From positions 1,372,001 to 1,436,000 of the forward strand of contig NZ_LR027880.1 of assembly GCF_900537995.1 (NCBI RefSeq): a stretch of DNA of 64,000 bases, written 5' to 3'. Positions within the stretch are counted from its first letter, which is position 1. Each line of letters starts with the position of its first letter. The position numbers and the translations under genes are program-made. A model generated the notes under the pieces. It did not search any database and was not told the origin of the DNA. It worked only from the letters and a program-made list of their open reading frames with translations. The DNA is from Roseburia intestinalis L1-82. Lineage in GTDB: Bacteria; Bacillota; Clostridia; Lachnospirales; Lachnospiraceae. Shown here piece after piece: positions 1 through 64,000 of the stretch.

Positions 1-1197
1 AAGATGTTTGTTGCAGCAGCGGAGGAGACACAGGACAACCTGATCCAGGGACGTGGTGATGCATACTGTGGTATGTTAAATGCAAGCTACAACTTAAAAT
101 TAAGAAATGTACATGCATATATTCCGGAATATCCGGTAGGTGACGCAGCAGACTGTGCAGATATGATCCATGATTTCCTGCCGATTGCAAGAACTGTTAT
201 TGGATTATCCGAGTTAAAGATCATTTCTTTCGGACCAAGACCGTTAAACTTCCTTGCATGTAATGCTCCGATCCAGCAGTTATACAACCTTGGTGTTGAG
301 ATCGAGGAGAACTCTGAACTGGATTTGTTTGAGGCATTCAACAAACATGCAGGAGATGCGCGTATCCCTGAAGTAGTTGCAGATATGGAAAAAGAGCTTG
401 GCGCCGGAAATAAAAAACCGGAGATCCTTGCAAAACTTGCACAGTATGAATTGACACTGACTGACTGGGTAGAAGAGCACAGAGGTTACCGCAAATATGT
501 AGCCATCGCCGGAAAATGCTGGCCAGCATTCCAGACACAGTTTGGATTTGTACCATGCTATGTAAACAGCCGTCTGACCGGACGCGGAATCCCGGTTTCC
601 TGTGAGGTTGATATCTACGGAACACTGAGTGAGTTCATCGGAACCTGCGTGAGCCAGGATGCAGTAACTTTACTTGACATCAACAACTCTGTACCGAAAG
701 ATATGTATGAAGAGTCCATCAAAGGAAAATTTGATTACAAACATACTGATACATTCATGGGATTCCACTGTGGAAATACCTGCTCTAAGAAACTTGCAAG
801 CTGTGAGATGAAGTACCAGATGATCATGGCAAGAAGCCTTCCGGTCGAAGTGACAAACGGTACTTTAGAGGGAGACATTGCACCGGGCGATATCACATTC
901 TACCGTCTGCAGTCTACATCCGACAATAAGATCCGCGCATACGTGGCACAGGGCGAAGTACTTCCGGTAGCAACACGTTCCTTCGGTTCCATCGGTGTAT
1001 TTGCAATTCCTGAGATGGGAAGATTCTACCGCCATGTACTGATTGAGAAAAACTATCCGCATCACGGAGCAGTTGCATTCGGACATTACGGAAAAGCACT
1101 GTTTGAAGTATTCAAATATCTTGGCGTTCCGATGGAAGATATTAACTACAATCAGCCTGCATCCCTGCCATATCCGACAGAGAATCCATTTGCATAA
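1..1197 (+). CDS. L-fucose isomerase-type sugar isomerase, C-terminal part
   Basis: The reading frame is open at the left edge, so the N-terminus lies outside the window; about 398 residues are visible, with an internal ATG at base 4. The sequence belongs to the L-fucose/L-arabinose isomerase fold family, which interconverts an aldose and a ketose using Mn2+. The family's metal-binding acid, acid and histidine are visible in order: the Glu of SCEVDIYG (about residue 204), the Asp of TLLDINN (about 228) and the His of GFHCGN (about 255). These match the Glu, Asp and His ligands of E. coli FucI. It is followed by a clean terminator, so it ends an operon whose other genes are not visible. The exact sugar cannot be settled; fucose is the family-based guess, and the lactaldehyde-reductase-like gene at 38.2 kb would fit but is far away. 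Confidence 0.8.
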   Translation, partial: KMFVAAAEETQDNLIQGRGDAYCGMLNASYNLKLRNVHAYIPEYPVGDAADCADMIHDFLPIARTVIGLSELKIISFGPRPLNFLACNAPIQQLYNLGVEIEENSELDLFEAFNKHAGDARIPEVVADMEKELGAGNKKPEILAKLAQYELTLTDWVEEHRGYRKYVAIAGKCWPAFQTQFGFVPCYVNSRLTGRGIPVSCEVDIYGTLSEFIGTCVSQDAVTLLDINNSVPKDMYEESIKGKFDYKHTDTFMGFHCGNTCSKKLASCEMKYQMIMARSLPVEVTNGTLEGDIAPGDITFYRLQSTSDNKIRAYVAQGEVLPVATRSFGSIGVFAIPEMGRFYRHVLIEKNYPHHGAVAFGHYGKALFEVFKYLGVPMEDINYNQPASLPYPTENPFA

Positions 1198-1224
1198 AAT
1201 GTACATAAATTAATATATTACCTG

Positions 1225-1280
1225 AAAACCCGTGCGTCTAAAACGTAACATACCGTTTTGGATGCGCGGGTTTTATTTTT
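1225..1280 (+). terminator. Intrinsic terminator after the isomerase gene
   Basis: A 21-base arm beginning AAAACCCGTGCG pairs, with G-U and minor mismatches, with the arm ending GCGCGGGTTTT across an 8-base loop. A T-rich tract follows. It lies 28 bases after the stop codon. Confidence 0.9.
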
Positions 1281-1560
1281 GATAATAGTATGTACATGGA
1301 GGAGTATGTTGTCATTGAAAAAAATTTTTTTCAGAATATCAATTTCTTGATTTTTTCAAGTTCTCAGGCTTTATTGAAAATACTGTTTCATACAATGCAA
1401 AGATTACTCTACATATAGAGACAATAGCTGCATTATATCGAACAGATTTATAAGAATCCTTGATTTTAGGCACTTTGAGATTTTTTTAGATTCAACCAGA
1501 GCGACAGAAAAAGGTAACGAAAGGTGATGCAATATAGTGCTTGAAAAACTCAAGCTGAGA
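1281..1560. other. Gene-free AT-rich gap
   Basis: About 280 bases of AT-rich sequence between the isomerase terminator and the restriction operon promoter. I see no supportable reading frame or RNA structure in it. Confidence 0.6.
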
Positions 1561-1590
1561 TTGAAAAAGTATCAGTATACATGATATAAT
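1561..1590 (+). promoter_or_regulatory. Promoter of the XRE-hsdRMS operon
   Basis: TTGAAA at 1561-1566 and TATAAT at 1585-1590 are separated by 18 bases, a good sigma-A type promoter. Transcription would start near 1597, which coincides with a 13-base copy of the hsdS recombination core (1596-1608). Confidence 0.7.
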
Positions 1591-1641
1591 ACTGTATTAT
1601 GAGAAGTTGAGTGAATACTATGGTGGAAGGAGTATATTATA

Positions 1642-1887
1642 TTGACAGTTAGTTATGATAAGCTATGGAAGCTGTTAATTGATAAAAAAATTAGTAAGAC
1701 TCAATTAGTCCATAAGAGTGGAATAAGTACAAATGCTATGGCTAAAATGGGAAAAAACCAAGTTGTCAGATTGGAAGTGTTAATTAGGATATGTAATATT
1801 CTTCATTGTCAGATAGATGATATTATTGATTATTCTATGAATGTAGATACAGAACGAGGAGGTGACTCTTATGAAATCAAATTTTGA
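1642..1887 (+). CDS. Small XRE-family (Cro/C1-type) DNA-binding protein
   Basis: An 81-residue protein that is almost entirely one helix-turn-helix domain of the short clostridial XRE type: KKISKTQLVHKSGIS, then recognition-helix residues, then a stretch ending VLIRICNILHCQIDDIID. The start is TTG at 1642, chosen because AAGGAG lies 9 bases upstream and no ATG fits. The 3' end overlaps the start of hsdR by 17 bases, so the two are probably translated together. By position it is likely to control the restriction operon, in the manner of the C proteins of restriction systems; that role is inferred from context only. The long C-terminal tail past the HTH is short and unstructured. Confidence 0.8.
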   Translation: MTVSYDKLWKLLIDKKISKTQLVHKSGISTNAMAKMGKNQVVRLEVLIRICNILHCQIDDIIDYSMNVDTERGGDSYEIKF

Positions 1888-4800
1888 CTTTTTGCAATCA
1901 GAGTTTCCGGTTTTATCCACATTTGGTTGTCTGGCTGAAAAGTATTGTTTTTCGGATCCTAATTCATGCCTTATGAAATTGGGAATGATAGGGGAGAGCA
2001 TTGTTAATCTAATGTTTACTTATGACAGAATTCAATTGCCCTATGATAATACAGCAGTTACAAGAATAGATAATCTTCAAAGAGAAGGTTTGTTGACAAG
2101 GGATTTAACTGATATTTTACATGCTCTTAGAAAAGCCAGAAATAAAGCTGTGCATGAGAATTATGAGTCTGTATCAGAATGTAAAATCCTGCTTGAAATG
2201 GCATATAGTCTTTGTGAATGGTTTATGCAGACTTATGGGGATTGGAATTATCAGCACCATGATTTTGTTATGCCTAAATTAGAACATAAGAAAGTATCGG
2301 TTACACAGGAAGAAAAAGCTGCAGAAGAAAAACAAGTAGAAGAACTTACAAAACAGGCAGAACAAAAAGCAAGTATGGCTGATGCTATCTCCAAATCAGA
2401 GCGTCAGAAGCGGGCTGGTAAAATGGCAAGTCAGCGACCAAAATCAGAAGCTGAAACGAGATATATTATTGATGAGCAATTGCGTCAAGTAGGTTGGGAA
2501 GCAGATACAGAAAATCTGCGTTATTCTAAAGGAACTCGTCCGGCAAAAGGACATAATATGGCTATCGCTGAATGGCCAACAAATTCTACATTAGGACAGA
2601 GCGGACGTGTAGACTATGCGTTATTTGTTGATACTAAGTTGATAGGTGTTATTGAGGCAAAAGCAATACATAAGGATATTCCGTCTGTTATTGATTATCA
2701 GGGAAAAGAATATCCACGTAATATTCGTAAGGAAGATTCAAAGTATAAGATTGGAGAATGGGGTGAATATAAAGTACCATTTACTTTTGCAACCAACGGA
2801 AGACCATATTTAAAACAGCTTGAGACAAAGTCAGGAATCTGGTTTTTAGATTTGAGAAATCCTGTGAATAATCCGACAGCTCTTCATGGCTGGATGAGTC
2901 CTATGGGAATGATAGAATTGTTGGAGAAAAATCCTCAAGAGGGTAATTCCGCATTGAAAGCATTACCATATGATTTTCTTACAGATCCTAATGGATTAAA
3001 TTTGCGTGAATATCAGTTAAATGCTATTAAAGCGGCAGAACAGTCAGTTATTGAAGGAAAAAAGAATATTCTTTTGGCTATGGCGACTGGAACAGGAAAA
3101 ACACGTACTGTATTAGGTATGATTTATCGTTTTTTAAAGACGAACCGATTCAAGCGTATCTTATTTCTTGTTGATCGTACTTCTCTTGGAGAACAGGCTG
3201 CAGATGTATTCAAAGAAGTTAAATTGGAAGACTTAATGACACTTGATGAGATTTACAATATCAAGGGATTTGAAGAAAAAAATATTGATAAAGAAACCAG
3301 AATCCAGGTTGCTACTGTGCAGAGTATGGTTAAGCGTATTTTATATAATGACGGAGAAATTATGCCGGCTGTTACAGACTATGATCTGGTTATCATTGAC
3401 GAAGCACACCGCGGATATATTCTTGACAAGGAAATGGGCGACACGGAGATTTTGTATCGTGACCAGAGAGATTATCAAAGTAAATATCGAAGCGTAATTG
3501 AATATTTCGATGCGGTGAAGATTGCACTTACAGCAACACCTGCACTTCAGACGACAGAGATCTTTGGACAGCCTGTGTTTAAATATACATATCGGGAAGC
3601 TGTCATTGAGGGATATTTAGTAGATCATGATGCTCCGCATCATCTGGAAACAAAACTCAGCACTGGTGGAATTCACTACAAATCAGGTGATACAGTTATG
3701 ATCTATGACCCTGTGACAGGTGAAATTACAAATAGTGAATTGTTGGTTGATGAATTAGACTTTGATGTTGAACAGTTTAATCGTCAGGTTATTACTGAGA
3801 ATTTTAATAAGACAGTTTTAAGTGAGATTGCTCGAGATATTGACCCTGAGAATCCGGAAGAACAGGGTAAAACTTTAATATATGCGGTTGATGATCAACA
3901 TGCAGATATGATTGTATCAATTTTAAGAGATATTTATTCAAAATATGGAGTTTCTAATGAGGCTATTATGAAGATAACAGGCAGTGTTGGCGGTGGAAAC
4001 CCTAAGAAGGTTCAGGAAGCTATCAAATGCTTCAAGAACGAGAATTATCCAAGCATTGCAGTAACAGTAGATTTGTTGACTACAGGAATTGATGTGCCGG
4101 AAATTACAACATTAGTGTTTATGCGCCGTGTGAAATCGCGTATTTTATTTGAACAGATGTTAGGACGTGCTACCAGACTCTGTCCGAAAATTCATAAGAC
4201 ACATTTTGAAATATATGATCCTGTGGGTGTATATGATTCTTTGAATGATGTGAATACTATGAAACCAGTAGTGGTAAATCCTACAACAAGCTTTACTCAG
4301 CTATTAGATGGTCTGTCTGAAATTAATGATGATAAACAGACAGAACAGCAGATTACTCAGATAATTGCTAAACTGCAGAGAAAAAAACGAAATATGTCGC
4401 CTAAAATGATGGATTATTTCATTAGCATGACTGATGGAAAAGACCCATCGCAGCTTATTATGGAAATTGAAAAGTCAGATGTGCAGGAAGCTAAGAAGCT
4501 TCTGTTTAAATATCGTGATGTATTTAAAATGATGCAAGAGACAAAGGCAAATGGTTCTCGTCCTGTTGTAGTTTCTGATGCAGAGGATGAATTGACAGAA
4601 CATTCCCGTGGATATGGAAATGCAGAAAAACCAGAGGATTATCTGAATGCGTTCTCACGCTATATTCAGAGTAATCAAAATAAAATTGCGGCATTAAATA
4701 TTATCTGTACCAGACCAAAGGATTTGACAAGAAAAGATTTGAAGGATCTGAGATTAACACTTGATAGAGAAGGCTTTACTACACAGCAGTTGAATACTGC

Positions 4801-5146
4801 AATTTACGAATTGACTAATGAAGAGATAATGGCAGATATTATAAGTTTGATTCGACGTTATGCAATTGGTTCAACGCTGATTAGTCATGAAGCACGTATT
4901 CACAGAGCGGTTGAGAAACTTAGAAAAAAACATAATTTTTCAAAGCAGGAACAGAGCTGGATATCTCGCATTGAAAAATATCTGCTTGGGGAATCTATAA
5001 TGAACGTCAAAGTATTTGATGAAGATAGCAGGTATGCAAGCTATGGAGGGTTTAATAAGATAAATAAAGTATTTCAAAATAATCTGGAAAGCATTGTGCT
5101 TGAATTAAATGAATATTTGTATGATGACGGAGGAAATGTTGCATGA
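1871..5146 (+). CDS. hsdR: Type I restriction enzyme, R (restriction/translocase) subunit
   Basis: 1091 residues. The R subunit of a type I restriction-modification complex, which pulls DNA by ATP-driven translocation and cuts far from the recognition site. The N-terminal 130 residues resemble a DUF4145-type domain. The HsdR nuclease domain follows, with the PD-(D/E)XK residues in GRVDYALF and IGVIEAKA (about 247-266). The helicase motor has Walker A ATGTGKT (about 406), the DEAH box IIDEAHRGY (about 510), and motif VI with GRATRL. A gtg codon at 1862 is in frame, but ATG 1871 is preferred because AGGAGGTG ends 7 bases before it. It overlaps hsdM by 4 bases (ATGA), so translation is coupled. 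No truncation or lesion is visible. Confidence 0.96.
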   Translation: MKSNFDFLQSEFPVLSTFGCLAEKYCFSDPNSCLMKLGMIGESIVNLMFTYDRIQLPYDNTAVTRIDNLQREGLLTRDLTDILHALRKARNKAVHENYESVSECKILLEMAYSLCEWFMQTYGDWNYQHHDFVMPKLEHKKVSVTQEEKAAEEKQVEELTKQAEQKASMADAISKSERQKRAGKMASQRPKSEAETRYIIDEQLRQVGWEADTENLRYSKGTRPAKGHNMAIAEWPTNSTLGQSGRVDYALFVDTKLIGVIEAKAIHKDIPSVIDYQGKEYPRNIRKEDSKYKIGEWGEYKVPFTFATNGRPYLKQLETKSGIWFLDLRNPVNNPTALHGWMSPMGMIELLEKNPQEGNSALKALPYDFLTDPNGLNLREYQLNAIKAAEQSVIEGKKNILLAMATGTGKTRTVLGMIYRFLKTNRFKRILFLVDRTSLGEQAADVFKEVKLEDLMTLDEIYNIKGFEEKNIDKETRIQVATVQSMVKRILYNDGEIMPAVTDYDLVIIDEAHRGYILDKEMGDTEILYRDQRDYQSKYRSVIEYFDAVKIALTATPALQTTEIFGQPVFKYTYREAVIEGYLVDHDAPHHLETKLSTGGIHYKSGDTVMIYDPVTGEITNSELLVDELDFDVEQFNRQVITENFNKTVLSEIARDIDPENPEEQGKTLIYAVDDQHADMIVSILRDIYSKYGVSNEAIMKITGSVGGGNPKKVQEAIKCFKNENYPSIAVTVDLLTTGIDVPEITTLVFMRRVKSRILFEQMLGRATRLCPKIHKTHFEIYDPVGVYDSLNDVNTMKPVVVNPTTSFTQLLDGLSEINDDKQTEQQITQIIAKLQRKKRNMSPKMMDYFISMTDGKDPSQLIMEIEKSDVQEAKKLLFKYRDVFKMMQETKANGSRPVVVSDAEDELTEHSRGYGNAEKPEDYLNAFSRYIQSNQNKIAALNIICTRPKDLTRKDLKDLRLTLDREGFTTQQLNTAIYELTNEEIMADIISLIRRYAIGSTLISHEARIHRAVEKLRKKHNFSKQEQSWISRIEKYLLGESIMNVKVFDEDSRYASYGGFNKINKVFQNNLESIVLELNEYLYDDGGNVA

Positions 5147-6576
5147 CAACACAAGAAATTGTATCAAAATTATGGAATTTATGTAATGTGCTAAGGGATG
5201 ATGGCATCACATATCATCAGTATGTTACAGAGTTAACATATATTTTGTTTTTGAAAATGGCGAAGGAAACCGGAACAGAAGAACAGATTCCAGAGAAATA
5301 TCATTGGGATAAATTGAAGGCTAAAAGCGGAGTAGAATTGAAAAAATTTTACAATGAGCTGTTATCAGAACTTGGGGATAATGGTACAGGCAGAATTCGT
5401 GAAATATATCAGGGGGCAGCAACAAATATTGATGAGCCTAAGAATCTTGAGAAAATTATAGCCACGATAGACAGTCTTGATTGGTATTCTGCAAGAGAAG
5501 AAGGTCTTGGAAATCTATATGAGGGATTACTTGAGAAAAATGCTAATGAAAAGAAATCTGGTGCAGGTCAGTATTTTACTCCACGTGTTTTGATTGATGT
5601 GATGACAAAACTTATGAAACCGCAAGTAGGTGAGAGATGTAATGATCCTGCCTGTGGAACTTTTGGTTTTATGATTGCTGCTCATCAGTATGTTGCCGAA
5701 CGTACGGATAATTTTTTTGATATTGCAGATGCAGATTTAGCAAAATTTGAGAAAGAGGAAGCATTTACAGGCTGTGAGCTTGTTCATGATACACACCGCT
5801 TGGCATTAATGAATGCTATGCTCCATGATATTGCAGCACCTATTACATTAGGTGATACACTTTCAAATATTGGAAAATCAATGCATGATTATGACCTAGT
5901 TCTGACGAATCCACCTTTCGGCACTAAGAAGGGCGGAGAGCGTGCAACGCGTGATGATTTTACCTATCCTACCAGTAACAAGCAGCTGAATTTTTTACAG
6001 CATATCTATCGAAGCTTGAAAAATAATGGAAAAGCAAGAGCTGCTGTTGTATTGCCAGATAATGTGTTATTTGCAGATGGTGATGGCGAAAAAATAAGAT
6101 TGGATTTATTAGATAAATGTAATCTGCATACAATTCTGCGTCTGCCTACAGGAATATTTTATGCACAGGGCGTTAAGACGAATGTATTTTTCTTTACTCG
6201 TGGAAAAACAGATAAGGGAAATACAAAAGAGGTCTGGATTTATGATCTTAGAAATGATATGCCGTCATTTGGAAAAACTAATCCTTTAAAGCCGGAGCAC
6301 TTTGATGATTTTATAGCATGTTATGCAGATGGAGATTTGAGCAAGCGAAAAGAAACATATAGTGAAGAAAATCCAAATGGAAGATGGCGTAAGTTCTCAA
6401 TTCAGGATATCCTTGCAAGAGATAAGACAAGTTTGGATATCACATGGATGAAGACAGAATCTGATACAGATAATTATACACTTGCAGAATTACTGGATCA
6501 GATCAAAGAAAAATCTCAGAATATTGCCAAAGCAGTTTCAGAATTAGAACAACTGATTGGAGAAGTGGAGGAGTAA
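5143..6576 (+). CDS. hsdM: Type I restriction enzyme, M (methyltransferase) subunit
   Basis: 477 residues. The N6-adenine methyltransferase subunit, which with HsdS methylates the host sites and is also required in the restricting complex. An N-terminal helical HsdM_N-type region is followed by the methylase core. This core has the S-adenosylmethionine-binding motif DPACGTFGFM at about 167 and the catalytic NPPF motif in LTNPPFGTKKGG at about 254. The length is usual for the family. It starts inside the last codon of hsdR and ends on the first base of the hsdS ATG, so the three subunits form a tightly coupled operon. Confidence 0.97.
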   Translation: MTTQEIVSKLWNLCNVLRDDGITYHQYVTELTYILFLKMAKETGTEEQIPEKYHWDKLKAKSGVELKKFYNELLSELGDNGTGRIREIYQGAATNIDEPKNLEKIIATIDSLDWYSAREEGLGNLYEGLLEKNANEKKSGAGQYFTPRVLIDVMTKLMKPQVGERCNDPACGTFGFMIAAHQYVAERTDNFFDIADADLAKFEKEEAFTGCELVHDTHRLALMNAMLHDIAAPITLGDTLSNIGKSMHDYDLVLTNPPFGTKKGGERATRDDFTYPTSNKQLNFLQHIYRSLKNNGKARAAVVLPDNVLFADGDGEKIRLDLLDKCNLHTILRLPTGIFYAQGVKTNVFFFTRGKTDKGNTKEVWIYDLRNDMPSFGKTNPLKPEHFDDFIACYADGDLSKRKETYSEENPNGRWRKFSIQDILARDKTSLDITWMKTESDTDNYTLAELLDQIKEKSQNIAKAVSELEQLIGEVEE

Positions 6577-8072
6577 TGGATACAAAAGCATTAAGGCAAA
6601 AAATACTTGATCTGGCTATCCGTGGTAAACTTGTTCCACAGGATCCAAATGATGAACCGGCAGAGGTATTATTGAAACGAATCAGAGAGCAGAAGCAGCA
6701 GATGCTCAAGGAAGGTAAGCTCAAAAAAAAGGATATTAAAAATGATACAATTATCTTTAAAGGTGAGGATAATTTGCATTATGAGAAGTTCCAGGATGGA
6801 ACAGTGAAATGCATTGAGGATGAGATACCATTTGAAGTGCCGGAGGGGTGGTGTTGGTGTAGGCTTCCTGTTATTACAACAGACATTTTCGCTGGCGGAG
6901 ACAAACCTGATGTTTATGAAACATGTTTAACTGAAAGTTGTAAAATCCCAATCTATTCTAATGGAATGGAAAATGAAGGGTTATATGGATACACTAACAA
7001 ACCAAGAGTGACGGAACCAAGTATTACAATCTCTGCGAGAGGTACAATTGGCTTTTGTTGTGTAAGAGAAACCCCTTTTGTTCCAATTGTAAGGCTTATT
7101 ACAATTACTCCATCTAAGGAAATTAATTTATATTATTTAAAAACAGTATTTGAATCATTAATTGAAACAGGAGAAGGTTCTAGCATTCCTCAATTAACAG
7201 TCCCTGGAATAAAGCCTAAATTAATTCCTATTCCACCTGTTAATGAACAAATCAGACTTCAAAATAAACTAAATCAGATATTAAATTACATAGTAAACAT
7301 TTCTTTTGAAAAAGATGAATTACAAAATCTTTTACAAATTGTAAAGTCTAAAATTCTGAACCTGGCAATCAGAGGAAAACTTGTACCTCAAAATCCAAAT
7401 GATGAACCTGCTTCTGTTCTACTTAATCGAATACATGACGAAAAAGAAGAACTGATAAAGCAAGGTAATATCAAGCGTGATAAGAAAGAATCTGTCATCT
7501 TTAAAGGTGATGATAACTCTTATTATGGAATTTCTCTACCTACTGGTTGGAGTTGGACTATTTTGAAGGATATCTCTTTTTCAATTAGTGATGGCTCACA
7601 CAATCCACCATCAAACAAAGAATTCGGCGTACCACTACTGAGTGCTGCTAATGTAAATAACAATTCCATTCTAATCAATAATGCATCACGATGGATAACC
7701 AATGAAGAATGGGAGATTGAAAATCAACGTACAGATATTGAAATTGGTGATGTGTTACTCACCATTGTAGGCAGCATCGGTCGTAGTGCCGTCGTTGAAA
7801 CTAATGAGCATTTTGCATTACAAAGAAGTGTTGCCGTAATTAAGCCATGTTTGATAAGTCCTTTTTATTTGATGCGTATATTTCAAGCACCACAAATTCA
7901 AAAATGGATTAATGACAACAGCAAAGGAACAGCACAAAAAGGAATATACCTAAATGCACTATCCATAATGACTGTTCCTATTCCTCCATTAGACGAACAA
8001 CTTCGAATTGTTAAACAAATATCAATTTTCTTTGAACAACTTGATCTTATTTCGAGTTCTTTACTTTGCTAA
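6576..8072 (+). CDS. hsdS: Type I restriction specificity subunit (expressed copy)
   Basis: 498 residues. HsdS chooses the DNA sequence that the M and R subunits act on. It has the classic layout: a conserved N-terminal segment with DLAIRGKLVPQ, target recognition domain 1 (about 75-245), a central conserved repeat with NLAIRGKLVPQNPNDEP (about 265), target recognition domain 2 (about 325-480) and a short helical end. This is the only hsdS in the window joined to an hsdM and to a complete 5' end, so it is the expressed copy. Bases 6769-6862 and 7470-7527, just before each recognition domain, recur exactly and inverted in the silent copy at 9.5-10.9 kb, which marks it as the target of inversion. 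Confidence 0.95.
   Translation: MDTKALRQKILDLAIRGKLVPQDPNDEPAEVLLKRIREQKQQMLKEGKLKKKDIKNDTIIFKGEDNLHYEKFQDGTVKCIEDEIPFEVPEGWCWCRLPVITTDIFAGGDKPDVYETCLTESCKIPIYSNGMENEGLYGYTNKPRVTEPSITISARGTIGFCCVRETPFVPIVRLITITPSKEINLYYLKTVFESLIETGEGSSIPQLTVPGIKPKLIPIPPVNEQIRLQNKLNQILNYIVNISFEKDELQNLLQIVKSKILNLAIRGKLVPQNPNDEPASVLLNRIHDEKEELIKQGNIKRDKKESVIFKGDDNSYYGISLPTGWSWTILKDISFSISDGSHNPPSNKEFGVPLLSAANVNNNSILINNASRWITNEEWEIENQRTDIEIGDVLLTIVGSIGRSAVVETNEHFALQRSVAVIKPCLISPFYLMRIFQAPQIQKWINDNSKGTAQKGIYLNALSIMTVPIPPLDEQLRIVKQISIFFEQLDLISSSLLC
6769..6862 (+). repeat. 94-bp inverted repeat A, left copy
   Basis: These 94 bases in hsdS are identical to the reverse complement of 10813-10906. They encode the stretch from NLHYEKFQDG to the start of target recognition domain 1. 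The sequences diverge immediately on both sides, as expected for an inversion crossover that swaps whole recognition halves. Confidence 0.95.
7470..7527 (+). repeat. 58-bp inverted repeat B, left copy
   Basis: These 58 bases, in the central conserved part of hsdS just before target recognition domain 2, are identical to the reverse complement of 10154-10211. Recombination here would swap only the second recognition domain. Confidence 0.93.
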
Positions 8073-8073
8073 T

Positions 8074-8099
8074 CAGTCGCCTTCATCCGAAGGCGGCTG
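8074..8099. terminator. Hairpin between hsdS and the recombinase gene
   Basis: CAGTCGCCTT pairs with AAGGCGGCTG (one G-U pair) across a 6-base loop, directly after the hsdS stop and facing the 3' end of the convergent recombinase gene. There is no T-run on either strand, so termination is plausible but weakly supported. Confidence 0.4.
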
Positions 8100-8115
8100 A
8101 GGGCGGCTTAACTTT

Positions 8116-8925
8116 TTACCAAGTCACAATTTTATCAACTAGTTCCTGTTGTTCACTGGCAGTACGACGAAGATAAATACGAGTTGTCTCAATGCTTTCA
8201 TGCCCCATTAAGTCAGCAAGCAATGCAATGTCATTATACTTTTCAAGAAAGTTTTTTGCGTATCTATGTCGGAATGAATGAGGGTAAACCACCTTTTTAT
8301 CAAGTCCATATTTCTCGGCATAGTTTTTCAGTTGTTGTGAAATACCTCGTGTGGTAATTCTGTCGCCATATCTGTTTAGAAACAAGTAGCCGGAGGAACG
8401 ATGTGTTTTCTCCAGCCATTCAAGAGTTTCTTTCTTTAACTTTTTGGGTATATATAATCGTCGCAATTTTCCACCTTTGGTGTATAGGTCAAAATAGCCA
8501 ATTTCAATATGTTCAATCTTTATTTGAATGAGTTCGCTCACTCTTGCTCCTGTAGCTGCTAAATACCAAACTACAAAATACCATTCAATATTTTCATCCT
8601 TTTTGAGCTGTTTTTTAAGGAAATTGTAATCTGCATTGCTGATAACATTTTCTAAAAAGTTCTTTTGCTGCACCTTTACGGTCTTTAGCTGTAATTGCTG
8701 TTCTTCTAAATACTCCAAATATTTGTTTATCGCCTGTATACGCAGATTTACCGTTTTAGGCTTAAAGAATTCCATCAAATAACCTTTGTAGGCAAGCAGA
8801 TTATCTTTACTTACTGAGTCGTAATTCTCAGTGAAATAATTCGCTGTCCACAGATACGATGTAATCGTATTATCTGATAAATTCTCCTTTCTCAAGTATT
8901 CTTCAAATGTTAGTTTCGTCTTCAT
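8116..8925 (-). CDS. Tyrosine site-specific recombinase of the hsdS locus
   Basis: 269 residues, the XerC/XerD/phage-integrase family with a short SAM-like N-terminal core-binding domain. The catalytic residues are in the expected order: Arg in GARVSELIQI, Lys in KGGKLRRLY, His-x-x-Arg in PHSFRHRY, His in LMGHES and the nucleophile Tyr in TTRIYLR. GGAGGTG stands 8 bases before the ATG. It lies inside the region bounded by the inverted repeats, between expressed and silent hsdS. This is the layout of the invertases that shuffle hsdS in phase-variable type I systems (CreX/PsrA-like in streptococci). Its substrate is most likely the inverted sites described here, although resident Xer-like recombinases or RecA could also act. 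Confidence 0.92.
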   Translation of the reverse strand: MKTKLTFEEYLRKENLSDNTITSYLWTANYFTENYDSVSKDNLLAYKGYLMEFFKPKTVNLRIQAINKYLEYLEEQQLQLKTVKVQQKNFLENVISNADYNFLKKQLKKDENIEWYFVVWYLAATGARVSELIQIKIEHIEIGYFDLYTKGGKLRRLYIPKKLKKETLEWLEKTHRSSGYLFLNRYGDRITTRGISQQLKNYAEKYGLDKKVVYPHSFRHRYAKNFLEKYNDIALLADLMGHESIETTRIYLRRTASEQQELVDKIVTW

Positions 8926-8967
8926 AAAAAGACACCTCCGATATAATATTTTTGCGTAATAACCGCT

Positions 8968-9561
8968 ATGATATTATATCAAAGATGTCTACACTCCTCT
9001 TATTATGAGAAGGTAGAAAGCAAAGTACACTGTATTAATGAAGAAATTCCATTTGATCTTCCAGAAGGATGGAATTTTATACGCTTAAAGTGTGCATGGG
9101 AGCTTGTATCCGGCAGAGATTTATCTCCGTCGGATTATAATAGTGACAATACCGGGATTCCTTATATCACAGGTGCAAGTAATTTTGAAAATGGACACGT
9201 TAGCTTGGTTCGTTTTACCGCTGTACCACAAGTACTTACATATAAGGGAGATTTACTTTTGACCTGTAAAGGAACTATTGGTGAAATTGCTCTTAATAAC
9301 TTTGGAGAAGCACACATTGCACGTCAAATCATGGCTATACGTAACATTTATAATCTGAATGTAGAATTTTTGTCATTATGTATAGAACATGCCATGTCAG
9401 AAATCAAACAAGCTGCAAAGGGGCTGATTCCAGGAATATCTCGTGAAGACATTCTCAATTTGATTATTCCTATTCCGCCTGAAAAACATCAAAAAGAGAT
9501 CGTACGAAATGTTCATGATTATTTAGAAAAACTCAATACCATTTCTCACACACTCAATTGA
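8968..9561 (+). pseudogene. Half-size silent hsdS cassette carrying one target recognition domain
   Basis: An open frame of 197 codons whose hsdS-like part starts at about 8997 with SSYYEKVESKVHC. It then covers a single complete target recognition domain (EIPFDLPEGWNFIRL through GLIPGISREDILNLIIPIPPEKHQKEIV) and a hsdS tail. It lacks the N-terminal half, a ribosome site and a credible start, so it is a storage cassette rather than an expressed subunit. The entry sequence at 8997-9014 recurs inverted in the silent full copy at 10147-10164. Its final 16 bases overlap, tail to tail, those of the silent copy on the other strand. I call it a pseudogene because it is silent; it has no lesion. Confidence 0.85.
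8997..9014 (+). repeat. 18-bp inverted repeat C, cassette copy
   Basis: CTCTTATTATGAGAAGGT at the entry of the half cassette is identical to the reverse complement of 10147-10164. The core ATTATGAGAAGKT is also present in repeat A. Confidence 0.85.
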
Positions 9562-10146
9562 GATTCAATTACAGATAATTGCTCGAATGCAGTGCTTATT
9601 GCTATGCTAATACGCTTTTGTTCTGATAGTGATGGGAGTGCTATGAGCATTGCTCTCAGTGTAAGTGGCTTTAATTCTTTCTGATTAGTAGAACCTTCAC
9701 CCATTTTCTCAAGATTACTTTGATGAGCTTTCATAAATGCATAAAGGAAAAAAGGGTGGATACAACTCCCGCCTCGGATAACTGTAACGTGAGAATCAGG
9801 TACTATCGAAAGTTTTTTATTATCATCATATGCCATATATAATCCAACACGTCCTAATGTTCCTGTTCCTGTTGAGTTGATTACCACATCGCCATTTTGC
9901 ATATATTCATCAGCTGGATAACGCTTTAAGGTATCTTCATCAAGGTATTGTGCCAAACTAATATCAATGCCATTGTTCTTTGTATTGCACTTTTGGGCAA
10001 ATACCAGAACATTACTTTTTTCTATATATTTAGGTGATTTACCTCGTCGGATTTCTTTAGCACAACAATTTTCTAAACGCATCCATGTCCAAGTGTCTGG
10101 TATATCATATAGTATTTCTTCGTCAATACATGACACTTCATTATCG

Positions 10147-10164
10147 ACCTTCTCATAATAAGAG
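10147..10164 (-). repeat. 18-bp inverted repeat C, silent hsdS copy
   Basis: Partner of 8997-9014. It begins target recognition domain 2 of the silent copy (NSYYEKV) and overlaps the end of repeat B, so one locus can recombine with either the expressed gene or the half cassette. Confidence 0.85.
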
Positions 10165-10211
10165 TTATCATCACCTTTAAAGATGACAGATTCTTTCTTA
10201 TCACGCTTGAT
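10154..10211 (-). repeat. 58-bp inverted repeat B, right copy
   Basis: Exact inverted partner of 7470-7527, in the central conserved region of the silent hsdS. Confidence 0.93.
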
Positions 10212-10812
10212 TTTGCCTTGCAGTATCAGTTTTTCTTTCTCTGCACGAATACGCTCCAATAGTACAGAAGCTGGCTCCCCGTTTGGGGCTTGTGGCACAA
10301 GTTTGCCACGAATGGCAAGGTCGAGGATTTTGCTTTTAGCCGTAATAATATTTTTTTGTAAATCTGTTTTTTCTTGCTCAATCACTTCTATGATTTTTAA
10401 AGATTTGTCAATATTATTACCAATCCTATCTTGCTCTTGAGTTGGTGGAATTGGAACAAACACATTAAGTATATTTGCCACTGATAATCCAGGTTGTGCT
10501 GCTCCAGTTGCATACTTATTAAGCCGCAGAGCCTCTAAAATATAATTGCTCCATTTAAAATCAATTCCAACAAACAGGGTTGTAACTACTGCATGTTCTG
10601 TGGCATAGAACTTTCCAGTTGCAACATTAATGTTTCCACACAAAGCACCTTGTCTACCGACAATACTGAAAGTTCCATCTTGATTATATTCATCTACATA
10701 TCCCCTGATTCCATTGCCCCCGAAGCAAGGATAACTTCCCTCAAAATATTCTGATTTTATTTGATCAGCTGGTTTGGATTTTCCGGCTAACATCATACAA
10801 ATATCTCTTAAT

Positions 10813-10906
10813 CTACACCAACACCACCCCTCCGGCACTTCAAATGGTATCTCATCCTCAATGCATTTCACTGTTCCATCCTGGAACTTCTCATAATGCA
10901 AATTAT
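10813..10906 (-). repeat. 94-bp inverted repeat A, right copy
   Basis: Exact inverted partner of 6769-6862. It marks where homology of the silent copy to hsdS begins; everything upstream of it on this strand is unrelated. Confidence 0.95.
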
Positions 10907-10937
10907 TGATATGAGTAATAAGATATTGCCACTGAAA

Positions 10938-11005
10938 ATAAAAAGTGGAGTCCATGCATGGAACTCCACCGACTATGTGCCTCGCAAGCAACATAGCACA
11001 ACCAT
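10938..11005 (-). ncRNA. Small structured RNA, copy B (abiF-associated type)
   Basis: Read on the minus strand this is a roughly 65-base RNA. It begins near the conserved GGTTGTGC box, folds a hairpin with the stem CTATGT/ACATAG (10973-10996) and ends in a GTGGAGT/ACTCCAC-type hairpin (10945-10970) followed by a T-run, an intrinsic terminator. A second copy lies at 12026-12095. The middle stem differs between copies with compensating changes (CTATGT/ACATAG here, CTACGG/CCGTAG there), direct evidence that structure is kept. It lies between the abiF-like gene and the silent hsdS, with its own promoter. Structured RNAs next to abiF genes have been reported; membership of that motif is an inference here. 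Confidence 0.75.
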
Positions 11006-11008
11006 ATG

Positions 11009-11037
11009 TACATAACATCACAGAATAGGGATGTCAA
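11009..11037 (-). promoter_or_regulatory. Promoter of small RNA copy B
   Basis: On the minus strand TTGACA (11032-11037) and TATGTA (11009-11014) are 17 bases apart. The -35 hexamer and the spacing are the same as for copy A. Confidence 0.8.
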
Positions 11038-11059
11038 TGAACTCTTGGTAGATATTTAA

Positions 11060-11998
11060 CTATATTTTTCTGTATCGGCTAATTTTATCCCAGTTAGCAG
11101 GAAACCCCATATGATCAAGCAATTGTTGTTCTGTAAGATGAGGACACTGCTTAAGTACAGATTTTATAAGCTTTGAAAGAGCAGCCTTAAATTGTTTGAA
11201 TTCATCATTACTTATCAGATAGCGTAAAGCTATGACTACTGCGAATAAATCCTGCTTGCCATAAACATAATGATTATGGACTCTTTGTATTTGTAGTTTC
11301 TGGTGTAGCAGAGTATCAGGAATTGTCTCATTGATTTTAAATGAAAACAGGCGCTCTCCATGTGCACACACATTACGGCATTTACCAACAATATTGATAA
11401 ACTGATGCAGCTGCTTCTCTGAAATATGCTGGAAGTTTTTACTGATTTTGGCTCTGATATCAGTAGTTGCATATTGATACATTTTGGAGATTTGTCCAAA
11501 TGTCAAGGCATTGGTTGCAACCCATAATGGCACATTGTGATATGTATTGGCAGAATGCTCAATATAAGCATATTTGCTGGGTAATGAAATCGCTTTTTGT
11601 AATGAGTGAGTCAGGCGGATCAGGTCATGGTGGTTTTTTCGGGTATGATTGTAATTATTTATATCAAGATACATAGATTGCTGTTCTCCATATTTTTCAC
11701 AGAAGTGATAGGAAAACATGGATTTTATATGGCGTTCTACATGAAGAATATATTTCAAAAATATGGTACGCAGTTCTTCATCAAAGTAATAGAAAGCAAC
11801 TAATTCCTCAAAAGTAACACCATGAATATATTTATTTGATGGGGCATGTTTGAAAAGAGATTTGTATCCGCCTATTAGAGAGTAGTAGCTGAGTTCTTCC
11901 AGTTTTTTAGTGGCATATTCATGATCAGGAATAGCAAGCTGTTTATCATATTCAAGAGTATGTAGCTGCTGCTCATAGGTGAGAAAGTTTTTTGCCAT
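11060..11998 (-). CDS. AbiF/AbiD-like abortive infection protein (Abi_2 family, HEPN RNase)
   Basis: 312 residues of the Abi_2 family, phage-abortive-infection proteins related to lactococcal AbiD and AbiF. Visible family hallmarks are the N-terminal YSLIGGYKSLF, the segment GVTFEELVAFYYFDEELR, and the HEPN nuclease motif R-x4-H in KCRNVCAHGERL (Arg 208 to His 213). This predicts an RNA-cleaving toxin acting in the cytoplasm. The start is ATG 11998, preceded by GGAAA; an in-frame extension upstream is rejected because it runs through an RNA hairpin and terminator. A structured small RNA with promoter and terminator lies just upstream and another just downstream. This arrangement suggests an RNA-controlled toxin, like type III toxin-antitoxin pairs. 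Together with the neighbouring restriction system it makes a defence island. Confidence 0.88.
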   Translation of the reverse strand: MAKNFLTYEQQLHTLEYDKQLAIPDHEYATKKLEELSYYSLIGGYKSLFKHAPSNKYIHGVTFEELVAFYYFDEELRTIFLKYILHVERHIKSMFSYHFCEKYGEQQSMYLDINNYNHTRKNHHDLIRLTHSLQKAISLPSKYAYIEHSANTYHNVPLWVATNALTFGQISKMYQYATTDIRAKISKNFQHISEKQLHQFINIVGKCRNVCAHGERLFSFKINETIPDTLLHQKLQIQRVHNHYVYGKQDLFAVVIALRYLISNDEFKQFKAALSKLIKSVLKQCPHLTEQQLLDHMGFPANWDKISRYRKI

Positions 11999-12025
11999 AT
12001 AGTATTTCCTTTCTGAAACAGGCAT

Positions 12026-12095
12026 AAAAAAAGTGGAGTCCACGCATGGAACTCCACCGGCTACGGGCATCACAAGTTTCCGTAGCACAACCACT
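12026..12095 (-). ncRNA. Small structured RNA, copy A, directly upstream of the abiF-like gene
   Basis: On the minus strand, about 70 bases. It has the conserved GTGGTTGTGC box, a hairpin with stem CTACGG/CCGTAG (12061-12085) and a terminator hairpin (12033-12058) followed by seven T, ending 27 bases before the abiF-like start codon. The order RNA, terminator, toxin gene is that of RNA antitoxins: most transcripts would stop after the RNA and a minority would read through into the toxin. Near-identity with copy B except for paired changes in the stem supports a selected structure. Confidence 0.8.
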
Positions 12096-12101
12096 ACGAA
12101 T

Positions 12102-12130
12102 AATATACCATTGGTATCCTGTGATGTCAA
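12102..12130 (-). promoter_or_regulatory. Promoter of small RNA copy A and the abiF-like gene
   Basis: TTGACA (12125-12130) and TATATT (12102-12107) on the minus strand, 17 bases apart: close to consensus. No other promoter is visible between here and the abiF-like gene. Confidence 0.85.
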
Positions 12131-12473
12131 ACAGTATTTTTGGTAGTGGCATTAATAGTTTATGCGTTTCTGTGTGTAATATTCTTACTTTGTTCGGATT
12201 TGGCGTTCAGCCATTTTTCTTTATATTCCAGTGCTTTTTCAGGCTTGTGCCATCTGGCATACAGCATAATATTTGAAAAAAACACAGCATTATCATAACA
12301 AAACATAGTCTGACATCCGCACTCTTACCCATCGCCCCGCCAACAAACTGGAAATATCTACTTGTAGAATCGCACATCATCCTCTGTTACAATGCAGATA
12401 CGTCAAAATGAAACAAGTATGTAATATTTACTTAACAAAAAGTAAATATCTGTAAATGGAGGATTTCTACATA
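12131..12473. other. Gap between the defence island and the NlpC/P60 gene
   Basis: About 340 bases without a convincing gene. A 35-codon frame on the minus strand (12160-12267) has no ribosome site. Overall this looks like an island boundary; no repeat or attachment site is visible. Confidence 0.5.
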
Positions 12474-13790
12474 ATGAAAAAAAGAAACAAGATCGTAGCA
12501 TTTTTACTGGCAGGAGTGATTGCAGCAGGACATGGCAGCGTGGTGTATGCGGCAGGGTATGGAAGTGTGGTGTATGAAGATGTGGCATGGGATCTGTGTG
12601 CGCTGAATGAAGAACGCATGAAACTGGAAGTACAGGAAAAAAATACAGACAATGATGCTGCTGGGAATGACCAAGCAGACATCGAAGAACGTGAATCACC
12701 GCAGAGTACATCTGAATATGCTGATATCGGTATTGCATCCGTGTTAAATTATGTGAATTTACGCGCGGAACCTTCCGTGGAAAGTGAGGCACTCGGAAAG
12801 CTGTACAATAACAGTGCGGCAACGGTGTTGGAAACAGTTTTGGATGAGGCAGGAGAGGAATGGTATCTGGTCAGTTCAGGTTCGGTGGAAAACGCTTATG
12901 TGAAAGCGGAATATGTAAAGGTCGGGGATGAGGATCTGGCGCGGGGTGTCAGCACACGATATGCGACGGTAACGACTACGACGTTGTTTGTGCGTACCGA
13001 ACCGGGAACTGAGGCATCCGTGCTTACCATGCTGCCGGAGGGCGAGGATGTGGTCATCTATGATGCGCTGGATGAGTACGGGTGGTACCGTGTGTCGACG
13101 GAGGAAGGCTTAGGATATGTTTCGGGAGATTATGTGACGGTCCGGACGGAGTTTCGCGTGGCAGAGTCGAAGGAGGAAGAGAAAGAGAGATTAGAGCGAG
13201 AGGAGGCGGAGCGCCAGGCGGCAGCAGCCGCGGCGGAAGCGGCAAGAAAAGCACGCGAAGAGGAAGAGAGAAAGGCAGCGGAAGCAGCGAGAAAGACACA
13301 GGAAGAAGCGGCAAAAGCAATGGCACGGCAGCAGACACAAAATGCGCAACAGGCGCAACAAAAAAATGACAAAGTACAGGGAAGCAGTCAGGGGCAAAGC
13401 AGCAGTTCATTCGGCAGTAATACAACAGCGAAACCGCAAACAGTTTCCAATGGACAGGCAGTCGTGAACTATGCAGCTCAGTTTGTGGGAAATCCCTATG
13501 TTTATGGTGGCAGCAGCCTGACAAACGGAGCGGACTGTTCCGGATTTGTGATGAGCGTATATCAGGCGTTTGGAATCAGTCTGCCCCATTCTTCAAGTGC
13601 ACTGCGCAGTGTTGGATATGGTGTCAGCTTAGACGCGATACAGCCTGGAGATATCGTATGTTACAGCGGACATGTGGGAATTTATGCAGGAAATAATACG
13701 CTGCTTCATGCAAGTTCTCCAAGTACCGGCATCAAGTACACGTCGCCTGTCACCTACCGCGAAATTCTGGCAATAAGAAGGATTTTCTAA
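12474..13790 (+). CDS. Secreted NlpC/P60 cell-wall hydrolase with two SH3 domains
   Basis: 438 residues. An N-terminal signal peptide (KKRNKIVAFLLAGVIAAG) is followed by two bacterial SH3 domains. These contain NYVNLRAEPSVESEALGKL (about 82) and TTLFVRTEPGTEASVLTML (about 165), and would bind the wall. A highly charged Glu/Arg/Ala helix and a Gln/Ser linker (about 225-325) follow. The C-terminal NlpC/P60 endopeptidase has the catalytic Cys in GADCSGFVMS and the His in YSGHVGIYAG. Such enzymes cut peptide bridges of peptidoglycan during growth and daughter-cell separation. ATG 12474 is chosen because GGAGG lies 11 bases upstream and it places the signal peptide at the start. It is monocistronic. 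The repetitive coiled-coil part produces long spurious frames on the other strand. Confidence 0.93.
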   Translation: MKKRNKIVAFLLAGVIAAGHGSVVYAAGYGSVVYEDVAWDLCALNEERMKLEVQEKNTDNDAAGNDQADIEERESPQSTSEYADIGIASVLNYVNLRAEPSVESEALGKLYNNSAATVLETVLDEAGEEWYLVSSGSVENAYVKAEYVKVGDEDLARGVSTRYATVTTTTLFVRTEPGTEASVLTMLPEGEDVVIYDALDEYGWYRVSTEEGLGYVSGDYVTVRTEFRVAESKEEEKERLEREEAERQAAAAAAEAARKAREEEERKAAEAARKTQEEAAKAMARQQTQNAQQAQQKNDKVQGSSQGQSSSSFGSNTTAKPQTVSNGQAVVNYAAQFVGNPYVYGGSSLTNGADCSGFVMSVYQAFGISLPHSSSALRSVGYGVSLDAIQPGDIVCYSGHVGIYAGNNTLLHASSPSTGIKYTSPVTYREILAIRRIF

Positions 13791-14104
13791 TGATCTATGG
13801 GAAAATATGGATGCGCAACCGATTGAAAAAAATTGTGAAGAATTTAAAAATAAAGGTAAAAAAAAGGGTAAATCATGTATTTTTGCACAAGTATAAATAT
13901 GCATTTTTTACAAGAGAGAAAAATACATGTTAAAAATTTGTCATACCGTGTCGAAATAAAATCCAATATTGTCATTTTGCTGATAAATCAAGGAATATCA
14001 GGGATTTTTCATAAATTGACAAATGAAAAAAAATGTGCAATAATCAGCAAACTGATAAGAAAAAATAATGTTTTTTGTTTTCGATGTAGGAAGGAATGAG
14101 TCGA
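13791..14104. other. AT-rich intergenic stretch
   Basis: No supportable gene. The only structure I see is the promoter at 14016-14044 for the HPr-like gene. A 74-codon frame starting at 13875 has unnatural composition and no ribosome site. Confidence 0.5.
14016..14044 (+). promoter_or_regulatory. Probable promoter of the HPr-like gene
   Basis: TTGACA at 14016-14021 and AATAAT at 14039-14044 with a 17-base spacer, about 60 bases before the start codon. Confidence 0.55.
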
Positions 14105-14332
14105 ATGATTGAAAGAAAAATCAAATTATCTGACACAGAGGAAGTAAAGGATTTTGTGAATGCTGCCGGAAAATGTGATTTTGAAATTGATGTATGTTAC
14201 AGCAGAGCAGTCATTGATGCAAAATCTTTGCTTGGAATGCTTTATTTAGGTGTTTGCAAGGAACTTACGATCAAGTATGGCGAAAAGGATGCACGTTTTG
14301 AACAGGTTGTTGGAAAATATGCAATAGCCTGA
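14105..14332 (+). CDS. HPr-like protein lacking the phosphorylatable histidine
   Basis: 75 residues. Length and pattern fit the HPr fold of the sugar phosphotransferase system. The region around regulatory Ser46 is well kept (DAKSLLGMLYLG against the usual NLKSIMGVMSLG). The active-site His15 motif (GxHARPA) is absent; the aligned stretch reads DTEEVKDFVNAAG. This recalls Crh of Bacillus, which has lost His15 but keeps Ser46 and works in carbon catabolite regulation rather than sugar uptake. That parallel is an inference. ATG 14105 is preferred over 14096 because AGGAAGG is 9 bases from the former and almost touches the latter. A terminator follows, so it is a single-gene unit. Confidence 0.75.
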   Translation: MIERKIKLSDTEEVKDFVNAAGKCDFEIDVCYSRAVIDAKSLLGMLYLGVCKELTIKYGEKDARFEQVVGKYAIA

Positions 14333-14399
14333 AGCAGAGATGCTGCCCATAGATCATGATTTATGGGACGATGTATAACAGAAGATAAAGGGATAGATG

Positions 14400-14449
14400 A
14401 AAAGACTGATTTATATATCTGGAAAGGTATGTGGAATCAGTCTTTTTTG
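14400..14449 (+). terminator. Terminator after the HPr-like gene
   Basis: AGACTGATT (14404-14412) pairs with AATCAGTCT (14435-14443), followed by a run of T, just upstream of the helicase gene. Confidence 0.85.
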
Positions 14450-14458
14450 TGCTATAAT
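14450..14458 (+). promoter_or_regulatory. Extended -10 element abutting the helicase start codon
   Basis: TGCTATAAT is an extended -10 (TGnTATAAT). It ends 6 bases before ATG 14465, and no ribosome site precedes that ATG, so transcription would begin at or next to the start codon. The message may be leaderless. Confidence 0.45.
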
Positions 14459-14464
14459 CCATAT

Positions 14465-16918
14465 ATGAGCAAAAAGATTGAAAAGAACGAAAAAGGTGTC
14501 ATAAAAATATCGGTCCGTGATCTGGTCGAATTTATCCTGCGGGAGGGCGATATCGACAACCGCCATGGACGCGGTGCTTCTGCGGAGGCGATGCTTGCCG
14601 GGGGAAGAATCCACAGAAAGATCCAGAAGCGGATGGGCAGCAATTACCATGCGGAGGTTCCACTGAAAATTGCAATCGAGGAAGACGAGTACCAGCTTGT
14701 GATCGAGGGACGTGCGGACGGGATTCTGATCGAGAGCGCGGAGGAAGAGATCACATTTGCGGATAATTTTAATCACATGACGATGCCAGAAGACTGCAAA
14801 GTCACGATCGACGAGATTAAGGGCATGTACATGAAACTTGATCTGTTAGACGATGCGGTCGGTGTACACCGTGCACAGGCGATGTGTTATGCCTATATCT
14901 ATGCCCTGCAGCATGATCTTGCCACTATTTCAGTGCAGATGACGTACTGTAATTTAGATACCGAGGATATCCGGTATTTTCATTATGATTACACGTTTGA
15001 GGAACTTGCGATCTGGTTTGAGAAGCTGATCACCGAGTACAAAAAATGGGCTGATTTTCAGTTCGCATGGAAAAAACTGCGTCAGGCATCCATCAAACCG
15101 CTGCAGTTTCCATTTTCCTACCGGGAAGGGCAGAAGGAATTAGCAGCCGGTGTGTACCGCACGATCAGCAGAAAGAAGAATCTTTTTATCCAGGCGCCGA
15201 CCGGAGCAGGAAAGACAATATCGACCGTGTTTCCGGCGGTCAAGGCGGTTGGGGAGGATTTAGCGGACAAGATCTTTTATCTGACGGCAAAGACGATCAC
15301 AGGGACGGTGGCGCGGGAAGCATTTGAACTTCTGCGTAAAAACGGATATCAGGCAAAAGTGCTTACAATCACGGCAAAAGAAAAGCTGTGCCTGTGTGAG
15401 GAGATGGAGTGCAATCCTGTCAACTGTCCATACGCAAAAGGGCACTACGACAGGGTCAACGATGCAGTTTTTTCGTTGCTGCAAAAGGAAGATATGATCA
15501 CGAGAGAGGTGATCTTAGAACAGGCGAAGGAATACAATGTCTGTCCGTTTGAAATGTGTCTGGATACGGCGACATGGGTGGATGATATCATCTGTGATTA
15601 CAATTATGTATTTGACCCGAATGTCTATCTGAAACGTTTTTTTGCGGATGGTACCACAGGAGATTACATTTTTCTGGTGGATGAGGCGCACAATCTGGTC
15701 GAGCGGAGCCGGGAGATGTACAGTGCCATTATATATAAGGAAGATTTTCTTTTGGCAAAGAAGATTTTAAAGAAATATGGTCAGGCAAAACTGATGCGGG
15801 AACTGGAAAAATGTAACCGCGTACTGCTCTCCTATAAGCGTGAGTGTGAGAAATATGTGATCTATGAATCAATTGGAAATTTTGCGTTTGAGTTAATGAA
15901 CGTGGCGTCGGATCTCGATGAATTTTTACAGAAAGCACCGGAGTTCACGGAGCGGAAAGATTTAAGTGAGTTTTATCTGAATCTGCGCAATTTTTTGAAT
16001 ATTTATGAACTGCTGGATGACCACTATGTCGTTTATGCGGAACACGAGCAGGATGGACGCTTTAAACTCAAATTATACTGTGTGGATCCGTCGAAAAACC
16101 TGCAGGAGCGTATCAACAAAGGGAATGCAACTATTTTCTTTTCCGCGACGCTGCTTCCGGTGGGCTATTATAAGAGCCTGCTCTCGACTGAAACGGATAA
16201 TTATGCAGTTTACGCAAAGACGGCATTCCGGGAAGAACAGAAATTGCTGCTGCTCGGAAATGATGTGAGCAGCAAGTATACCAGACGAAGTGCAGGGGAG
16301 TTTGAGCGGATCGCTTCCTATGTAAAAAAGACGACAGATGCAAAAAAAGGAAATTATATGGTGTTTTTTCCATCCTACAAAATGATGGAGCAGGTCTGCG
16401 ATGTCTTTCTGGAAAAATGCCAGTCAGATCCATCCTGTGAAACGGAAACGTTGATTCAGCAGCCTGGGATGAAAGAAGAAGAAAGAGAGTCTTTTTTACA
16501 GGCATTTTCGGAAGAATTATCGGGAGAGCGGAAAGGATCGCTGGCTGCATTTTGTGTGATGGGCGGTATTTTCGGGGAAGGGATCGACCTGAAAAATGAA
16601 CAGCTGATCGGTGCGATTGTCGTCGGCACGGGACTGCCGCAGATCAGCAATGAGCGGGAGATCCTGATGGGATATTTTGAAAAACGGCTTGGTGTCGGAT
16701 TTGATTATGCCTACCGGTATCCGGGAATGAACAAGGTGTTACAGGCGGCAGGAAGAGTGATACGGACGGTGGAGGATGTCGGAGTCATAGAACTTTTAGA
16801 TGAGCGTTTCCTGCAGAGTGAATACCGTGCGCTGTTCCCAAGAGAATGGGAAAGGCAGACGGTATGCAGGATAGATACGGTGGAAAAGTATTTAGAAGAA
16901 TTCTGGAACCGTTCTTAA
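14465..16918 (+). CDS. PD-(D/E)XK nuclease fused to an iron-sulphur XPD/DinG-like helicase
   Basis: 817 residues. The N-terminal part has the pattern of a RecB/Cas4-type nuclease: GRADG at about 82, DEIKG at about 116 and a following HRAQAMCYAYIYA helix. The rest is a superfamily 2 helicase of the Rad3/XPD/DinG group. It has Walker A APTGAGKT (about 244), a four-cysteine cluster CLCEEMECNPVNCPYAKG (about 310-326) expected to hold a 4Fe-4S cluster, the DEAH box VDEAHNL (about 405) and the C-terminal GRVIRT motif. Such enzymes unwind 5'-tailed DNA in repair. ATG 14465 gives the family N-terminus; an upstream in-frame ATG at 14363 would run through a terminator hairpin. It is convergent with the LysR gene, 7 bases apart. 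Confidence 0.85.
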   Translation: MSKKIEKNEKGVIKISVRDLVEFILREGDIDNRHGRGASAEAMLAGGRIHRKIQKRMGSNYHAEVPLKIAIEEDEYQLVIEGRADGILIESAEEEITFADNFNHMTMPEDCKVTIDEIKGMYMKLDLLDDAVGVHRAQAMCYAYIYALQHDLATISVQMTYCNLDTEDIRYFHYDYTFEELAIWFEKLITEYKKWADFQFAWKKLRQASIKPLQFPFSYREGQKELAAGVYRTISRKKNLFIQAPTGAGKTISTVFPAVKAVGEDLADKIFYLTAKTITGTVAREAFELLRKNGYQAKVLTITAKEKLCLCEEMECNPVNCPYAKGHYDRVNDAVFSLLQKEDMITREVILEQAKEYNVCPFEMCLDTATWVDDIICDYNYVFDPNVYLKRFFADGTTGDYIFLVDEAHNLVERSREMYSAIIYKEDFLLAKKILKKYGQAKLMRELEKCNRVLLSYKRECEKYVIYESIGNFAFELMNVASDLDEFLQKAPEFTERKDLSEFYLNLRNFLNIYELLDDHYVVYAEHEQDGRFKLKLYCVDPSKNLQERINKGNATIFFSATLLPVGYYKSLLSTETDNYAVYAKTAFREEQKLLLLGNDVSSKYTRRSAGEFERIASYVKKTTDAKKGNYMVFFPSYKMMEQVCDVFLEKCQSDPSCETETLIQQPGMKEEERESFLQAFSEELSGERKGSLAAFCVMGGIFGEGIDLKNEQLIGAIVVGTGLPQISNEREILMGYFEKRLGVGFDYAYRYPGMNKVLQAAGRVIRTVEDVGVIELLDERFLQSEYRALFPREWERQTVCRIDTVEKYLEEFWNRS

Positions 16919-16925
16919 GTCTGTG

Positions 16926-17810
16926 TCAGATCGTAGGCAGCAGTTTTAAGAATTCCTCGGTGGACTGTGAAACCGGGAGCGTCGGGTTGATGGCTGCGAC
17001 CATCTGTCTCGATGGCAGTTTTTCCTTTGTTTTTACGATAAACAGATCTTTGGATTCCCGGCTTAAACAGTAATCCGGTATAAATGCGATACCAAGACCG
17101 ATGCGCGCAAGGTCGATCAGAAGGTCGTTACTGCTAAGTTCGATCTGCGGGATCAGCTCAAGCTGATGCTGTAAAAACAGGTTGTGCAGGAACTGGCTCG
17201 TCGTACTTTTGCGGTCGAGCATGAGGATTGGGTACTGTTTCAGTTCCTCAAACGGGATCTCCTGCTGTTTCAGGTTAAAATATGCCGGGTTTGCAATGAA
17301 TACGTCGGTAAAATTGCAGACGGTCTTCTGAATGTAGGAGTGATTCAGGTTCGAGTTCGGAAAGTTGGTCACGATCAGATCGACTTTTCCCTGATCGAGG
17401 AGAACCACGCAGCTAAGGGATGTCGCGTTCGTCACCTTGATCGGCACGTTCGGGAACTTTTTGTGGAACTGTTTTAAATAAGGTACTAAAAAGTAACGGC
17501 AGATGGTGTCGCTTGCACCGATGTGAAGCTGACCGAGTCCGAGACTGCCGGAGTCTAAAAGCTGGCTTTCACCGCGCTGAATCAGGTTCATTGCCGGTTC
17601 GATGTGTTTTAATAATACTTTTCCGGCAGGAGTGAGCTGTACTTTTTTCGTGCTGCGGATGAAAAGCGGCTGGTCTAACTTTTTCTCAAGCGTTTTGATC
17701 GACTGGCTGACCGCGGACTGGGAAATAAAAAGCTGCTTGCTTGCCTCGGAAAAACTTAAGGATGTTGCCACATAATAAAACACTTTATATAATTCGTAAT
17801 TGATATCCAT
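16926..17810 (-). CDS. LysR-family transcriptional regulator
   Basis: 294 residues. A winged helix-turn-helix at the N-terminus (YVATSLSFSEASKQLFISQSAVSQSIKTLE, residues about 12-41, in two pieces around SFSEASKQL and QSAVSQSI) is followed by a periplasmic-binding-protein-like effector domain from about residue 90. It is transcribed away from purL, across a 350-base gap. LysR proteins often control the divergent gene, but purL regulation by a LysR protein is not established, and the target is unknown. An AAAGAGGA ribosome site stands before ATG 17810, preceded by a small hairpin also found before the PHP phosphatase gene. Confidence 0.9.
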   Translation of the reverse strand: MDINYELYKVFYYVATSLSFSEASKQLFISQSAVSQSIKTLEKKLDQPLFIRSTKKVQLTPAGKVLLKHIEPAMNLIQRGESQLLDSGSLGLGQLHIGASDTICRYFLVPYLKQFHKKFPNVPIKVTNATSLSCVVLLDQGKVDLIVTNFPNSNLNHSYIQKTVCNFTDVFIANPAYFNLKQQEIPFEELKQYPILMLDRKSTTSQFLHNLFLQHQLELIPQIELSSNDLLIDLARIGLGIAFIPDYCLSRESKDLFIVKTKEKLPSRQMVAAINPTLPVSQSTEEFLKLLPTI

Positions 17811-17823
17811 GAAGTCCTCTTTC

Positions 17824-17838
17824 TGCGGGCTGGCCGCA
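17824..17838 (-). promoter_or_regulatory. 5'-leader hairpin of the LysR gene
   Basis: On the minus strand TGCGG-CCAGC-CCGCA forms a 5-bp stem just before the AGAAAGAGGA ribosome site. A hairpin with a different 5-bp stem and the same CAGCCC-containing sequence occupies the same place in front of the gene at 25804-26607. Confidence 0.4.
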
Positions 17839-18161
17839 TATCATTTGAATGAAGAATGTTAATAAAAATAACTATCATGATTATAAGACGTGCTTATAAA
17901 TCTGTCAATAAAGACTGATAATGGGGATGCGTGAAAGAATTTTCCAATGAAAGAAAATGATTCAGGAGTAAAAATAAGAACATGTCTGCAACAAAGCAGA
18001 TATAATTCATGACAATAAAATGCTCGCAGAGTGTGCATTCTATTATTTATAGAAATATTAATAAAATTAATAAATAAGATTAAATATATTAATTATGCTT
18101 ATTTTATAACCTATGTTATACTTTGAAAAGACAAATGGAAACTGAGAATGGAGGTTACCAC
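17839..18161. other. Divergent AT-rich control region between LysR gene and purL
   Basis: About 320 bases with no gene. A weak promoter for purL is possible (TTATGC at 18093, TATACT at 18117, 18-base spacer). I looked for a purine riboswitch core and did not find one. Confidence 0.4.
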
Positions 18162-21100
18162 ATGAGCAGTGTAAAACGTGTATATGTTGAGAAGAAACCG
18201 GAATATGCAGTCCGGGCAAAAGAATTGCAGTCTGAAATCAGAAGTTATCTTGGAATCAGTGGTGTGACGAAGGTGCGCGAGCTGATCCGTTATGATATTG
18301 AAAATATTTCCGGGGAAACTTATAAAAAAGCCTTAGTAACCGTTTTTTCCGAACCGCCGGTAGACGATATTTATGAGGAAGAGTTTGATTTAAACGGAGC
18401 AAGAACATTTTCCGTAGAGTTCTTACCGGGACAGTTTGACCAGAGAGCAGATTCCGCAGAACAGTGCGTGAAATTATTAAACGAAGAGGAAGAGCCGATC
18501 ATCCGCACCGCAGTGACTTATGCGATCGAGGGAACAATCAGTGACGAAGAGTTTGCAGCGATCAAAAAACACTGCATCAACCCGGTCGATTCCAGAGAGA
18601 CAGGCTTAGAGAAACCTGAGACTTTAGTGCAGAGTTTCCCGGAGCCGGAGGATGTTAAGATCTTTGACGGTTTTCGTGATACGCCGGAGGCTAAATTAAA
18701 AGAGTTATACGATTCATTGAATCTTGCGATGACATTCAAAGACTTTTTACATATCCAGAATTATTTTAAGAACGATGAAAAACGCGATCCGTCCATGACG
18801 GAGATCCGTGTGTTAGATACCTACTGGTCTGATCACTGCCGTCATACCACATTTTCCACAGAGCTTAAGAACGTAGCATTTGACGATGGCTATTACTGCG
18901 CGCCGATGAAAGAGACTTATGAGGATTACTTAAATACCCACAAGAACCTGTATGCAGGACGCAGTGATAAGTTTGTATGTCTGATGGATCTTGCCCTGAT
19001 GGCAATGAAACGTCTGAAAAAAGAAGGAAAGTTACAGGATCAGGAAGAGTCCGATGAGATCAATGCATGTTCCATCGTTGTTCCGGTAGAAGTAGACGGA
19101 AAGACAGAGGAGTGGCTGGTTAATTTCAAAAATGAAACACACAACCATCCGACCGAGATCGAGCCGTTTGGTGGTGCCGCTACCTGTCTTGGCGGTGCGA
19201 TCCGTGACCCGTTGTCAGGACGTACCTATGTTTACCAGGCAATGCGTGTGACCGGTGCCGCAGATCCGACGGTTCCTGTTTCCGAGACGATCTCCGGAAA
19301 ACTTCCACAGAAAAAACTGGTGAGAGAAGCTGCACACGGATACAGCTCTTACGGTAACCAGATCGGTCTTGCAACCGGATACGTCAAAGAAGTTTACCAT
19401 CCAAACTATGTGGCAAAACGTATGGAGATCGGTGCGGTCATGGGTGCTGCTCCAAGACGTGCCGTACAGAGACTGACCTCTGATCCGGGTGACATCATCA
19501 TTTTACTTGGAGGAAGAACCGGACGTGACGGTATCGGTGGTGCCACAGGTTCTTCAAAAGCGCACAACACAGAGTCCACAGCAGTCTGCGGTGCCGAGGT
19601 ACAGAAAGGTAACCCGCCGACAGAACGCAAGATCCAGCGCCTGTTCCGCCGTGAGGAAGTTGCCCATATCATCAAAAAATGCAACGATTTCGGTGCGGGC
19701 GGTGTGTCTGTAGCAATCGGTGAGCTTGCAGACGGACTTCGCGTACAGCTTGACAAAGTGCCGAAGAAATATGCCGGATTAGACGGAACAGAACTTGCAA
19801 TCTCAGAATCCCAGGAGCGTATGGCAGTTGTGGTATCTCCTTCGGATGTCAAGACCTTCTTAGGCTACGCAGCGGAGGAAAACTTAGAGGCAGTGGAAGT
19901 TGCCGTTGTAACGGAGGAGCCGAGACTTGTTTTAGAGTGGAGAGGCAAAGAGATCGTAAATATCTCCCGTGCCTTCTTAGACACCAACGGTGCGCATCAG
20001 GAGACCAACGTTGCAGTGGATATGCCGGTACCGGAGGATAATTACTTAAATAAGATCTCTACACCAAAAGTTGCAGATGCGGTTGCGAAAAACGATATGA
20101 AGGCAGCATGGCTTGCAGAGCTGGCTGATTTGAATGTCTGCTCCCAGAAAGGTCTTGTGGAGATGTTTGACGGTTCCATCGGTGCAGGAAGTGTTTACAT
20201 GCCATTCGGTGGAAAATATCAGCTCACAGAAACACAGTCCATGGTGGCAAAACTTCCGGTTGCACATGGAAAATGTGATACCGTAACCATGATGGCATAT
20301 GGTTTTGATCCGTATTTAGCAAGCTGGAGTCCGTACCACGGTGCGATCTATGCGGTATTAGAGTCCTTATCAAGAATCGTGACCGCAGGTGGTGATTATA
20401 AAAAGATCCGTTTTACATTCCAGGAATACTTCCGCAGAATGAACGAGGATCCGAAGCGCTGGAGCCAGCCATTTGCAGCACTTCTCGGAGCTTACAATGC
20501 ACAGATCGGTTTTGGACTTCCATCTATCGGTGGAAAAGATTCCATGTCAGGAACGTTTAATGATATTGATGTACCGCCGACACTGGTTTCCTTTGCAGTG
20601 GATGTGGCAAAAGAGCAGGATATCATCACACCGGAGTTAAAGGCAGCAGGAAATGAACTGTTATACTTTACAATCGACAAAGACGAATATGACGTGCCGG
20701 TTTACGCACAGGTCATGAAACTTTATGATGCGGTTCATGTATTGATCCAGAAAGGTGCGATCGTTTCCGCATATGCGCTTGACGGAAAAGGTCTTGCAGC
20801 AGCACTTGCAAAGATGGCATTCGGTAACAAACTTGGCGTGACAGTAGATACCGATGTGACAACTGATACACTGTTTGCTCCGGGCTTTGGTAATATCGTG
20901 GCAGAAGTTCCGGCAGGCAAGACTGCAGAAGTTTACGAGGCACTGCAGAATGCAGGTTTATCTGCAAACGTAAAGAGAGCAGGTGCTGTCAATGAGGAAG
21001 CAGCATTTATCTGTGGCGATATGAAACTTGCGATCGATGAGGCATTGAACGCATGGACAGGCACATTGGAGAAAGTATTCCCGACTCGTGCAACCGAAGA

Positions 21101-21965
21101 TAAAGAGGAAGTAAAGACAGATCTTTATCATGCAGATTCTGTTTATGTATGCAAACATAAAGTGGCAAGACCGACCGTATTTATTCCGGTATTCCCGGGA
21201 ACCAACTGCGAGTACGACAGTGCAAAAGCGTTTGAGCGCGCAGGTGCGGATACGATCGTAAAAGTATTTAAAAACTTAAATGCTGAGGACATCCGTGAGT
21301 CCGTAGATGAATTTACCAAGGCAATCGATCAGGCACAGATCATCATGTTCCCGGGTGGATTCTCCGCCGGTGATGAGCCGGAAGGATCTGCAAAATTCTT
21401 TGCAACCGCATTCCGCAACGCAAAGATGACAGAGGCAGTTATGAAACTGTTAAATGAGAGAGACGGTTTAGCCCTTGGTATCTGTAACGGATTCCAGGCA
21501 CTGATCAAATTAGGACTGGTACCTTACGGCGAGATCCGCCCGCAGGCAGCAGATTCCCCGACACTGACCTACAACACGATCGGACGCCATATCAGCAAGA
21601 TGGTATACACAAAAGTTGTCACCGACAAGTCCCCGTGGTTAGCACAGGCGGAACTTGGAAAAGTTTACTGCAACCCGGCATCCCACGGAGAGGGACGCTT
21701 TGTTGCACCGAAAGAATGGCTTGATAAACTGTTTGCAAACGGTCAGGTTGCAACACAGTACGTCAATGAGGCAGGTGTTCCGACCATGGACGAAGAGTGG
21801 AACGTCAATGGTTCCTACTGTTCCATCGAGGGTATCACAAGCCCGGATGGACGTGTGCTCGGTAAGATGGCTCATTCCGAGAGACGTGACAGAAGCGTGG
21901 CAATGAACATTTACGGAGAACAGGATCTGAAGATCTTTGAGTCCGGTGTGGCTTATTTTAAATAA
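18162..21965 (+). CDS. purL: Phosphoribosylformylglycinamidine synthase, single-chain
   Basis: 1267 residues. Converts formylglycinamide ribonucleotide, glutamine and ATP to the amidine, step four of purine synthesis, in the cytoplasm. It is the long form with PurS-like, PurL and PurQ parts in one chain: the N-terminal region, the FGAM synthetase core with DTYWSDHCRHTTF and NETHNHPTEIEPFGGAATC, and a C-terminal glutamine amidotransferase starting PGTNCEYDSAKAFERAGAD with nucleophile Cys in LGICNGFQAL (about 1107). ATG 18162 follows GGAGG; an earlier in-frame start at 18123 has no ribosome site. It stands alone here, 12 kb from purC-purF-purB, so it is probably regulated separately. Confidence 0.97.
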   Translation: MSSVKRVYVEKKPEYAVRAKELQSEIRSYLGISGVTKVRELIRYDIENISGETYKKALVTVFSEPPVDDIYEEEFDLNGARTFSVEFLPGQFDQRADSAEQCVKLLNEEEEPIIRTAVTYAIEGTISDEEFAAIKKHCINPVDSRETGLEKPETLVQSFPEPEDVKIFDGFRDTPEAKLKELYDSLNLAMTFKDFLHIQNYFKNDEKRDPSMTEIRVLDTYWSDHCRHTTFSTELKNVAFDDGYYCAPMKETYEDYLNTHKNLYAGRSDKFVCLMDLALMAMKRLKKEGKLQDQEESDEINACSIVVPVEVDGKTEEWLVNFKNETHNHPTEIEPFGGAATCLGGAIRDPLSGRTYVYQAMRVTGAADPTVPVSETISGKLPQKKLVREAAHGYSSYGNQIGLATGYVKEVYHPNYVAKRMEIGAVMGAAPRRAVQRLTSDPGDIIILLGGRTGRDGIGGATGSSKAHNTESTAVCGAEVQKGNPPTERKIQRLFRREEVAHIIKKCNDFGAGGVSVAIGELADGLRVQLDKVPKKYAGLDGTELAISESQERMAVVVSPSDVKTFLGYAAEENLEAVEVAVVTEEPRLVLEWRGKEIVNISRAFLDTNGAHQETNVAVDMPVPEDNYLNKISTPKVADAVAKNDMKAAWLAELADLNVCSQKGLVEMFDGSIGAGSVYMPFGGKYQLTETQSMVAKLPVAHGKCDTVTMMAYGFDPYLASWSPYHGAIYAVLESLSRIVTAGGDYKKIRFTFQEYFRRMNEDPKRWSQPFAALLGAYNAQIGFGLPSIGGKDSMSGTFNDIDVPPTLVSFAVDVAKEQDIITPELKAAGNELLYFTIDKDEYDVPVYAQVMKLYDAVHVLIQKGAIVSAYALDGKGLAAALAKMAFGNKLGVTVDTDVTTDTLFAPGFGNIVAEVPAGKTAEVYEALQNAGLSANVKRAGAVNEEAAFICGDMKLAIDEALNAWTGTLEKVFPTRATEDKEEVKTDLYHADSVYVCKHKVARPTVFIPVFPGTNCEYDSAKAFERAGADTIVKVFKNLNAEDIRESVDEFTKAIDQAQIIMFPGGFSAGDEPEGSAKFFATAFRNAKMTEAVMKLLNERDGLALGICNGFQALIKLGLVPYGEIRPQAADSPTLTYNTIGRHISKMVYTKVVTDKSPWLAQAELGKVYCNPASHGEGRFVAPKEWLDKLFANGQVATQYVNEAGVPTMDEEWNVNGSYCSIEGITSPDGRVLGKMAHSERRDRSVAMNIYGEQDLKIFESGVAYFK

Positions 21966-22020
21966 GAGACAATATTAAAAGGGAAGAGATATTTATTCTC
22001 CTTGGACAATTTTAAAAGAT

Positions 22021-22064
22021 CTCACAGAAAGGAAAATCAAAAAATCCTTTCTGTGAGTTTTTTT
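22021..22064 (+). terminator. Terminator after purL
   Basis: CTCACAGAAAGGA pairs with TCCTTTCTGTGAG across an A-rich loop and is followed by seven T. Confidence 0.93.
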
Positions 22065-22108
22065 ATAAAATAAATCTTAAAAAAATATATTGTTATTCCG
22101 ATTTCAAA

Positions 22109-22510
22109 GTGTGGGGAACCCAACCGACGTTTAGTTATTTTGATGTCGGAAGGGAAGACACTGGAAATCAGGAACCGGAAAGATTTTATCATGGATTTGT
22201 GCTTGGACTAATAGCAGACCAGACAGATATCTATGAAATCAGGTCAAACCGGGAAAGCGGCTTTGGCAGATATGATGTCATGATGGTTCCGAAAGAGCGG
22301 GAAAAAACAAAAATACCAGCAATTATATTGGAGTTTAAGGTAAAAAATAATAAAAAAGAGCAGACACTTGAAGAAAACAGTACAGTCATCACTAGTGCAG
22401 ATCAAAGAAAAAAATATGATGCCGAACTGTTGGCACGGGGAATACCAAAAGAGAAGATCAGACATTATGGATTTGCATTTGAAGGAAAAAATGTGTTGAT
22501 CGGATCGTGA
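22109..22510 (+). pseudogene. C-terminal remnant of an AAA-ATPase/DUF1703 (PD-(D/E)XK) protein
   Basis: About 133 codons matching only the last quarter of the gene at 48379-50314: SYFDVGREDT, FYHGFVLGLIADQ, SNRESGFGRYDVMM and an ILEFKV nuclease-like motif, in the same order. The ATPase part and most of the protein are missing and there is no ribosome site. It is most likely a dead fragment of this repeated gene family, common in Lachnospiraceae and of unknown role. Confidence 0.75.
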
Positions 22511-22608
22511 GAAGATATTAAAGAAAATGGAATATTCTCTTTCCACCCGGTATAAAACATGATACGATGAGAAAAATAAAACCAAACAAAACAAAAATGG
22601 AGGCGAAC

Positions 22609-23184
22609 ATGAAAAAATTTATAATACTATTGCTTTCAATTTTTCTTGCAATGTCACTTGCTGCCTGTGGAAATAAAACAGACAGCAGGGATTCATCAGG
22701 AAAGACAGAGATCAAAGATGCCAAAGAGCTTCTTACCACAGTCTGGAACAGCTACGAAGAAGACGAGAAATTCGCCATCGCAGGCGGAGATATGACGGAA
22801 GAAAATATGACAGAGGATGCGCCGGGGACATTTGGGATCACGGATGCGGATGAATTAGACCGCATGCTTGGCTTTCCGGCGGCGGATGCGGAAAAGATCG
22901 ATAATGCGGCTTCCATCATGCACATGATGAATGCGAACACATTTACCTGCGGTGCCTATCATCTGAAAAATGCAGATGATGTAAAGAGCGTAGCGGCAGA
23001 CCTCAAGGAAAATGTGATGGGCAGACAGTGGATGTGTGGATTTCCGGACAAGCTGGTTGTAATTTCGTTGGATGATTATCTGGTATCTGTTTTTGGAAAT
23101 GAAGAACTGGTAAACACGTTTAAAGACAAACTCACGCAGACTTATGAAAACGCGAAAGTCATCAGTGAGGACGGGATCGTATAA
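22609..23184 (+). CDS. Small lipoprotein of the O-acetylation cluster
   Basis: 191 residues. A lipoprotein signal peptide with lipobox LAAC (Cys 19 or nearby, in AMSLAACGNK) anchors it outside the membrane. The remainder is a soluble acidic domain of no function I can name with certainty; it resembles the DUF4358-type lipoproteins found beside MBOAT acyltransferases. ATG 22609 has ATGGAGG before it. The stop codon is followed at once by the MBOAT start, so the two are co-translated and the protein is probably an accessory of surface polymer acetylation. Confidence 0.75.
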   Translation: MKKFIILLLSIFLAMSLAACGNKTDSRDSSGKTEIKDAKELLTTVWNSYEEDEKFAIAGGDMTEENMTEDAPGTFGITDADELDRMLGFPAADAEKIDNAASIMHMMNANTFTCGAYHLKNADDVKSVAADLKENVMGRQWMCGFPDKLVVISLDDYLVSVFGNEELVNTFKDKLTQTYENAKVISEDGIV

Positions 23185-24585
23185 ATGTTATTTTCAAGTA
23201 TCACGTTTTTGATTTATTTTCTTCCGTGTATGGTGCTGGTTTATTTTCTGGCTCCGGGGCGGATGAAAAATACAGTGCTTCTTTTGGGGAGTCTGATCTT
23301 TTATGGATGGGGAGAACCGAAATACCTGCCGGTGATGGCAGCAGTCATCTTAGCTGGTTATCTGTCTGCCCGTCTGATCGGTACATGTCAGAATAAACGG
23401 CAGTCAAAAATTCTTTTGGCTGCCGCTGTTTTATTGGAAATTTTTCCGCTCATCTATTGCAAATATGCCGATTTTTTCATACAGAATCTCAATGTGCTGA
23501 CAGGGCAGAAAATTCCACTGCTTAGCATTGCAATGCCGCTTGGCATCAGTTTTTATACATTTCAGGTCATCAGCTATACGGTAGATGTATACCGGGGAGA
23601 TGTCCCGGCACAGAAAAATCTGCTCACGTTTGCTGCTTATGTTGCAATGTTTCCGCAGCTCGTTGCGGGGCCGATCGTGCGCTATTCGGATATCAGAAGT
23701 CAGCTTGAAAACCGTATGCACAGCGTGGAAAAGTGTGCATATGGAATTCGAAGATTTGTGACCGGGCTGTCAAAAAAGATACTGATTGCAAATGTACTCG
23801 GGGAGCTGATCGGACAGTTTCAGGCTTCCGAGGAAAAATCGGTTTTATTTTTCTGGATGTATGCGGTAGCGTTTATGCTTCAGATTTACTTTGATTTTTC
23901 CGGGTACAGCGATATGGCGGTCGGACTGGGAGCTGTTTTTGGATTTGATTTTCCGGAAAACTTCCGCTATCCTTATTGTTCTGCGAGCATTACCGAATTC
24001 TGGCGCAGATGGCATATTTCACTTGGCGCATGGTTCCGGGATTATCTTTACATCCCGCTGGGCGGCAGTCATGTAAAACCTGTGCGGTGGATCTTTAATA
24101 TTTTTCTTGTGTGGATGGCAACCGGATTCTGGCATGGGGCGGCATGGAATTTTATCCTGTGGGGACTAATGTATGCGGTGCTTTTACTGATTGAAAAAGC
24201 ATGGCTGTTGCCTTATTTAAAAAAACATAAGATCGTCGGACACCTGCATGTGCTGTTTTTTGTGCTGATCGGGTTTGTACTTTTTGATGCATCCTCCGTG
24301 GCGGATTTTTGGGATTGCATCGTATCTATGTTTGGCGGGGGACAGATAAAACCGGTTACGACAGAGAGTCTGTATTATCTGAAAAGTTATGCAGGGATCA
24401 TCCTGACTGCGGTGATCGGGGCGACGCCGCTTCCTGTGAGATTATATGGAAGATTGCAGAAAAAGAAAGGCTTAAAGCAGACACTTGACATTGCAGAAAT
24501 TCTCCTGCTGGTAATGTTACTGCTTCTTTGTGTGGCATTTCTGGTAGATGGTTCATTCAATCCGTTTTTATATTTCAGATTTTGA
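23185..24585 (+). CDS. MBOAT-family membrane O-acyltransferase (AlgI/DltB-like)
   Basis: 466 residues with about ten hydrophobic membrane segments. MBOAT features are visible: SFYTFQVISY, the WRRWHISLGAWFRDYLYIPLGG block (in two pieces, around EFWRRWHIS and WFRDYLYIPLG) and the putative active-site His in ATGFWHGAAWNFILWG. Members move acyl groups across the membrane onto exported polymers, as AlgI does for alginate. It lies between a lipoprotein and an AlgJ-like DHHW protein, the normal partner set. The polymer acetylated here is unknown. Confidence 0.93.
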   Translation: MLFSSITFLIYFLPCMVLVYFLAPGRMKNTVLLLGSLIFYGWGEPKYLPVMAAVILAGYLSARLIGTCQNKRQSKILLAAAVLLEIFPLIYCKYADFFIQNLNVLTGQKIPLLSIAMPLGISFYTFQVISYTVDVYRGDVPAQKNLLTFAAYVAMFPQLVAGPIVRYSDIRSQLENRMHSVEKCAYGIRRFVTGLSKKILIANVLGELIGQFQASEEKSVLFFWMYAVAFMLQIYFDFSGYSDMAVGLGAVFGFDFPENFRYPYCSASITEFWRRWHISLGAWFRDYLYIPLGGSHVKPVRWIFNIFLVWMATGFWHGAAWNFILWGLMYAVLLLIEKAWLLPYLKKHKIVGHLHVLFFVLIGFVLFDASSVADFWDCIVSMFGGGQIKPVTTESLYYLKSYAGIILTAVIGATPLPVRLYGRLQKKKGLKQTLDIAEILLLVMLLLLCVAFLVDGSFNPFLYFRF

Positions 24586-24593
24586 GGGCAATT

Positions 24594-25694
24594 ATGGGAA
24601 CAAAGCGAAAAGACAGGATCACTGTTGGAGTGACGGCACTGATCCTGTTTGGATTCTTAACAGGAAATATTGCGAAAAGTGATGATACGGTTTCTGTCTC
24701 AGAGCGCAGAAAACTTGCACAGTTTCCGAAAATAAATGTGGAAAACATGAAAGATGGTACTTTTATGAGTGGATTTGAGTCGTATGCAAAAGACCAGTTT
24801 CCGTTACGGGAGCAGTTTCGTGCATTAAAGACAGCGTTTTCCATGTATGTGCTGGGGCAGAGAGACCAGCATGGACTTTATATCAAAGATGGCTATATTG
24901 CCAAAATGGAATATCCGCTTCATGCGGATTCACTGCAGTATGCCGTCACGCGTTTTGGGGAAGTCTATGATCGTTACCTTTCGGATACAGACACAGATAT
25001 CTATCTGGCGATCGTGCCGGATAAAAGTTATTTTCTGGCAGATGAAAATGGTTATCCGTCCATGGATTATGATATGCTGACGGCGCAGATGAGAGATGGG
25101 ACGAAATATGCACAGTATATTGACATATTTGGGGATCTTGAACTTTCGGACTATTACCGCACAGATGCACACTGGCGGCAGGAACAGATCACGGATGTGG
25201 CACGGCACCTCGCTGGGGCAATGGGGGTAAATCCGGCGACAGAATACGAAACAAAAGAACTGGAAAATCCATTTTACGGTGTCTATTATGGACAGCTCGC
25301 ACTTCATGGACAGCCTGATACACTGTATTATCTGGATAATGACGTGCTTGAAAACTGTATCGTGTATGATTATGAAAACCGTGCGGAAAATAAGATTTAC
25401 GACATGGAAAAAACAACGGGGAATGATATGTATGAGATTTTTCTGGGAGGATCGAAATCCCTGATATCGATTGAAAATCCGAATGCGAAAACAGACCGGG
25501 AACTGGTCATGTTCCGGGATTCCTTTGGAAGCAGCATCGCCCCACTCCTGGCAGAAGATTATGCGAAGATCACACTGGTGGATATCCGGTATCTGCCCGT
25601 GGAGCGGATTGGAAACTATATTGATTTTAAAGATCAGGATGTGCTGTTTTTATATAGTACGTCGGTGTTAAATCACAGTGAGACGTTAAAATGA
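24594..25694 (+). CDS. DHHW/AlgJ-like surface protein (SGNH fold)
   Basis: 366 residues with one N-terminal membrane anchor (VGVTALILFGFLTGNIA) and an extracellular domain. The family's YYRTDAHWRQEQI motif (here DAHW in place of DHHW) and the FRDSFGSSIAPLL serine motif are clear. AlgJ/AlgX-like partners transfer acetyl from the MBOAT protein to polysaccharide. ATG 24594 is preferred: GAGGG precedes it and the membrane anchor then sits at the N-terminus. It follows the MBOAT stop by 8 bases, so it is the third gene of the operon. Confidence 0.88.
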   Translation: MGTKRKDRITVGVTALILFGFLTGNIAKSDDTVSVSERRKLAQFPKINVENMKDGTFMSGFESYAKDQFPLREQFRALKTAFSMYVLGQRDQHGLYIKDGYIAKMEYPLHADSLQYAVTRFGEVYDRYLSDTDTDIYLAIVPDKSYFLADENGYPSMDYDMLTAQMRDGTKYAQYIDIFGDLELSDYYRTDAHWRQEQITDVARHLAGAMGVNPATEYETKELENPFYGVYYGQLALHGQPDTLYYLDNDVLENCIVYDYENRAENKIYDMEKTTGNDMYEIFLGGSKSLISIENPNAKTDRELVMFRDSFGSSIAPLLAEDYAKITLVDIRYLPVERIGNYIDFKDQDVLFLYSTSVLNHSETLK

Positions 25695-25703
25695 CAGGAG
25701 GCT

Positions 25704-25781
25704 GGGGCGCAAATAGTGCATTCACAATATATCGGCTGGTGCAATTTGCCAATTAATAAACTTGAGTGCACTATTTGCCCC
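25704..25781. repeat. Long inverted repeat between convergent genes
   Basis: GGGGCGCAAATAGTGCATTCA pairs imperfectly with the arm TTGAGTGCACTATTTGCCCC, about 20 bp with two mismatches, across about 37 bases. It lies exactly between the convergent DHHW and PHP genes and may stop transcription from both sides, although there is no T-run. Confidence 0.55.
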
Positions 25782-25803
25782 GGCATCCTAACAGCAGTTC
25801 CGG

Positions 25804-26607
25804 TCAGGGAATCGGGATAAATTCCGGTTTCCTGTTCTTAAATACCGTATAATGCGTAAAGCCGGCTTCTTTTAAGATAGAAGGAACTTTTTCAAAATCA
25901 AATGCGACATGCTCCGGCTGATGTGCGTCCGCACCGATCGTGATGATCTCCCCGCCGAGTTCATGATAGCGCTTAATGATGTCCTCTGTCGGGTTCGGAT
26001 GACCGAGTCCGTATTTGAAACCGCCGGTGTTGATCTCAATCCCTTTGCCTTTGATAATAAGAGCCTTTAAGATTTCGTCGATGATGTCGGCATATTTCTG
26101 ATAGGAATAACTGGCATTTTTATTTGGACCGTATCTTACCACGTAGTCGATGTGACCATAGACGTCAAAACCATCGAAAACTGCGATATTTTCCAGAATG
26201 GATTCAAAATATTCCTGATAGCCTTCCTCCTCCGTGTGGTTTTCCCAATAAGCCGGATAATAAGGATCAACGCCGTGCATGACGTGTGAGGAACCGATCA
26301 CAAAATCAAACGGGTATTGTGACAGGATGTCAGCATGTATGCAGGCAAGATGCGGCTGTAACCCAAGTTCAATGCCGAGTCGAACCGGAAGAACTTCCTT
26401 ATATTTCTCCTGCATTGCATCCACGGAAGAAACATAATTCGGCAGATCCAGCAAAAATGTCTCCGGTTCGTCCGGATAGTCAATGTCAAGATGGTCTGTA
26501 AAACAGATTCCTTTTAAATTTTTTTGTCTTGCAGCAGCGATCATGTCTTCCTGCGGTGTGTGGCTGTCGCCGGAAAACTGGCTGTGCATATGCGTATCCC
26601 ATAACAT
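25804..26607 (-). CDS. PHP-family phosphatase, HisJ/histidinol-phosphatase type
   Basis: 267 residues of the PHP metal-dependent phosphoesterase fold. The metal ligands are recognisable: DTHMHSQFSGD at the N-terminus, the FTDHLD motif (about 37), IGSSHVMHG, FDVYGHIDYV and IGADAHQPEHV. The usual assignment for this length is histidinol-phosphatase of histidine synthesis (hisK/hisJ type), but no other his gene is near, so another phosphate ester is possible. AAAGAGGA precedes ATG 26607. Confidence 0.82.
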   Translation of the reverse strand: MLWDTHMHSQFSGDSHTPQEDMIAAARQKNLKGICFTDHLDIDYPDEPETFLLDLPNYVSSVDAMQEKYKEVLPVRLGIELGLQPHLACIHADILSQYPFDFVIGSSHVMHGVDPYYPAYWENHTEEEGYQEYFESILENIAVFDGFDVYGHIDYVVRYGPNKNASYSYQKYADIIDEILKALIIKGKGIEINTGGFKYGLGHPNPTEDIIKRYHELGGEIITIGADAHQPEHVAFDFEKVPSILKEAGFTHYTVFKNRKPEFIPIP

Positions 26608-26624
26608 ATTAAATCCTCTTTCCT

Positions 26625-26639
26625 GTGCCGGGCTGGCAC
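26625..26639 (-). promoter_or_regulatory. 5'-leader hairpin of the PHP gene
   Basis: On the minus strand GTGCC-AGCCC-GGCAC, a perfect 5-bp stem directly before GGAAAGAGGA. It is the counterpart of the hairpin at 17824-17838. Confidence 0.4.
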
Positions 26640-26700
26640 ATAATGTGAAATCTTATTTGCGCAATTACGCATATCACAAATGCTGGTTTGTGGGTGATAT

Positions 26701-27014
26701 GAGTTTCCCTGTGTAGGGTGGTTCTGGGGAGTTACGATTGGCAAATTGCATCAAGCCGGGACTGTTTTGTTCCGTTGTCCGAAAATAAGAAAGTCTAAGT
26801 ATGCCTGATTCAGGTTGAGGCGGAGTGACGTGTGCGTCCTAAATGTGCCGTCCGGGCACATTAGGACTTGTGCTGCCGTCCATGGCAGCACAACACTGTA
26901 TTGTGAACAGGCATACAAAGACTTTCTAATTTTCTCCCAAAGTCACAAAACGAGTCCTGGCTTGATGCGATTTGCCAGCCGCAAGGTTGTGAACCACCCT
27001 TAGCCGGGAAACTC
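26701..27014. repeat. Giant imperfect palindrome, element 1
   Basis: 314 bases bounded by GAGTTTCCC and GGGAAACTC. The two arms pair over roughly 125 bases each, at about three quarters identity. The pairing includes GGCAAATTGCATCAAGCC near 26740 with its partner near 26978, and AGTCTAAGTATGCCTG with CAGGCATACAAAGACT. At the apex are two perfect hairpins, 26836-26867 and 26869-26892, whose loops read GGAC on the minus strand. The inner 200 bases are homologous to the reverse complement of element 2, including a 28-base exact match (26921-26948 region). Nothing in it codes. It could be a large structured RNA, a folded DNA site or a MITE-like mobile element. Confidence 0.85.
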
Positions 27015-27295
27015 ATTTTACAACCTTGGGGGTGCGTAAATTTTTGTGACATTCATTTCAAAAAGGTTGAAAAATCTCGACGCAATCTGTTATATCTATG
27101 CTTTTAAACATACATACTTGGAATAATAATCTGCATTATTAGTCTGTTAATTTACGAAATGATTAATGTAATGCAACATAGCAGATGAAACTTCAGACAA
27201 GTCATCAGGCTGAATATCAGTGATATTGCACATTAGGATTTTAAGCATATTTCCATTCGTGCGAATATCAAAAATTCACACCCGCGCCCCCATTT
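27015..27295. other. Spacer between the two giant palindromes
   Basis: About 280 AT-rich bases. A 33-codon frame on the minus strand (27147-27248) exists but has no convincing ribosome site. I see no other feature. Confidence 0.5.
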
Positions 27296-27626
27296 TGAGA
27301 TGAACCGCCCACCCAAATGGTGTTTCATAACCTGGAGGCTGGCATCTTGCGCAAAGCCTGAGCTGATTTTGTGACTTTGGGAGAAAATTAGAAAATCTTA
27401 GTGTGTCTGTAGATACACAGTGATGTTCTGCCACGGATGGCAGAACAAGGCTTCACGAGCCACGGATGGCTCGTTGAACGCCGGTCACGTCACTCCGAGA
27501 AAATCTAACTCAGACACACTTAGACTTTTCTTATTTTCGTACAATGGAACCAAAATTAACTCCGGCTTTGCGCAAGATGCCACTCACAGACCTGCGACAC
27601 ACCATTGGGACGGGCGATTTATTTCA
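27296..27626. repeat. Giant imperfect palindrome, element 2
   Basis: 331 bases in the opposite orientation to element 1. The arms TGAGATGAACCGCCC and GGGCGATTTATTTCA close it. Inside, GGCATCTTGCGCAAAGCC near 27340 pairs with its partner near 27565. The apex carries two perfect hairpins, 27425-27446 and 27455-27474, each with the loop sequence CCACGGATGG. The outer stems differ from those of element 1 yet remain paired, so changes have been compensatory. The right end lies about 165 bases before the gapA promoter. Confidence 0.85.
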
Positions 27627-27791
27627 TAAACAAACCAACATTTGGTAAGTAGCTTATGATATAGTATAGCCTATCCCACAAAAGAAAAGAAGTCATATTT
27701 GTATATTTTGTATAAAATTCATGAAAAAACGACCGGAAAATTGCATATAGTGAAAAATTTAACAAACACAGAATAAAGTCGAGAAAAAGGC

Positions 27792-27820
27792 TTGAACTTT
27801 CAAAAGAAATTGGTTAAAAT
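27792..27820 (+). promoter_or_regulatory. gapA promoter
   Basis: TTGAAC at 27792-27797 and TAAAAT at 27815-27820 with a 17-base spacer, 70 bases before the start codon; AGGAGG precedes the ATG. Confidence 0.8.
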
Positions 27821-27889
27821 AAAGGAAGCTTGGGACGGGCATAAGTCCCATCAAGTTATCACATTTACAAATTCTAGGAGGAATTAAAA

Positions 27890-28906
27890 ATGGCAGTAAG
27901 AGTAGCAATCAATGGTTTTGGCCGTATTGGTCGTCTTGCTTTCAGACAGATGTTTGGAGCAGAAGGATATGAAGTAGTAGCAATCAATGATTTAACAAGT
28001 CCTAAAATGTTAGCACACTTGTTAAAATATGATTCATCTCAGGGTAAATATGAGCATGCTGATGAAGTTTCCAGCACAGATGATTCTATCATCGTTTGCG
28101 GTAAAGAGATCAAAATCTACGCTTTCCCAGATGCAAACAACTGCCCATGGGGAGATTTAAAAGTTGACGTTGTATTAGAGTGCTCCGGTTTCTATACAAG
28201 CAAAGAAAAAGCACAGGCTCATATCAATGCAGGTGCTAGAAAAGTTGTTATCTCTGCTCCAGCAGGAAATGACCTTCCTACTATCGTTTATAATACAAAC
28301 CACGAGACATTAAAAGCTTCTGATACAATCATTTCAGCAGCTTCCTGTACAACAAACTGCTTAGCACCAATGGCAGATGCATTAAACAAATATGCTCCGA
28401 TCCAGTCTGGTATCATGGTAACAATCCATGCTTACACAGGTGATCAGATGACTCTTGATGGACCTCAGAGAAAAGGTGATTTAAGAAGATCACGTGCAGC
28501 AGCAGTTAACATCGTTCCTAACAGCACAGGTGCTGCAAAAGCAATCGGTCTTGTTATCCCAGAGTTAAACGGTAAGTTAATCGGATCTGCTCAGCGTGTA
28601 CCGACCCCAACAGGTTCTACAACAATCTTAACAGCAGTTGTTAAGAAAGCTGGCGTAACAAAAGAAGACATCAACGCAGCTATGAAAGCAGCAGCTAACG
28701 AGTCCTTCGGTTACAACGAGGATGAGATCGTTTCTTCCGATATCGTAGGAATGAGATATGGTTCATTATTCGATGCAACTCAGACAATGGTTAACCAGGT
28801 ATCTGATGACCAGTACGAAGTTCAGGTTGTTTCATGGTATGACAACGAGAACTCTTACACATCTCAGATGGTTCGTACAATCAAATACTTCAGTGAGTTA
28901 GCATAA
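27890..28906 (+). CDS. gapA: Glyceraldehyde-3-phosphate dehydrogenase
   Basis: 338 residues. Oxidises glyceraldehyde 3-phosphate with phosphate and NAD+ to 1,3-bisphosphoglycerate. The NAD-binding [12 protein letters not shown] at the N-terminus and the catalytic Cys in [13 protein letters not shown] (about 157) are intact, as is the phosphate-site [12 protein letters not shown]. Its own strong promoter and an immediate downstream terminator allow it to be made in excess over the following glycolytic genes. Codon use is uniform, as in highly expressed genes. Confidence 0.98.
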
Positions 28907-28940
28907 TCGACGGGTTACGATAACTATATGCGACTTTTAG

Positions 28941-28973
28941 CAGGTCCGGTCCTATTGGACCGGGCCTGTTTTT
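28941..28973 (+). terminator. Terminator between gapA and pgk
   Basis: CAGGTCCGGTCC pairs with GGACCGGGCCTG across a 4-base loop, followed by five T. It should reduce but may not abolish read-through into pgk, 34 bases further on. Confidence 0.9.
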
Positions 28974-29006
28974 ATACCTCAATTATATAAAAGGAGGACA
29001 TATTTT

Positions 29007-30230
29007 ATGTCATTAAACAAAAAATCAGTAGACGACATTAATGTAAAGGGAAGAAGAGTACTTGTAAGATGTGATTTCAACGTTCCGTTAAAAGAAGGAA
29101 AAATCACAGATGAGACTCGTATCAACGCAGCTCTTCCTACCATCCAGAAATTAATCAACGATGGTGGAAAAGTAATTCTCTGTTCACATCTTGGAAAAGT
29201 AAAAAACGGACCAAACGAAGGCGAGTCTTTAGCTCCGGTAGCTGAGAAACTTTCTGAGAAACTTGGCAAAAAAGTAAACTTCGTATCTGATTACAATGTA
29301 ACAGGTGAGGCAGCTACAAAAGCAGTTGCTGAAATGAACGAAGGAGATGTTGTATTATTACAGAATACACGTTTCCGTGGTGCTGAGGAGACAAAGAACG
29401 GCGAAGAGTTCAGCAAAGAGTTAGCTGATCTTGCAGACGATTATGTATGCGACGCATTCGGTTCCTCCCACAGAGCACATGCTTCTGTTGCAGGCGTTAC
29501 AAAATTCATCACTGCAAAGGGTGGTTCTAACGTAGTTGGTTACTTAATGCAGAAAGAGATCGATTTCCTTGGAAACGCTGTTGAAAATCCGGTAAGACCG
29601 TTCGTAGCAATCCTTGGTGGTGCAAAAGTTGCAGATAAATTAAATGTTATCTCGAACTTATTAGAGAAATGCGATACATTAATCATCGGTGGTGGTATGG
29701 CATATACTTTCTTAAAAGCACAGGGATATGAGATCGGTAAATCTTTAGTAGATGATACTAAGATCGATTACTGTAAAGAGATGATGGCAAAAGCAGAAAA
29801 ACTTGGAAAGAAATTACTCCTTCCGGTAGATGCTGTAACCATCGCAGATTTCCCGAACCCGATCGATGCTCCGGTAGAAGTTACTGTATGTGACGTAAAA
29901 GATATGCCGGCTGACAGAGAGGGATGCGATATCGGACCAAAGACTCAGGAGTTATATGCTGATGCAGTTAAGACAGCAAAGACTGTTGTATGGAACGGAC
30001 CGATGGGTGTATTTGAGAACCCGACATTAGCAGCTGGTACGATCGCAGTTGCAAAAGCACTTGCTGATACAGATGCTACAACAATCATCGGTGGTGGTGA
30101 TTCCGCAGCAGCTGTTAACCAGTTAGGATTCGGCGACAAGATGAGCCATATCTCTACCGGTGGTGGAGCTTCCCTTGAGTTCTTAGAGGGTAAGGAATTA
30201 CCAGGTGTCATGGCAGCCGATGATAAGTAA
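29007..30230 (+). CDS. pgk: Phosphoglycerate kinase
   Basis: 407 residues. Transfers phosphate from 1,3-bisphosphoglycerate to ADP. The N-terminal [13 protein letters not shown], the substrate region LCSHLGKVK and the nucleotide-binding [13 protein letters not shown] are present. AGGAGG precedes the ATG. It ends in MAADDK-stop, and the same coding tail recurs once inverted and once direct immediately after the gene (30203-30293), which is unusual. Confidence 0.98.
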
Positions 30231-30293
30231 AAATAGTTGCAGTGTAAAGTTGGCTGCCATGACACCTTAGTTATGGCAGCCGACGACAAATAA
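30203..30293 (+). repeat. Duplicated tail of pgk
   Basis: Sixteen bases at 30203-30218 inside pgk recur exactly inverted at 30252-30267. The final 21 bases of pgk (30210-30230, ATG GCA GCC GAY GAY AAR TAA) recur in direct orientation at 30273-30293, with only synonymous third-position changes. The inverted copy could fold with the pgk tail as a hairpin in the message. Confidence 0.8.
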
Positions 30294-30332
30294 GATCAAC
30301 AAACTTTAAAATGGGAAAAAGAGGATAAGATC

Positions 30333-31082
30333 ATGGCAAGAAAGAAAATCGTAGCCGGCAACTGGAAAATGAACATGACTCCAAGCCAGGCTGTTAAATT
30401 AGTAGAGGAATTAAAACCATTAGTAGTAAGTGATGATGTAGAAGTTGTTTACTGTGTACCGGCAATCGACATCGTACCTGTTGTTGAGGCTGTAAAAGGA
30501 ACCAACGTAGCAGTAGGCGCTGAGAACATGTACTATGAGGAGAAAGGTGCTTACACCGGAGAGATCGCTCCAGAGATGTTAGTTGACGCTGGCGTAAAAT
30601 ACGTTATCATCGGTCATTCCGAGAGACGTGATTACTTCAAAGAGTGCGACTGCATGTTAAACAAAAAAGTGAAAAAAGCTTTCGAGCATAACTTAACACC
30701 AATCCTTTGCTGTGGTGAGACATTAGAGCAGAGAGAGATGGGAATCACTTTAGACTGGATCCGTATGCAGATCAAATCTGACTTAAAAGACGTTACTGCA
30801 GAGCAGGTTGCTTCTATGGTAATCGCTTATGAGCCGATCTGGGCTATCGGAACAGGAAAAACTGCAACCACAGAGCAGGCAGAGGAAGTCTGCAAGGCAA
30901 TCCGTGACTGCATCAAAGAAGTATACGGTGCTGACACTGCAGAGAAAGTTCGTATTCAGTACGGCGGATCTGTAAATGCAGGTAATGCAGCAGAGTTGTT
31001 TGCACAGCCTGATATCGATGGTGGTTTAGTTGGCGGAGCTTCCTTAAAAGCTGATTTCGGTAAGATCGTAAACTATAAATAA
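30333..31082 (+). CDS. tpiA: Triosephosphate isomerase
   Basis: 249 residues. Interconverts dihydroxyacetone phosphate and glyceraldehyde 3-phosphate. The N-terminal AGNWKMN with its Lys, the catalytic His in [11 protein letters not shown] and the catalytic Glu in [15 protein letters not shown] are all intact, and the length is standard. It follows pgk by about 100 bases and ends at a terminator. Confidence 0.98.
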
Positions 31083-31096
31083 ATCATAATCAGGTT

Positions 31097-31143
31097 AAGG
31101 GGATTCTCTCTGGGAGTGAAAGCAGAAGGAATCCCCTTTTCCC
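31097..31143 (+). terminator. Terminator after tpiA
   Basis: AAGGGGATTC pairs with GAATCCCCTT across about 22 bases, with T and C residues following. Confidence 0.85.
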
Positions 31144-31170
31144 TTGATATATGCGGAAAATGTGAAATAT

Positions 31171-32181
31171 ATGAAAAAGAAAATAGCACGGATCCTGATA
31201 TGTGTCCTGATTATAATCTGCGGTTGGAACGTGATGGTAAGAGAATGGAACCAGGCAGGAAAAACGGATTCGGAATATAAAGAAAATAATGCGAATGCAA
31301 GGGCACAGAGCTCTAACAGTCAGGACGTTTCACTGGAAGACGATTTACAGGAAACGGAGACATCCATACAACATAGTGGATCAAATAACAGATCAGAAAA
31401 TGAGAATATAACAGGTAATTCCGGGAACTCATCGGGAAAAAATGAAAGAGACGATGAAAAAGCGGATGCCGATGACAGCATAAAAACAGATGTAACGAAA
31501 AATGAAACGGATATTGCGGACAATCAGGTCAACGGGGATATGGAAATAAAAAATGAACCGGCAGAAGAAGAGCCGACCGAAGATCCCTATGAATATGAAA
31601 CCGGGTATATTTTTCTGGGAGATTCCAGATTTTATCTGATGAATGAGGAATGCAAAATCGAAGATGTGCCGAATTTTTTTGTGGTATCCTGTCCTGGAAT
31701 GGGATATGCGTGGCTGGCAGATACTGCGTTCCCGAAGGTACAGTTGCTGCAGCGGCAGCATACGGAAATCAAAAACTGGATTGTGATTTGTGGACTGGGA
31801 GTCAATGACCTGACATCGATCCGTTCCTATCTGAACAAATATCGCAGATGGCCGGAAAGTTCAAAACTTTATCTGTTGTCTGTGAATCCGACAAAGTCAG
31901 GTGCTCCGGTAAGATGTAATAATCAGAGGATTGAAGCATTTAATAACCGCATCAAGAAGGTGGAGAATGCTACATATATCGATTGTTACCGATATCTGAC
32001 GAATCTTGGGTTTGGAACAAAAGGAGACGGACTCCATTATGATGCGCCCACGAACTGGGCGATTTATTCCTATATATTAGAAAAGCTTAATAAGGATGCC
32101 GGAGGGGATCCGGTCACGGAAACAGAATGCCAGGCAAAGGCAAAGAAGTTTGAAAAACAGCTGAGCCAGAAAAACTATTGA
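31171..32181 (+). CDS. Membrane-anchored SGNH-hydrolase-like surface protein
   Basis: 336 residues. One N-terminal membrane segment (KKIARILICVLIIICGWNV) is followed by about 110 residues of disordered Asn/Glu/Asp/Ser-rich linker. A globular domain with an SGNH/GDSL pattern comes last: GYIFLGDSRFY (block I), VICGLGVNDL (Gly/Asn blocks) and GDGLHYDAPTNW (Asp-x-x-His block V). This suggests an extracellular esterase or acetylhydrolase acting on wall or capsule material. It sits between tpiA and gpmI but is separated by a terminator, so it need not be linked to glycolysis. The start is uncertain: ATG 31171 puts the anchor at the N-terminus, but its ribosome site is poor. Confidence 0.72.
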   Translation: MKKKIARILICVLIIICGWNVMVREWNQAGKTDSEYKENNANARAQSSNSQDVSLEDDLQETETSIQHSGSNNRSENENITGNSGNSSGKNERDDEKADADDSIKTDVTKNETDIADNQVNGDMEIKNEPAEEEPTEDPYEYETGYIFLGDSRFYLMNEECKIEDVPNFFVVSCPGMGYAWLADTAFPKVQLLQRQHTEIKNWIVICGLGVNDLTSIRSYLNKYRRWPESSKLYLLSVNPTKSGAPVRCNNQRIEAFNNRIKKVENATYIDCYRYLTNLGFGTKGDGLHYDAPTNWAIYSYILEKLNKDAGGDPVTETECQAKAKKFEKQLSQKNY

Positions 32182-32274
32182 AAACAGATGAGGTTATCAG
32201 TATAATGGTTCTGGATTAGGAGAATCGTATACTTTTGATAAATGGAAAGAGAATAGAAAGTGAGGAAACAAAAC

Positions 32275-33816
32275 ATGAGTAAGAAACCTACCGTATTAAT
32301 GATCTTAGACGGATTTGGACTGAATGAAAAAACAGAGGGCAATGCCGTAGCACAGGCAAAGACACCGGTGATCGACGGACTTATGAAAGACTATCCGTTT
32401 GTAAAAGGAAATGCAAGTGGTCTTGCAGTTGGTCTTCCTGACGGACAGATGGGTAACTCTGAGGTAGGACATTTAAATATGGGTGCCGGAAGAATCGTAT
32501 ATCAGGAACTGACGAGAATCACAAAAGAAATCAGCGATGGCGATTTCTTCAAAAATCAGGCATTATTAGATGGTATGGAAAACGTAAAGAAAAACGGTTC
32601 CGACCTTCATTTATACGGACTGTTATCAAACGGTGGTGTACACAGCCACATCACACACCTGTTTGGCCTGCTTGATATGGCAAAAAAAGAGGGCGTTGAG
32701 AATGTATATGTACATTGCTTCTTAGACGGACGTGATACTGCTCCGACTTCCGGTAAAGAGTTCATCGAAGAACTGGAAGCTAAGATGAAAGAAATTGGTG
32801 TTGGCAAGATCGCATCTATTTCCGGACGTTACTACGCAATGGATCGTGATAACAGATGGGATCGTGTGGAGAAAGCATACAAAGTGCTGACCACTGGCGA
32901 GGGAGAAACTGCTGAGAGCGCAGTAGCAGCTATGGAAGCATCTTATGCAAAAGATGTGACAGATGAGTTCTTCGTTCCAACTGCAATTACAGAGAACGGC
33001 AAACCGATCGCAACAATCAAAGACAACGATACTGTTATTTTCTTTAACTTCCGTCCTGACCGTGCGCGTGAGATCACAAGAACATTCTGTATGGATGATT
33101 TTGATGGATTTGACCGTGGCGCAAGAAAGAACGTAAAATACATCTGCTTCACAGAGTATGACGTGACGATTCCGAACAAAGAAGTTGCATTTAAGAAAGT
33201 AGAACTGAAAAATACATTTGGTGAGTATTTAGCAGCACATGATATGACACAGGCAAGAATCGCCGAGACAGAGAAATATGCACATGTTACCTTCTTCTTC
33301 AACGGCGGTGTGGAAGAGCCAAACAAAGGTGAGGATCGTATTCTTGTAAAATCTCCGAAAGTAGCTACCTACGATTTACAGCCGGAGATGAGCGCACCGG
33401 AAGTATGCGACAAGTTATGTGCAGCAATCCGTTCTGAGAAATATGATGTCATCATCATCAACTTTGCAAACCCGGATATGGTTGGTCACACCGGAATCTT
33501 AGACGCAGCGATCAAAGCAGTTGAGACAGTAGATACCTGTGTTGGAAAAGCAGTTGAGGCATTAAAAGAAGTAGACGGACAGATGTTCATCTGCGCAGAT
33601 CACGGAAACGCTGAGCAGCTTGTAAACTACGAGACCGGCGAGCCGTTAACATCCCACACAACCAACCCGGTTCCATTTATTCTCGTAAATGCAGATCCTT
33701 CCTACACCTTAAAAGAGGACGGATGCCTTGCTGATATCATCCCGACTATGATCGAGCTGATGGGAATGGAGCAGCCGGCAGAGATGACAGGAAAATCTTT
33801 ACTGATCAAAAAATAA
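32275..33816 (+). CDS. gpmI: Phosphoglycerate mutase, cofactor-independent
   Basis: 513 residues. Converts 3-phosphoglycerate to 2-phosphoglycerate using two Mn2+ ions. The alkaline-phosphatase-like start TVLMILDGFGLNE, the nucleophile Ser in MGNSEVGHLNMGAGR and the metal-binding FICADHGNAEQL are all present. A GTG codon at 32260 is in frame but is itself the ribosome site (GTGAGG) for ATG 32275, the conserved start. Confidence 0.97.
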   Translation: MSKKPTVLMILDGFGLNEKTEGNAVAQAKTPVIDGLMKDYPFVKGNASGLAVGLPDGQMGNSEVGHLNMGAGRIVYQELTRITKEISDGDFFKNQALLDGMENVKKNGSDLHLYGLLSNGGVHSHITHLFGLLDMAKKEGVENVYVHCFLDGRDTAPTSGKEFIEELEAKMKEIGVGKIASISGRYYAMDRDNRWDRVEKAYKVLTTGEGETAESAVAAMEASYAKDVTDEFFVPTAITENGKPIATIKDNDTVIFFNFRPDRAREITRTFCMDDFDGFDRGARKNVKYICFTEYDVTIPNKEVAFKKVELKNTFGEYLAAHDMTQARIAETEKYAHVTFFFNGGVEEPNKGEDRILVKSPKVATYDLQPEMSAPEVCDKLCAAIRSEKYDVIIINFANPDMVGHTGILDAAIKAVETVDTCVGKAVEALKEVDGQMFICADHGNAEQLVNYETGEPLTSHTTNPVPFILVNADPSYTLKEDGCLADIIPTMIELMGMEQPAEMTGKSLLIKK

Positions 33817-33847
33817 AAGAGCGATATAATATAGCCGGATAAAAAGA

Positions 33848-33931
33848 TGCCACAGACTGGTATATTTATTTTTGGACAGGCAGGGCAGCTGCTGTCAGAA
33901 AGAAATTTATCAGTTTTGTGGCACTTTTTTT
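33848..33931 (+). terminator. Terminator after gpmI
   Basis: TGCCACAGACTGGTATA pairs imperfectly with TATCAGTTTTGTGGCA, followed by seven T. The loop is about 45 bases. Confidence 0.7.
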
Positions 33932-34112
33932 GAAAGGAAAAGGATCATTTTCCGGTAAAATTCATGCAGGAAAGAAGCTGAGAAAGTGAGAATAAGAGAA
34001 TATAAACAAAAATATAAGTACAACTTATAATATGATTAAAACTATACAAAAATACTAATAAAAAGAACTGATTTTTCTATATCACATATCGATGTCCATA
34101 CGGGCAAAATCA

Positions 34113-34142
34113 TTGACTTTCCAAAAGACTATGTATTATAAT
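34113..34142 (+). promoter_or_regulatory. Promoter of purC-purF-purB
   Basis: TTGACT at 34113-34118 and TATAAT at 34137-34142 with an 18-base spacer, about 60 bases before purC. The region upstream (33932-34112) is AT-rich with no gene. Confidence 0.75.
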
Positions 34143-34202
34143 TTTTGAGTAACATCAGAAAATGATATGGTGCTTATAACACCGGAAAAGAGGACAAAGA
34201 GG

Positions 34203-35081
34203 ATGAGTAGCAAAGTATTTCAGCCAATTAAAGAGGGAAAAGTACGTGAAGTATATGATAACGGCGACAGCCTGATCATTGTAGCGACAGACAGAATTTC
34301 TGCTTTCGATCATATTTTGAAGAACAAAGTCACTAAAAAGGGTGCGATTCTGACTCAGATGTCTAAATTCTGGTTTGATTTAACAAAAGATATCGTTCCA
34401 AATCATATGATTTCTGTTGATGTAAAAGATATGCCGGAGTTTTTCCAGGAGGAGAGATTTGACGGCAACAGCATGATGTGCAAAAAATTAGAGATGCTTC
34501 CGATCGAGTGCATCGTCCGCGGATACATCACAGGAAGCGGCTGGGAGAGCTATAAAGAAAACGGTACCGTATGCGGCATCAAACTGCCGGAGGGATTACA
34601 GGAGTCCGACAAACTGCCTGAGCCGATTTTTACACCGAGTACCAAGGCAGAGATCGGTCTGCATGATGAGAATATCTCCTTTGAGCGCTGCAGAGAGATC
34701 TTAGAGAAAGAGTATCCGGGAAAAGGTGCTTCCTACGCAGAACAGATCAAAGATTATACGATCGCTTTATATAAAAAATGTGCCGAATATGCACTGACAA
34801 AAGGTATCATCATTGCAGATACCAAGTTTGAATTTGGTTTAGATGAGAATGGCAATGTTGTATTAGGGGATGAGATGCTTACACCGGACAGCTCCAGATT
34901 CTGGTCATTAGAGGGTTACAAACCGGGACAGGGACAGCCGTCCTTTGACAAACAGTTTGTAAGAGACTGGTTAAAAGCAAATCCGGACAGTGATTACCTG
35001 TTACCGGATGATGTCATCGAAAAGACCGTGAATAAATACAAAGAGGCATATGAGCTTCTGACAGGTAAGAAATTTGCTTAA
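34203..35081 (+). CDS. purC: SAICAR synthetase
   Basis: 292 residues. Joins aspartate to CAIR with ATP in purine synthesis. The nucleotide-binding start EGKVREVYD, the IVATDRISAFDHIL block and the substrate-binding VRGYITGSGW are visible. ATG 34203 has GAGGACAAAGAGG before it; a more upstream in-frame start at 34167 lies too near the transcription start. It is the first gene of the purC-purF-purB unit, 13 bases from purF. Confidence 0.96.
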   Translation: MSSKVFQPIKEGKVREVYDNGDSLIIVATDRISAFDHILKNKVTKKGAILTQMSKFWFDLTKDIVPNHMISVDVKDMPEFFQEERFDGNSMMCKKLEMLPIECIVRGYITGSGWESYKENGTVCGIKLPEGLQESDKLPEPIFTPSTKAEIGLHDENISFERCREILEKEYPGKGASYAEQIKDYTIALYKKCAEYALTKGIIIADTKFEFGLDENGNVVLGDEMLTPDSSRFWSLEGYKPGQGQPSFDKQFVRDWLKANPDSDYLLPDDVIEKTVNKYKEAYELLTGKKFA

Positions 35082-35094
35082 TGGAGATACATTT

Positions 35095-36558
35095 ATGGAC
35101 AACAATGGATTTGTGAAAGATACACCATGGCAGACGAATGGGGACAGCGGACTGCACGAGGAATGTGGTGTATTCGGAATGTACGACTTTGATGGCGGAG
35201 ACGTTGCGTCTACGATCTATTATGGTCTTTTTGCATTGCAGCACCGTGGACAGGAGAGCTGTGGTATTGCGGTCAGTGAAACGAACGGACCCAAGGGAAA
35301 GGTGACCTCATACAAAGGCATGGGACTTGTCAATGAGGTATTCACGCAGGATAATTTAGAACCTATGCATGGCGATATCGGTGTCGGACATGTCCGTTAT
35401 TCGACGGCAGGAGCTTCCACCCGTGAGAATGCACAGCCATTGGTTCTTAATTATGTAAAGGGAACGTTAGCGCTCGCACACAACGGAAACCTGATCAATG
35501 CAATGGAACTGCGCAAGGATTTAGAGTATACCGGAGCAATTTTCCAGACGACGATCGACTCTGAGGTCATCGCCTATCACATTGCCCGTGAGCGTTTAAA
35601 TTCAAACAGTGTGGAAGAGGCAGTGGGACGTGCCTGCCAGAAGATCAAGGGTGCGTTTGCACTGGTAGTGATGAGCCCGAGAAAGTTAGTCGGAGCGCGT
35701 GATCCGTACGGTTTTAAACCGCTCTGTATTGGAAAACGTGACAATGCCTACATTTTGGCATCCGAGACCTGTGCACTTGATACGATCGGCGCGGAGTATG
35801 TCCGTGATGTACTGCCGGGTGAGATCGTTACGATCACACCGGAGGGCGGCATTCAGTCTGACCTTTCTTTAGCACTGCCAAAAGAAAAAGAGGCGCGCTG
35901 TATTTTTGAATATATTTACTTTGCAAGACCGGACAGCCATATCGACGGTGTCAGTGTCTATGCATCCAGGATCAAGGCAGGACGTTTCCTCGCCATGGAT
36001 TCACCGGTGGATGCAGACCTTGTCGTCGGTGTTCCGGAGTCCGGAAATGCTGCAGCACTCGGTTATTCCCTGCAGTCGGGGATTCCGTATGGCACTGCAT
36101 TTGTGAAAAACGGCTATGTCGGAAGAACTTTCATCAAGCCGAAACAGAGCAGCAGAGAGTCCAGCGTGCGCGTGAAATTAAATGTTTTAAAAGAGGCGGT
36201 CGATGGAAAACGTATCATTATGATCGATGATTCCATTGTCCGCGGTACGACATCAGACCGCATCGTAAAAATGCTGCGTGATGCCGGTGCAACCGAAGTG
36301 CATGTAAGGATCAGTTCCCCACCATTTTTATGGCCGTGTTACTTTGGAACAGATATCCCGGAGAGAGAACAGCTCATTGCATACAATCGTTCCATCGAGG
36401 ATATCCGTAAGATCATTGGTGCGGATTCCCTTGGATACCTTGGAGTTGAGCGTTTAGAGGAAATGGTCGGCGGATTAAGTATCTGTAAGGGATGCTTTAC
36501 GGGTACCTACCCGATGGAACCGCCGAAAGAAGACATCCGGGGCGATTTTGAGAGATAG
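35095..36558 (+). CDS. purF: Amidophosphoribosyltransferase
   Basis: 487 residues. Catalyses the first committed step of purine synthesis, using glutamine and PRPP. It has a 23-residue propeptide followed by the catalytic Cys24 in HEECGVFGMY, which must be exposed by processing. The PRPP loop IIMIDDSIVRGTTS and a CKGCF motif near the C-terminus are the marks of the Bacillus-type enzyme with a 4Fe-4S cluster. ATG 35095 leaves a GGAGA ribosome site in the purC tail. Confidence 0.96.
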   Translation: MDNNGFVKDTPWQTNGDSGLHEECGVFGMYDFDGGDVASTIYYGLFALQHRGQESCGIAVSETNGPKGKVTSYKGMGLVNEVFTQDNLEPMHGDIGVGHVRYSTAGASTRENAQPLVLNYVKGTLALAHNGNLINAMELRKDLEYTGAIFQTTIDSEVIAYHIARERLNSNSVEEAVGRACQKIKGAFALVVMSPRKLVGARDPYGFKPLCIGKRDNAYILASETCALDTIGAEYVRDVLPGEIVTITPEGGIQSDLSLALPKEKEARCIFEYIYFARPDSHIDGVSVYASRIKAGRFLAMDSPVDADLVVGVPESGNAAALGYSLQSGIPYGTAFVKNGYVGRTFIKPKQSSRESSVRVKLNVLKEAVDGKRIIMIDDSIVRGTTSDRIVKMLRDAGATEVHVRISSPPFLWPCYFGTDIPEREQLIAYNRSIEDIRKIIGADSLGYLGVERLEEMVGGLSICKGCFTGTYPMEPPKEDIRGDFER

Positions 36559-36586
36559 ATAATAACAAATGTTAAGGAGAACAGAA

Positions 36587-38038
36587 ATGAGTACAGACAG
36601 ATATACAAGTCCGTTATCTGAGCGTTATGCCAGCAAGGAGATGCAGTATATTTTTTCACAGGACAAAAAGTTCCGTACCTGGAGAAAATTATGGATTGCA
36701 TTAGCTGAGACAGAGATGGAGTTAGGACTTTCCGAGAATGGAAAGCCGGTTATTACACAGGAACAGATCGACGAGTTAAAGGCACATGCTGAGGACATCA
36801 ATTATGATGTAGCAAGAGAGCGTGAAAAATTGGTTCGTCATGATGTTATGAGTCATGTATATGCATATGGACAGCAGTGCCCGAAGGCAGCAGGAATCAT
36901 CCATCTTGGAGCAACATCCTGTTATGTTGGTGATAACACCGATATTATTTTAATGAGGGAGGCATTGGAGCTGGTTCATAAAAAACTGGTCAATGTTATC
37001 GCAGAACTTGCAAAATTTGCAGATACTTACAAAAATCTGCCGACACTGGCATTTACCCATTTCCAGCCTGCACAGCCGACGACTGTTGGAAAGCGTGCAA
37101 CACTGTGGGCACAGGAATTTATCATGGATCTTGAGGACCTAGAGTATGTCATGGGATCTTTAAAACTGCTCGGTTCCAAGGGAACGACCGGAACACAGGC
37201 AAGTTTCTTAGAACTGTTTGATGGAGATCAGGAGACGATTGACAAGATCGACCCGATGATCGCTGCAAAAATGGGATTCAAAGAGTGCTATGCAGTTTCC
37301 GGACAGACTTATTCCAGAAAAGTGGATACACGCGTTGCAAATATTCTTGCAGGTATTGCGGCAAGTGCACACAAGATGTCAAATGATATCCGTTTGTTAC
37401 AGCACTTAAAAGAAGTGGAAGAGCCGTTTGAGAAGAACCAGATCGGATCTTCTGCCATGGCATACAAACGCAATCCGATGCGTTCCGAGCGTATCGCATC
37501 CTTATCGCGTTATGTCATGATCGATGCTTTAAACCCGGCGATCACTTCCGCAACACAGTGGTTTGAGCGCACCTTAGATGACTCTGCAAACAAGAGACTT
37601 TCCATTCCGGAAGGATTTCTTGCAATCGATGGTATCTTAGACCTGTGCTTAAATGTAGTGGATGGATTGGTTGTATATGATAAAGTAATCACCAAACATT
37701 TAATGGCAGAACTCCCGTTTATGGCAACGGAAAACATTATGATGGACGCTGTAAAGAATGGCGGCAACCGTCAGGAGTTACATGAAAAGATCCGTACCTT
37801 ATCCATGCAGGCAGGAAAGACTGTAAAAGAGGAAGGAAAAGACAACAATCTGCTTGAACTGATCGCTGCAGATCCTGAATTTAACCTGACATTAGAGGCA
37901 CTGCAGTCCACGATGGATCCGGCAAAATATGTGGGACGTGCACCGATCCAGGTGGATAAATTCATTGCAAATGTGGTAAAACCGATTCTGGATGCAAACA
38001 AGGAAGAACTTGGTGTAAAAGCGGAAATCAATGTATAA
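36587..38038 (+). CDS. purB: Adenylosuccinate lyase
   Basis: 483 residues. Splits fumarate from SAICAR and from adenylosuccinate. The fumarase-superfamily signature SSAMAYKRNPMRSE is intact, with the catalytic GTTGTQASF and THFQPAQPTT segments upstream. AAGGAG precedes ATG 36587. It follows purF by 28 bases and closes the operon at a strong terminator. The N-terminal SPLSERYASKEM is typical of this enzyme. Confidence 0.96.
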   Translation: MSTDRYTSPLSERYASKEMQYIFSQDKKFRTWRKLWIALAETEMELGLSENGKPVITQEQIDELKAHAEDINYDVAREREKLVRHDVMSHVYAYGQQCPKAAGIIHLGATSCYVGDNTDIILMREALELVHKKLVNVIAELAKFADTYKNLPTLAFTHFQPAQPTTVGKRATLWAQEFIMDLEDLEYVMGSLKLLGSKGTTGTQASFLELFDGDQETIDKIDPMIAAKMGFKECYAVSGQTYSRKVDTRVANILAGIAASAHKMSNDIRLLQHLKEVEEPFEKNQIGSSAMAYKRNPMRSERIASLSRYVMIDALNPAITSATQWFERTLDDSANKRLSIPEGFLAIDGILDLCLNVVDGLVVYDKVITKHLMAELPFMATENIMMDAVKNGGNRQELHEKIRTLSMQAGKTVKEEGKDNNLLELIAADPEFNLTLEALQSTMDPAKYVGRAPIQVDKFIANVVKPILDANKEELGVKAEINV

Positions 38039-38055
38039 TAATGGATCATAACATG

Positions 38056-38090
38056 ACCTGTATCAGTAATTTGCTGATACAGGTTTTTTG
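38056..38090 (+). terminator. Terminator after purB
   Basis: ACCTGTATCAG pairs with CTGATACAGGT across a short loop, followed by six T. Confidence 0.93.
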
Positions 38091-38179
38091 TTACAATTTT
38101 GCTGTTTTGTCACTTACGAAAACGATAGGATCCTGTTACAATCAAAGTATCATAAGTATTGGAAAAGGAGAAGGTTATT

Positions 38180-39325
38180 ATGGCAAACAGAATTATGTTA
38201 AACGAAACATCTTACCACGGAGCAGGGGCGATCGAAGAGATCGCAACAGAGGCAAAGGCGCGTGCTTTCAAAAAAGCATTTGTATGTTCTGATCCGGATC
38301 TGATCAAATTTGGTGTTACAAAAAAGGTAACGGATATTCTTGACAAAAACGGACTTGCTTATGAAATTTATTCAGATATCAAAGCAAACCCTACGATCCA
38401 GAATGTACAGCACGGTGTTGAGGCATTTAAGAAAGCGGAAGCCGATTACCTGATCGCAATCGGTGGAGGATCTTCTATGGATACCTCAAAAGCGATCGGA
38501 ATCATTATTGCCAATCCGGAATTTGAGGATGTCAGAAGTCTTGAGGGAGTTGCACCCACGAAAAAACCATGCGTACCGATCATTGCAGTACCTACGACCG
38601 CCGGTACGGCAGCAGAGGTTACGATCAATTATGTTATCACAGATGTGGAGAGAAAGAGAAAATTCGTCTGTGTCGATCCACATGATATGCCTGTCATTGC
38701 AATCGTGGATCCGGATATGATGTCTTCCATGCCAAAGGGACTGACAGCTTCCACCGGTATGGATGCCCTGACACATGCGATCGAGGGATATACAACCAAA
38801 GCTGCATGGGAAATGACAGATATGTTCCATCTGAAAGCGATTGAAATTATTTCAAGATCCCTGCGTGATGCAGTTGACAACAAGAAAGAGGGACGTGAGG
38901 GAATGGCACTTGGACAGTACATTGCCGGAATGGGATTTTCTAACGTAGGTCTTGGAATTGCACATTCCATGGCTCATACCTTAGGTGCTGTTTATGATAC
39001 ACCACATGGTGTTGCATGTGCCATGATGCTTCCAATCGTTATGGAGTACAATGCGGACTGCACCGGAGAGAAATACCGTGAGATCGCCCGTGCAATGGGA
39101 GTCAAAGGTGTGGACGATATGTCTGTGGAAGAATATCGTAAAGCAGCAGTTGATGCCGTACAGAAACTCTCTGTTGATGTGGGAATCCCGACAAAACTTG
39201 AGGCATTAAAAGAAGAAGATCTTGATTTTCTTGCAGAATCTGCTCATGCAGATGCATGTGCTCCGGGTAACCCGAAAGATGCCAGTGTGGAAGATCTTAA
39301 GAATCTTTTCCGCAAACTGATGTAA
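38180..39325 (+). CDS. Iron-containing alcohol dehydrogenase, lactaldehyde reductase-like
   Basis: 381 residues of the group III metal-dependent alcohol dehydrogenases. The cofactor loop AIGGGSSMDTSKAIG (about 95) and the metal-binding histidines in DALTHAIEGY, GIAHSMAHTLGA and YDTPHGVACAM are all present. The closest known role by pattern is FucO-type lactaldehyde/1,2-propanediol oxidoreductase, acting at the end of fucose or rhamnose breakdown. Other small aldehydes remain possible. AAGGAG precedes ATG 38180. It is a single-gene unit with its own terminator, and the next gene is a convergent TetR-type regulator. Confidence 0.88.
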   Translation: MANRIMLNETSYHGAGAIEEIATEAKARAFKKAFVCSDPDLIKFGVTKKVTDILDKNGLAYEIYSDIKANPTIQNVQHGVEAFKKAEADYLIAIGGGSSMDTSKAIGIIIANPEFEDVRSLEGVAPTKKPCVPIIAVPTTAGTAAEVTINYVITDVERKRKFVCVDPHDMPVIAIVDPDMMSSMPKGLTASTGMDALTHAIEGYTTKAAWEMTDMFHLKAIEIISRSLRDAVDNKKEGREGMALGQYIAGMGFSNVGLGIAHSMAHTLGAVYDTPHGVACAMMLPIVMEYNADCTGEKYREIARAMGVKGVDDMSVEEYRKAAVDAVQKLSVDVGIPTKLEALKEEDLDFLAESAHADACAPGNPKDASVEDLKNLFRKLM

Positions 39326-39384
39326 TTGCAGCGGTGAAATCATAGAATGTATGCTTTATGATTCGTATATTGTCATAAGTAAAA

Positions 39385-39427
39385 GAAAACCTTTCAGGCA
39401 TAATTGTTTTGCCTGGAAGGTTTTTTT
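39385..39427. terminator. Terminator between the dehydrogenase and the convergent regulator
   Basis: AAACCTTTCAGGCA pairs with TGCCTGGAAGGTTT around an 11-base loop, followed by T on the plus strand and preceded by A, so it may serve both genes. Confidence 0.88.
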
Positions 39428-39464
39428 GTAACAGAAATGTTTATGAATGTAACATTTTCCTGCA

Positions 39465-40034
39465 TCAAACCAACCCGTATTTATGAAATACAGTCTGCAG
39501 TTCTTCCGGCATGGCAGATGCAAGGGCATGTGCGAGTTCTTCGGCAGAGCATTTGCGATAGCCAAGCACCCACTGTACGGTCATATAAATGGAACCCTGG
39601 CAGTACATTTCTAACTGAAACTGCAGCTGACGGGAAAGTCTGCACGCCATGCGTGTCTCAAGCTGTTCGGTGTAAAAGGCACAGATCAGTTGAAAATCAT
39701 GATCTCTCAGACAATTCTGATCGTCATTTTTAAAAGCTGCTTTAAAAAAGAGCTTTTCCTGCTGGATATAATGAAATTTATTTACCAGTCCTTCATACAC
39801 AGTTTTCCCTTCACCCATATGTTCGAAAGATTCCAGTAAAATTTTATCAAAATACCAGTTGATAAGGTCATACTTATCCTTAAAATTCCGGTAAAAGGTC
39901 TGGCGTGTCACGCCGCAGGTCTCCACAATCTCCGTGACGGTGATCTTCTCTACGGAGGCGGATTTCATGCATTCTTTCATTGCGGTGGCAAGTTTGTATT
40001 TGATGGTTTCATTTGTTTTATGTTCTGATGGCAT
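39465..40034 (-). CDS. TetR/AcrR-family regulator, DhaS-like
   Basis: 189 residues. The N-terminal helix-turn-helix is clear: KITVTEIVETCGVTRQTFYR (residues about 30-49), then NFKDKYDLINWYF. The C-terminal part has the TetR_C_8 style of the regulators DhaS and its relatives. It is divergent from the arabinose operon and convergent with the alcohol dehydrogenase; either may be its target. The sequence alone does not decide. Confidence 0.88.
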   Translation of the reverse strand: MPSEHKTNETIKYKLATAMKECMKSASVEKITVTEIVETCGVTRQTFYRNFKDKYDLINWYFDKILLESFEHMGEGKTVYEGLVNKFHYIQQEKLFFKAAFKNDDQNCLRDHDFQLICAFYTEQLETRMACRLSRQLQFQLEMYCQGSIYMTVQWVLGYRKCSAEELAHALASAMPEELQTVFHKYGLV

Positions 40035-40219
40035 GGGAAAATCTCTTTCTTTTTACGTTGTGATTAGTTCGTGCTGGTCTGTATTTTATTCCGCAGTGTT
40101 CCTTCTTATCTGGCACTGCTCATAGCTTAATACATTATACCATACATGGTCAGGAATAAAGCGAATTTATAGAGATTTTATAAAGTGGTATTTTAAGAAA
40201 AAACAACTTGTTAACACAT

Positions 40220-40236
40220 GCATACAAGTTGTATGC
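40220..40236 (+). promoter_or_regulatory. Operator-like palindrome before the arabinose operon
   Basis: GCATACAA-G-TTGTATGC is a perfect 8+1+8 inverted repeat 46 bases before the kinase start codon. ACAAGTTGT occurs twice in 30 bases here, once inverted, and again before the transaldolase gene. It looks like the site of an arabinose-responsive repressor such as AraR; no araR is visible in the window. Confidence 0.6.
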
Positions 40237-40281
40237 TGAAAGTATAGAAGAAGTGGTTTACATCTGAAAGGAGAAGGGATA

Positions 40282-41883
40282 ATGAGTAACGCAAAGCAGA
40301 CGATTGAAACCGGAAAAGCAGTACTTGGTATTGAATTCGGTTCAACTAGGATCAAGGCGGTTCTTGTAAATGAGACGGGGGAGCCGATTGCATCCGGTGC
40401 ACATGACTGGGAAAACCGTTTGGAGGATGGCATCTGGACATACAGTCTGGATGATATCTGGACGGGACTTACCGACTGTTATGGCAGATTAGCAGAGGAT
40501 GTAAAGGAAAAATACGATACGGTGATCACATCACTCGCAGCGATCGGATTTTCCGGAATGATGCATGGCTATATGGCATTTGACAAAGACGGGGAGTTAC
40601 TTGTACCGTTCCGCACCTGGCGCAATACGATCACGGGGGAGGCTGCGGCAGCACTTACAAAGGAGTTTTCCTTTAATATTCCACAGCGCTGGAGCATCGC
40701 ACATTTATATCAGGCGATCTTAAACGGGGAAGAACATGTAGGAAACATTTCGTATTTTACAACCTTAGCCGGATACATTCACTGGAAACTGACCGGAGAG
40801 AAAGTACTTGGTGTCGGAGAGGCATCCGGTATGTTCCCGATCGACGCAAAGACAAGAGATTACAATCAGACAATGATCGATAAATTTGACGCACTTGTCG
40901 CACCAAAAGGATATCCGTGGAAACTGCGTGAGATCCTGCCGAAAGTTTTAGTTGCAGGGGAGGCAGCAGGAACGTTGTCTGCTGAGGGAGCAAAACTGTT
41001 GGATAAGAGCGGCAATCTTTCCGCAGGCATTCCACTCTGCCCGCCGGAGGGAGATGCAGGAACCGGTATGGCTGCGACAAATTCCGTTGCAGTCCGCACA
41101 GGAAATGTATCTGCCGGAACATCCGTGTTTGCGATGGTCGTTCTCGAGGAAGATTTAAAGAATGTACATGAGGAGCTTGACATGGTAACCACACCGTCCG
41201 GTGATACCGTTGCGATGGTTCACTGCAATAACTGTACATCAGACCTGAATGCATGGGTTGGATTATTCAAAGAATTTGCAGAAGCCTTTGGCATGAAACC
41301 GGATATGAATGAGTTGTTTGGAACACTTTACCGGAAAGCATTAGAGGGAGATAAAGACTGTGGAGGCCTGCTTGCCTACAATTATTTCTCCGGTGAGCCG
41401 GTAACCGGTTTAAATGAAGGCCGTCCGCTTTTCGTGCGCAGACCGGATGCACATTTTACACTGGCAAACTTTATGAGAAGCCATCTTTATGCATCACTTG
41501 CCACGTTAAAGATCGGTCTGGATATCCTGTTAAAAGAGGAAAAAGTAAAAGTAGACCGCATTTACGGGCATGGAGGACTGTTTAAGACAAAAGGAGTCGG
41601 ACAGGGAATCCTTGCTGCGGCAATGGATGCGCCGGTAGCAGTTATGGAAACTGCAGGCGAGGGCGGCCCATGGGGCATGGCACTGCTTGCATCATACATG
41701 GTACACAAAGCAGAAGGCGAAACATTAGAGCAGTATTTATCCGGTAAGATCTTTGGTGGGGAAACAGGAACTGTCATGGAGCCGGATCCGGCGGATGTGG
41801 CAGGATTTGATGCTTATATTGAAAACTATAAAAAGGCACTGGAAGCAGAAATGGCAGCGGTAGAGACGATGCCGATCTTATAA
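40282..41883 (+). CDS. FGGY-family carbohydrate kinase, probable ribulokinase
   Basis: 533 residues with the actin-like kinase fold of the FGGY family. The phosphate-binding start [15 protein letters not shown], the sugar-site region [12 protein letters not shown] and the second ATP motif [13 protein letters not shown] (about 430) are present. Kinases of this length and pattern are often labelled xylulokinase or ribulokinase. Since araA and araD follow in the same operon and no other L-ribulokinase is visible, phosphorylation of L-ribulose is the likely role. AAAGGAG precedes the ATG. The spacing to araA is 41 bases. Confidence 0.88.
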
Positions 41884-41924
41884 AAATAATAAAAAAATAA
41901 AGTGTATCAGGAGGGAATTTGCAC

Positions 41925-43421
41925 ATGTTAAAAACAAAAAATTATAAATTCTGGTTTTGCACCGGATCACAGGATTTATACGGGGATGAGTGCTTAGAGC
42001 ATGTGGCAGAGCATGCAAAGATCATCGTTGCAAAGTTAAATGAGTCAGGGGTACTTCCTTATGAAGTCATCTGGAAACCGACACTGATCACAAACGAGCT
42101 GATCCGTAAAACGTTTAATGAGGCAAATATGGATGAAGAGTGTGCAGGTGTCATCACATGGATGCATACATTTTCACCGGCAAAATCCTGGATCTTAGGT
42201 TTACAGGAGTACAGAAAACCATTATTACATTTACATACACAGTTCAATGAAGAGATCCCATATGATTCCATCGATATGGATTTCATGAATGAAAACCAGT
42301 CTGCGCATGGTGACAGAGAGTACGGTCATATTGTGACCCGTATGAGAATCGAGCGCAAAGTGGTTGTCGGACACTGGTCTGATCCGGTGGTACAGGAGAA
42401 GATCGCTTCCTGGATGCGCACCGCAGTCGGCGTGATCGAGAGCAGCCATATCCGTGTGATGCGTGTCGCTGACAATATGAGAAACGTTGCGGTAACTGAG
42501 GGCGATAAAGTAGAAGCACAGTTAAAATTCGGCTGGGAAGTGGATGCATATCCGGTCAATGAGATCGCGGAGTCCGTCGCAGCAGTATCCGAATCTGATA
42601 CCAATGCCCTTGTAGATGAATATTACGAGAAATATGACATTTTATTAGAGGGACGTGATCCGGAAGAATTCCGCCGTCATGTTGCAGTCCAGGCACAGAT
42701 CGAGCTTGGTTTTGAACGTTTCTTAGACGAAAAGAATTACCAGGCGATCGTAACCCACTTTGGAGATCTTGGTGCATTAAAACAGCTTCCGGGACTTGCA
42801 ATCCAGCGTCTGATGGGAAAAGGTTACGGATTTGGAGCAGAGGGTGACTGGAAAGTTGCTGCCATGGTCCGTCTGATGAAGATTATGACCGAGGGCAAAA
42901 AGGATGCAAAGGGAACATCCATGTTGGAGGATTACACCTACAACTTTGTCAAAGGCAAAGAAGGAATCTTAGAGGCACATATGTTGGAAATCTGTCCGTC
43001 CATCGCAGATGGCCCGATCAGCATCAAGTGCCAGCCACTCTCCATGGGTGACAGGGAAGATCCTGCAAGACTGGTATTCACATCCAAAGAAGGTAAAGGT
43101 ATCGCAACTTCCCTGATCGATCTTGGCAACCGTTTCCGTCTGATCATCAATGATGTGGACTGCAAGAAAGTGGAAAAACCGATGCCGAAACTTCCGGTAG
43201 CGACAAACTTCTGGACACCACAGCCGGATCTCTATACCGGTGCAGAGGCATGGATCCTTGCAGGCGGCGCACATCATACCGCATTTACATACGATCTGAC
43301 CGCAGAGCAGATGGGCGACTGGGCAAATGCAATGGGCATCGAGGCTGTTTATATTGACAAAGATACGAAGATCCGTGATTTCAAACGTGACTTACAGATT
43401 GGGGAACTGTTTTATCGTTAA
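41925..43421 (+). CDS. araA: L-arabinose isomerase
   Basis: 498 residues. Converts L-arabinose to L-ribulose with Mn2+. Strong conservation is visible: FWFCTGSQDLYG at the start, HTQFNEEIP, and the metal ligands in FGAEGDWKVAA (Glu), MLEDYTYNF (Glu), EAHMLEICP (His) and GAHHTAFTYD (His). ATG 41925 is preceded by CAGGAGGG. It is the second gene of the arabinose operon. Confidence 0.97.
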   Translation: MLKTKNYKFWFCTGSQDLYGDECLEHVAEHAKIIVAKLNESGVLPYEVIWKPTLITNELIRKTFNEANMDEECAGVITWMHTFSPAKSWILGLQEYRKPLLHLHTQFNEEIPYDSIDMDFMNENQSAHGDREYGHIVTRMRIERKVVVGHWSDPVVQEKIASWMRTAVGVIESSHIRVMRVADNMRNVAVTEGDKVEAQLKFGWEVDAYPVNEIAESVAAVSESDTNALVDEYYEKYDILLEGRDPEEFRRHVAVQAQIELGFERFLDEKNYQAIVTHFGDLGALKQLPGLAIQRLMGKGYGFGAEGDWKVAAMVRLMKIMTEGKKDAKGTSMLEDYTYNFVKGKEGILEAHMLEICPSIADGPISIKCQPLSMGDREDPARLVFTSKEGKGIATSLIDLGNRFRLIINDVDCKKVEKPMPKLPVATNFWTPQPDLYTGAEAWILAGGAHHTAFTYDLTAEQMGDWANAMGIEAVYIDKDTKIRDFKRDLQIGELFYR

Positions 43422-43563
43422 ACACTGGAAAAGCATGTGCATATTTTGAAACAAAAACTTGTTTTGTGAAAAGTGTGCACATGCACGCAAAAAAGTTGTG
43501 CAAAATCATGAAAACACAAAAACACGGTTGAAGTTTTAAATAAAAGAGATTATCATAAGTAAA

Positions 43564-43587
43564 ACAAGTTGTGTGCACGAGCACACA
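43564..43587 (+). promoter_or_regulatory. Operator-like motif before the transaldolase gene
   Basis: ACAAGTTGTGTGC matches 11 or more bases of the motif before the kinase gene, and is joined to GTGTGC-ACGA-GCACAC, an inverted repeat. A second ACTTGTTTTGT-like copy lies about 100 bases upstream, near 43457. This suggests the same regulator acts inside the operon. Confidence 0.5.
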
Positions 43588-43607
43588 AAGAAAAGGAGAG
43601 GTATAGT

Positions 43608-44261
43608 ATGAAATTTTTTATTGACACAGCAAATGTAGAGGATATTCGTAAAGCAAATGATATGGGAGTGATCTGTGGTGTTACCACGAACCCATCCCTG
43701 ATCGCAAAAGAGGGAAGAGATTTTAACGAAGTAATCAAAGAGATCACATCCATCGTAGACGGACCGATCAGCGGTGAGGTAAAAGCGACAACTGTTGATG
43801 CAGAGGGCATGATCAAAGAGGGACGTGAGATCGCAGCGATCCATCCGAACATGGTTGTAAAAATTCCTATGACAGTAGAAGGCTTAAAGGCAGTAAAAGT
43901 TCTCTCTGCAGAGGGCATCAAGACCAATGTAACACTGATCTTTACTGCAAATCAGGCACTCCTCGCAGCAAGAGCAGGCGCAACCTATGTTTCTCCATTC
44001 CTTGGAAGATTAGATGATATCAGTACAGCAGGCATCGATCTGATTCAGGATATTGTTCAGATCTTTGACAACTATGGACTTGAGACAGAGATCATCGCAG
44101 CATCCATCCGTAACCCGATCCATGTCACAGACTGCGCATTAGCAGGTGCACATATCGCAACCGTGCCGTACAACGTAATCGTCCAGATGACAAAACACCC
44201 ACTGACCGACGCAGGAATCGAAAAATTCCAGAAGGACTATAGAGCGGTTTTCGGTGACTAA
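43608..44261 (+). CDS. tal: Transaldolase, short type
   Basis: 217 residues. The small transaldolase/fructose-6-phosphate aldolase family moves a dihydroxyacetone unit between sugar phosphates. The Schiff-base Lys is in [13 protein letters not shown] (about 85), followed by [20 protein letters not shown] and [19 protein letters not shown] precedes ATG 43608. It links the arabinose operon to the pentose phosphate pathway. The tail [13 protein letters not shown] is followed by three degenerate repeats of itself (44273-44407). Confidence 0.95.
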
Positions 44262-44407
44262 GGTTTTAAAAAAAGACTATAGAAACCGCTCTGCCGTCTT
44301 CGGAGAGTAAAAATGGTTTGAAAAACTACAAAGACGGCTTTGCGGTTTTTGGTGAATAAAAGATTGTGAAAGACGGTAGAAACCGCTCTGCCGTCTTCGG
44401 AGAGTAA
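44235..44407 (+). repeat. Degenerate tail repeats after the transaldolase gene
   Basis: The last 27 bases of the gene (44235-44261) are echoed at 44273-44310, 44324-44359 and 44370-44407. Each echo ends in codons for AVFGE-stop. The first and third echoes share 31 identical bases (44280-44310 and 44377-44407). The middle one reads AGACGGCTTTGCGGTTTTTG, close to the reverse complement of part of its neighbours, so the three can fold into alternative hairpins. Confidence 0.85.
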
Positions 44408-44417
44408 TAAAAATCAT

Positions 44418-44469
44418 TGCGAAACCCGTCAGCAGCTTAACGTGAGAAGAGTTTGAGGTGGGTTTCGCA
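44418..44469 (+). repeat. Hairpin before the transketolase genes
   Basis: TGCGAAACCC pairs with GGGTTTCGCA across about 30 bases, 31 bases before the transketolase start. There is no T-run, so it is more likely an RNA processing or stability element than a terminator. Confidence 0.5.
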
Positions 44470-44499
44470 GAGTTTATATGACACTAAAGGAGGGTATCA

Positions 44500-45339
44500 A
44501 TGACTATCACAGAACTGAAGCAGACTGCAGTCGAGGTTCGCAAGGGCATCGTGACTGCAACGCATGCTGCGAAGTCGGGGCATCCGGGGGGATCGCTTTC
44601 GGCGACAGAAATTTTTACATATTTATATTTTGAAGAGATGAATATTGATCCAAAAAATCCGAAAATGGAGGATCGTGACCGCTTTGTCTTATCGAAAGGA
44701 CATACGGCGCCGGGACTTTATTCTGCGCTGGCAAACCGCGGATATTTTCCGGTGAAGGATTTGGAGACATTGCGTCATACCGGTTCCTATTTACAGGGAC
44801 ATCCGGATATGAAGCATATTCCGGGAGTGGATATGTCATCCGGTTCTTTAGGACAGGGAATTTCCTGTGCGGTCGGAATGGCACTTGCAGGAAAGATGGA
44901 TCACAAAGATTACCGTGTTTATACGCTGTTAGGTGATGGCGAGATCGAGGAAGGCCAGGTGTGGGAGGCATCCATGTTTGCCGGACACCGTAAGCTTGAC
45001 AATCTGGTAGTGATCGTCGACAATAACAACATGCAGATTGACGGAACATTAGATGAAGTCTGCTCACCGGATCCGATCGATAAAAAGTTTGAGGCTTTTA
45101 ATTTCCATGTGATCCATGTCGCAGATGGAAATGATTTTGCACAGCTTGCGGAGGCTTTTAAAGAGGCAAGGGAGACAAAAGGCATGCCGACAGCAATCAT
45201 CGCACATACCTTAAAAGGAAAAGGTGTTTCTTATATGGAAGGTCAGGTAGGCTGGCACGGAAAAGCACCGAACGATGAGGAATATGCGATTGCAATGGAA
45301 GAACTGGGAAAGGCGGGTGAAGCATTATGTCAGAAGTAA
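44500..45339 (+). CDS. Transketolase, N-terminal (thiamine diphosphate-binding) subunit
   Basis: 279 residues. It covers the first third of a normal transketolase, with HAAKSGHPGGSLSATEI, GSLGQGISCAVGMA and the thiamine-diphosphate motif LLGDGEIEEGQVWEA through VIVDNNNMQ. Two-gene transketolases are common in Clostridia and archaea; this is not a broken gene. Its last 13 bases overlap the next gene. It moves two-carbon units between sugar phosphates in the pentose phosphate pathway. Confidence 0.95.
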   Translation: MTITELKQTAVEVRKGIVTATHAAKSGHPGGSLSATEIFTYLYFEEMNIDPKNPKMEDRDRFVLSKGHTAPGLYSALANRGYFPVKDLETLRHTGSYLQGHPDMKHIPGVDMSSGSLGQGISCAVGMALAGKMDHKDYRVYTLLGDGEIEEGQVWEASMFAGHRKLDNLVVIVDNNNMQIDGTLDEVCSPDPIDKKFEAFNFHVIHVADGNDFAQLAEAFKEARETKGMPTAIIAHTLKGKGVSYMEGQVGWHGKAPNDEEYAIAMEELGKAGEALCQK

Positions 45340-46274
45340 AAATGATCGCGACCAGAGAAAGCTATGGTAATGCATTAGCCGAACTTGGAAAAGAAAAAGA
45401 AAATCTGGTTGTGCTGGATGCGGATCTCGCAGCGGCAACAAAAACAGGTATTTTTAAGAAAGCATTTCCGGAGCGCCATATTGACTGCGGGATTGCAGAG
45501 GCGAATATGACAGGAATTGCAGCAGGACTTTCCACCTGTGGAAAAGTACCGTTTGTCAGCACATTTGCCATGTTTGCAGCGGGACGTGCCTATGAGCAGG
45601 TGCGCAATTCAATCGGTTATCCACATCTGAACGTAAAGATCGGAGCAACACATGCAGGCATTTCTGTCGGCGAAGATGGAGCAACACATCAGTGCAATGA
45701 AGATATCGGACTGATGCGTGAAATTCCGGGCATGGTTATCATTAATCCGAGTGATGATGTGGAAGCGAAGGCAGCTGTGCGTGCGGCTTACGAGTATGTG
45801 GGTCCGGTTTATCTGCGTTTTGGACGTCTGGCGGTTCCGGTCATCAATGATAATCCGGAATATAAGTTTGAAATCGGTAAAGGTGTGGAACTGCGAAAAG
45901 GAAAAGATATCACGATCTTTGCGACAGGTCTTTGTGTGTCGGAGACGTTAAAAGCAGCAGAAACTCTGGCTGCAAATGGTATCGACGCACAGGTCATCAA
46001 TATTCATACGATCAAACCGTTGGATGAGGAACTGGTGTTAAAAGAAGCAAAGCAGACCGGTCGTGTGTATACGGTGGAGGAGCATTCGATTATTGGAGGA
46101 CTTGGCAGTGCAGTGGCAGAGCTCCTCGGTGAAAAATGTCCGACAAAAATCACAAGAATCGGTGTAAAAGATGTGTTTGGAGAGTCCGGACCGGCAAAAG
46201 AATTGCTTCATAAATATGAACTGGATGCAGAGGGCATTGCAAAACGTATTATGGAGGAACAAAAATCATGTTAG
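45327..46274 (+). CDS. Transketolase, C-terminal subunit
   Basis: 315 residues with the pyrimidine-binding and C-terminal domains: [10 protein letters not shown], the catalytic Glu in [29 protein letters not shown] and the late [15 protein letters not shown]. It is translated with the N-terminal subunit by overlap at its start and overlaps araD by 7 bases at its end, so the three proteins are made together. Confidence 0.95.
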
Positions 46275-46963
46275 AGGAATTAAAAAAACAGGTCTATGAG
46301 GCAAATATGGAACTGCCGCGGCGCGGGCTGATCACCTACACATGGGGAAATGTCAGCGGAATTGACAGAGAGAGCGGATATTTTGTGATCAAGCCAAGCG
46401 GTGTGGATTATGATGCATTATCCCCGGATGATATGGTTGTCATGGACTTAGAGGGCAATAAGATCGAGGGAAGATACAAACCGTCATCTGACACGGCAAC
46501 GCATATTGAACTTTATAAAAAATACGAAGAGATCGGTGGAATCGTACATACCCATTCCCCGGAAGCTGTCGCATGGGCGCAGGCAGGAAGAGATATCCCT
46601 CTTTATGGAACCACACATGCAGACTACTTTTTCGGTCCGATCCCGTGTGCAAGAAACCTGACGCCGGAGGAGATCGAGGAAGCCTACGAGAAAAATACCG
46701 GATTAGTCATCATCGAGACATTTGAGACAAGAGGCATCAAACCGATGTATACACCGGCGGTACTCTGTAAGAATCACGGACCGTTTACCTGGGGAAAAGA
46801 TGCCGCAGAGGCAGTCCACAATGCAGTTGTGTTAGAGGAAGTTGCCAAAATGGCAAAGAATACAGAACTTTTGAACCCGAAAGTACTTCCGGCGCCGGAC
46901 TGCATCAAAGAAAAGCATTTTTACCGTAAACACGGCGCAAATGCATATTACGGTCAAAATTAA
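46268..46963 (+). CDS. araD: L-ribulose-5-phosphate 4-epimerase
   Basis: 231 residues. Converts L-ribulose 5-phosphate to D-xylulose 5-phosphate, the feed into transketolase. Zn2+-binding and active-site motifs are present: [24 protein letters not shown], and [13 protein letters not shown], with a third metal His in [10 protein letters not shown]. It overlaps the transketolase C-subunit gene. Confidence 0.96.
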
Positions 46964-47005
46964 AAACAGCGGCGGAAATAAAGCTGCGCGGAAATGAGGT
47001 TTAAG

Positions 47006-48049
47006 ATGAGTGGTATTGAGTTTGGAAAAACAAAAGAAGGAAACACAGTTACAAAATATCTGCTGAAAAATAAAAATGGTATGGAAGTTGCTGTGATGGA
47101 TCTTGGGGCAACGATCGTATCCGTGCTTGTGCCGGATCGGGAAGGTGTGAACCGTGATGTTGTGTTGGGATATGATACATCGCAGGAATACCAGGATCAC
47201 ACCTGTTATTTTGGGGCGGTGATCGGACGCAATGCAAACAGGATCGGCGGTGCGAAAGTTGTTTTAGATGGAAAGGAATACCAGCTTGAAAAAAATGACA
47301 ACGGGAACAACCTGCACAGTGGGAAAAATGGCTTCAATTCAGTCATCTGGAATGTGGAACAGCAGAAGGAAGATGAGATTACATTTTCGTATCTGAGCAA
47401 GGACTTAGAGCAGGATTTCCCAGGAAATATGACTGCAAAGGTTACATATACAGTAACAGATGATAATGCGCTCTCGATTGCCTATGAGGCGGTTTCCGAT
47501 CAGACCACAGTTGCGAACTTCACGAACCACGCTTATTTTAATCTGAATGGTCATGATTCCGGATGTATGGAAAATCAGGAGCTTGAAATTTTAGCATCCT
47601 ATTATACGCCGGTAAAAGATGGCGAAGCGATTCCTACCGGTAATGTGGAAAAGGTTGCCGGAACACCGATGGATTTCCGCAAAATGAAAAAAATCGGTCA
47701 GGACATCGGAGTAGATTTTGAACAGCTTAAGTTTGTCGGTGGATATGACCACAATTTTGTGTTAGATAAGGCTGATGGGACAATGCAGCTTGCAGCCCGC
47801 GCAAGATCAGAGAAATCCGGTATCTGTATGGATGTCTATACGGACTGTGTCGGTATCCAGCTGTATGCCGGAAATTTCATTGGAAAACAGACCGGAAAAG
47901 GCGGTGCATCTTATGATTCCCGCCACGCATTCTGTCTGGAAACACAGTATTTTCCGAATGCAGTGAATGAACCGAATTTTAAATCCCCGGTTTTACATGT
48001 GGGAGAAACTTATCATTCTCAGACAAAGTATTGTTTTTCTGTGAAGTAA
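47006..48049 (+). CDS. galM: Aldose 1-epimerase (mutarotase)
   Basis: 347 residues. Interconverts the alpha and beta forms of aldoses such as galactose or arabinose. The family signature NDNGNNLHSGKNGFN, the catalytic His in FTNHAYFNLNGHDSG and the GGYDHNFVL motif are present, with the catalytic Glu in CLETQYFPNAVN. ATG 47006 is preceded by TGAGG and lies 43 bases after araD, closing the arabinose operon. Its presence fits use of sugars released from arabinan or galactan. Confidence 0.94.
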   Translation: MSGIEFGKTKEGNTVTKYLLKNKNGMEVAVMDLGATIVSVLVPDREGVNRDVVLGYDTSQEYQDHTCYFGAVIGRNANRIGGAKVVLDGKEYQLEKNDNGNNLHSGKNGFNSVIWNVEQQKEDEITFSYLSKDLEQDFPGNMTAKVTYTVTDDNALSIAYEAVSDQTTVANFTNHAYFNLNGHDSGCMENQELEILASYYTPVKDGEAIPTGNVEKVAGTPMDFRKMKKIGQDIGVDFEQLKFVGGYDHNFVLDKADGTMQLAARARSEKSGICMDVYTDCVGIQLYAGNFIGKQTGKGGASYDSRHAFCLETQYFPNAVNEPNFKSPVLHVGETYHSQTKYCFSVK

Positions 48050-48132
48050 CAGGCAGTATGCTCAGACGTAGATCTGTCAGCATGAATAAAAGATGATGTA
48101 TAAAACAGTGCCACATCTATTTGAAGAATTCG

Positions 48133-48264
48133 ATGACTGCCAATGCGTTTGAGGAGGATCGCAAGCGTGCACTTGAGGTAGGTATGGATGGTTATATCGC
48201 AAAGCCGATCCATATGGAGAGTGTGTTAGATGCGCTGCAGGAGGGGCTTGCAGGGAAACATTGA
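48133..48264 (+). pseudogene. Receiver-domain C-terminal remnant of a hybrid sensor kinase
   Basis: 43 codons reading TANAFEEDRKRALEVGMDG then YIAKPIHMESV, the last third of a response-regulator receiver domain as found at the end of hybrid histidine kinases (the KP of the conserved Lys motif is intact). Nothing upstream codes for the rest, so it is a relic. It marks a deletion scar between the arabinose operon and the mobile region. Confidence 0.75.
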
Positions 48265-48290
48265 AAGAAAACTGATTGATACGAATTGAC

Positions 48291-48340
48291 AATGGTTATG
48301 TATGGTTATATTATGAATATAACCATACATAACCATTTTT
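48291..48340. repeat. Perfect 22-bp inverted repeat with 3-base loop
   Basis: 48291-48312 and 48316-48337 are perfect reverse complements separated by ATG, followed by T on the plus strand. Within each arm GGTTAT occurs twice. It may be a terminator or a DNA cruciform. Confidence 0.75.
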
Positions 48341-48378
48341 AATGCATAGGAGTATGAGATTGCAGATGGAGGAATAGA

Positions 48379-50314
48379 ATACGAAATCCGAAAGATCGTA
48401 TCAGAGAGATAGATAACCGGTTAGAACAACTGCCGAAGGGAACACTGACTTATAAGAATATTAACGGTAAAAAACAGCCGTATATCCAGCGGACAGTGGA
48501 GGGAAAGTCAGTCAGCTGTTATGTTAAGCTATCACAGCGGGAACAGGTACTGGCAGAGTTTGAAGAACGGGGAAAGCTTTCGGAAGAGAAAAAGCGGCTG
48601 CTTGCGTATGTGGATGGACTGCAGAATATTTTAAAACGAAATCCATATCTGAATGCGGGAGTCGGGTGCGGATATCAGGATTTTAAAGATTTTGCATGTG
48701 GCAGACAGTTTTATGTGGATAAGACACATTTTATTGCAGAATGGGTTTACAGGGATGCAAAAGTCACGCTGATCACGAGACCAAGAAGATTTGGCAAGAC
48801 GACACTTCTTAGTACAGTTGAGACTTTTTTGATCCGAGATTTGCAGACCATCCGGAATATTTTGAAAAGTTAAGGGTCTGGGGGATAAAGAGATCCGAAA
48901 ACTGTTTGGAATGGTTCCTGTTATTTCCATCAGTTTTGGGAACTGTAAGGGAGCAGACTATAAACAGGCGGTAAAAGGAATTGCAGACAGTTTTTATAAT
49001 ATGTATGAAGCACACAGATGTCTGCTGAAAAGCACCAGACTGGAAGCGGAGGATCTAAAGGAATATAAGAGTCTGAGAGAACTGTTCCGTGCGGGAGATA
49101 CCGGAAGGATTGAAATTGCAATACAGAGGCTGTGCCGTCTCGTCTATCTGCACTACCAGATCCTGCCGGTCATTTTAGGGGATGAATATGATACACCTCT
49201 GCTTGAAGCATATACGGATGGGTACTGGAGTGAGATGATCGGTACCTGTCGTCAGTTATTTCACAGTACATTTAAGGAAAATCCTTACTATGCGAGGGCT
49301 TTGATTATCGGAGTGACGAGGGTTTCAAAGAATTCGCTGTTTTCGGATCTGAATAACCTTGAAACGGATACGGTTACCTGCGAGGCTTACAGTGATTGCT
49401 TCGGTTTTACGGAACAGGAAGTAATGGATGCATTAAAGTGCCAGAACATGGATACGATGCATGATGTGAAAGAAATGTATGATGGATTTATTTTTGGAAA
49501 ACAAAAAGATATGTATAATCCGTGGTCCATCTGTAATTATATGAGGTCCGGGGAATTGCAGTCCTACTGGATCAATACCAGCAGTAACAAACTGATCGGG
49601 GAGATCATCCGCAGACATCCTGTGCGTAGCAAACATGAGATCGAACAGCTTATGGCAGGGGAAATCATTCATAAAGAGATCAATGAAAATGTCACGTTTC
49701 AATATCTTGACGGTGACGAGAACAGTTTATGGTCACTTTTTCTGGCAGTTGGCTATATTAAAGCGGAAAATGTTGTAAAGCAGGGAGAGAGCACATGGTG
49801 CGATATGTCGGTCACAAACCGGGAAGTGATGGGAATGTTCCGCTATGAAATCCTTGCGATGTTTGAAAATGGAAATGCCGTTTATAATGATTTTACAAAA
49901 GCACTGCTCTCACACCGCATGGAAGATCTGAATGATATTTTGCTGGATATTGCATACACTTCCATGAGTTATTTTGATGTTGGAAAATGTCCCCCGGAGC
50001 GTACATCGGAAAATTTTTATCGTGGACTGGTGTTAGGACTCATCGTATCTCTGCGGGATCAATACCGGATCGTATCAAACAGGGAAAGCGGACAGGGGAG
50101 GTATGATATCGCAATGTATCCGTTAGAGAGAAATAAGGATGCATTTATCATGGAGTTCAAAGTGTTTGATGCGAAAAAAGAACGGAGTTTAGAGCAGACA
50201 GCCGCGAATGCATTAAAGCAGATCGAAGAGAAAAATTATGAGGCGGATCTGATCGCGGCAGGCATCGGACGGGGACAAATCTATAAACGTTACTGTTCAG
50301 AGGTAAACTTGTAA
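48379..50314 (+). pseudogene. AAA-ATPase/DUF1703 gene, frameshifted, with a lost start codon
   Basis: An N-terminal extension (LPKGTLTYKNINGKKQPYIQ) leads into the AAA-ATPase-like domain with GYQDFKDFACGRQFYVDKTHF and the Walker A-like RPRRFGKTTL. It continues to a C-terminal PD-(D/E)XK-like motif, GRYDIAMYPLERN then AFIMEFKVFD. The frame breaks at about 48825-48831. A run of six T would need seven to join ETFF to DPRFADHPEYFEKL, and the second half is then open to 50314. The expected start, five bases after GGAGGA, reads ATA (48379) rather than ATG. It is probably dead; re-expression by slippage at the T-run is possible but unsupported. The family's role is unknown. Confidence 0.8.
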
Positions 50315-50316
50315 CA

Positions 50317-50362
50317 AAAGAACCGATGGTAGACTAATCGTAGTCAAAACCATCGGTTTTCT
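50317..50362. terminator. Bidirectional terminator
   Basis: AAAGAACCGATGGT pairs with ACCATCGGTTTTCTT, flanked by A on one side and T on the other, between the DUF1703 gene and the convergent transposase remnant. Confidence 0.85.
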
Positions 50363-51190
50363 TATGCAAATATTTCTGCAATCTCGCGGAAGAGATTGGT
50401 CTGCTCTTTCCTGCGCATCAAAACCAGCATGCTCATGCATTTACAGAGATGGTCGATGCTTGACGGACTCCGGAATGACACAGCCTGCGCCTGTTTTCTT
50501 TTATATTTTCTCAGCAGCCGTTCGGCTTCGTTATTCGTGGCAGGTACATTCTTATTATGGAGGAAAAGAAGATGATCTTTCTTATACTTTTTCATCCTTT
50601 TGTACAGGTTGTATCCATCACGGTAGTATTTCCCAGGCGGCTCATAGTCGTATTCATCCCCAGCTATGGACAGGATTGTTTTATAACGTTCTTCAAATTC
50701 GGAGACGGTCTGCGGATCTGGCTCTTCTGATTCAGATAAACCATTCCGGTAATGGATCATTTCCTGTATCAGGGAATGCATCTGCCTGTTCCAGGTACGG
50801 TCCTTTTCGTTGTCCATGCTGTCTTTCAGATAACGCAGTACATATGCAAGGCATTCCTGGTGGCCGGTTCCATACTTATAAAAGGTTACATCATGATCGT
50901 GGATCAGTGTTCCCCTGATAGTCTTCAACGACCGTGCCCTTTATTCCATCGGGTCCCTTTTTGCCCCTGGCAAAATAGAGCACACCGCCATCCGGAACCG
51001 CACATACAAATACATACGAACTTTCCCCGTTTACACGGGCATTGGTACAGTCTGTATGCATGACAGGGGAAAGCAGCATGTCGCAGAAAATCTCTTTACG
51101 CTGGGATTCTGTTTTTTGGGCAAATGACCGGCAGAGATTATTGATCATGCCTTTTGACTTCTTTGGGAGTATGCCGGCACCTATGCAGAG
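50362..51190 (-). pseudogene. IS66-family transposase remnant
   Basis: On the minus strand two frames make one truncated IS66 transposase. The first has PVMHTDCTNARVNGESSYVF, the second VPATNNEAERLLRKYKRKQ and the C-terminal end. They are joined across a one-base insertion in a run of four G (50912-50915 on this strand pair), so the gene is frameshifted. The N-terminal half is missing: it breaks off at about 51180, where the conjugative helicase begins. The right-hand boundary is approximate and no terminal repeats or small IS66 orfs are visible. Confidence 0.82.
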
Positions 51191-54100
51191 AAGTAAGCTG
51201 TATTGGGTGGAGCTTGACAGCATTTCGGGAAGAATTGCAAAGCAGCTTTATCAGAATGCCAATATCAGTATCACAGGATTTGAGAATACCACATATCCGG
51301 ATAACTTCTTTGATGTGGTTGTCGGAAATGTGCCATTTGGAGATTACAAGGTATTTGATCCAAAGTACAACAAGTATAACTTCCGTATCCACGATTATTT
51401 TCTGGCAAAAGCACTTGACCAGGTAAGACCGGGAGGCATGGTTGCTGTAATTACCACAAAGGGAACACTTGATAAGGCAAATCCTGCTATCCGAAAATAT
51501 CTGGCTGAAAGGGCAGAGCTTGTGGGAGCAGTAAGACTTCCGAATACTGCATTTAAAGACAATGCAGGAACCGAAGTGACAGCAGATATCCTGTTTTTGC
51601 AGAAGAGGGAGAGAAAGATTGATATTGAGCCTGACTGGGTACACCTTGGTGTGACCGAGAACGGAATTGCAGTCAACTCTTATTTTGCAGAGCATCCGGA
51701 GATGATGCTTGGATCTATGGAATATGATACAAGGATTTATGGACAGGACAGCAGATATACAGTCTGTGTGAATAATGACGAGAACTTCAATATGTACGAG
51801 GCTCTCAATAAGGCAATCGGAAATATCAAAGCCCAGATGACAGATTTTGAGAGAGTGGCAGACGAGGCGGAGCAGACGGAGGAAGTTATCCCGGCTGATC
51901 CAGATGTGAGGAACTACACTTACACATTTTTTGAAGGAAAGCTCTATTACAGGGAAAATTCTGAGATGGTAAGAAAAGAAGTATCAAAGACAGCTGAGGA
52001 GAGAATCCGCTGTCTTGATGAAATCAGAACTATCACGAGAGAGCTGATTGATATTCAGATGGAGGGCTGCAGTGAGGAGGAGCTTTCTGATAAGCAAAGA
52101 CTCTTAAATGAAAAATATGATTCATTCGCTAAGCAGTATGGAGCCATTACCTCAAAAGCAAACAGGGCGGCATTCAGGGATGACAGCGATTATCCTCTAC
52201 TTTGCAGTCTTGAGGAAGTAAATGAAGACGGGCAGGTGAAAAAAGCGGATATGTTTTATAAGCAGACGATTAAGGCAAAAACTGTCATAGAGAGAGTTGA
52301 GACTGCCGTGGAAGCATTAAATGTATCCGTCAATGAGTTTGGATATGTAAACCTTGCCTATATGCTCTCTATTTATGAGCCTGATATCACAGATGAGCTT
52401 GAAAAATTAAAAAATCGTAGTAACGACTCAAGTGAACAAATACCGGTGGAAACAATAGCACAGCTCAAAAGAACAGCGCTCACAAAAGAGCTTGAAGGTC
52501 TCATCTTCCTCAATCCAGACCGCTACAACGAGAACAATCCGGATATCGGCTGGGAGACAGCAGACGAGTATCTTTCCGGAAATGTGAGAGACAAGCTTCG
52601 TGTAGCAAAGGCTATGGCAGCGGATACAGACAATCCACAGGCAGAAAGATTTGCAGGCAATGTGGCAGCACTTGAAAAGGTGCAGCCGGAGTGGATTGAA
52701 GCTTCAGATATTGATGTAAAGATTGGTACGACATGGATTGAACCACTTGATTATGAGCAGTTTATCTATGAGCTTCTCAATACGCCAAGGCGTGCAAGGG
52801 CAGTCAGAAGCCAGTTTTACAATACAGGTACACTTAAATAAGATGAGCATGGAATGGTTCATTGAGAATAAAAGCATGGATAAGCATTCAGTGGCAGCTA
52901 CTAAGACTTATGGTACAAGCCGCATGGATGCTTATTCTATTTTTGAGGATACGCTGAACCTAAAGACTGTAACAGTCAGGGACAGGATTGATGACGGTGA
53001 TGGCAAATATCATTACGAAGTCAATAAGAATGAGACAATGCTTGCAAGGGAAAAGCAGAACATGATTAAGGAGAAGTTCAAGGAGTGGCTGTTTGCAGAG
53101 CCGGAGCGAAGACAGAAATATGTGGAATATTACAACGAGACATTCAATAATATCCGTCTGCGTGAATATGACGGAAGCCACTTACAGTTTCCGGGAATGA
53201 ACCCGGCGATTGAGTTAAAGCCACATCAGAAGAATGCGGTGGCAAGAATCCTTCTCGGAGGAAACACACTGCTGGCACACTGTGTCGGTGCCGGAAAGTC
53301 CTTTGAGATGATGGCTGCCTGCATGGAGCAGAAGAGACTTGGACTTGCCAATAAGACAATCATGGTTGTTCCAAAGCCGCTTATCGGGCAGACTGCATCA
53401 GAGTTTTTAAGGCTTTATCCGTCAGCAAATATCTTAGTTGCCACAGAGCGTGATTTTGAAAAAAGCCGCAGAAAGCAGTTCGTATCAAGGATTGCGACAG
53501 GTGACTATGACTGCATTATCATGTCACACTCGCAGTTTGAGAAAATCCCAATCTCCGCAGAGAGAAAGGAGCGAATGCTTAACGAGCAGATTGATGAAAT
53601 CAGCTATGCGATTGATGAGATGAAGGAGCGTAACGGAGAGCGATGGACTGTAAAACAGATGGAAAGCCAGAAGAAAAAACTGGAGGAACAGCTGAAATCT
53701 CTATCAGATGAGAGCAGGAAGGATGACCTTATTACCTTTGAGGAACTGGGTGTAGATTCTATCATGGTGGACGAAGCACATAATTTCAAGAACCTTGCGA
53801 TTTTTTCCAAGATGAATAATGTGTCAGGTATCAGCAGCAGTGGAGCGAAAAAGTCAACGGATATGCAACTTAAATGCCAGTATCTATCAGAGATAAATGA
53901 TGGCAGAGGCATTGTATTTGCAACAGGTACACCGATATCCAATACCATGTGTGAGATGTATGTCATGCAGCTTTACTTGCAGAAAGCGGCACTTGAAGAG
54001 ATGGGGATTTATCACTTTGATTCTTGGGCAGCGAACTTTGGTGAAGTGACAACAGCACTGGAGCTTACTGTAGAGGGAAGCGGATTCCGTTTTAAGAGCC

Positions 54101-55284
54101 GATTCAATAAATTTACGAATCTGCCGGAGCTTATGAATATCTTCCGTGAGGTAGCTGATGTGCAGACAGCAGATATGCTTGACCTTGATGTGCCTGCACT
54201 TCGTGGCGGCAAGCCTATTATTGTGGAGTCGGAGCCTGACTGGTATGTGAAGCAGGTCATGGAAGACTTTGTTGTGAGGGCAGAGCGTATCAGAGGCGGT
54301 GGAGTTGATCCAAGCGTGGATAACTTTCTAAAGATTACCCATGAGGCAAGACTTCTTGGAACGGATGCCAGACTGATTGATAAGGATGCGCCGAACAATC
54401 CGGATGGAAAACTCAATAAGGTAGCGGAGAATGTGTGGAAAGAATATGAGAAAGGAAATGCCAACGGTCATATAGGCTGCCAGCTTATTTTTTCAGATAT
54501 CGGCACACCGGGACCGGATAAGGACTTTACCATCTATGATTATCTGAAGGAAACACTTATCCAGTATGGTATTCCGGCAGAGGAGATAGCTTTTATCCAT
54601 GATGCCAAGACAGATGCACAGAGGGATGCACTTTTTAAGGAGATGAGGACAGGTAAAAAGAAAGTTCTTATCGGTTCAACAGATAAGTGTGGAACAGGTG
54701 TCAATGTGCAGACACACCTTGTTGCAATGCACCATGTCGATTGTCCGTGGAAGCCTTCTTCTATTGAACAGAGGGAAGGACGAGGCATCAGACAGGGCAA
54801 CGAAAATGAAGAGGTGGCAATCTACAGATATGTCACCAAAGGAACCTTTGATGCATACAACTGGTCACTTGTCGAGAATAAGCAGCGTTTTATCAGTCAG
54901 GTTATGACAAGCAAGGCTGTAAGCCGAAGCTGTGAGGATATCGACGAGGCAACACTTTCCTATGCAGAGATTAAAGCGGTTGCTACAGGCAATCCTTTAA
55001 TCAAGGAAAAGATGGAGATTGACAATGATGTCCAGAGATTAAAGCTTTTGAAGGCATCCTATGACAATCAGAGATATGGCTTGCAGGATAACTTTATGAT
55101 TAAGTACCCGAAGCTCATTAAGACAGCAACTGAAAAGCTTGCCAATGTCCGTGAGGATGTAAAGGCAAGGGATAAAGAGCTGATTGATAATCCGGAATTT
55201 GCCATTACCATAGGCAAAGCAACTTATACTGAGCGTGTGGATGGCGGAACGATGATGCTTGAAGCATGGATAGGTTACAATTAA
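51190..55284 (+). pseudogene. LtrC-like DNA methylase/helicase of a conjugative element, truncated and frameshifted
   Basis: About 1360 codons of the very large methylase-helicase protein of Tn916/ICE-type elements. The methylase part is first (LYWVELDSISGRIAKQLY, NPPF-like VVGNVPFGDYK). The SNF2-type helicase follows, with Walker [16 protein letters not shown] box [10 protein letters not shown] and motif [17 protein letters not shown]. The 5' end is lost at the IS66 remnant. A single extra A near 52837 makes a stop at 52839-52841, after which the reading continues from [12 protein letters not shown] one frame over. The 3' end stops at 55284, next to the IS3 element. It cannot make a working protein and is a relic of an integrated element. 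Confidence 0.88.
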
Positions 55285-55342
55285 CTGGACAGATTTTTTA
55301 AGGTCATATAATCTATAATAAATACACGAAGGAGCACTCTTT

Positions 55343-55639
55343 ATGACCGAACAAAAACAACGACGAAAACCTCGCAAATATACAGATGAATTTAAACAGC
55401 AACTGGTGGAACTATATCGTTCCGGCAAACGCAGATGTGATATCTGCCGTGAATATGACATTGCTACTTCCCTGTTTGACAAGTGGGTAAAGCAGGCATC
55501 CAATTCCGGTTCTTTCCATGAAAAAGATAACCGGACTCCGGAGCAGGAAGAACTGATCCGGCTTCGGAAAGAAAACCAGCAGTTAAGAATGGAAAATGAT
55601 ATTTTAAAACAAGCGGCGCTGATCTTAGGACGAAAGTAA
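55343..55639 (+). CDS. IS3-family orfA (helix-turn-helix)
   Basis: 98 residues. An N-terminal homeodomain-like HTH (RKYTDEFKQQLVELYRSGK, then CREYDIATSLFDKWVKQ) and a leucine-zipper helix ending LRMENDILKQAALILGRK, exactly as in IS150-type OrfA proteins. It binds the element ends. AAGGAG precedes the ATG. At 55603-55609 the message reads T TTA AAA, a possible -1 slippery heptamer that would join it to orfB. Confidence 0.93.
   Translation: MTEQKQRRKPRKYTDEFKQQLVELYRSGKRRCDICREYDIATSLFDKWVKQASNSGSFHEKDNRTPEQEELIRLRKENQQLRMENDILKQAALILGRK
55603..55609 (+). promoter_or_regulatory. Possible -1 ribosomal frameshift site
   Basis: TTTAAAA lies in the phase T TTA AAA of orfA. Slipping one base back leads directly into the open orfB frame. 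This fits the X XXY YYZ rule used by IS3-family elements. Confidence 0.5.
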
Positions 55640-55641
55640 AT

Positions 55642-56475
55642 GTGATTAAAGCAAATGCCCACAAATACTCTGTATCAGCAATGTGTCGCGTCCTACAGGT
55701 AAACAGAAGCACCTATTATTATGAAGCAGCAGCAAAAAAAGATGAATCAGAACTCACTGCAGACATTCAGGAAATTTTTAGAAAAAGCCGGAACCATTAT
55801 GGTACACGAAAGATCAAGAAAGAACTGGCTGATTGCGGGAAACAGGTATCAAGACGCAGGATTGGACGGATTATGAAACAGGAAGGTCTGGTATCAAGCT
55901 ATACTACAGCACAGTTTAAACCGCAAAAAGACAGATGTAATGAATCAAAAGTAGAGAATGTGTTGAACCGACAATTTCAAAACCAGCCATACCGCAATGT
56001 AGTGGTAAGTGATTTGACCTACGTAAGGGTAGGAAACCGCTGGAATTATATTTGTGTACTGATTGATCTTTTTAACAGGGAGATTATTGGATACAGTGCA
56101 GGAGAACATAAAACAGCAGAACTTGTAAAACAGGCATTTATGAAAGTAGACGGAAATCTGTCGGAAATCCATATTTTCCACACAGACCGTGGAAATGAAT
56201 TTAAAAACGAGACAATTGAAGAACTGTTAGAAACGTTCCATATGGAACGCTCCCTGAGCCATAAGGGATGTCCTTATGACAATGCAGTGGCAGAAGCTAC
56301 GTTCAAGATTATAAAAACAGAATTTGTATGGAATGAAACATTCCATACGCAGGAAGAACTGAAGATAAAACTATGGGATTATGTAAACTGGTATAATCAT
56401 CACCGCATACATTCTTCCTTAGGGTATCAAACGCCTGTACAATATCGGAAAAATAACCTAAAAAAATTTGTCTGA
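55642..56475 (+). CDS. IS3-family transposase orfB (DDE integrase)
   Basis: 277 residues from GTG 55642. An HTH_21-type region (YGTRKIKKELADCGKQ) precedes the rve integrase core with the acidic triad: Asp in VVSDLTYVRV, Asp in FHTDRGNEF and Glu in AVAEATFKIIKTE. Its frame is -1 relative to orfA and open upstream through the slippery site, so the active product is probably an OrfAB fusion. It appears intact. Confidence 0.93.
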   Translation: MIKANAHKYSVSAMCRVLQVNRSTYYYEAAAKKDESELTADIQEIFRKSRNHYGTRKIKKELADCGKQVSRRRIGRIMKQEGLVSSYTTAQFKPQKDRCNESKVENVLNRQFQNQPYRNVVVSDLTYVRVGNRWNYICVLIDLFNREIIGYSAGEHKTAELVKQAFMKVDGNLSEIHIFHTDRGNEFKNETIEELLETFHMERSLSHKGCPYDNAVAEATFKIIKTEFVWNETFHTQEELKIKLWDYVNWYNHHRIHSSLGYQTPVQYRKNNLKKFV

Positions 56476-56725
56476 AAAAGTGTTGACAATCCAGCTTCTT
56501 GCCGGGGCAGACAACACCAAGACCGAAAGCAAGACCGCACAGGCGCAAATGCTCATTCTGGAACTGCTTGCAGACGGAAAGCGTATGCCAAGCGCAGAGC
56601 TGGAAAAGACGGTTAATGAGCGTGGGATTTCCTCACGCACCATGAGAACGGCAAAGAGCCGTATCGGGGACAGACTTGTGACCGAGAAAGACGGCACAGC
56701 ATGGGTCTGCTATCTCCGAAACTGA
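56476..56725 (+). pseudogene. C-terminal fragment of an element-encoded primase/AAA ATPase
   Basis: About 80 codons: LLAGADNTKTESKTAQAQML, then RMPSAELEKTVNERGISSRTMR with a winged-helix look and the end DGTAWVCYLRN. This resembles the tail of the RecA-like/primase replication ATPases of Lachnospiraceae integrative elements. The 5' part is missing at the IS3 end. Confidence 0.6.
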
Positions 56726-56867
56726 CAACAGGAACACGGCAAGCGTGGCAAAGACGGCAAGGTTTTTATAGATACCTTAATGTTGCCGCCTTGCCTTGTT
56801 CCCTCATACCGACACCGCCCGATGATGAACCGTCACCGGACATTTTTCATTTACAGGAGGATTTTGA

Positions 56868-57026
56868 ATGAACAATACCGCAACCAACACCGCCACTTGC
56901 CCGACTGTCAGAAAGCAGATCGGCAAGACCACCTATATCGTCCGTGTCCATTTCAGCCAGACCGCAAAAGAGACAATGGAGGACAAAATCAAGCGTATGC
57001 TCCGTGAGGAAGTCCGCAAAATGTGA
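56868..57026 (+). CDS. TnpW-family transposon-encoded small protein
   Basis: 52 residues, MNNTATNTATCPTVRKQIGK then TTYIVRVHFSQTAKETMEDK and a basic end. It matches the small TnpW-type protein carried by clostridial integrative elements; its role is unknown. GGAGG precedes the ATG at 9 bases. The gene looks complete. Confidence 0.8.
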   Translation: MNNTATNTATCPTVRKQIGKTTYIVRVHFSQTAKETMEDKIKRMLREEVRKM

Positions 57027-57112
57027 CTTCTTTGTGAATTTGATGAAAAAGTCCTTGACTTTTCGTCTCTGGAAAGACAGCGAAATCGATTCTGATTAGC
57101 TGTGGTGCGAGG

Positions 57113-57892
57113 TTGGCACCATTTGACATCAAGGAACTGCGTGACCTGACTGCTTATGATGAACTGGAGCTTGATACATTGGGGGAGAAAAAGACAGCAC
57201 TGTTTGTCATTATCTCCGATACCGATGCGACATTCAATTTTATTGTAAGTATCATGTATTCGCAGTTATTCAATCTGCTCTGTGACAAGGCAGATGATGT
57301 ATATAACGGGAGACTGCCGATCCACGTCCGATGCTTACTGGACGAGTTTGCAAACATCGGGCAGATCCCACAGTTTGAGAAGCTGATTGCTACTATCCGT
57401 AGCCGGGAAATATCAGCTTCTATTATTTTGCAGTCAAAGTCACAGCTAAAGGCTCTGTATAAGGACAACGCATCGACCATTGAAGGAAACTGCGACACAA
57501 CCCTGTTTTTGGGAGGAAAAGAGAAAGATACTCTGAAAGATCTGGCAGAAATTCTTGGGAAAGAAACGATTGACCTTTACAATACCTCAGATACAAGGGG
57601 AACGAGCCAGTCCTACGGTCTGAATTACCAAAAGACCGGAAAGGAACTGATGAGCCAGGATGAGATTGCGGTCATGGATGGCAGCAAGTGTATCATGCAG
57701 CTTAGGGGCGTGAGACCTTTTTTCTCAGATAAGTTTGATATAACGAAGCATAAGCAGTACCCGCTGTTATCTGATTATGACAAAAAGAATGAGTTTGACA
57801 TTGAAAGATACGTCAAGAACCGCAACAGACTCCGCTTTAAGAGGAATGATGTGGTGGATGAGGTATGCGATGTCGGAGAAATCACAGCTTAA
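57113..57892 (+). pseudogene. C-terminal part of a VirD4/TraG-type coupling protein
   Basis: About 260 codons covering the end of the conjugative coupling ATPase: FVIISDTDATFNFIVSIMYS, Walker B-like CLLDEFANIGQIPQFEKLIA, and SIILQSKSQLKALYKD. The membrane anchor and Walker A are missing, and the homology begins abruptly near 57113 with no ribosome site. It is therefore a truncated relic unable to work in conjugation. The nearest intact neighbour is TnpW. Confidence 0.82.
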
Positions 57893-57948
57893 CTTCTGGA
57901 CATTGTGACCAGAAGTTGTTTTACAACTGAATATGGAACATATGATAT

Positions 57949-57999
57949 GGGAGCTTTTCTAAAAATTATAATTCAGAGAAGCTCCCTTTTTATTTTTTT
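57949..57999 (+). terminator. Terminator after the coupling-protein fragment
   Basis: GGGAGCTTTTCT pairs with AGAGAAGCTCCC, followed by a T-rich run. A second small hairpin lies just upstream at 57891-57917. Confidence 0.88.
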
Positions 58000-58017
58000 G
58001 AAAAAGGAGACAAACGA

Positions 58018-58158
58018 ATGGGCTTTTTTACAACATCAGTAACAGGACTTAAAACAGTAGTAACCGCAATCGGTGCAGGTGTCGGCGTATGGGGAGTTAT
58101 CAATCTTCTGGAAGGATATGGTAACGATAATCCCGGTGCAAATGCTCATGTGCGGTAA
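58018..58158 (+). CDS. Maff2-family small membrane protein, 3' end altered
   Basis: 46 residues. A hydrophobic helix with GLKTVVTAIGAGVGVWGVINL and the conserved LLEGYGNDNPGAN is the Maff2 protein found in conjugative modules next to the coupling protein. Family members I know run to about 70 residues. Here the sequence leaves the family after NPGA and stops at once, where the AT-rich cargo begins, so an insertion or deletion has cut it. AAAGGAG precedes the ATG. Confidence 0.75.
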   Translation: MGFFTTSVTGLKTVVTAIGAGVGVWGVINLLEGYGNDNPGANAHVR

Positions 58159-58346
58159 AGTAACACACAAGAATTTGATAGACAGCCTTCACTATTCAGA
58201 AAAATTAACCAAAAAAAAGCAAAATTGAATTTGATAATTGGTATAATAGCTAAAATATGGTACTATAAAACAAAAGGAGATGATGCCAATGGTTTGATGA
58301 AACACACAACAAAATATAACTTTTTAAGCAAAGGAGGAAGTCCATA

Positions 58347-58994
58347 ATGAGAAAAATCAAAACAATATTAGGGATAGTTTTTTCTTTAGCTATTGTAACA
58401 ACAATGAACACTACTGTTTTTGCAGCTAACGATTCAGGAATACCAGAACGTAGAGGAGTATATATACGAGAATGTGTAGGTTATGAGCCTAATTATACGA
58501 ATATTGATTATACTCATAAATTATTAGGTTCTGTTTCAGGCGATAATACTCAAGGCTCAAGTCCTATGCAAATTACATATCAATATGAACAAAGCGGAAC
58601 AACCACCGCATCTATTGCGGGTTATGCCAATGGCACAACAGAAGCAAATGTTGTTTTTGCAAAAATGCAGGCGGAAGTAGGAGTTGAAGTTACCGGTTCA
58701 CGTAGTTGGACAAAAGGAACATCAGCGGGTGTCTCATATAGTATTGCACCGGGGAAATTTGAAGTGTTAAATGTTTATATTCCTGCTGTTAGAACAGCTG
58801 GTCGTTTAAAATACAAGGTTTATATGGACGGCTATCCTGAAAATGTTTTTTATGAATATAAAACATTAACAGAATCTTATGCACCACAAAAAAATTCTGT
58901 CCATTATAAAGTAACAACTTCTAGCTACTCAGCCATAAAAGTTCCAAAGGGAATGACGGTATACACGCCAACAGGAGTATATAAAGCACAATGA
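58347..58994 (+). CDS. Secreted protein of unknown family, cargo gene 1
   Basis: 215 residues. A signal peptide (KIKTILGIVFSLAIVTTMN, cleavage likely after VFA) precedes a 190-residue domain rich in Thr, Ser, Tyr and Val, which looks all-beta. The stretch SRSWTKGTSAGVSYSIAPGK followed by VLNVYIPAV faintly recalls the alternating Ser/Thr strands of aerolysin/ETX-type pore-forming proteins, but this is not a firm match. I do not recognise the gene. AAAGGAGG precedes the ATG. It overlaps the next gene by 4 bases, so the two act together. AT content is far above the flanking mobilisation genes. Confidence 0.7.
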   Translation: MRKIKTILGIVFSLAIVTTMNTTVFAANDSGIPERRGVYIRECVGYEPNYTNIDYTHKLLGSVSGDNTQGSSPMQITYQYEQSGTTTASIAGYANGTTEANVVFAKMQAEVGVEVTGSRSWTKGTSAGVSYSIAPGKFEVLNVYIPAVRTAGRLKYKVYMDGYPENVFYEYKTLTESYAPQKNSVHYKVTTSSYSAIKVPKGMTVYTPTGVYKAQ

Positions 58995-59536
58995 AAAACA
59001 AATTGTTTATATTACTATTAGCTTTTGTACTTTTGTTGAGTGCTTGTTCTAATAATTCTCCACCTGATGACAACACAAAAGAAGTACTGCCAGAGCTTGA
59101 AAGTGCCGGTTCTATTGAAAGCCGGGGCGAGAAATTTATTGAAAATTTTCCACAAGACTATCCTTCATTTGAATTATTAGAATATGTTTTTGGTTCCGCT
59201 GAAAATGCCCCAATACAACTGGTTGCGATAGCCCGAAATAAAGAAACTGGTTCATCAGCTACATTATTTGTGCTTGATGAAAATGGGGTAGGTCAGGTAG
59301 TTCTTGCAAGTGGTTATTCAGCGACATATTGCAAAGAAGATGGATTACAACTTGATAAAAACGTAATTTCTATTTCTTTGAATTTGGAAATCTCTAGTAC
59401 AAATTCTGAAATTCACGACTTTAATATTACAGTAACACAGGAGGAAAATCAAGGTAAAGTCAATACAGTGTATTCTTCACAAGAAAACATCAGATCGAAA
59501 GTAGCAAATCCAGCCGAGCCAGTCAACGGCAAGTAA
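58991..59536 (+). CDS. Lipoprotein of unknown family, cargo gene 2
   Basis: 181 residues. The lipoprotein signal with lipobox LLSAC (residues about 15-19) anchors it at the outer face of the membrane; the rest is a soluble domain with several predicted strands (APIQLVAIARNK, SATLFVLDENG). I recognise no family. It starts inside the last codon of the secreted-protein gene. If that gene encodes a toxin or adhesin, this could be its self-protection or docking partner, which is only inference from coupling. Confidence 0.68.
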   Translation: MKNKLFILLLAFVLLLSACSNNSPPDDNTKEVLPELESAGSIESRGEKFIENFPQDYPSFELLEYVFGSAENAPIQLVAIARNKETGSSATLFVLDENGVGQVVLASGYSATYCKEDGLQLDKNVISISLNLEISSTNSEIHDFNITVTQEENQGKVNTVYSSQENIRSKVANPAEPVNGK

Positions 59537-60175
59537 ATGGGCTTCGCCCACCGTTGACAGCCCCGCCTGTCTTTGCAAATGTGTAGCCAAGAGGACGATA
59601 GCCCAAAGTGCTACCGCCCTCTTTTATTTTACAACTGAATAACCGCTGCCCCATAGCGGCACATGAAGCAGTAAGTCTGAAAAAGATTTGCTGCTTTTTT
59701 TGCGCCCATTTTTGGCAAATCGAGAAAGTATCGGTACTGATAAGTGAGCAGGGGGAAATTCCCGTTTTCTATCAAGCAGCGGGCAAAACACAGCTTCTGA
59801 AACGCCTTATTGTTGGGAAAGACCAAGCCGCCGGAAAAGTCTTTGCCAGAAAGAGAGGGAGAACGCCAGCCCGCAGCCTTTTATGAAAAAACTGGTTGCG
59901 ATTTCCCGAAAAAGTGGCAGTAGGAAGTGAGCGGCAGACCGGCAGTTTCTTAGAGCAAGATTCTACCGCAGTACCAAATTTCGCTTATCGCTCATTTTGT
60001 CCTTGCGGGAATCTTGTTGGGGAGTGCCTTCCCCAAACCCTGCTATGGCGGCTAAAGCCGCTTGAAAAATTCCCGCAAATTCTTTTCGGATTATTTCAAA
60101 AACAGTTCCGCTACACACCCCGTTTTTCTCCTATTAGTGAGAGGACACCACGCACAGAAAGGAGGTCAACCACCT
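59537..60175 (+). other. Long leader of the mobilisation genes, possible oriT region
   Basis: About 640 bases of rising GC with no gene I can support; short frames are broken by stops. There are several hairpins (for example GGGGAGTGCCTTCCCC near 60018 and CGGCTAAAGCCG near 60050). In elements of this type the transfer origin usually lies just upstream of mobC, so oriT is likely here, but I cannot identify a nick site. Confidence 0.4.
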
Positions 60176-60571
60176 ATGAAACGATATAACACGCCCCACC
60201 GCAGCAGGGTAGTCAAGACCCGGCTGACCGATGAAGAATACGCCGATTTTACCGCCCGGCTTGCCCCTTATGGTATGAGCCAGTCCGAATTTATCCGGCA
60301 AGCCATTACACGGGCAACCATACGCCCCATTGTTACCGTTTCCCCGGTCAATGATGAATTGCTTGCCGCTGTCGGGAAGCTGACCGCCGAATACGGCAGG
60401 ATCGGCGGCAACCTCAATCAGATTGCCCGGTATCTGAACGAATACGGTGTGCCGTACAACGCCCTGTCCTGCGAAGTCCGAGTCGCCATTTCCGACCTTG
60501 CAGCCTTGAAGTTTGAAGTCTTGCAGAAAGTAGGTGAAGCCGTTGGCAACATTCAAACATATCAGCTCTAA
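60176..60571 (+). CDS. MobC-type mobilisation (relaxosome) protein
   Basis: 131 residues. An N-terminal ribbon-helix-helix-like part (VVKTRLTDEEYADF, GMSQSEFIRQAI) and the MobC signature GRIGGNLNQIARYLNEYG (about 85). MobC proteins bind oriT and help the relaxase nick it. ATG 60176 follows GGAGGT; it overlaps the relaxase gene by 29 bases. Confidence 0.9.
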   Translation: MKRYNTPHRSRVVKTRLTDEEYADFTARLAPYGMSQSEFIRQAITRATIRPIVTVSPVNDELLAAVGKLTAEYGRIGGNLNQIARYLNEYGVPYNALSCEVRVAISDLAALKFEVLQKVGEAVGNIQTYQL

Positions 60572-62165
60572 AAATGCCGACTACGGGGCAGCCGAGCAGT
60601 ACCTTACCTTTGAGCATGACGAGTTTACCATGAAGCCTACCCTTGATGAAAACGGGCGGCTTGTCCCCCGTGAGGACTACCGCCTTGCCACGCTGAACTG
60701 CGGCGATGAAGATTTTGCCGTAGCCTGTATGCGCTCCAATCTCCGCTATGGCAAAAACCAAAAACGGGAAGATGTGAAGTCCCACCACTATATCATCAGC
60801 TTCGACCCACGGGACGGAACGGACAACGGCTTGACCGTTGATAAGGCACAATCGCTGGGCGAGGAATTTTGCAAAGAGCATTTCCCCGGACACCAAGCCA
60901 TTGTCTGCACCCACCCGGACGGACACAATCACTCTGGCAACATTCATGTGCATATCGTCATAAACAGCTTGCGGATTGAAGCTGTCCCGCTTCTGCCCTA
61001 CATGGACAGACCAGCGGACACGAAATGCGGCATGAAGCACCGCTGCACAGACGCAGCTATGGAATATTTCAAGTCCGAAGTCATGGAGATGTGCCACCGG
61101 GAAAATCTGTATCAGATTGACCTCTTGCATGGCAGTAAGAACCGAGTGACCGAGCGTGAATACTGGGCGCAGAAGAAAGGGCAGCTTGCCCTTGATAAAG
61201 CCAATGCCCCGATGATAGCGGACGGTATCACGCCCCGGCAAACCAAGTTTGAAACCGACAAGGCGAAGCTGCGGCAGACCATACGCAACACCCTTGACCG
61301 GGCAAGCACCTTTGACGAATTTTCAGCTTTGCTTTTGCAGTCGGGAATCTCCGTCAAGGAGAGCCGGGGGCGGCTGTCCTATCTCACGCCGGACAGAACC
61401 AAGCCCATTACCGCCCGGAAGCTGGGGGATGATTTTGACCGTACCGCCGTCCTTGCCCTTTTGGAGCAGAACGCCCACAGAGCCGCCGAACAGACCACAC
61501 CCATACCCGAATACCCCGGTAGCATGACGGGGCATTTGCAGAGGGAAAAATCCGCCAAAATCGCCCCGAAACAGGACGGTTTACAGCGCATGGTTGACCG
61601 GGAAACGAAACGAGCCGAGGGCAAGGGCGTAGGCTATGACCGCTGGGCTTCCCTGCACAATCTCAAACAGATGGCGGCTACCCACAACTTTCTCATGGAG
61701 AACGGATTGCTTGACCTTGACAAGCTGGACGCAGCCGTGGAGAGCAGCCGGAAAGCCCTTTCCGAAGCAAGGGAAAGTCTGCGGGGCATTGAGCAGACCA
61801 TAGCCGACAAGAAAAATCTGCGAAAGGTTGTCAGCGATTACCGCCGAACCCGCCCGACTATTGAGGAACACAAGAAGCTGAAAGGCAAAAAGACAGAAAC
61901 CTACTACCGGGCAAATGAAGCAGATTTCATCATCTATGAAGCCACCCTGCGCCAGCTAAAGGTGCTTGCACCGGGAAAGAAGCTGCCTGCCATTTCCAAG
62001 CTGAATACGGAGATTGAAGCCCTCATTTCCGAGAAAAACGCAGCTTACAACACCTACCGCACCGCCAAAGCCGAGCATGAGCAGCTTGCCACCGCCAAGC
62101 GGAACACCGAGCAGATACTACACGGCACACCGAGCCGTCAGAAAAAGCACGAACAGGAGCGTTAA
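60543..62165 (+). CDS. Relaxase, MobA/VirD2 type
   Basis: 540 residues. Starts the transfer of the element by nicking oriT. The family N-terminus MATFKHISSKNADYGAAEQY and the histidine triad motif HPDGHNHSGNIHVHIVINS (about 125-143) are clear. A long charged helical C-terminal region follows. TTG 60543 (AATT-less but with AGTAGGTG upstream) gives the canonical start MATFK; GTG 60534 is an alternative. GC content (about 57 percent) is well above the chromosome, a mark of transfer. It appears intact. Confidence 0.92.
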   Translation: MATFKHISSKNADYGAAEQYLTFEHDEFTMKPTLDENGRLVPREDYRLATLNCGDEDFAVACMRSNLRYGKNQKREDVKSHHYIISFDPRDGTDNGLTVDKAQSLGEEFCKEHFPGHQAIVCTHPDGHNHSGNIHVHIVINSLRIEAVPLLPYMDRPADTKCGMKHRCTDAAMEYFKSEVMEMCHRENLYQIDLLHGSKNRVTEREYWAQKKGQLALDKANAPMIADGITPRQTKFETDKAKLRQTIRNTLDRASTFDEFSALLLQSGISVKESRGRLSYLTPDRTKPITARKLGDDFDRTAVLALLEQNAHRAAEQTTPIPEYPGSMTGHLQREKSAKIAPKQDGLQRMVDRETKRAEGKGVGYDRWASLHNLKQMAATHNFLMENGLLDLDKLDAAVESSRKALSEARESLRGIEQTIADKKNLRKVVSDYRRTRPTIEEHKKLKGKKTETYYRANEADFIIYEATLRQLKVLAPGKKLPAISKLNTEIEALISEKNAAYNTYRTAKAEHEQLATAKRNTEQILHGTPSRQKKHEQER

Positions 62166-62352
62166 AAACCGACCCGAAATGATACCGAAACCATACAAAA
62201 GGCTGGGGGTATAGCTTACCCTACCCGCAACACACCCACCCTTGCAAACGGGGCTTACAGGGCAGATTTTTCCCGAAAATGACACCGGGAACATACAGAT
62301 TTTGCCCCTGTCCCCTCATACCCGACCAAACCGAAGAAAGGAGCGTTTTTTC

Positions 62353-62559
62353 ATGCCGAGAATGAGCAAGAAGCGGCGGCTGGAATGGGCGTTCTTCCTC
62401 AATGAGCGAAACCGCATTACTTTCAATGCCCTTTGCCGGGGCTGTACCCATGACTGCAAGCAGAGTTTTAGGGCTATCGTGGTACTCTGCCCCCGGTATT
62501 ACTCAAAGAGATGGAAAGCCCGCCCCGCAGATAAGGAGAACCAAGATTATGTCAGATAA
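62353..62559 (+). CDS. Small conserved Cys-containing element protein
   Basis: 68 residues: MPRMSKKRRLEWAFFLNERN, then a CRGCTHDCKQSFRAIVVLCP core with four cysteines that may bind zinc, and a basic tail. I have seen this type only in clostridial integrative elements between relaxase and replication genes; its role is unknown. GAAAGGAG precedes the ATG and it overlaps the next gene by 11 bases. Confidence 0.72.
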   Translation: MPRMSKKRRLEWAFFLNERNRITFNALCRGCTHDCKQSFRAIVVLCPRYYSKRWKARPADKENQDYVR

Positions 62560-63295
62560 CCGCAAATATTATTACCTCAAACTGAAAGAAAGCTATTTTG
62601 ACGATGACGCTATCGTGCTGCTGGAAAGTATGCAGGACGGTATGCTGTATTCCAATATCCTCTTGAAGCTGTACTTAAAATCGCTGAAATACGGCGGCAC
62701 TTTGCAGCTTGACGAGAATATCCCCTACACCGCCCAAATGATAGCCACCATTACCCGCCAGCAGGTCGGCACAGTTGAACGGGCTTTGCAAATCTTTATG
62801 AAGCTGGGGCTTGTCGAACCGCTGGACAACGGGGCTTTGTATATGAGCAATATCGAGCTTTTCATCGGTCAGTCCTCTACCGAGGGGGAGCGCAAGCGCA
62901 GGGCAAGAATGAAGATTTCAGAGCAAAAACGGCTTAGTGGACAAGTGTCCGAAGCAAAAGCGGACATTTGTCCACCAGAGATAGAGATAAAGAAAGAGAT
63001 AGATATAGAGATAGAAAAAGAGAGAGAGTCAGAACCAGGACGAGCCGCTCCCGCTGCTTACGGCAGATACAAAAATGTGATTTTGACAGATACGGAGCTT
63101 TCCGAACTGCAAGCAGAACTGCCCGACAAGTGGGAGTATTACATTGACCGGCTATCCGGCTATATCGCTTCCACTGGGAGGAAATACAAGAACCATGCAG
63201 CCACTATCCGCAGATGGGTGGCTGACGATACCGCTAAAGCTGCCCCGAAAAGGGGCATACCCGATTACAGCTACAAGGAGGGAGAAAGTCTATGA
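62549..63295 (+). CDS. Phage replisome organiser/replication initiator-like protein
   Basis: 248 residues. The N-terminal domain (YYYLKLKESYFDDDAIVLLE through GTVERALQIFMKLGLVEPL, in short pieces) is the winged-helix of phage replisome organisers. The middle has a low-complexity run of Glu/Ile/Lys repeats (EIEIKKEIDIEIEKERE), encoded by near-repeats of GAGATA. The C-terminal part resembles the DnaD-like/helicase-loader partner. It probably starts replication of the excised element together with the DnaC-like gene, with which it overlaps (ATGA). ATG 62549 has ATAAGGAG upstream. Confidence 0.85.
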   Translation: MSDNRKYYYLKLKESYFDDDAIVLLESMQDGMLYSNILLKLYLKSLKYGGTLQLDENIPYTAQMIATITRQQVGTVERALQIFMKLGLVEPLDNGALYMSNIELFIGQSSTEGERKRRARMKISEQKRLSGQVSEAKADICPPEIEIKKEIDIEIEKERESEPGRAAPAAYGRYKNVILTDTELSELQAELPDKWEYYIDRLSGYIASTGRKYKNHAATIRRWVADDTAKAAPKRGIPDYSYKEGESL

Positions 63296-64000
63296 AACCA
63301 GCTTTTGAAGATATGAATTTACAGATACCAGCAGTCACCGCCGAGCCGGAGGACTACACAGGTGAGGACGGTCTGCTCTACTGCGGCAAGTGCCGGACAC
63401 CGAAAGAAGCCTATTTCCCGGCTGATAAGGCTACCCTGTTTGGGCGTGACCGACATCCGGCTGAATGTGACTGCCAGCGGGCGCAGCGCATGGAGCGTGA
63501 AGCCGCCGAACAGCAGCGAAAGCACCGGGACAAGGTGGAAGAACTGAAACGCCGGGGCTTTACCGACCCGGCTATGCGGGAATGGACTTTTGCCAATGAC
63601 AACGGCAGAAACCCGCAGATGAAAACCGCCCATTTCTATGTGGAACATTGGGAGGACATGAAAGCCGGGAACATCGGCTATCTGCTTTGGGGCAGCGTCG
63701 GCACAGGCAAAAGCTACCTTGCCGGATGTATCGCAAACGCCCTCATGGAGAAAGAAATCTCCGTCCGCATGACGAACTTTGCCCTTATTCTTAATGACCT
63801 TGCAGCCACTTTTGAGGGCAAGAACGAATATATTTCCAACCTCTGCCGCTATCCGCTGCTTATCCTTGATGATTTTGGAATGGAGCGTGGCACAGAGTAT
63901 GGCTTAGAGCAGGTCTACAATGTGATTGACAGCCGATACCGAAGCGGCAAGCCGCTGATCGTCACGACCAACCTCACGCTTACCGAGTTGCAGAACCCGC
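63292..64000 (+). CDS. DnaC-like ATP-binding helicase loader (partial)
   Basis: At least 236 residues; the 3' end lies beyond the window. A Cys-rich N-terminal part (YCGKCRTPKEAYF, HPAECDCQRAQ) probably binds zinc. The AAA+ domain has Walker A GSVGTGKSYLA and Walker B LLILDDFGMER, then SGKPLIVTTNL. It loads the DnaB helicase, here presumably for the element's own replication with the preceding initiator. It starts within the final codon of that gene. Confidence 0.92.
   Translation, partial: MKPAFEDMNLQIPAVTAEPEDYTGEDGLLYCGKCRTPKEAYFPADKATLFGRDRHPAECDCQRAQRMEREAAEQQRKHRDKVEELKRRGFTDPAMREWTFANDNGRNPQMKTAHFYVEHWEDMKAGNIGYLLWGSVGTGKSYLAGCIANALMEKEISVRMTNFALILNDLAATFEGKNEYISNLCRYPLLILDDFGMERGTEYGLEQVYNVIDSRYRSGKPLIVTTNLTLTELQNP

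Follow-up and report, generated by a model that had tools for sequence, protein, structure and literature searches.

The window analysed here is the whole 64,000-nt stretch of Roseburia intestinalis L1-82 DNA (NZ_LR027880.1, positions 1,372,001 to 1,436,000). On its minus strand a promoter, a short structured RNA (RNA B), a gene of the Abi_2 family (abi), a second RNA of the same family (RNA A) and an inverted hsdS cassette follow one another in that order (Table 1). The original prediction had placed one RNA unit on each side of abi, and both were confirmed there. Searching the 4.49-Mb genome with a model of the RNA family, R1, gave only two matches at E ≤ 0.01, namely RNA B (1.2e-24), which was included when R1 was built, and RNA A (2.2e-12), which was not. 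Only one Abi_2 gene was found in the genome, the one between the two RNAs.

Table 1. Features of the abi locus, in window positions.
Feature	Position	Strand	Description or basis
abi gene, 312 aa	11060..11998 (ATG 11998, stop 11060)	-	Abi_2 / AbiD-AbiF family HEPN protein, R208-x4-H213
RNA B, leader before abi, with AGTG at its 5' end, a hairpin and an intrinsic terminator	12023..12098	-	R1 86 bits, fold, covariation
RNA B promoter, TTGACA (12130-12125), 17 nt, TATATT (12107-12102)	12102..12130	-	11/12 consensus bases
RNA B intrinsic terminator, in attenuator position before the start of abi	12032..12058	-	terminator scan
RNA A, second copy of RNA B's family, downstream of abi	10935..11009	-	R1 49.3 bits, E 2.2e-12
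RNA A promoter-like site, TTGACA (11037-11032), 17 nt, TATGTA (11014-11009)	11009..11037	-	read from sequence
RNA A intrinsic terminator, facing the inverted hsdS cassette	10944..10970	-	terminator scan
7-bp inverted repeat around RNA B promoter, CCACTAC 12149-12143 / GTAGTGG 12097-12091	12091..12149	-	

Every test that we ran places the abi product in the AbiF family. Its Abi_2 domain scored 153.8 bits against a curated cut-off of 25.6, one Abi_2/HEPN domain is present in its 312 aa, and the protein has the fold of PbAbiF. The HEPN R-x4-H motif claimed at residues 208–213 proved sound, as R208 and H213 are invariant in 27/27 and 51/51 aligned rows and align with the R and H of PDB 8vz6. Both PbAbiF/AbiFr and that structure reportedly stem from Zilberzwige-Tal et al., Cell 2025. 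The product is probably a HEPN ribonuclease toxin, whose toxicity we infer. When viral contigs were searched, a pattern for the protein matched two stretches, neither encoding a relative.

Both RNA units were expected to carry intrinsic terminators, and the two terminators found in the region lie on them (0.7 expected, sd 1.0); genome-wide, the terminator pattern with up to three mismatches gave 2 matches and its backward control 0. The RNAs fold more stably than shuffled sequences (z = -3.32 and -3.38, with 0/200 and 2/200 shuffles as good). The compensatory hairpin changes claimed between the copies were also seen, RNA B and RNA A differing at three pairs of stem 1, all kept: C-G to U-A and G-C to U-A, changed on both sides, and G-C to G-U, changed on one side. 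A TTGACA-N17 promoter had been assigned to both units. This held for RNA B but not for RNA A, which has a perfect -35 and the right spacing, but whose -10, preceded by TG, matches at 3/6 positions, and which is absent from the promoter-scan list. Promoter-like sites in the region as a whole showed no excess over chance (5 found vs 6.9 expected), and independent transcription of RNA A is doubtful. RNA A also has ATATGG in place of AGTGG, and its loop is one base shorter than that of RNA B; loops shaped like it (T-TGCTTGCGAGGC) occur in L022 and L112, with a similar one in L116.

The inverted repeat that brackets the RNA B promoter is of the type CCACTA/TAGTGG. A promoter-bracketing repeat of at least 6 nt was observed at 22/46 R1 RNAs leading intact abi genes (control stretch 3/46), at 6/14 with a broken abi and at 0/26 without a toxin (control 3/26); the arms co-vary between clades, and phylogeny confounds the comparison of these classes.

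The R1 model was built from 28 of 36 distinct leaders, aligned without structure information, and RNAalifold on these 28 gave two hairpins with both-side changes in 14/17 pairs. Across 97 distinct rows, in an alignment that was itself fitted to the model, 95.9% of cells were paired and 360 were doubly changed, compared with a mean of 107 for shuffles and ≤65 for slid structures. The sequence set was drawn from 95 sources; among loci with an RNA, it omitted L012 and L013, which nearly duplicate L011, as well as further copies at included loci. The fixed features of R1 are AGTG at the 5' end, a stem of 7 bp, a loop of 13 bases that includes CTTGnGAnGC, and the terminator hairpin. The box GGTTGTGC, proposed earlier as conserved, is so within the near clade but not family-wide, where the AGTG end and the loop motif are the conserved parts. 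R1 matched 85/299 genomes in a sample of the bacterial family (E ≤ 0.01; 1–4 matches per positive genome), 15/62 in the genus (1e-4), 32/344 in the order (1e-6; 25 from the same family and 7 from two other families) and 3/348 in a phylum sample, all from the same family.

No Rfam family matches RNA A or RNA B. The Rfam abiF model (RF03085), which had been put forward as a check, found nothing at E ≤ 10 either in 10800–12300 or in the whole genome; in the control for this search, weak matches were seen in 6/14 control genomes, none above the cut-off. The searchable literature held no mention of the R1 RNA or of flanking RNA pairs. According to the accessible part of PMC12804078, a 2025 Cell paper on AbiF, which lay outside that comparison, has its own covariance models for AbiF RNAs, so that a prior description of the R1 RNA is possible. 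The RNA is new relative to Rfam and the searchable literature, and the models of the Cell paper may cover it.

Among abi matches at E ≤ 5.1e-59 in the family sample (n = 36), the RNA lies directly upstream in 34; of the remaining two, one (G190) has the RNA downstream only and the other starts at a contig edge. At more distant abi genes, the R1 RNA is as a rule absent. An RF03085-type RNA stands at such genes instead in G012, G293, G098, G328, G141, G042 and G188, and it accompanies more distant Abi_2 genes in this genus and family. Of the 11 RF03085 matches at the loci examined, 2 pass the Rfam cut-off and 2 (L162, L164) lack an abi in their vicinity. In the toxin tree a 100/99 branch separates 58 R1-linked toxins from 9 labelled RF03085, with the reservations that the label of L168 is weak (24.7 bits, absent from a later RF03085 search) and that long branches meet. 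Since this branch splits the two groups, toxin clade and RNA class go together. Both RNA classes occur within one bacterial genus, in which R1 is accompanied by at least one RF03085 case (G328).

Units scattered through genomes without abi genes had been named at the outset as an observation that would count against a toxin link, and such units were found in part. R1 copies scoring 38 bits or more in the family sample numbered 73. With P0001 used for abi detection, 38 of them stood before and 3 behind an intact or partial abi, 6 stood before abi fragments (L094, L102, L103, L104, L113, L114), 2 lay at contig ends (L097, L105) and 24 had no trace of abi at E 0.001, one of these (L096) showing a short abi-like start by eye; there are few copies per genome. 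In a wider set of 125 places, which mixes loci found by protein (L008–L027, L060) with loci found by R1, is freed of the duplicates L075, L088 and L134 and does not include several family hits, the RNA precedes an intact abi in 59 and a broken or partial one in 20, and has no abi in 34 (L113, with its abi fragment, is among these; L189, with abi 1.5 kb away, was counted apart). Toxin-less copies kept 77/91 changed pairs and broke 14, linked leaders kept 88/92 and broke 4, and random single mutations keep 19%; a large share of the divergence may have arisen before the toxin was lost, and the pattern suggests mild relaxation without amounting to proof of selection. A good promoter was present at 15/26 toxin-less copies vs 41/46 linked ones.

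The 24/73 copies without a toxin tell against a toxin–antitoxin unit and would suit an independent element, mobile or with some other host function, that often stands before defence genes and is tied to abi only secondarily, as would the copies before other toxin-antitoxin genes (a zeta toxin in L095 and L106, a nucleotidyltransferase pair in L111). We consider such an element very unlikely. The RNA is upstream in 34/35 testable close abi relatives, the state of abi passes by degrees from intact to broken to absent across the loci, and toxin-less copies have slightly more broken pairs and fewer good promoters, as after toxin loss. As the copies are few per genome and grade into broken-abi loci, we infer that the toxin-less ones are leftovers of toxin loss and do not refute the toxin link. 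RNA antitoxins that persist when their toxins are gone, and gradually relax afterwards, would fit these data, and solitary copies are possibly protective.

No shared partner gene was seen by eye behind the toxin-less copies among the genes listed. In L111 a gene pair for a nucleotidyltransferase and an NTase_sub_bind protein, presumably of the HEPN/MNT toxin-antitoxin type, lies 51 nt beyond the toxin-less RNA (2470–2545, minus strand). L095 and L106, from two genomes of different genera, share a module (88.6% identity across 887 nt) that opens with the RNA and contains a small ORF (by eye) and, in L095, a zeta-toxin-like gene (Pfam PF06414); the RNA is no more conserved than the remainder of this module. 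Recombination between RNA B and RNA A found no support as an origin of toxin-less copies: L112 appeared hybrid-like at first, and its homology was only to the L022 leader (135 nt).

An RNA that acts on the toxin gene only in cis, as an attenuator or a sensor, with no protein binding, would also account for RNA B and its terminator lying exactly between promoter and gene, and for the intact abi that follows at 59/125 places. It would, however, be useless behind a gene or without one, and yet copies so placed keep hairpin 1 and its loop. The pairing of RNA class with toxin clade, and an abiF RNA known from the accessible part of its description to bind the toxin and act in trans (PMC12373285), also make an attenuator without binding unlikely.

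A downstream R1 copy was found at 7/59 loci with an intact abi, the length of downstream sequence being unequal between loci. These are the window, L008, L060, L009, L017, L044 (downstream only) and L054 (degenerate). The first four belong to one close clade (≥90% identity) and all have RNA A, with differing flanks; in L009 a DDE transposase gene sits between abi and RNA A. As L010 (86% identical) has no downstream copy, RNA A appears dispensable. The small number of downstream copies, together with the poor -10, missing AGTG and shortened loop of RNA A, weighs against a toxin–antitoxin unit with two RNAs, and there is a somewhat less than even chance that RNA A is not a working second antitoxin but a drifting leftover or recombination by-product, left by toxin loss or by duplication. 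A strict promoter at 1/6 downstream copies, against 41/46 leaders of intact genes, points the same way, as do degenerate downstream relics in L011/L012 (below the R1 threshold) and L054 and the commonness of toxin-less copies. Drift is harder to reconcile with the stem of RNA A, which relative to the nearest linked leader has three changed pairs kept and none broken (a random single mutation keeps 19%), or with its presence in all four close loci despite their flanks. The downstream copy also recurs in L017 and L044 and, with an RF03085-type RNA, in G012 (L167). There, a distant Abi_2 gene is flanked by RNAs at 1501–1549 and 2527–2563 (30.8 and 42 bits) with compensated stem changes; the RNA-toxin-RNA layout has therefore arisen more than once.

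The shuffling restriction system to which the original prediction drew attention is real. A perfect 94-nt inverted repeat (6769–6862 / 10813–10906) lies between two hsdS genes, and between its arms is a phage-integrase-family gene (8116–8925), with hsdS and integrase domains identifying the whole as a shuffling locus for type I restriction specificity. RNA A stands ~30 nt outside the repeat, and its terminator is placed to end transcription ~30 nt before it. The link to abi is probably incidental, because in L060 the abi-plus-two-RNA unit precedes other DNA (by eye). Elsewhere in the window two TwoAYGGAY RNAs (26774–26941, minus strand, and 27376–27545, plus strand; 131.8 and 137.2 bits) lie ~430 nt apart.

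We compared the locus with known systems. PbAbiF/AbiFr of a Prevotellaceae bacterium (PDB 8vz6) has in common with it the family, the fold, the R-x4-H motif (R210/H215 there) and an upstream RNA; the proteins are ~20% identical. The accessible parts of its descriptions report a complex of 2 protein : 2 RNA and do not mention a flanking second RNA gene (PMC12373285, PMC12737573). AbiFCd/RCd22 of a C. difficile phage, whose toxin is 27% identical to that of the window, resembles the locus in having a SigA promoter, an RNA and a terminator before the toxin, a HEPN RNxCAH motif and two RNA motifs at each locus; as far as the accessible part of the report goes, RCd22 is an RNA antitoxin in cis and in trans with two RNA motifs in one RNA (PMC12373285). 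These motifs are RF03085-like (cmscan found one of the two, at 37.6 bits), whereas in the window each motif is its own unit flanking the gene and neither matches RF03085. A tandem of two R1 RNAs (245–309 and 313–387) before one abi, like the two-motif RCd22, was observed in L035 (G084). The RF03085 abiF RNA is, like R1, a short hairpin RNA adjoining Abi_2 genes, but it has its internal loop on the opposite stem side, another loop sequence and toxins elsewhere in the tree.

The type III systems ToxIN, TenpIN and CptIN are described, in the accessible part of the source, with one promoter, an antitoxin RNA, a terminator and a ribonuclease toxin (PMC5086642). The same order, promoter-RNA-terminator-toxin on one strand, is found here. 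Those systems, however, have tandem RNA repeats and ToxN-fold toxins, whereas the window has a HEPN toxin and no tandem antitoxin repeats, with one single-copy hairpin unit upstream and the second only behind the gene. By analogy, the locus may function as an AbiF-kind system with an RNA antitoxin, similar to type III. AbiF is a proposed ancestor of Cas13, and AbiF RNA of its guide. An RNA-guided, Cas13-like system in which RNA A and RNA B direct the HEPN nuclease to targets is scarcely credible here: the R1 alignment contains no variable guide part, and the variable-spacer guide and two HEPN domains per chain of type VI systems are absent.

Our main reading is that the locus is an AbiF-type toxin-antitoxin unit, with a probability of about 0.72 that takes toxicity, RNA binding, a function for RNA A and the trigger as presumed. 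The RNA-controlled toxin of the original prediction is in part supported by the anatomy, the conserved structure, the toxin fold and motif and the co-occurrence of toxin and RNA; it needed amending in that neither RNA is a member of RF03085 and RNA A may lack transcription of its own. In this toxin-antitoxin unit, the Abi_2 HEPN ribonuclease toxin would act as a dimer. RNA B would start at its strong sigma-70 promoter and mostly stop at its own terminator before the gene; by analogy with AbiFCd/RCd22 of C. difficile, it would be an antitoxin that blocks the toxin by binding to it, and the terminator, as for RCd22, an attenuator that keeps toxin transcription low. Read-through past this terminator would give the toxin mRNA. 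RNA A would add another antitoxin module to the unit, forming the 3' end of each read-through mRNA and/or transcribed from its own weak promoter, so that each toxin message would have two RNA modules, one at each end, and its terminator would also end the transcript before the inverted hsdS cassette. Upon transcription shut-off (e.g., by phage), the short RNA would be the first to disappear, and the toxin would be released.

More tentatively, R1 may be a second class of AbiF antitoxin RNA, unlike the Rfam abiF RNA, which evolved with its own toxin clade and whose module came to be placed at both ends of the message, a layout also seen with RF03085-type RNA; solitary copies that persist after toxin loss might then be anti-addiction RNAs protecting the cell against incoming AbiF toxins. 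The presence in one genus of a toxin clade that has another antitoxin RNA offers a natural experiment on change in RNA recognition. Whether there is a reason for RNA antitoxins to survive their toxins can be tested on the toxin-less copies and the RNA-toxin-RNA layout.
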